Below, one piece after another: positions 1 through 20,654 of a DNA stretch of 20,654 nucleotides. The stretch is taken from the IMG/VR virus record IMGVR_UViG_3300043540_000753, positions 1-20,654 of that record; one strand, given 5' to 3'. The DNA is from a virus. The notes beneath the pieces are model-generated. The model was given only the letters and a program-made list of their open reading frames with translations. It did no database searches and was not told the origin of the DNA. The position numbers were made by a program, and so were the translations under genes. Every line of letters starts with the position of its first letter. Within the stretch, counting starts at the first letter, position 1.

Positions 1-1044
1 CGCCTGCATCTTGTTGTATTCGTAATAGATGATGCCGCCAGCGGCGACAACGCCGGTCAGCAGCAGGGCAATGGGGTTGGCGGTGAGCGCCAGAGCCAGC
101 CCCTCAACAGCGCTGGCGACGCCTGCAATTTTCGTGATGATGCCGTAGGTGACAATCGCGCCGGCCACGAAGATCGCCGCTTCCCCGAACTTCACCAGCC
201 AATCGGAGTTGTCCTTGAGGAAGCCCACGAGATCGCGCAGGTGTCCGACCCAAGAGCGCAGATACCCCTGGAACTGCTCGCCAACCGCCTCCTTCAGTTC
301 GTTCACTTCACGGGCAAGAGCTGCGGACTGCGCCTCAGCGCTGCCGGTCGCTGCGGCCGCCGCGCCCTGAATCTTCGCCGCCTCGCGCATCACCGCGTTG
401 TAGCGGAGTTGCCGGACCTCGCTTTCGTCGAGCGTCCTGCCGGTGAGTTTCTCCTGGCGGTCTACCTCTTTATTGAGATCGACGAAGATCCCCATGGTCC
501 GGAGCCCGCGCGACGCGCCCGACTCGATGGCCATGAGCAGCTTCTCCAGCGCCTCGCCGGGCGTGATGTTCTCGATGGCTGCGGCATCCTTGGCAACCTT
601 CGCAAGCCCCTCCGCTTTCGACAAGTTCATGTCCGCGACCATGAGGCGGTCGACGGCATGGATGGCGTCCTGCGTGCCGAAGCCGACCCTTTTGACCGCT
701 TCGACCGCCCGGTTCGATGCCTCCGCACTCACGCCATGGGCCTTCGCGAGAGCGGCCATCGACAGGCTCATCTTGTCGGTGTGGGCGGCGTGCTGCGCCG
801 CGCCGAGCGTCCACTCCTTGGCCCAGTCGAGCGCCTTTCTGATCGAGTCCGCGAGCAGGTTGCCGGCCGCAGAGCCCTTCACCATGCTGACCGTCAAGCC
901 ATCGATCCCAGCGGACGCGCCCCGCGCGGCCTTCCCCGCCGCCTGCTCCATGCTGGACAGACCGGTGTTGATGCTCTTGATCGAGGCGTTCGCCTTGTTG
1001 ACGTCCACCTCGACGACGAGTTCAAGCTTATTGTCGGCGGGCAT
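1..1044 (-). CDS. Tape measure protein, N-terminal part (cut by window edge)
   Basis: The frame is open for 348 codons from the ATG at 1044 to the left edge, so only the N-terminus is visible. The protein would set tail length as a scaffold inside the tail tube. The sequence is Ala/Lys/Glu-rich and mostly helical. Residues from about 285 to 345 hold two hydrophobic stretches (around AAIFVAGAIVTYGIITKIAG and around TANPIALLLTGVVAAGGIIY), a usual feature of tape measure proteins. Position also supports the call: it follows the tail tube and the frameshifted chaperone, as gpH does in lambda. An in-frame TGA lies just upstream of the ATG, so the start cannot be earlier. No clear Shine-Dalgarno is visible, which is unusual here. 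A nuclease-like cargo gene separates it from the chaperone gene. Confidence 0.85.
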   Translation of the reverse strand, partial: MPADNKLELVVEVDVNKANASIKSINTGLSSMEQAAGKAARGASAGIDGLTVSMVKGSAAGNLLADSIRKALDWAKEWTLGAAQHAAHTDKMSLSMAALAKAHGVSAEASNRAVEAVKRVGFGTQDAIHAVDRLMVADMNLSKAEGLAKVAKDAAAIENITPGEALEKLLMAIESGASRGLRTMGIFVDLNKEVDRQEKLTGRTLDESEVRQLRYNAVMREAAKIQGAAAAATGSAEAQSAALAREVNELKEAVGEQFQGYLRSWVGHLRDLVGFLKDNSDWLVKFGEAAIFVAGAIVTYGIITKIAGVASAVEGLALALTANPIALLLTGVVAAGGIIYYEYNKMQA

Positions 1045-1082
1045 GTTGAATCAGAACTCGGCGGATGGTTTTGGGGTGAAAG

Positions 1083-1100
1083 CTCCTGCACGTGCAGGAG
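1083..1100. repeat. 18-bp perfect palindrome between cargo gene and tape measure
   Basis: CTCCTGCACGTGCAGGAG equals its own reverse complement. It lies 57 bases past the stop of the cargo gene and 38 bases before the tape measure start. As RNA it could form a 7-bp stem with a 4-base loop, but no T tract follows on either strand. It could be a weak terminator, a processing site or a protein-binding site. Confidence 0.6.
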
Positions 1101-1157
1101 ATTGTATTCACCGAAGCGCCGCAGGTTGGGACGGCATCAAACCGGACGGGGCGAGTA

Positions 1158-2012
1158 TCAGACGGTCAGGAGATATCGGTCCGTCAAGAAGGCCATATGG
1201 GGCACCAGCCATGACGGTCCTGCCTGGCCCGCCCACGCGGCCCACAGATCCGGATAGCTCATACAAGTGAACCGGACCTGGCAGCCAGCTACTGCCTCGG
1301 CAAACTTGGCCATCTCGTCACGGTGTTCCTGGAAAGGTCTAAACAGCCGCCAGTTCACTGGTTCCCAGAACAGATAGAGCAGCGTTACCTCCTCGTCCGG
1401 AAAGCAGGCTGCCAAACCCAGAGCGTGTTTGACCAGTTGCGGCGCATCGAGTCGTTTGAAAGCCTTCGGGTTTGTCCGGAGGGAGTCAATCAGCTTGAAA
1501 TACTCAGTTTGTGACCCAGGCCCCTGCAGCGAGTCATAGCTAATGGGGAAGTCGGTGTTGTGACCGTTTAAGTACTCGATGCATTTGGATTCGACTGCAA
1601 CCGATGCACCCTTCGATCCCTTCGCTAAAAGGTCGGGATGCGGAGGAGTGCCATTCAAACCCGTAGGGCACTTGGCTTCGAAATTCAGGCTGCGGAATCC
1701 GTTGTTGCCCGCGAGAGTGAGCCCCGGAAGTGTGGCTTTCCAGAGAGCGAAGGTGTTCACGACCAACGCGGCAGAGGAATGCGCAGCCTGCATCTTTGGC
1801 GGACAGTCTCTTCCGAGATGTCTTGTCCACTCCAGTTCTTTCCCAGCGCCGTGCGCAAAATCCTCTCGGTATAGTTCCTCTCCTATGTCGGTGAGGACGT
1901 TGTCTTCAACGTTTACCACGTAGTTCTGGTAGCCGTCGATCCAAGCTGCTTGAGGCCTGATTTGTCGTAGCCTCGCCGACAGCGCCGCGCCGCACCTTTC
2001 GTAAATGCTCAT
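1158..2012 (-). CDS. Putative PD-(D/E)XK nuclease, restriction-endonuclease-like (cargo gene)
   Basis: This 284-aa protein carries a recognisable nuclease core: Glu112 in FEAK, Pro126-Asp127 in HPDLL, Glu141-Ser-Lys143 in AVESK, and then QLVKHALGL (about 192-200), which fits the helix that often follows this motif. The arrangement resembles the PGN_0703-type putative restriction endonucleases; that family name is from memory. The start is well supported by GGAGGT five bases before the ATG. The gene is not needed for a virion. It sits between the tail chaperone and the tape measure, where lambda-like phages normally have nothing, and its base composition looks less GC-rich than its neighbours. 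A 97-bp AT-richer leader precedes it. It was probably acquired horizontally and may act in defence or inter-phage competition. Substrate and partners are not visible. Confidence 0.6.
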   Translation of the reverse strand: MSIYERCGAALSARLRQIRPQAAWIDGYQNYVVNVEDNVLTDIGEELYREDFAHGAGKELEWTRHLGRDCPPKMQAAHSSAALVVNTFALWKATLPGLTLAGNNGFRSLNFEAKCPTGLNGTPPHPDLLAKGSKGASVAVESKCIEYLNGHNTDFPISYDSLQGPGSQTEYFKLIDSLRTNPKAFKRLDAPQLVKHALGLAACFPDEEVTLLYLFWEPVNWRLFRPFQEHRDEMAKFAEAVAGCQVRFTCMSYPDLWAAWAGQAGPSWLVPHMAFLTDRYLLTV

Positions 2013-2109
2013 CTGTTACCTCCAGTCTCCTATACCGGCAGCGCCATGTTTCAACAAAGGGAATTCGCCAGTTTAATGCAATCTTAATGTCTGCGGGCCA
2101 CTCGTGCTT
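2013..2109 (-). other. AT-richer leader of the cargo gene
   Basis: This 97-bp gap lies between the chaperone extension and the nuclease-like gene and is visibly richer in A and T than its surroundings. Cargo genes often bring their own promoter. The best minus-strand pair, TTGTTG (2057-2052) and TATAGG (2034-2029) with a 17-base spacer, would start RNA inside the ribosome binding site, so it is not convincing. The strong ribosome binding site is at 2018-2023. Confidence 0.3.
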
Positions 2110-3053
2110 CTAATTGCCGCCTCGGTTCTGCATCCGTTCACGATCCAGCAGATCCCGCTCCTCTGCGATGATCAGCATGGCGCAGAGCTCGTCCCCGCGA
2201 ATCTCGTCAAGGCCGACATGAACGCCCAGTTTCAGCGCGCCCATCAGGTCGAGTGCGCGTCGGAGCACTAGCCCTCGCTCTGTGGTTTGGGCGGCATCCA
2301 GGCGGTCCAGCGGGCAATGGTCGCACCGTTCGCCATCGTGCTCCGGCGCGTCGGGGCACAGGCCGGGATCGCACAATTCCTCCCGGCGCAGGGCCCAATG
2401 CACCAGAAACCGGAACGAGGGATCATCCGGCCACTCCCCGGCTAAAAACTTGCGTCGCGATCCTCCGCGAACGCAGTATCCATCGCATCAATAGCCGCCT
2501 TCACCGCGACTGCCTGGTGGATGATGGGCACTTCGCCCGCGTACCCCTCGGTGGTGGCAACGAGCTTCTTATAGAGCGCGGCAGCGGACCCGATGTTGAT
2601 CGTCACCTCCTGCCGGCCAAAGGGCAGGTCGAGCAGCCGCGCGAAGCCGCGCCGGTACTCGAAGACGTCCTTGGCAGAGGGCATCTTCAGCAGATGGATG
2701 GTGGTGGCGCCCAGGACCCGGAGCGTTACCTTGAACGTATCGCCGTCGGGAACCACGTCGTCCACTTCCGCCAGGCTCAACTGCTCGACGACCTTCATAG
2801 CCTCGAAGGCATCGACCTCGGGATCTTCACCGGCGCGGATCTTGGCCACCAGAGCGGCGTCCACATCCTCGCCGTTGGCGACGGTGGTCTCGGAGATGCC
2901 GCGCCCCAACTGCTTCACCAGCACCTTGCGGCGCCGCTGGCGTCCGATCCATTCGTCATCGGAGGGAAAACGGACGCGGACGGTTTTCACGCCGCCCGGC
3001 GTCCGGAGGTTGATGGCAATCGGTCTGGTCGAATCGAATACTTGGATTTCCAT
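2110..3053 (-). CDS. Tail assembly chaperone, -1 frameshift fusion (lambda gpGT-like)
   Basis: The long product would be made when ribosomes slip back one base at the run of five T at 2448-2444, directly at the stop of the short form. It would have 203 residues in the first frame and 111 in the second, 314 in all. The second frame is open straight from the slip site, and the bridging residues (LAGEWPDDPSFRFLV) read like real protein. No good ribosome binding site precedes the only plausible independent start, a GTG at 2403. The extension carries four cysteines spaced like a zinc site, at about 228, 233, 244 and 247 (CDPGLC and CDHC). In lambda and most long-tailed phages such a fusion brings tape measure and tube subunits together. 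The frameshift is inferred from sequence. Confidence 0.7.
2442..2448 (-). promoter_or_regulatory. Candidate -1 ribosomal frameshift site
   Basis: On the minus strand the bases read TTTTTAG, and the last three form the TAG stop of the short chaperone. The Phe codon TTT before the stop can re-pair one base back with another TTT, after which reading continues as TTA GCC GGG into the downstream frame. The site is at the very end of the first frame and the downstream frame has no stop before 2110. No strong stimulatory hairpin is evident. Confidence 0.55.
2442..3053 (-). CDS. Tail assembly chaperone, short form (lambda gpG-like)
   Basis: A 203-aa protein directly downstream of the tail tube gene, in the gpG position. 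It begins MEIQVFDSTRPIAINL. The ATG at 3053 is preferred over an in-frame ATG at 3098, because the earlier start would lie within the end of the tail tube gene and has no ribosome binding site; AAAGGA lies about 11 bases before 3053. The residues around VDAFEAMKVVEQLSLAEVDD and LPFGRQEVTINIG are charged and helical, as expected for a chaperone. The assignment rests mainly on position and on the slip site at its 3' end. Sequence similarity to a named family is not obvious by eye. Confidence 0.65.
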   Translation of the reverse strand: MEIQVFDSTRPIAINLRTPGGVKTVRVRFPSDDEWIGRQRRRKVLVKQLGRGISETTVANGEDVDAALVAKIRAGEDPEVDAFEAMKVVEQLSLAEVDDVVPDGDTFKVTLRVLGATTIHLLKMPSAKDVFEYRRGFARLLDLPFGRQEVTINIGSAAALYKKLVATTEGYAGEVPIIHQAVAVKAAIDAMDTAFAEDRDASF

Positions 3054-3070
3054 GTTTTGTCGAGTCCTTT

Positions 3071-4111
3071 CTACTGGCAGATGGCGTCCACATTGCACTT
3101 CGCGACTGCGGTGATGATGCCGTTTGTCGTGTCATAGATCGGCGTTGCCTCCACCGCGACCGTCACGATCTGGTCCGTCTCGCCGACTTCCGCCGTGGCG
3201 AACGCCACCTTCTGCCACGTGATGTCGACCGAATTGTTGGTGTCGAACTGGAGGTGAATCACCGCCGTGCCCGTGGTCTGCGCCTTGAGCAGCGCCAACT
3301 CCGTGGAGTTGTGATCGAAGCGGGCCACGAACTTGAGCGCGCCCGCGCGGTTACCAAACTCCAGCCTGCCGCGGATCGCGCCGGTGGTCGCATCGCCTGG
3401 CGTCTGGAAGCCGGACCCGGGATAGAAGCCCGCATCCATGCGGATGTTGTTCTTCCACGACGTTTCGAGCGAGACGATGTTCTTGCTCGTCACGTAGTCG
3501 ACGCCGTTGATGGTCAGCGTCAGGGACGCGGACGGCAGGAGTTTCTCCACCGTCGCGGCCGGCATGGTGATCGCGGAAGGCTCCGTGAGCTTGCCGCTGC
3601 CGTGGAACTCGACGTTGATCTTGCTGTTGGCGCGGCCCGGCCCCGAGCCAATCGAAATCGTCCATCCCTCGACAGCGCAACCTGGCATGAGCCGGTCGAT
3701 CACGGAGCCCGCACCCGGGCGGATCTGCTCCACAAATGAGAAATACGGCAATTCGGTCGCGTCACCGTTCGCCGGGATCAGCGGAGTGCAGGTGTAGATC
3801 CAGTTGCCCGCGGAGCCGGTCTTCACAACCTTGCCCAGGCCGAAGCACATGGCCCACGCCGCCATCTCCGCGCTCAGGTACTTTTCGAGCGTCCCGCCCG
3901 TGTCCCAGGACGTTTTGAACGTGGTCGTGGCGAACTCGTGACCCTTGCCGTACTCCTCGGCGTCGTTCTCTGTGTTGAGTTTCGGATTCGCGAGTTGGGC
4001 GTTGAGCTTCTTCAGGCGCCACATCGCCGCGACCAGATTGGCGGTCGCGATGTCGGTCTGCTTGCCGAAGCCAAAGCAGATTTGAACTTCCTGCAGTCTA
4101 GTCGTCGACAT
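3071..4111 (-). CDS. Major tail tube protein (lambda gpV-like position)
   Basis: This 346-aa protein is the probable tail tube subunit, which stacks in rings around the tape measure. It is rich in beta-strand-forming stretches such as ASLTLTINGVDYVTS, GRLEFGNRAGALKFVARF and AVIHLQFDTNNSVDITWQKV, and has the Gly/Thr/Ser content typical of tube proteins. It precedes the frameshifted chaperone, the standard order. The start at 4111 is well supported by AGGAGGT eight bases upstream. It is longer than lambda gpV (246 aa), so it may carry an extra surface domain. The upstream 51-aa gene overlaps its start by 14 bases. Confidence 0.75.
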   Translation of the reverse strand: MSTTRLQEVQICFGFGKQTDIATANLVAAMWRLKKLNAQLANPKLNTENDAEEYGKGHEFATTTFKTSWDTGGTLEKYLSAEMAAWAMCFGLGKVVKTGSAGNWIYTCTPLIPANGDATELPYFSFVEQIRPGAGSVIDRLMPGCAVEGWTISIGSGPGRANSKINVEFHGSGKLTEPSAITMPAATVEKLLPSASLTLTINGVDYVTSKNIVSLETSWKNNIRMDAGFYPGSGFQTPGDATTGAIRGRLEFGNRAGALKFVARFDHNSTELALLKAQTTGTAVIHLQFDTNNSVDITWQKVAFATAEVGETDQIVTVAVEATPIYDTTNGIITAVAKCNVDAICQ

Positions 4112-4253
4112 GGGTCATTACCTCCTGGGTTTTGGCTGGCGGCTCGCACTGGCTATAGCCAGAGACCATCAACGGCGTGAGAACGTCGGGCGTTGCTTCG
4201 ACCTCCACGGGTTCGCCCTGCCCCCATGGCGGCATCATCCAGACCTTTTCCAT
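4098..4253 (-). CDS. Small conserved-looking phage protein (51 aa)
   Basis: A 51-aa acidic frame begins MEKVWMMPPWGQGEPVEVEA, one base after the stop of the gpU-like gene, and ends 14 bases inside the tail tube gene. The tight packing and the orderly sequence (VEVEATPDVLTPLMVSGY) indicate a real gene. The VEVEATPDVLTPLMV stretch resembles short proteins I have seen beside tail genes of other phages, but I cannot attach a family or function. An upstream in-frame ATG at 4382 lies within the gpU-like gene and is not preferred. Confidence 0.6.
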   Translation of the reverse strand: MEKVWMMPPWGQGEPVEVEATPDVLTPLMVSGYSQCEPPAKTQEVMTHVDD

Positions 4254-4254
4254 G

Positions 4255-4722
4255 TCAGTCGTCTCCCATTTCCGTGAATGAAAGTGGAACCTCGAAGTAG
4301 TCCAGGCCCTCTGCATCCGTCTGCCGCTGAATCGTGGGCAGGTCCATGGCGTTGCAGGAGGGATGGACTGTGGCGTTTTCAAGAGCGATCCCCGCCGCCG
4401 TTGGCACGCCTTTTACGATCAAGCGAAACAGCCGGTAGTAGGCTGTGCCGACTGTCGATTCCTCCTTGGCCCGCAGGAACAGCGTGATCTGGTGCTTCCA
4501 CACGTCCACGCCGCCGAACGCGCCCGGTTGCGTTCCCTGCCAGACGACCATGATCGACGGCGACGCCATCTGGTGGAGAGCGTGGGTGAGGCTGATGTTC
4601 TTCGGGTAGGAGTCGTGGTACGCATAGATGCGCGCCGCTTCGCCGCCCACCTCAGTCACCAGCGCCGGGATGTCGCGCAGCATGACGACCAGGTTGTTGA
4701 CGATTTCAGAGGGGTCGATCAT
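4255..4722 (-). CDS. Probable tail terminator / minor tail protein (gpU-like position)
   Basis: This 155-aa protein begins MIDPSEIVNNLVVMLRDIPALV and contains a strand-rich middle (PSIMVVWQGTQPG, HQITLFLRAKEE), a pattern seen in tail terminator and tail completion proteins that cap the tail tube at the neck. It starts within the last bases of the gpZ-like gene (ATGA overlap at 4719-4722), which suggests translational coupling, and is followed directly by the 51-aa gene and the tail tube gene. The gpU role is inferred from gene order and size (lambda gpU has 131 aa) rather than from a diagnostic motif. Confidence 0.55.
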   Translation of the reverse strand: MIDPSEIVNNLVVMLRDIPALVTEVGGEAARIYAYHDSYPKNISLTHALHQMASPSIMVVWQGTQPGAFGGVDVWKHQITLFLRAKEESTVGTAYYRLFRLIVKGVPTAAGIALENATVHPSCNAMDLPTIQRQTDAEGLDYFEVPLSFTEMGDD

Positions 4723-5174
4723 AATTGCTTACCGCCGAGGGCCTTCTCCACCACCAGGCGCGATTTGTTCTCAAGCAGGATTCGATTCGTAGCGTCAAGC
4801 ACGGCGGTCCTGTTCCTCGCCGAGAACACGATCCACGGCTCGATCTTGTTGGTGATCCACGCCTTGATCCGGTCCTTGCGCGTGGAATTGCTGGCCTTCG
4901 CTTTGTTCTCGCTGACGGTCCGGACTTGGAAGTTTCGCTGCATGTCGCCGGAGAGCATCAGGTTGCGCCGGTTGCCTTTCCCCAGCTTCGTTTTCCAAAT
5001 GGCGTACCGCTTGGTAAGTGGCTTCGCGGAGCCATCGGTTGGGCCTTCCGCCGCCGCCAGGCGGTTCTTTACCGCCGCCACGCCGACGTTGCCGATCTTG
5101 AACATCTGGGCCTGACGGAAGTTCAGCCGGTCCAGCCGGATCTGCTTCTTTTGATAGATCCGAATCGAAGGCAT
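4719..5174 (-). CDS. Probable tail completion / virion morphogenesis protein (gpZ or HK97 gp10-like)
   Basis: A 151-aa strongly basic protein. The segment VAAVKNRLAAAEGPTDGSAK followed by PLTKRYAIWKTKLGKGNRRNLMLSGDMQRNF matches the pattern of phage virion morphogenesis and neck proteins, which usually carry a 'PL...YA..K...G......L.L.G.....' stretch. Such proteins act at the head-tail junction. The gene is between the gpFII-like and gpU-like genes, as expected for gpZ. Its stop overlaps the next start by four bases. The first ATG at 5174 gives a coherent N-terminus. Confidence 0.6.
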   Translation of the reverse strand: MPSIRIYQKKQIRLDRLNFRQAQMFKIGNVGVAAVKNRLAAAEGPTDGSAKPLTKRYAIWKTKLGKGNRRNLMLSGDMQRNFQVRTVSENKAKASNSTRKDRIKAWITNKIEPWIVFSARNRTAVLDATNRILLENKSRLVVEKALGGKQL

Positions 5175-5181
5175 GTGAACC

Positions 5182-5490
5182 TCAACCGTGCTTCTTCATC
5201 GATATCGAGGCCCCGCCCGCAGGATCGATGGCTACCTCGAACACGGTGTAGGTGGTCCCGTTGACGGTCGCCAAATCGCCCTTCTCCGGCCGCGCGCCGA
5301 GGTCGGCCAGGTTGACGAACAAGCGCACGAATACCCCGTCCTGGTGGCGCTCCTCGTCGGTGTCCTTCTGGAGAATGCCGGTGATCGGAAACGGAGCGCC
5401 GCCGGCGGCCCGCTGGTAGGTGACCGGCGAACCAAACATCTTGAGGCACGCCGTGTTGAGCGCGGTGAAGGGAGTCGTCATTGCCGGCAT
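5182..5490 (-). CDS. Head-tail joining protein (gpFII-like)
   Basis: This 102-aa protein probably sits at the neck, where head and tail join. It has the length and beta-rich make-up of lambda gpFII (117 aa): an N-terminal stretch containing FGSPVTYQ, a middle containing FPITGILQKDTDEE and FVRLFVNLADL, and a C-terminal region containing KGDLATVNGTTYTVFEVAIDPAGG. The last part resembles the end of Phage_attach-type proteins. An alternative start at 5481 would remove three residues (MPA). The gene starts four bases after the stop of the 158-aa gene. Confidence 0.6.
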   Translation of the reverse strand: MPAMTTPFTALNTACLKMFGSPVTYQRAAGGAPFPITGILQKDTDEERHQDGVFVRLFVNLADLGARPEKGDLATVNGTTYTVFEVAIDPAGGASISMKKHG

Positions 5491-5493
5491 TCC

Positions 5494-5970
5494 CTAGAAC
5501 GTGTGGACGCGGTAGGCCACTTTGACCTTGAGCAGCGCGTCGTTGGCAGCGTTTCCGGTGAACTCGCCCGCACCCAGGTTGTGCAGCACCAACGGCTGGT
5601 TCTCGGCTACGGTCCGTGCGGTGATCGGATCGAGCTTCGCCAGCCCGTACGTGATCTGGTCCGCGGCCTGGTCGATGAAGCCGGTCGTCTCGATGGTCTG
5701 CGAGACTTGGACGCTCGATCCGTCCTTGTATCTGACGGCCAGGTTCGCCGTCGCCTCGGCCAGCACGTTCGTCCCGGCCTTCAGCATCACGACCGCCGAC
5801 AGGAACTCCAGCATCTTGCCGGTGCCCGGCGCCGGCACCAGCGTTTTCGGCGTCGCGCGGAGAGCCTTGATGTCCGCGTTCGACAGCAGGACATCGGCGT
5901 ACCGCAGGTCGCTGGTGCCCTGCGACAGCAACGGAGCAGCGAACTTGCCTTTAACTTTTTGCGCGCCCAT
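5494..5970 (-). CDS. Structural-region protein of unknown function (158 aa)
   Basis: A 158-aa protein between the capsid gene and the neck genes. The N-terminus is basic (MGAQKVKGKF). The middle looks like a beta-sandwich: LVPAPGTGKMLEFLSAVVML, then NLAVRYKDGSSVQVSQTIETTGFIDQ. The 'PAPG-GK-hydrophobic-VMLKAG' pattern suggests a virion surface or neck protein, but I do not recognise a named family. It overlaps the end of the 85-aa gene by 20 bases. By position it could be a second decoration protein, a head fibre, or part of the FI-region variation seen among lambda-like phages. Confidence 0.5.
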   Translation of the reverse strand: MGAQKVKGKFAAPLLSQGTSDLRYADVLLSNADIKALRATPKTLVPAPGTGKMLEFLSAVVMLKAGTNVLAEATANLAVRYKDGSSVQVSQTIETTGFIDQAADQITYGLAKLDPITARTVAENQPLVLHNLGAGEFTGNAANDALLKVKVAYRVHTF

Positions 5971-6208
5971 GGGTGGGTTTCTCCTTCCGATGTTTTTGGG
6001 TTTGTGCGGAAGGTTCGACCATCGTGATCTTCCGCAGTTCGTACAACTGCCGCAGCATTCGTGTGTAGAGGCGCGCCGGGCCCGGTTCGGCCGGAGGAGG
6101 CGGCATCGCCTCCCCCGGTTTCATGGGGACGCCGTTGAGCACGGGCAAGCGCGCGGTGACGAGGAATCGGGCCGAAGGGTCGAACTTCGGCAAGGTGCGG
6201 TACGCCAT
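5951..6208 (-). CDS. Small protein in the lambda FI position (85 aa)
   Basis: An 85-aa basic, proline-rich protein directly downstream of the major capsid gene. It begins MAYRTLPKFDPSARFLVTAR, has a run of prolines (EAMPPPPAEPGPA), and ends in a Lys/Arg-rich tail. No motif is recognised. In lambda the FI gene, an accessory packaging factor, occupies this slot, but there is no visible sequence likeness. The 15-base gap to the capsid gene and the 20-base overlap with the next gene support a real gene. Confidence 0.5.
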   Translation of the reverse strand: MAYRTLPKFDPSARFLVTARLPVLNGVPMKPGEAMPPPPAEPGPARLYTRMLRQLYELRKITMVEPSAQTQKHRKEKPTHGRAKS

Positions 6209-6223
6209 AGTGCCTCCTCTGGA

Positions 6224-7213
6224 CTACGCAATTGCGGTGGTGAAGAAATACCCGAGTTCGGGCGCCACCAGCTTGGTGTCGAAGGCCATCTCGATCTCGA
6301 CGATGTCGCTGGCGATGATTTCCCAGCGGTACCGTTTGATCCGGTTGCCCTCGTTGCCCGCACCGAGATAGCCGGTCCAGGAGAAGGTGTACGCAGCCGA
6401 CGGCGTAAGCAGGCCGGGGTTCGGCGCGACGTTGCAGAGCAACGCGCTCTTGGCCCCGATGAAGGAATGCGCGGCGGTCTGACCCTCGGCCGCCGTGTTC
6501 TCGATGCTGCCCATCACCAGGATGCGGTCCAGTTCGAGAATAGCGGCCAGTGCTTCGCGGCTGACCGTGGCGGGGCGTCCCGCCGTCTGGCCGTACTTCA
6601 CACGGTCCACCAGGTCGGGATGGTCGATCAGCTTCAACCACACCGGCTCGGACAGCACCAGCGTGTTCGCCGGGTATCCGGTGGCCTGCTTGATGGCGAG
6701 TTTGCCGGCGCGAACGTCCTCGATGGGGTTCGACGCCGGATCGTTCCACTGCAGGAACTGGCCGGCGGCGGGACCGGCGGAGACGCCCGTCATGTCGGTG
6801 TTCCACTTGCCGGTCGTGAACAGGTTGGCGGCGAAGATCTTCTCGCGCCGGATCAACGCCTGCTGCGACAGGAACTCGACCGCATCGCGGTCCATGTTGA
6901 GGACCGCGTCGGCGTTCCCGCGCAACTGGTCCGGAATGGGCTTGGCCTCGCCCCACACGTCGGCGAAGTAGGTCGGTGTGTTGTCGAGGCGGTAGCCGAC
7001 GCTGGCGGCCGGAGTGCCGGGCGCGCGGCGTTGCATTTGATCGCGGAAGAAATCGCCGCGATTGTAGACGTAGTAGCGGTCGCTCTGCTTGGTCACCGGG
7101 ATGACGGGGCAGACCTGCGCGGCCACGAACTGGTCCTGGCTCTGAAGATACGCGATGCTGATTTGGGTCAGCGGCGTATTGACGTGAACGTCACCGGGAG
7201 TCGGCGTATACAT
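6224..7213 (-). CDS. Major capsid protein (lambda gpE family)
   Basis: This 329-aa protein forms the icosahedral shell. Length and content match the Phage_cap_E family (lambda gpE has 341 aa): an N-terminal region with AAQVCPVIPVTKQSDRYYVY, then the FADVWGEAKPIPDQLRGNAD stretch, LFTTGKWNTDMTG, PANTLVLSEPVWLKLIDHPD, and a C-terminal RYRWEIIASDIVEIEMAFDT stretch. Order supports it: protease/scaffold, decoration, then capsid. AAAGGAG lies about 12 bases before the ATG at 7213. The other nearby ATG is in a different frame. Confidence 0.9.
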   Translation of the reverse strand: MYTPTPGDVHVNTPLTQISIAYLQSQDQFVAAQVCPVIPVTKQSDRYYVYNRGDFFRDQMQRRAPGTPAASVGYRLDNTPTYFADVWGEAKPIPDQLRGNADAVLNMDRDAVEFLSQQALIRREKIFAANLFTTGKWNTDMTGVSAGPAAGQFLQWNDPASNPIEDVRAGKLAIKQATGYPANTLVLSEPVWLKLIDHPDLVDRVKYGQTAGRPATVSREALAAILELDRILVMGSIENTAAEGQTAAHSFIGAKSALLCNVAPNPGLLTPSAAYTFSWTGYLGAGNEGNRIKRYRWEIIASDIVEIEMAFDTKLVAPELGYFFTTAIA

Positions 7214-7243
7214 GATGGTTCATTGCTCCTTTTCTGGTTGCTT

Positions 7244-7609
7244 CTACCGCTGGAGGATCAGCAGCACCGGGACGATGTCGCCCGCCGCGCCGGCCGCGGC
7301 AAGTGCCTTCGCCAGGATCTTGCCCGAGGACTGGGTGATCGCCTTGCCGTTGGCATCCGCCTCGAGCAGTGCGCCGTTGGCGAACGCCGCGCCTGCCATA
7401 ACTCGGGCGATTTGGCCGGGGAAGGACGCCAGAGCGCAGGGCCGGGCCTGTGCGCTGGGGCCGAGTGCGATGACGCCGTCCGACGCGAGGCCCGCGCCGA
7501 CGACCGCCACCTGCCCGCTGGCGTTGATCGTCCCGAACAGAAACTGCTTCATGGACAGGTCGGCGCTAGCCGGGACCGAGACCGTTTGCAAACTGACTTC
7601 GAAAGCCAT
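7244..7609 (-). CDS. Head decoration protein (lambda gpD-like)
   Basis: A 121-aa protein between the protease/scaffold gene and the major capsid gene, exactly the gpD slot (lambda gpD has 110 aa). It is Ala/Gly-rich and beta-prone, with FLFGTINASGQVAVVGAG, IALGPSAQARPCALASF and ANGALLEADANGKAIT. Decoration trimers bind the expanded capsid at its three-fold sites and stabilise it against packed DNA. AAAAGGAG precedes the ATG at 7609 with good spacing. It could equally be named a capsid cement protein; the role is the same. Confidence 0.75.
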   Translation of the reverse strand: MAFEVSLQTVSVPASADLSMKQFLFGTINASGQVAVVGAGLASDGVIALGPSAQARPCALASFPGQIARVMAGAAFANGALLEADANGKAITQSSGKILAKALAAAGAAGDIVPVLLILQR

Positions 7610-7647
7610 AATCGATTGCTCCTTTTCGGTTGGATTGGCTCGCCGCC

Positions 7648-8115
7648 CTACATCGCCCGCGTGGGGGCCGACTTCTCAGCGAGGTACTGCTGGTAAAGCT
7701 CGGGGTGGAGTTTCATGGCCTCCACGTAGGCCTGCGCAAACGGGATGTTGCGGCTCGCGGCCAGTTGCTGCGCGGCGGCGTTCAACTGCGCTTCCGCGCC
7801 GGTGGGACTGCCCTGCACGTGGGACTGCACAGCCGTGCGCTGGGACTCCTGGGCCTTGAGCGCCAGCAGGTGGGTTCGGACCTGGGACACCGTCTTTCTG
7901 CTCGCGATCAGTTCCGCGACCAGTTCGGGATGGCCGGAGAGAGTGCAGAGGACCGCGATCTCTTCATACTCCGCCCGCAGGCGGGTTTCGATGGTGGCGG
8001 CATCGACTACCGGCGCAGCGGCGGCGGTGGAAGCAGGCGCTTCCTGGGGTTTCACTTCGGCGGGCAGAGGTGCAGCGGTGGCGTCTGCCGTTTTCGTTTC
8101 GATTTGCTGACTCAT
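7648..8115 (-). CDS. Nested in-frame scaffolding protein (lambda Nu3-like)
   Basis: An internal ATG at 8115, in frame with the protease gene, would give a 155-aa protein identical to its C-terminus. A strong ribosome binding site (GAAGGAG) lies eight bases before it, in the middle of a coding region where none is needed otherwise. The product starts MSQQIETKTADA. It has an Ala/Pro/Glu linker (APASTAAAAPVVDAA), a likely helical segment (TIETRLRAEYEEIAVLCTLS to VRTHLLALKAQESQ), and a basic end, typical of scaffolds that template the procapsid and are then removed. Lambda uses the same gpC/Nu3 arrangement. An ATG six bases upstream (8121) is too close to the ribosome binding site. Confidence 0.75.
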   Translation of the reverse strand: MSQQIETKTADATAAPLPAEVKPQEAPASTAAAAPVVDAATIETRLRAEYEEIAVLCTLSGHPELVAELIASRKTVSQVRTHLLALKAQESQRTAVQSHVQGSPTGAEAQLNAAAQQLAASRNIPFAQAYVEAMKLHPELYQQYLAEKSAPTRAM

Positions 8116-9087
8116 GGTCATTTCTCCTTCAGGAATCTGCGTTGCGGCAGACGCCGCCACGCGAGCTCGTTTGCGCGCCGTCGCCGCCTCCAGAACGGCA
8201 TCCAACGCGTCGTCAAAAGTGCCAACCTGATCCGCCAGGCCGGCGTTGATCGACTTCTCCGCGAAGTACAGGCCCGCCTCGGTGTTCCGGACGAGTGCAG
8301 GCTTCATGCCTCGGTTGCGGGCCACCGCGCCGACGAACATGCCGTAGAGCCGATCGATCTCCAATTGCAGTTCGTCCTTGGCTGAACTTGACAACGCTTC
8401 GTGCGGATTGAAATCGTTCTTCCTGGCGCCTGCGAAGATCGCGGTGTATTTTCTGCCCGCCTTCTCATCGAAGCCCGACTGATCCATGTGCAGCGCGATC
8501 ACACCGATGCTGCCCACGCCGCCAGTGCGGGTCACAAAGAGCCGATCCGCGCTCGACGCGATGGCATAGGCAGCCGAGTACGCATCGTCGTCCGCGATGG
8601 CGTAGACCGGCTTCTGCGCCCGCGCGTTATAGATCTCGTCCGCGAGGTCGAACAGGCCACCTACCTCGCCGCCAGGCGAGTCCACATCGAGCAGGATGCC
8701 TTGGATACGCGGGTCGCGCACTGCATCCTGGAAGTCCGTGCGGATGCCCTCGTAAGACTGCATCCCCGACACCGCGTCGAGCCAACTGGCCTTCTTGACC
8801 AGGGTTCCGGAGACGCCGATCACCGCGATGCCGTCTGGAGTGACCAGATAGGGCTTCTGGCCGCAGGTAGCATCGTCGATCTCGTCGGGATCGTCGCCTT
8901 CGTCCAGGGGATTCTGCGTCACACGCGCGATGACAGGCACGCCCAACTCCTCGATTTCGAACTCGCCTGCGGGGAGGCCGAGACGCGGGCCGATAGCCTG
9001 CAGGATCACGCTCAACTTCTGCGGCTGGATCAGCAGCGGAACGCCGAAGACCCGTCCCGCCAGGTGCGGGAGATAGTTCGCTTTCAT
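7648..9087 (-). CDS. Prohead protease of the S49 / SppA family (lambda gpC-like)
   Basis: The 479-aa protein has an S49 peptidase domain over about residues 75-310. Visible motifs are LLDVDSPGGEVGG (132-144), DAYSAAYAIASSAD with the probable nucleophile Ser171, GGVGSIGV (189-196), and FAGARKND with the probable general base Lys223. The 52-residue gap between Ser and Lys equals the gap I recall for lambda gpC (Ser166/Lys218). The enzyme is expected to cleave scaffold and portal proteins in the procapsid. The C-terminal third is a separate scaffold region, also made on its own from an internal start. The start overlaps the portal stop by four bases (9084-9087). Confidence 0.88.
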   Translation of the reverse strand: MKANYLPHLAGRVFGVPLLIQPQKLSVILQAIGPRLGLPAGEFEIEELGVPVIARVTQNPLDEGDDPDEIDDATCGQKPYLVTPDGIAVIGVSGTLVKKASWLDAVSGMQSYEGIRTDFQDAVRDPRIQGILLDVDSPGGEVGGLFDLADEIYNARAQKPVYAIADDDAYSAAYAIASSADRLFVTRTGGVGSIGVIALHMDQSGFDEKAGRKYTAIFAGARKNDFNPHEALSSSAKDELQLEIDRLYGMFVGAVARNRGMKPALVRNTEAGLYFAEKSINAGLADQVGTFDDALDAVLEAATARKRARVAASAATQIPEGEMTMSQQIETKTADATAAPLPAEVKPQEAPASTAAAAPVVDAATIETRLRAEYEEIAVLCTLSGHPELVAELIASRKTVSQVRTHLLALKAQESQRTAVQSHVQGSPTGAEAQLNAAAQQLAASRNIPFAQAYVEAMKLHPELYQQYLAEKSAPTRAM

Positions 9088-10694
9088 TTCGTAGGCTCCT
9101 TCCGCTTGGGCTGTGCGTCGGCGCTGTCACCCTCATTCCCGGCATCGGTCTGGGTCGTGTCGAGCAGGTTGCTCGCCTGGCCGCGCGCATCGGTCTTCCG
9201 GGGGTCGGAGTCCAGCACGAGGCCCAACTCGTCGGCGCGCTCGTTGTCGCGGGCGATCTGCCGGTCGACCTCTTCCTCATCTAGGCCCATCTCGTTGATG
9301 GACATGCTGCGCGCCTTCAACCCCGACCGGATCGCGATGATCTCGGCCTTGACGTCCTTCTCCGGATCGACCCAGGCCCACTTGGGCGTGTGCCACTGGA
9401 CCGCCAGGTAGTCGTTTCGGTTGGCCATGTAGTCGCGGGCGTCCAGTTTGCCCGCCAGCACCGCCTGCTCCACGAACGCGCGCCAAGTGGGGCGGCAAAA
9501 CTGGTAAATGAAGACACCGAACTGGATCTGCTCACACAGCCGCCGGAAGGAAAGGATGCCGGCCCGGATCGACGAATAGCTGGTCTTCGACAGATCGCCG
9601 GTGAGCATGTCATACGGCAGGCCCAGCCCCGCCGCGATGCGGAGCAACTGGATGCGCTCGAAGGACTCGTAATTCCCGCCCACATCCGCGGGTTCGCTGA
9701 ACTTCACGTCCTCGCCGGGCTCCAGTTCCGTCATGGTGCCCGCCTCGAGTTGCGCCACCGCGACGCCCTGTTCGCCGGATCCGGCCACGCCTCCGGCGTC
9801 GGTAGCCTCCTGCGGTGTGGCGTTCGGGAAGAACGCATCGTCCGGGTTCTGCCGGGTGATGAAGCCCATCATCATCGCGGCGAACTTCTTCCGCAGCAGC
9901 TCAGCGTCGTCGTACTGGTCCAGTTCCCACAGCCGCACCAGCGCGTTCGCCATCCACGGCACGCCCCGCAACTGGCCCGGCCTGAGCGACCGGAACAGAT
10001 GCATGACCTCGGCGGCCGGAACCCGCATCAGTTCGAGGTCCGTGGGGAAGAAGATCCTCTCGCCCGGGTGCTGCTTGTAGAAGTAGTAGGCCGTGCGCCG
10101 TCCGGACGGGTCGAACTCGATGGACGCGCGCACCACGTTTCCCTGCGGCGTGTTGGGCGTGGGCCGCGCCAGGTAGAACGGCAACTGCTCCGCTTCGATC
10201 AACTGAAACTGAAGGGGTACGCTCAGGCCCTCGCGGAGGTCGCGGTCGTGCCGACGCGCGAAGCACTCCCCGCCCTCGACCATCGACCGGAATGCGAGCG
10301 CCTGCAGACCGTAGATGTCGGTCATCCCTGCGGCGTCCGCTTCGTTGGCCCACAGGGACCAGAGCGCCTGGAGTTTCTCCTTGACCGCCAGCGTCGGATG
10401 CATCGACTGCGGCTTGATGCCGGTGCCGATGGCGTTGCACACCCACTCGTCCACCGCTTTCGATGCCCATCCGTCCTTGCGGATGATGTCGCGCGAACGC
10501 GCCACCAACTGATCCGCGCTCTGATACCAGACGGAGTTGATGGCGTCGCGCGTTGTGACCCAACTCCCCAGCCGCCGGCCAGCCGTGGCGCCCTCGTAGG
10601 GCGAGCCACTGGCGGCGCGGCGCGTGGGCGGCTGCGCGGGCGCACCGCTCCCGCCCCGCCGGATGCGGGTCAGAAAAGAACTCAGGTTGAACAT
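9084..10694 (-). CDS. Portal protein (lambda gpB family)
   Basis: A 536-aa protein (lambda gpB has 533) that forms the ring at one capsid vertex through which DNA enters and leaves. Typical lambda portal features are visible: ADQLVARSRDIIRKDGWASKAVD near residue 60, NAIGTGIKPQSMHP, the GGECFARRHDRD stretch, PSGRRTAYYFYKQHPGE, VMHLFRSLRPGQLRGVPWMA, and LSKTSYSSIRAGILSFRRL in the C-terminal half. The N-terminus is basic and disordered, and the C-terminus is Asp/Glu/Lys-rich. It is followed by the protease gene with an ATGA overlap. Upstream, a cargo gene on the other strand separates it from gpW. Confidence 0.9.
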   Translation of the reverse strand: MFNLSSFLTRIRRGGSGAPAQPPTRRAASGSPYEGATAGRRLGSWVTTRDAINSVWYQSADQLVARSRDIIRKDGWASKAVDEWVCNAIGTGIKPQSMHPTLAVKEKLQALWSLWANEADAAGMTDIYGLQALAFRSMVEGGECFARRHDRDLREGLSVPLQFQLIEAEQLPFYLARPTPNTPQGNVVRASIEFDPSGRRTAYYFYKQHPGERIFFPTDLELMRVPAAEVMHLFRSLRPGQLRGVPWMANALVRLWELDQYDDAELLRKKFAAMMMGFITRQNPDDAFFPNATPQEATDAGGVAGSGEQGVAVAQLEAGTMTELEPGEDVKFSEPADVGGNYESFERIQLLRIAAGLGLPYDMLTGDLSKTSYSSIRAGILSFRRLCEQIQFGVFIYQFCRPTWRAFVEQAVLAGKLDARDYMANRNDYLAVQWHTPKWAWVDPEKDVKAEIIAIRSGLKARSMSINEMGLDEEEVDRQIARDNERADELGLVLDSDPRKTDARGQASNLLDTTQTDAGNEGDSADAQPKRKEPTK

Positions 10695-10743
10695 TCTGTT
10701 GTTGCCGACCTTCAGATTTCAGCGCCCAATGGCCGTGTCTTGC

Positions 10744-10771
10744 TTGAGATTCAGATCCGTCGAGCTAGACT
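10744..10771 (+). promoter_or_regulatory. Promoter of the plus-strand cargo gene, leaderless
   Basis: TTGAGA (10744-10749) and TAGACT (10766-10771) are separated by 16 bases, a good sigma-70-type pair. The ATG lies six bases after the -10 box, so RNA would begin at or next to the start codon. No ribosome binding site precedes the ATG, which agrees with leaderless translation. Confidence 0.5.
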
Positions 10772-10777
10772 ACTGAC

Positions 10778-11212
10778 ATGGACACCGGAGAGAGCCGGTT
10801 CACACTCGAACTGAGAGTGAGATCGGCGTTGGAACAACGGCTCGGCACGGCCCTTGAAAAGAGGCGACTCGTTGTCGGCGTGGCAAGCGATGGCCGGCAG
10901 CGTCTGCACGAATTCGATGGCGTCTCGCCGGATTCCAAAACTGTTGTCGAAATCAAGACAAACGAACTCAAGGCTACCCAGGAGAAGCCAGACGGTCGCT
11001 ATTTCAGCGCGATAAAGTGGGCGCTCATCGGCGATCTATACATGCTCTCGAGGGTTCAAGCCGACACCAAGCTACTGGTTTTGACAGATCGTCCGCTTTT
11101 CGAGATATGCGCCCGCGACATGGACGGCCTTCTGCCACCCAACACGGATATCGTGTTTTGTGAAGGCAGGGAACCCGCTGCGCCGCAACTAACGCGCCAC
11201 CCTGCACAATAA
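10778..11212 (+). CDS. Small PD-(D/E)XK nuclease-like protein (cargo gene on opposite strand)
   Basis: A 144-aa protein with a compact nuclease core: Asp47 in HEFDGV and Glu58-Ile-Lys60 in TVVEIKT, separated by a short loop, the classic D-x(n)-ExK layout on two strands. A helix with conserved-looking charged residues precedes it (ELRVRSALEQRLGTALEKRR), and a strand (KLLVLTDRPLFEI) follows. The gene lies within the head module but on the opposite strand, between the gpW-like and portal genes, and has its own promoter. The base composition looks lower in GC than its surroundings. It is therefore a likely moron expressed independently of the late operon, perhaps from the prophage, and may act in defence. 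No methylase or toxin partner is adjacent. Confidence 0.6.
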   Translation: MDTGESRFTLELRVRSALEQRLGTALEKRRLVVGVASDGRQRLHEFDGVSPDSKTVVEIKTNELKATQEKPDGRYFSAIKWALIGDLYMLSRVQADTKLLVLTDRPLFEICARDMDGLLPPNTDIVFCEGREPAAPQLTRHPAQ

Positions 11213-11243
11213 ACGACTGCGCGGGCCCCTGTGGCTGCCGGGA

Positions 11244-11447
11244 TCACATCCCCTTGCTCCCCGACAGTTGGTACTGCCGAACGCGCTTACCGGACTGCTG
11301 GTTCAGCGAACTTTGCACCACCGAAATCGCGCGCTGCAATTCCTGGACGGAGCGGTAGGTCATGCTCCGGCCCTCGAAGGTGACCGTCAACGTGCCGGAG
11401 GCCAACGCCTCCTGCAGCGCATCCAAATGACTCTGCGTATACGCCAT
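11244..11447 (-). CDS. Head-tail connector protein (gpW-like)
   Basis: A 67-aa protein (lambda gpW has 68) directly after the terminase large subunit. It begins MAYTQSHLDALQEALASG, followed by TLTVTFEGRSMTYRSVQELQRAI, the helix-strand-strand-helix pattern of gpW-type connectors: 'L..L..A...G...V.....' then 'Y.S..EL..AI'. The protein plugs the portal after packaging and makes the platform for the tail. It starts 12 bases after the terminase stop. Here the gpW-portal junction is interrupted by the plus-strand cargo gene. Confidence 0.8.
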   Translation of the reverse strand: MAYTQSHLDALQEALASGTLTVTFEGRSMTYRSVQELQRAISVVQSSLNQQSGKRVRQYQLSGSKGM

Positions 11448-11459
11448 GACAGCCTCCGT

Positions 11460-13385
11460 TCAGAACAGCCCCCACGTCCTGCGCTTGGCGGGCCGGGGTT
11501 GCGGACGTGCCCCCGCTGGCTGGGCCGGAGCAGGGGAAGCAAGCGGCTTGTCGGGACTCCGCGGCGCGCCGATGCGTTCTTCAATGGCCCGCCAGTGCTT
11601 CTCCTGGTAGCGGTCCAGCCCGATCCTGCTCGCCGCCGCGCGGGCGTAAACCCTGCAATCGAGCGCCTCGTTGCGCTCGCGCATCTTCTGCCATTCGTGC
11701 CGCCGGTAGCCTTTCACCATCTTCGTGACCAGTTGCTCGGCGGTGATCTGCTTGAAGTACTCCTCGCTGTACTTGGGAAAGTGGCAGTAGCCGGGCGGGA
11801 AGGGTTTCCCGCTTTCGAGATCCTCGTCGGTGGGCCGATCCAGGCGCAGCCAGCGGTACAACTCTTCCTTGGCCATGCCGGAGTTGACCGGCCAGACCTT
11901 CACGCCCCGCTTGATCTTCGCGCCCATCGGCCCGATCTCGATGGGCGCGGGGTTGCCCAGGAGCGCGGGCGCCCGCGAGTCGCCCTTGATGACGACGACC
12001 CGCTGACCCTGCCTCCGGGCCCACTGGTAGACCTCCGTCGCGGCGTAACCGGAGTCCACCGCAAGCTGCGTCACCGGCAGTTCCAGGCCGCTTGCCGCCG
12101 TGAATGTTTCGCTCAGCAGCGCGGTGAGCTTCTCCCACACCAGCGGGCGCGCGGTATCGCCCTCGAGCACGCGATAGTCGACGGACCACGACTCCTTGCC
12201 GCGCCCCCAGGCGACGACCTCAACCTCGATGCGATCCTTCTGGACGTCGGCGCCCGCCGTGAGGAACAAACCTCCGTGCGGGACCAGCCCGGTCTTGTAT
12301 TCCTCGCGGCGGTCGTAGAGCTTCTGCCAGTCCGGTGCTTCGCCGAGTTGGGTCCACGTTTCTCCCAGCACGGTGTTGACGAATACCTGGAGCAGCGAGG
12401 AGTTCTTCTGCGCCTGCTCGAACTGCTTGGCGGCGTCGCCCCAGGAGAACCAGCCCACCGGGCTGTAGAGGCTGGAGATGTGGAAGCCCGCCGTCTTGCC
12501 ATCGCCCTTCGCTCCGGCGCGCCACTCACCGTGCGCCAGCATCCAGTGTTTCTGGTGGTTCTGAATCTCCTGGCCGCAGTGTTCGCAAACGTAAACCGCA
12601 CCCTGCGGATTGCCCTTCGGCCACCGGAGTTGCGCGAATTTCAGTACCTGCAACTCCCGGCAGGTTGGACACGGCACGAAGTACTTCCGCTGGTCGCTCT
12701 CTTCATACGCCGCCTCGATCCGGCTCATGCCGGTGATCTTGGGCGTCGAGCACAGGAACACCTTGCGCCTGGCGAACGTCCGCGTGCGCGCCATCGCCAG
12801 CGTGATCGGGTCGCCCTCGCCTTCCACGTCGCCGGGGTAGGCGTCCACTTCGTCCAGGAACAAATACCGCGCCGCCATCGACCGCAGGCCGACCGCGCTG
12901 TTCGCGCCGGTCATCACCAGCACGCCGCCGGGAAAGTCCTTCGACAGCACCGTGTTGCCGGAGTCCCGCGACCGGGGATCGCGGACCAGCTTCCGCAGCA
13001 CCTCCGACTCCTCGATCAGCGGATCGATGCGCTGCTTCGAGTTGCGCTTCGCCATTTCGACGGTGGGCTGCACCGCCATCATCGGCCCTGGCGCCTGGTG
13101 GATGATGTAGCCCATCCAGTTGTTGCCGCACTCCGTGCCGCCGATCTGCGCGCCCTTCATAAACACGGTGCGCTCGATGGGCGACATGGGCGAAAGGCAA
13201 TCCATGATCTCCCGGAGATAGGGCGTGCGCTCCGTGCGCCAGCGGCCATGCTCCGCCGACGCACGTTGCGAGAGCCAGCGGTAGCGGTCGGCCCACTGCG
13301 AGATGGTCAGCAGCGGGTCCGGGCGAGCGCCGGCCGCGGCGGCGGCAGAATAGATTTGTTCAGCCGTTAGCGTCGGCGAAATCAT
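11460..13385 (-). CDS. Terminase large subunit (lambda gpA / GpA family)
   Basis: The 641-aa protein has the same length as lambda gpA. It is the packaging motor and nuclease. The ATPase part shows a Walker A variant KGAQIGGTE (77-85) and a Walker B YLFLDEVDAYP (174-184). A four-cysteine zinc site follows: CPTC at 239-242 and CEHC at 267-270. The nuclease part shows LTAGADVQKDRIEVEVVAWG, with probable metal-binding Asp380, and LAVDSGY with Asp444. The C-terminus is basic and Pro/Ala-rich. The start overlaps the small subunit gene by 26 bases, which implies coupled translation. The family makes cohesive-end cuts in lambda, so a cos site is expected but was not located. Confidence 0.93.
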   Translation of the reverse strand: MISPTLTAEQIYSAAAAAGARPDPLLTISQWADRYRWLSQRASAEHGRWRTERTPYLREIMDCLSPMSPIERTVFMKGAQIGGTECGNNWMGYIIHQAPGPMMAVQPTVEMAKRNSKQRIDPLIEESEVLRKLVRDPRSRDSGNTVLSKDFPGGVLVMTGANSAVGLRSMAARYLFLDEVDAYPGDVEGEGDPITLAMARTRTFARRKVFLCSTPKITGMSRIEAAYEESDQRKYFVPCPTCRELQVLKFAQLRWPKGNPQGAVYVCEHCGQEIQNHQKHWMLAHGEWRAGAKGDGKTAGFHISSLYSPVGWFSWGDAAKQFEQAQKNSSLLQVFVNTVLGETWTQLGEAPDWQKLYDRREEYKTGLVPHGGLFLTAGADVQKDRIEVEVVAWGRGKESWSVDYRVLEGDTARPLVWEKLTALLSETFTAASGLELPVTQLAVDSGYAATEVYQWARRQGQRVVVIKGDSRAPALLGNPAPIEIGPMGAKIKRGVKVWPVNSGMAKEELYRWLRLDRPTDEDLESGKPFPPGYCHFPKYSEEYFKQITAEQLVTKMVKGYRRHEWQKMRERNEALDCRVYARAAASRIGLDRYQEKHWRAIEERIGAPRSPDKPLASPAPAQPAGARPQPRPAKRRTWGLF

Positions 13386-13848
13386 TCAGAGCCTTCCGAA
13401 TCTCAACCGTAAGCGCCTCATGCACCTTGGCTGCTTCGGTCTCGGCGGCAAGCATCGCGGCCAGACGGTCGGGGAGATTGAGCATCGCGTCGCGGAATTG
13501 CCGGAACTTGTTGTAGGCGGCGACCTGGACCTCATCCCCAGGTACGAGTTTCGCCACGCGCTCCTCGTATTCGATCTTTGCGAGGCGCGCCTGGTAGTGC
13601 TCCCGCACGGCCCGCGCCTTGGTGTACTGCGATGCGCCGAAAACCTCGCCGTCCTCGTCTGCCTGGCCGCGCCGGTCGACGGCTGGCGCATGGGTCTGCG
13701 TGTTGCGGGTCCACTCTTCATCGGCCACATCGGAGTCGATCTGCCCGGCGGGCAAGGTCGAAATGCGGCCCGTGTCGATGGCCTTCTGGACGGTGCTCAC
13801 CGAAACGCCGCGCTGCCGGGCGTAGGCCCTCTGGCTCAAGATCGCCAT
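13360..13848 (-). CDS. Terminase small subunit (Nu1-like)
   Basis: A 162-aa protein upstream of and overlapping the large subunit gene. The N-terminus (QRAYARQRGVSVSTVQKAIDTGRIS) is a winged-helix or helix-turn-helix of the Nu1/MerR-like type for recognising the packaging site. The middle is charged and flexible. The C-terminal half (ARAVREHYQARLAKIEYEERVAKLVPGDEV and LPDRLAAMLAAETEAAKVHEALTVEIRKAL) is helical, suited to oligomerisation and to binding the large subunit. The start at 13848 has GGGAAT close upstream. It faces a divergent plus-strand cassette across a 93-bp gap that may hold promoters and possibly the packaging site. Confidence 0.8.
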   Translation of the reverse strand: MAILSQRAYARQRGVSVSTVQKAIDTGRISTLPAGQIDSDVADEEWTRNTQTHAPAVDRRGQADEDGEVFGASQYTKARAVREHYQARLAKIEYEERVAKLVPGDEVQVAAYNKFRQFRDAMLNLPDRLAAMLAAETEAAKVHEALTVEIRKALNDFADANG

Positions 13849-13886
13849 GAAAGAATTCCCGAACGTTCCGCTTGCCTTCCGGCGGC

Positions 13887-13903
13887 ACCGGAGTGATGAA
13901 TCG
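13887..13903 (+). repeat. 17-bp direct repeat, copy 1
   Basis: ACCGGAGTGATGAATCG lies in the gap between the small terminase gene and the DUF3489 gene. The same 17 bases recur at 14475-14491. The likeness extends leftwards through TTCCG at 13877-13881, with one base of length difference. Confidence 0.7.
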
Positions 13904-13941
13904 TCATGCGCGGATCAACCGCCGAAAGGATAAGCACCCCG

Positions 13942-14388
13942 ATGACAAACGCAGAAGCCACCAAGACCACCGAATCCGCCGCCGTTGCGGAACAGGGCGC
14001 GCAAGTCGCGCCGAAGAAGGCATCCACAAAGAAGGACGCCAGCCACAAGAAGGGCGCGCCCAAGGGCCAGAAAGCCGCCAAAGCGATCCCGCCAGCCGCC
14101 AAGCCCGCCAGCAAGCAGGCCACCACGAAGGCCAAGCCCGCCAGCAAGAAGGCGTCCAAACCCGCCGCCGAAGCCGCCGTACCTCGGGAGTTCTCGAAAA
14201 AGAGCATCGTCCTCGACCTCCTGCGCCGCAAGGATGGCGCGACGATGGCCGAGATCGCCAAGGCGACCGACTGGCAGCGGCACTCGATCAGGGGCTTCAT
14301 CTCCGGCAACCTCACCAAGAAGATGGGGTTGGTGGTCGAGAGCGTCAAGAACGCCCAGGGCGAACGCGTGTACAAAGTCACGAAGTAG
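13942..14388 (+). CDS. DUF3489-domain protein with Lys/Ala/Pro-rich N-terminus
   Basis: The 148-aa protein has a low-complexity basic N-terminal half (PAAKPASKQATTKAKPASKK), like histone H1 or AlgP tails, and a C-terminal domain of about 60 residues that fits DUF3489: SKKSIVLDLLRRKDGATMAEIAKATDWQ, then HSIRGFISGNLTKKMGL. That part looks like a winged helix and suggests DNA binding. The start at 13942 is preferred because AAAGGAT lies about 11 bases upstream; a longer reading from 13906 has no such site. Inside the tail an 18-bp exact repeat occurs at 14098-14115 and 14131-14148. The gene is divergent from the terminase operon and ends in a strong terminator. It may be a regulator or a DNA-condensing protein. 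Confidence 0.75.
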   Translation: MTNAEATKTTESAAVAEQGAQVAPKKASTKKDASHKKGAPKGQKAAKAIPPAAKPASKQATTKAKPASKKASKPAAEAAVPREFSKKSIVLDLLRRKDGATMAEIAKATDWQRHSIRGFISGNLTKKMGLVVESVKNAQGERVYKVTK

Positions 14389-14408
14389 GCCACCTTCGCC
14401 TCAGCATC

Positions 14409-14435
14409 GCCGCCTGGAAACGGGCGGCTTTTTTT
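14409..14435 (+). terminator. Intrinsic terminator after the DUF3489 gene
   Basis: A GCCGCC/GGCGGC stem with an eight-base loop is followed by seven T. It lies 21 bases after the stop codon of the DUF3489 gene, so the next two genes probably have their own promoter. Confidence 0.85.
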
Positions 14436-14474
14436 CTTCGCCCCGCCGCGATTATTCCCTTGAGGTTCCGCGCG

Positions 14475-14491
14475 ACCGGAGTGATGAATCG
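14475..14491 (+). repeat. 17-bp direct repeat, copy 2
   Basis: An exact copy of ACCGGAGTGATGAATCG, placed after the first terminator and just before the 113-aa gene. In this copy the internal ATG at 14484 is in frame with the following gene; in copy 1 the ATG at 13896 is not in frame with its gene. Confidence 0.7.
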
Positions 14492-14498
14492 AGGTGCC

Positions 14499-14840
14499 AT
14501 GAAGCACACCACCAAGAAACAACCCAAAGCCAGCACCAAGCGCCACCCGGAATACGGCACCATCGGGCGCGACGTGGACCTCGGAATCGCGATGCTGATC
14601 GCGGAAACCGAAGACGGCCAGTACGAACCGAACGGCCCGGTCGCCACGATTAACGAAGCCATCGAATGCGCCCAGCACGACATGGCCAGCCGGATGCGCG
14701 ACCTGGAACTGGGCGGCGAACCCACATGCCCGGCGATCTACAAGGTCTGGTCCCGCGATTACGAAGGCGAGTACGCCATCGTCTACGAGATGGACGCCGC
14801 CACGATGAAGCCGGCCCAGCCCGCCCGGAGGAGACGCTGA
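14499..14840 (+). CDS. Small acidic protein of unknown function (113 aa)
   Basis: A 113-aa protein with a basic start (MKHTTKKQPKASTKRHPEYG) and an acidic helical body (ATINEAIECAQHDMASRMRDL), then VWSRDYEGEYAIVYEMD. I do not recognise a family. The start at 14499 has GAGG four bases upstream; an in-frame ATG at 14484 inside the 17-bp repeat would add five residues (MNRGA). The stop overlaps the next start by one base (TGATG at 14838-14842), so the two are probably translated together. Confidence 0.6.
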   Translation: MKHTTKKQPKASTKRHPEYGTIGRDVDLGIAMLIAETEDGQYEPNGPVATINEAIECAQHDMASRMRDLELGGEPTCPAIYKVWSRDYEGEYAIVYEMDAATMKPAQPARRRR

Positions 14841-15049
14841 TGCCCGCGCCCGCCCCGTACCGCCTGTACGACCCACGCCGCCGCGAAGTGATTGGCGGCT
14901 ACCTCAACGAAGCCGAGGCGCGCGAGGAGGGCGCGCGCCTGGTGGCCGAGGGAGAGTACAGCGAGATCGAGATCCAGCACCTCGAGGACGGGTTGTTCGG
15001 GTACGACTACTACCGCATCGATTCCGCCACGCGCGAGGTCGAGTGGTAG
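14840..15049 (+). CDS. Small acidic protein of unknown function (69 aa)
   Basis: A 69-aa protein beginning MPAPAPYRLYDPRRREVIGG, followed by a helix rich in Glu and Ala (LNEAEAREEGARLVAEGEYSEI) and an aromatic end (FGYDYYRIDSATREVEW). The pattern suggests a small alpha/beta fold, but I know no family. GGAGGAG lies six bases before the ATG, a strong site. It shares its first base with the stop of the 113-aa gene and is followed by a terminator, so it closes the plus-strand cassette. Confidence 0.6.
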   Translation: MPAPAPYRLYDPRRREVIGGYLNEAEAREEGARLVAEGEYSEIEIQHLEDGLFGYDYYRIDSATREVEW

Positions 15050-15068
15050 CCTGACCGCTCGCCCGCCA

Positions 15069-15097
15069 GCCGCCCGCCTCGTGCCGGCGGCTTTTTT
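15069..15097 (+). terminator. Intrinsic terminator ending the plus-strand cassette
   Basis: A GCCGCC/GGCGGC stem is followed by six T. It ends at the last base of the convergent methyltransferase gene. The stem matches that of the terminator at 14409. There is no T run for the minus-strand direction. Confidence 0.8.
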
Positions 15098-16413
15098 CAT
15101 TCCCCTTCCACGTGGCCCACCGGCTCGGCCACCACCTCAATGCCAGCGTCAGCGAATGCGCGCCCGGACCCTTCTTGGGTCGCGCTCTCCCCGGTGAATG
15201 CCTGCCACCGGAGCACGGCCACGTCGCAGTACTTCGGGTCCAGTTCAACCACGCGCGCCTGGCGGTTGGTCTTCTCGCACGCGATGATCGTCGTCCCGCT
15301 GCCGCCGAACGGATCGAGGATCGTGTCGCGGGTCTTGCTGTTGTTGCGGATCGCGCGCTCCACCAGCTCCACCGGCTTCATGGTGGGATGTTCACGGTTG
15401 GCGGCGGGCCGCTTGATCATCCAGGCGTCGCCCTGGTTGCGGTCGCCGCACCAGAAGTGGGTTGTGCCCTCGCGCCACCCGTACAGAATCGGTTCGTACT
15501 GGCGGCGGTAGTCTCCCCAGCCCAATGTGAAGTGGTTCTTCACCCAGATCAAGAAGGTAGACCAATGCCCGCCCGCCTCCGTAAACGCCTGGTGGAGCGT
15601 GTGCAACTCCGACGAGGACATGCAGATGTAGATTGCGCCCTTGGTCACGGCCAGCATGTTGGCCGAGGCGTCCCGCAGGAAGTCGAAGAACTTGCTCCCG
15701 AGCTTGTCGTTCTGGATCTTGAGCTTCTTTTCGGTCCTGCCCTGGTAGTTGATGTTGTAGGGCGGATCGGTGAAGACCATGTCGGCCAAGCCGCCGGCCA
15801 TGACCTTTTCGATATCGGCCATCTGCGTGGCATCGCCGCACAGCAACCGGTGCTGGCCCAGCAACCAGACGTCGCCCGGCGCCGTGATGGCGCGCTCCGG
15901 CTCCTCCGGGACCGCGTCGTCGTCCGTCAGGCCGTCGCGCGAGTCTTCGGTCAGAATGTCCTCGATCTCTTCGTCGGTGAAGCCGACCAGGTCGAGGTCG
16001 AAGGATTCCGCCTTGAGCGATTCCAATTCCACGCGCAACATCTCCTCGTCCCATCCGGCGCTCAGGGCCAGACGGTTGTCGGCGAGGATCAGCGCGCGCC
16101 GCTGCGTTTCGGAGAGGTGGTCCAGCACGATCACCGGGACCTCGTCCATCCCGAGTTTGCGCGCGGCTGCCAGGCGGGCGTGGCCGGCAATGATCACGCC
16201 GTCCGCGCCGGCCAGGATCGGATTGGTCCACCCGAACTCGACGATGCTGGCGGCGACCTGCGCCACCTGCTCCTCCGAGTGCGTCCGGGCGTTTCTGATG
16301 TAGGGAATCAGCTTATCGATCGGCCAGAATTGAACGGCGAGATCGTGGAAGCGCGGAGACGCACCGCCCACAGGGGCGACCTCCCGATTCTTGATGCGCG
16401 ATCTCGCCGTCAT
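15097..16413 (-). CDS. ParB-domain DNA methyltransferase with DPPY motif
   Basis: The 438-aa protein fuses an N-terminal ParB/Srx-like domain (about 27-155; GHARLAAARKLG at 77-88) to an N4/N6 amino-methyltransferase. The catalytic TDPPYN lies at 215-220 and the SAM-binding LDPFGGSGTT at 366-375, the beta-class order. DPPY is used by many adenine-N6 methyltransferases and some cytosine-N4 ones, so the base is not certain. Its role is probably to methylate phage DNA, hiding it from host restriction. It is the last gene of the modification operon, three bases after the 199-aa gene. Its ParB part is closely similar to that of the second methyltransferase, pointing to duplication. Confidence 0.88.
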   Translation of the reverse strand: MTARSRIKNREVAPVGGASPRFHDLAVQFWPIDKLIPYIRNARTHSEEQVAQVAASIVEFGWTNPILAGADGVIIAGHARLAAARKLGMDEVPVIVLDHLSETQRRALILADNRLALSAGWDEEMLRVELESLKAESFDLDLVGFTDEEIEDILTEDSRDGLTDDDAVPEEPERAITAPGDVWLLGQHRLLCGDATQMADIEKVMAGGLADMVFTDPPYNINYQGRTEKKLKIQNDKLGSKFFDFLRDASANMLAVTKGAIYICMSSSELHTLHQAFTEAGGHWSTFLIWVKNHFTLGWGDYRRQYEPILYGWREGTTHFWCGDRNQGDAWMIKRPAANREHPTMKPVELVERAIRNNSKTRDTILDPFGGSGTTIIACEKTNRQARVVELDPKYCDVAVLRWQAFTGESATQEGSGRAFADAGIEVVAEPVGHVEGE

Positions 16414-16416
16414 GGG

Positions 16417-17016
16417 TTATACCGACTTGGGCTGCGCCTGATTCACCACGTTGGCGATGGACGCCGTCGCCGTGGCGAGGGCCTGGACGATCTGCTGCAA
16501 CGTCGCCAGGACCGGCGTGATGGTGGCGTCCACTTGCTTGGCGACGGCAGCGGCCACGGCTTCCGCCGCCACCGCCGTGCCGGCACCGGCAACCGCTCCC
16601 GTGGTGTCCACGATCCGGTTGGCGGTTGCCGCGCCGCCGCGCAGGTTGTCGCCCGCGCCCGTGGTGACCGGGTTGCCCAGATCGTAGGCCGTCTCGTAGG
16701 CCCAGATGTCGGCGTGCCGCTGGCGATCCGTCTGGATGTTCGCCAGATGCTTGCGGAGTTCGTGGATCGAGGCGAAATGCTCTTCGTTGATCTTCGCCTG
16801 GAGCGTCTGGAGTTGGTCGAACGAGTTCAACGTCCGTGCGTTGATGTCGTCGAAGTGCGTCTGGCTGCGGCGGGCCGAGGTCAACGAGACGTCCTGGAAC
16901 TCGTCGTAGGTCCGCTTTCCGTTGAGTGCGTTCAGTTCGGAGTGAGCCTTGAAGAACTCATCCGTCCCGGTTTCGAATTCGCGTTCGCCCTGGTTGGGGG
17001 TGGCTACTTCGGGCAT
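16417..17016 (-). CDS. Unknown helical protein between two methyltransferases (199 aa)
   Basis: A 199-aa protein with no recognised family. The N-terminal half is polar and probably coiled coil (SFDQLQTLQAKINEEHFASI and ELRKHLANIQTDRQRHADIW). The C-terminal half is Ala/Val/Thr-rich (AGAGTAVAAEAVAAAVAKQVDATITPVLATL), with the look of a long hydrophobic helix or a membrane-seeking segment. AAAGGAG lies eight bases before the ATG at 17016 and is enclosed in a small inverted repeat (17024-17038). It is co-directional with both methyltransferases, three bases from the next one. Possibilities are a subunit of the modification system or a virion protein; nothing in the sequence decides. Confidence 0.55.
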   Translation of the reverse strand: MPEVATPNQGEREFETGTDEFFKAHSELNALNGKRTYDEFQDVSLTSARRSQTHFDDINARTLNSFDQLQTLQAKINEEHFASIHELRKHLANIQTDRQRHADIWAYETAYDLGNPVTTGAGDNLRGGAATANRIVDTTGAVAGAGTAVAAEAVAAAVAKQVDATITPVLATLQQIVQALATATASIANVVNQAQPKSV

Positions 17017-17067
17017 ATGCTTTGATCTCCTTTAGATCGAGTCGCTTGTTGGTTTGAAGTTTGATGG

Positions 17068-18627
17068 TTAGGACGCCTTTTGCTTGCGTCCGTAAAACGG
17101 ATTCGGGCCGTGGTGCTGGATGGCCCTCGAATCGGAGGCCCTGGGATTCAACGCCAGATTGACGTCCACGCCCCGCTTCTCCGCGACGGCTGTGAACGTC
17201 TCCGCGCCGTTCAGCGTCGGCATGTCGCCGGTGAGGTTGATCATCCGGCGTAAGATCACGTCGCAGTACCCCGGCGAGATCTCCGCGCCATATCCGCTCC
17301 GCCCCAGCACGTCCGCGGCAGCCATCGTGGTGCCGGAGCCCATAAATGGGTCGTACACCACGTCACCCGGGTCGCTGAACGCCAGCAGGAAGAACTCCAC
17401 CAGCGCGCGGGGAAACGGAGCGGAGTGCGATCCCTGGCTGCTCTCCGACTTGACCTCGATCACGTTGGACGGTCGCGCAACGCCTGCGAATCGACCGTTC
17501 GAATCCGACAGACTATTGCGCGACCGCTGCCAGGCATTCTGATTCTTGCCGCCATCCGCTGCTGCGCCACGCGGTCCAGTGCCCAGCAATCCACTTCCGG
17601 ACGTCGACTTCGGATTGCCCGGGCTGTAGTCGAAGCAATCCTCGGACTCGTGCCCCACCCGCTTCGGCCGGAATTTGATCTGCTGCTGGCGGCAGAAGTG
17701 AAACACCGGTTCCCAGGCGTTCTTGAAGCGGTTTCCCCAGCCGCCCGGCACGCCGTTGTCGGTCTTGCGCCAGCAGAATTCATCCACGAATCGCCAACCC
17801 CACTGCCGCCGGTGGGCGATGACGAGGTCCTTCACGTACAAGTCGCGCTCCCCGTCGCCAGCATGCTCCTTGATATTCAGGAAGAAGGAGCCATCTGGTG
17901 CCAGGATGGACTCGACTCCGGCCGCGACCGCGCCAAACCAGTCCACATACTGGTCCGGAGGGATCGGTTTGAAGCCGCTGGTGGCGTCGTACTCGCGCTG
18001 CGTCGCGTAGGGCGGCGACGTGACGACCACATTGGCCAGGACGCCGCCGAATAGAGCGCGAATCGTATTCCCGTCGCGGCAATCGCCGCAAATCAGGCGG
18101 TGACTGCCGATCCACCACACATCTCCTGGCCGGGTTACCGGCTGGGCTGGCGGTTCCGGGACGTCATCCTGCACATCCGGCGGCGGCGCTTCGTTATCGG
18201 CGAGCAATGCCTCCAGTTCGGAGTCGCTGAAGCCCACCAGCGCCAGGTCCATGCCCTCGGTTTCGAGTTCGCGGAGTTCGCTGGCCAGCACCTTCTCGTC
18301 CCACCCTGCGTTCATGGCGAGCCGGTTGTCCGCGATGATGTACGCCCGCCGCTGAGTCTCGCTGAGGTGGTCCAGCACCACCACCGGAACCTCGGCGAGA
18401 CCCAATTTGCGGGCAGCCAGGAGGCGACCGTGGCCGGCAATGATCCCATCCATGGAATCGACAAGGATCGGGTTGGTGAAGCCAAACTCCACGATGGACG
18501 CCGCTATCTGCGCGACCTGCTCTGGAGAGTGCGTCCTGGCGTTCCGCGCGTACGGCACCAGGCGGGCGGTCGGCCAGATCTCGATGCGCCGCGCCATGGC
18601 GGGCGTGATGGTCGCCGCTTCAGTCAT
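17068..18627 (-). CDS. ParB-domain DNA methyltransferase with SPPY motif
   Basis: The 519-aa protein carries a ParB-like domain (about 15-145) and an amino-methyltransferase domain with TSPPYATQ (203-210) and YDPFMGSGTTMAAAD (425-439). SPPY is typical of cytosine-N4 methyltransferases, unlike the DPPY of its neighbour, and it has a longer middle region (about 285-405) that would be the target recognition part. The start at 18627 is chosen because it forms an ATGA overlap with the queD stop; a longer frame reaches 18657 but would run into queD. The ParB parts of the two proteins share long stretches such as VLDHLSETQRRA, so they are paralogues. The shared operon with dpdA and queD suggests combined DNA protection. 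Confidence 0.88.
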   Translation of the reverse strand: MTEAATITPAMARRIEIWPTARLVPYARNARTHSPEQVAQIAASIVEFGFTNPILVDSMDGIIAGHGRLLAARKLGLAEVPVVVLDHLSETQRRAYIIADNRLAMNAGWDEKVLASELRELETEGMDLALVGFSDSELEALLADNEAPPPDVQDDVPEPPAQPVTRPGDVWWIGSHRLICGDCRDGNTIRALFGGVLANVVVTSPPYATQREYDATSGFKPIPPDQYVDWFGAVAAGVESILAPDGSFFLNIKEHAGDGERDLYVKDLVIAHRRQWGWRFVDEFCWRKTDNGVPGGWGNRFKNAWEPVFHFCRQQQIKFRPKRVGHESEDCFDYSPGNPKSTSGSGLLGTGPRGAAADGGKNQNAWQRSRNSLSDSNGRFAGVARPSNVIEVKSESSQGSHSAPFPRALVEFFLLAFSDPGDVVYDPFMGSGTTMAAADVLGRSGYGAEISPGYCDVILRRMINLTGDMPTLNGAETFTAVAEKRGVDVNLALNPRASDSRAIQHHGPNPFYGRKQKAS

Positions 18628-18992
18628 TGGCCCAGGCCCGGATCCTCGTACACGCATCCGGTCGTCGTGCTCTCCGCAACCTCGATCCGGAACAACTCCG
18701 GCAGATCCACCTTGATCTGTTCAAACAACCAAGGCGCCAGGATCTCGGTGGTCGGATTGCCCAAGCCGGGGATCTCGTTCAGGACGCGGTGGTCGATCCG
18801 GTCGATCACCGCGCCGACCTTCTCCGCGATCACCGAGTAGTCGACAATCATGCCCTGGATGCCGATTGCGCCACGGCACCACACGCGCACACGGTAGGTG
18901 TGGCCGTGCATCCGGCCGCACTTATGTCCGTCTGGAACGTGCGGCAACCAGTGCGCGGAGTCGAAATGGAAGTCCTTCCAGATGCTGATCAT
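18624..18992 (-). CDS. queD: 6-carboxy-tetrahydropterin synthase
   Basis: The 122-aa protein makes 6-carboxy-5,6,7,8-tetrahydropterin from dihydroneopterin triphosphate, an early step to the 7-deazaguanines preQ0 and preQ1. The family motifs are intact: FDSAHWLP with His14, the HKCGRMHGHTY block with catalytic Cys25 and zinc ligands His29 and His31, IDHRVLN with Asp67-His68, PTTEILAPWL with Glu83, and AEST with Glu107. The start at 18992 gives the usual family length and overlaps the dpdA stop as ATGA; an upstream frame to 19115 lies within dpdA. In this place it most likely supplies a DNA-modification precursor rather than tRNA queuosine. Confidence 0.92.
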   Translation of the reverse strand: MISIWKDFHFDSAHWLPHVPDGHKCGRMHGHTYRVRVWCRGAIGIQGMIVDYSVIAEKVGAVIDRIDHRVLNEIPGLGNPTTEILAPWLFEQIKVDLPELFRIEVAESTTTGCVYEDPGLGQ

Positions 18993-19714
18993 CCGAACAA
19001 CTCCTCTTGCCGCGGAATGCCCGCCCACACTGCCGCGCTGTTCGCGCCTTCGTAATGGTCGAGGAGCACCTGCGCCTTCACCGCATCGGAGCACTGCCTG
19101 TAACACCCGCCCCAATTCGTCGTGCCCACCCCACGCGACACGCCGGCAGAATCAGCGGAAGCCAAAGGCAGGAACTTACAGATGCCGGGCCGCAACATCC
19201 GGAGACCGTGAATCTTCGTGGTGGGCTTCCCGTCGCAGCACACCGCGCTCATGATCTCCTGCATGCGGCTCCACCACCGTGTGGTTCCGATGGTCGCGTA
19301 CTGTGCGCTCGAACCAAGCGCGACGCGCGGCCAGTCAGCCGCCAGGCGCTGCAACCGTTCCATGGGCTCATGGAAGTGCCACACCGGCACGCCCGCGAAC
19401 TTTCCGAACGGCCACTGCGCAAGGAGTTCGTCGTTGGCCGATTGGTCGCCGTCGATTACATCGGGGATCAACGCCCACTCGAAGCCGGGATGCCGATGCC
19501 ACTGCTCGACCCAGTCGTAGTAGGAACGCCAGTCGATGTCGACGCCTTGCTTCCACACCGAGAAGGCCCCGTTATCGAGTACAAACGACTGGGCGACTTC
19601 CGCAGCGATGGCGATCTGCTGCGGGTCCGCGAACGACACCAGTGCGTGGCGGCGCTTCCAGATCTCGACCGCGACCTGCCAGGTCGAATGCCTGCCTCCG
19701 TGGTAGTGGATCAC
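18989..19714 (-). CDS. dpdA: DpdA-like 7-deazaguanine DNA transglycosylase (TGT paralogue)
   Basis: The 241-aa protein resembles DpdA, a tRNA-guanine transglycosylase relative that swaps guanine in DNA for a 7-deazaguanine. In order it shows VLDNGAFSVW with Asp47 (compare DSGGF of TGT), ALIPDVIDGD with Asp85, VALGSS (131-136), KIHGLRML (167-174), and ASADSAGVSRG with Asp188 in the nucleophile position. The zinc site of tRNA-type TGT is not apparent, as expected for a DNA-acting enzyme. The start is a GTG at 19714, with an in-frame TGA nine bases upstream, so it cannot begin earlier. The stop overlaps queD by four bases. The family call rests on motif reading; the exact DpdA subgroup and the final base are unknown. 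Confidence 0.72.
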   Translation of the reverse strand: MIHYHGGRHSTWQVAVEIWKRRHALVSFADPQQIAIAAEVAQSFVLDNGAFSVWKQGVDIDWRSYYDWVEQWHRHPGFEWALIPDVIDGDQSANDELLAQWPFGKFAGVPVWHFHEPMERLQRLAADWPRVALGSSAQYATIGTTRWWSRMQEIMSAVCCDGKPTTKIHGLRMLRPGICKFLPLASADSAGVSRGVGTTNWGGCYRQCSDAVKAQVLLDHYEGANSAAVWAGIPRQEELFG

Positions 19715-19936
19715 GCCAAATCAGCCGCCCTTTCGCGCCCGTGTGCCCCGTGTCGCGCCGTTTGCCTCCGGGTGGCATGGCTGGCCAATCCGCCGCCACG
19801 GGCGCGCCCCGTCGCACCTGACCGCCCGACCGCCTCTTTTTGCGTCTATCGCTAGCGGAATTGTGCAATCGTGCAACGCGCCGCCCGCCGTCGCCCGGAA
19901 GTACCTAAAAGTTCAGGGTTTGGCGGTTGGATTGCT
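19715..19936. other. 222-bp gap before dpdA
   Basis: No convincing gene lies here. A minus-strand frame from 19868 runs into dpdA, starts with TTG and is Arg-rich, which looks like composition rather than a gene. The gap contains a tandem GTGCAATC GTGCAA at 19863-19876, a possible protein-binding site, and no clear terminator. A promoter for dpdA and queD may be here, but no good -35/-10 pair was found. Confidence 0.35.
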
Positions 19937-20098
19937 CTACGCGGCATCGTCCACATCCAGGTCGCTCGCGTCGCCGGTCGTGCCGCACTGCAAGCACCTG
20001 AACCTCTCGCCAGCATCGAGGTAGCCCGTCTGCGGGCAGGTGCCGAAGTCGTACGGCTCGACGACGACGTTCTCGCTATTGCACTCGGGGCATCGCAT
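19937..20098 (-). CDS. Zinc-ribbon protein (53 aa)
   Basis: A 53-aa acidic protein beginning MRCPECNSENVVVEPYDFG, with a second knuckle RFRCLQCGTTGD. Cys3, Cys6, Cys35 and Cys38 form a standard four-cysteine zinc ribbon, and a fifth cysteine lies at 21. The ATG at 20098 is two bases after the stop of the 112-aa gene, so the pair is co-transcribed. Such small ribbons bind nucleic acid or act as adaptors to larger enzymes. The closeness to dpdA suggests a part in modification or early phage functions, but no direct evidence shows it. Real coding is supported by the motif and by the tight spacing. Confidence 0.65.
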   Translation of the reverse strand: MRCPECNSENVVVEPYDFGTCPQTGYLDAGERFRCLQCGTTGDASDLDVDDAA

Positions 20099-20100
20099 CG

Positions 20101-20439
20101 TCAGGCCGCCGGTGCCATGCAGTCGAGCAGGACGCGCAGAAAGATCGACCGCACCTCGGGAGGGGCAAGCAGCGATTCAGCGTGCCCGCCTTGCAGCGGA
20201 CGGAGTTTCCAGCAGTGGTGGCCGTCGCTGAGCGGTTGCTCGAAGGAATAGCCAGTGCCCATGTACTGCCGGACCGTGGTCGGATGCGGATCGCCAGGAC
20301 GGCGATACAGGACTACGCGGTTGAGGTGCCCCTTGCGGCGCACCAACTTGGCGAGGCCGGCGTTCTCCAGCCGGAGCGCGCGCTTCTCATTGATGAAATC
20401 GAGGAGGGCACAATCATACGAGTAGAGCGGAATGGACAT
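20101..20439 (-). CDS. Hypothetical protein (112 aa)
   Basis: A 112-aa basic protein with no recognised family. It begins MSIPLYSYDCALLDFINEKRALRLENAG, continues with LAKLVRRKGHLNRVVLYRRPG, then has a segment RQYMGTGYSFEQPL and a C-terminal helix (PPEVRSIFLRVLLDCM). The middle resembles small phage early proteins. GGTGA lies four bases before the ATG at 20439. It is the first complete gene of the minus-strand block in this window and is followed at once by the zinc-ribbon gene. Confidence 0.55.
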   Translation of the reverse strand: MSIPLYSYDCALLDFINEKRALRLENAGLAKLVRRKGHLNRVVLYRRPGDPHPTTVRQYMGTGYSFEQPLSDGHHCWKLRPLQGGHAESLLAPPEVRSIFLRVLLDCMAPAA

Positions 20440-20487
20440 AGGTCACCATTTGGCTCGCTCGTTGTTCCGCTGTAAGTTGGTAGGGGC

Positions 20488-20652
20488 TTAGGCTTGTAGA
20501 AACAGTTTGCCCATGCGGATGCGGGAAAGAGTTTTGAATCGAGGCGTCCCGGCGCCTCGCGACACGCTACTACTGCAATTCTCACAGAAACAGAATCGCG
20601 CGTCAACGTTTTTGCGAATCGGCAAACGCACGAGGCGGTCAACCACTCGCGG
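20488..20652 (-). CDS. Possible C-terminal end of a gene entering from the right
   Basis: A frame open from the right edge to TAA at 20488 gives 54 residues with a CxCxxC motif (ARFCFCENC) and a basic end (RFKTLSRIRMGKLFLQA). The cysteine cluster suggests a real zinc-binding tail, but a second frame on the same strand is equally open here, so the call is weak. The stretch also contains the hairpin at 20540-20559 and a promoter-like pair. Confidence 0.3.
   Translation of the reverse strand, partial: PRVVDRLVRLPIRKNVDARFCFCENCSSSVSRGAGTPRFKTLSRIRMGKLFLQA
20540..20559. repeat. Inverted repeat (7-bp stem)
   Basis: CGAGGCG and CGCCTCG enclose a six-base loop. On the minus strand it is followed by ATTCAAAACTCTTT, which is only loosely T-rich. 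It could be a weak terminator or an operator upstream of the 112-aa gene. Confidence 0.4.
20578..20606 (-). promoter_or_regulatory. Promoter-like pair upstream of the modification block
   Basis: On the minus strand TTGACG (20606-20601) and GAGAAT (20583-20578) are separated by 17 bases. The -35 box is good and the -10 box moderate. It lies about 140 bases before the 112-aa gene. If the partial frame at the right edge is a gene, this pair lies within it and may be chance. Confidence 0.3.
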
Positions 20653-20654
20653 GC

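Follow-up and report, generated by a model that had tools for sequence, protein, structure and literature searches.

A compact phage DpdA encoded with QueD, and the changing 7-deazaguanine supply genes beside its relatives

The window analysed here is the whole of viral record IMGVR_UViG_3300043540_000753, a linear, incomplete record of 20,654 bases (20.6 kb). Its genes for terminase, portal, protease and major head protein match families of phage head and packaging proteins, and the terminases are lambda-like (TerL in phrog_15, TerS in phrog_57), which fits the lambda-type label given in an earlier reading of the letters (hereafter the sequence-only reading). The genes of interest are collected in Table 1. 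As that reading had described, two of them overlap: the dpdA stop codon TGA (18991-18989) and the queD start codon ATG (18992-18990) have the 4 nt ATGA in common. The queD ribosome-binding site lies approximately 8 nt 5' of the queD start, in dpdA codons for QEELFG, a stretch that is almost invariant among queD-carrying relatives of dpdA, although AlphaFold2 has low confidence in the C-terminal residues of the protein. The conservation of QEELFG, together with the internal AGGAG, is compatible with coupled translation of dpdA and queD. The GTG start of dpdA is supported by near relatives, which begin at the same residue (MIHYHGG).

Table 1. Features of the dpdA-queD operon in the window.
Feature	Coordinates	Strand	Evidence
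Compact DpdA-like DNA guanine transglycosylase, 241 aa, GTG start	18989..19714	-	phrog_887 E 3.9e-69; CAjan and 7-11 DpdA in same PHROG; AlphaFold2 barrel, pLDDT 90.9
QueD, 6-carboxytetrahydropterin synthase, 122 aa	18624..18992	-	TIGR03367 above cut-off; PF01242 E 2.4e-30; PDB 4ntm E 1.6e-34
ATGA, dpdA stop/queD start overlap	18989..18992	-	Sequence
AGGAG, queD ribosome-binding site within dpdA C-terminal codons	19001..19005	-	Sequence and conservation in relatives
DNA methyltransferase fused to ParB-N domain	17068..18657	-	PF01555 E 2.7e-36, PF02195, phrog_498
Second DNA methyltransferase with ParB-N domain, DPPY motif	15097..16413	-	PF01555 E 3.2e-26; phrog_498 E 3.8e-160

The fused methyltransferase gene, whose start overlaps the end of queD, is in one operon with dpdA-queD, and the order dpdA-queD-methyltransferase-methyltransferase is seen again in two other loci of the family, L005 and L008. 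One of the two window methyltransferases carries a DPPY and the other an SPPY motif, with a 199-aa gene of no known function between them. The gene at 20101-20439 (-) is kept upstream of dpdA in L005, L007 and L008; its product and that of 10778-11212 (+) gave no significant family match in Pfam or PHROG. Amid the tail and structural genes, 1158-2012 (-) encodes a 284-aa protein that matches PF22558 (restriction endonuclease associated with ARP).

By equivalog score (90.8 bits against the NCBIfam cut-off of 89.25) and by its Cys, His, Asp and Glu residues, the 18624-18992 product is QueD, and its structural match, 4ntm, is the E. coli enzyme. The motifs that the sequence-only reading had called intact are indeed all present (the C25/H29/H31 motif, H14, D67/H68 and E107), and zinc-binding and catalytic roles are assigned to these residues in QueD. 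Elsewhere in the family, in the QueD of L005 (2570-2923), a tyrosine takes the place of the zinc histidine in the SAH motif (AAYYLP). The QueD-like proteins at L150:3699-4091, L153:3735-4097 and L080:3603-4001 adjoin a compact DpdA and are without the CxxxHGH cysteine, and may have another product or no activity.

The 241-aa protein shares phrog_887 with CAjan DpdA (E 8.2e-96) and 7-11 DpdA (E 7.7e-74). It is 39% identical over 186 aa to the 234-aa 7-11 DpdA and 25% identical over 162 aa to CAjan DpdA by BLASTP (E 7e-9), and profile comparison with the latter gives 97.3% probability (E 2.5e-11). It also matches SEN1 DpdA, itself a match to MED16 DpdA at 54%. Relatives are encoded by at least 589 viral contigs and at least 137 phage records, so the reading frame is not a chance one. 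One 1.7-kb record labelled Staphylococcus phage (OR850331.1) scores against the query just as Salmonella phage dpdA genes do, at equal identity, and is possibly mislabelled. The profile search that had been suggested as a check on the DpdA assignment thus comes out in its favour, and the assignment of the 18989-19714 product as a phage DpdA of phrog_887, of the CAjan/7-11 type, is supported. No direct sequence link to TGT was found: the protein has no sequence match in Pfam (PF01702 included), NCBIfam, PADLOC or the PDB, no solved TGT is among the PDB sequence matches, and hhalign with a cellular TGT was not significant.

AlphaFold2, run with 50 homologues, predicts a (beta/alpha)8 barrel of 8 strands alternating with helices (mean pLDDT 90.9, pTM 0.88). 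The sequence-only reading had named such a barrel, with its aspartates together, as the structural expectation, and the prediction is confident, with the aspartates at or just past strand ends. In the model, D47 closes strand 3, D85 lies just after strand 4, H113 closes strand 5, G134/S135 close strand 6, H169 is within strand 7 and D188 within strand 8. The ordered motifs LDNGAF, PDVIDGD, GLRML and SADS, picked out by eye at the outset, proved real: D47, D85, D188 and H169-G-L-R-M-L are invariant in an alignment of 50 sequences (47-83% identity), as are H113 and G134/S135 in the compact-family alignment. D47, D188 and H169 align with CAjan DpdA; D85 is constant throughout the compact family, and in CAjan the nearest aspartate lies 3 residues further on.

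The proposed comparison with TGT and DpdA folds was borne out in part. Foldseek matches in the viral library (BFVD) include phage queuine tRNA-ribosyltransferases, whereas the top 50 in the PDB are generic TIM barrels with no TGT among them, the best being tryptophan synthase alpha barrels at a TM of approximately 0.5. The link to TGT therefore comes through the DpdA relatives and through published HHpred results for MED16 DpdA, which place it in the same fold class as tRNA transglycosylases (PMC8306585).

We then collected compact-family loci from viral contigs and scanned their neighbourhoods for FolE, QueD, QueE, QueC and YhhQ, counting as a partner any supply gene within 1.5 kb of dpdA on the same strand; most directly abut it. 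A 7-deazaguanine supply gene lies beside dpdA in 93 of 210 distinct loci, nearly always for one step only, although this is a biased sample whose search seeds included known partner-bearing members, so that percentages are not prevalences. The partners in these 93 loci are YhhQ-like (60), QueD (26), QueE (4), QueC+QueE (1), QueC+YhhQ (1) and FolE (1), the sole FolE-partnered locus being a CAjan relative. The QueC of L028, the locus with both QueC and QueE, scores above its family cut-off, and the radical SAM partners are best matched by QueE models with scores below the QueE cut-offs. Among six YhhQ-like transporters examined, five pass the Pfam Vut_1 cut-off (L111 does not); since they fall below NCBIfam transporter cut-offs, their substrate is presumed. 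In the closest relatives of 7-11 DpdA, a YhhQ-like gene sits next to dpdA.

Because the locus counts are seed-biased, a tree and a control on whole records were added. A profile search of 50 whole records found QueD in 12, YhhQ-like proteins in 3, radical SAM proteins in 2, QueC in 1 and FolE in none, and every one of the genes found adjoins dpdA. Mapped onto a tree built from 136 representatives, partner state requires no fewer than 22 changes, where shuffling gives 48 on average; strongly supported branches force at least 5 changes for QueD, 7 for YhhQ and 2 for QueE, gains and losses counted together. The repeated change of partner is independent of the seed bias. The window dpdA falls in a strongly supported group of 10, in which QueD is present in 8 and absent in 2. 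In L004, a member of the window's clade without QueD, dpdA is followed (from approximately position 5900) by a 61-aa ORF and then by a radical SAM protein of phrog_9298, which is not QueE.

A scan of genome contigs returned one relative only (L014), in a MAG of Candidatus Sulfopaludibacter (Acidobacteriota). The host assignment is weak, as the L014 contig might be phage DNA that composition-based binning placed in the MAG; the window virus probably infects soil bacteria. The MAG has its own QueD, QueC and TGT, which fits a phage QueD that boosts flux rather than one that fills an absolute gap. Since usually one step only is carried by the phage, the rest of the pathway is presumably host-derived.

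We favour, with a probability of roughly 0.8, the reading that in DNA the compact DpdA replaces G by preQ0 or one of its derivatives, drawing on the host precursor pool and on one phage-encoded supply step. The barrel enzyme would exchange selected guanines, in the DNA of the phage (or of its host), for a 7-deazaguanine, most likely preQ0, with later conversion to ADG or another derivative possible. The host would make most of the precursor; QueD, which catalyses the second step from GTP to preQ0, would raise the flux during infection, and dpdA and queD would be translated together via the ATGA overlap. Together with the operon's two methyltransferases, the modified bases may protect the DNA from host nucleases. 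We infer the activity on DNA, the identity of the base, the boost in flux and the protection alike; for the first, family membership and the published phages point to DNA rather than tRNA. That the window phage replaces some of its guanines, as the sequence-only reading had it, is plausible, and the extent should not be assumed high because dADG is very low in 7-11 and MED16. Family profiles, fold and the repeated gene neighbourhood support both the assignment as DpdA and the functional tie to QueD that were drawn in that reading. That four supply routes recur beside one enzyme family speaks strongly, on genomic grounds, for compact DpdA using a 7-deazaguanine from the preQ0 pathway. Weighing against the favoured reading are the missing sequence similarity to TGT, the generic PDB fold matches, the incomplete window record, the two QueD-less members of its group, the little modification measured in 7-11 and MED16 and the slight protection of MED16 DNA.

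The shared fold class reported for MED16 DpdA would also suit an enzyme acting on tRNA or another RNA, with QueD raising queuosine in host or phage tRNA: in cells QueD serves the tRNA pathway, and public annotations of relatives read queuine tRNA-ribosyltransferase. We nevertheless consider this unlikely, as the protein belongs to the family of CAjan DpdA, a DNA modifier (PMC6884629), dADG is found in the DNA of the related phages 7-11 and MED16, and the likely host already has a TGT of its own; from its length, moreover, a 241-aa protein appears too short for the zinc-binding C-terminal part of TGT. A complete preQ0 pathway of the Hutinet group 1-2 kind, with FolE, QueD, QueE and QueC encoded together and QueD the only part inside this contig, might be suspected from the incompleteness of the linear window record and from L028, whose dpdA has two supply genes beside it. 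However, we found no QueC, QueE-like radical SAM protein or FolE in the QueD-bearing record G005 (48.4 kb) or in the other QueD-clade records searched, and regard this explanation as improbable.

It is more improbable still that the barrel protein performs no base exchange and is, for instance, a nicking enzyme or a DNA-binding antirestriction factor, with QueD as incidental cargo. That unrelated TIM barrels are the best PDB fold matches and that modification is very scarce in the relatives where it was measured (PMC6884629, PMC8306585) would agree with such a loss, but every candidate catalytic residue is invariant, and precursor genes of four kinds became dpdA neighbours several times.

Hutinet et al. 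(2019) found YhhQ not correlated with any phage group and left open whether many lone-dpdA phages modify their DNA at all. The repeated pairing with a single gene argues that lone compact DpdA enzymes do use 7-deazaguanine precursors, and suggests that phages may tune low-level DNA modification through one gene. More tentatively, and in our view at somewhat less than even odds, dpdA may be the fixed part of a plug-in module, to which each lineage adds whichever supply step limits preQ0 (importer, QueD, QueE or QueC), often exchanging it, so that the partner would report the bottleneck of the host. If so, hosts should lack, or be weak in, the queuosine-pathway step that the partner gene supplies, and QueD-like partners without the catalytic cysteine may supply a different base. 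In the literature searched, outside which most subscription journals lay, a dpdA accompanied by one changing partner is not described; the pairing of compact DpdA with one interchangeable supply gene appears undescribed so far.

Among known systems, bacterial and archaeal TGT share with the window protein the barrel fold class and, by inspection, a like order of aspartate motifs; the window protein is much shorter, without the zinc-site region and without a detectable sequence match. A distant fold similarity in BFVD is to a 464-aa protein of Vibrio phage nt-1, which may be its DpdA2. DpdA2 is without the conserved histidine (PMC6884629), whereas the window protein keeps H169, which is invariant. 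The DpdA of CAjan, a preQ0-inserting Escherichia phage (Seuratvirus), is closer: it modifies DNA, and its deletion abolishes dPreQ0 in virion DNA (PMC6884629). The two proteins belong to one PHROG and align through the LD[N/S]GAF, H-x-x-E, glycine, H-G/A and D-S motifs, and both genes are accompanied by 7-deazaguanine supply; they differ in size (306 aa in CAjan) and are only approximately 25% identical, and CAjan carries FolE, QueD, QueE, QueC and a putative preQ0 transporter, where only QueD is seen in the incomplete window record. Clearly homologous, and compact as well, are the singleton DpdA proteins of 7-11 (Salmonella) and MED16 (Pantoea), Hutinet group 3, the former in the same PHROG. 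Their DNA contains dADG at approximately 0.02% and 0.13% of G, respectively, which in MED16 hardly protects from restriction enzymes (PMC6884629, PMC8306585). Compact DpdA is therefore already known, with measured dADG, and the suggestion that 241 aa might define a new compact subgroup falls away beside the shorter 7-11 homologue. Both phages are described with dpdA and without a precursor gene, whereas the window dpdA is paired with queD. What appears new is this pairing with a single, interchangeable supply gene; the enzyme family and its compact size were known before.
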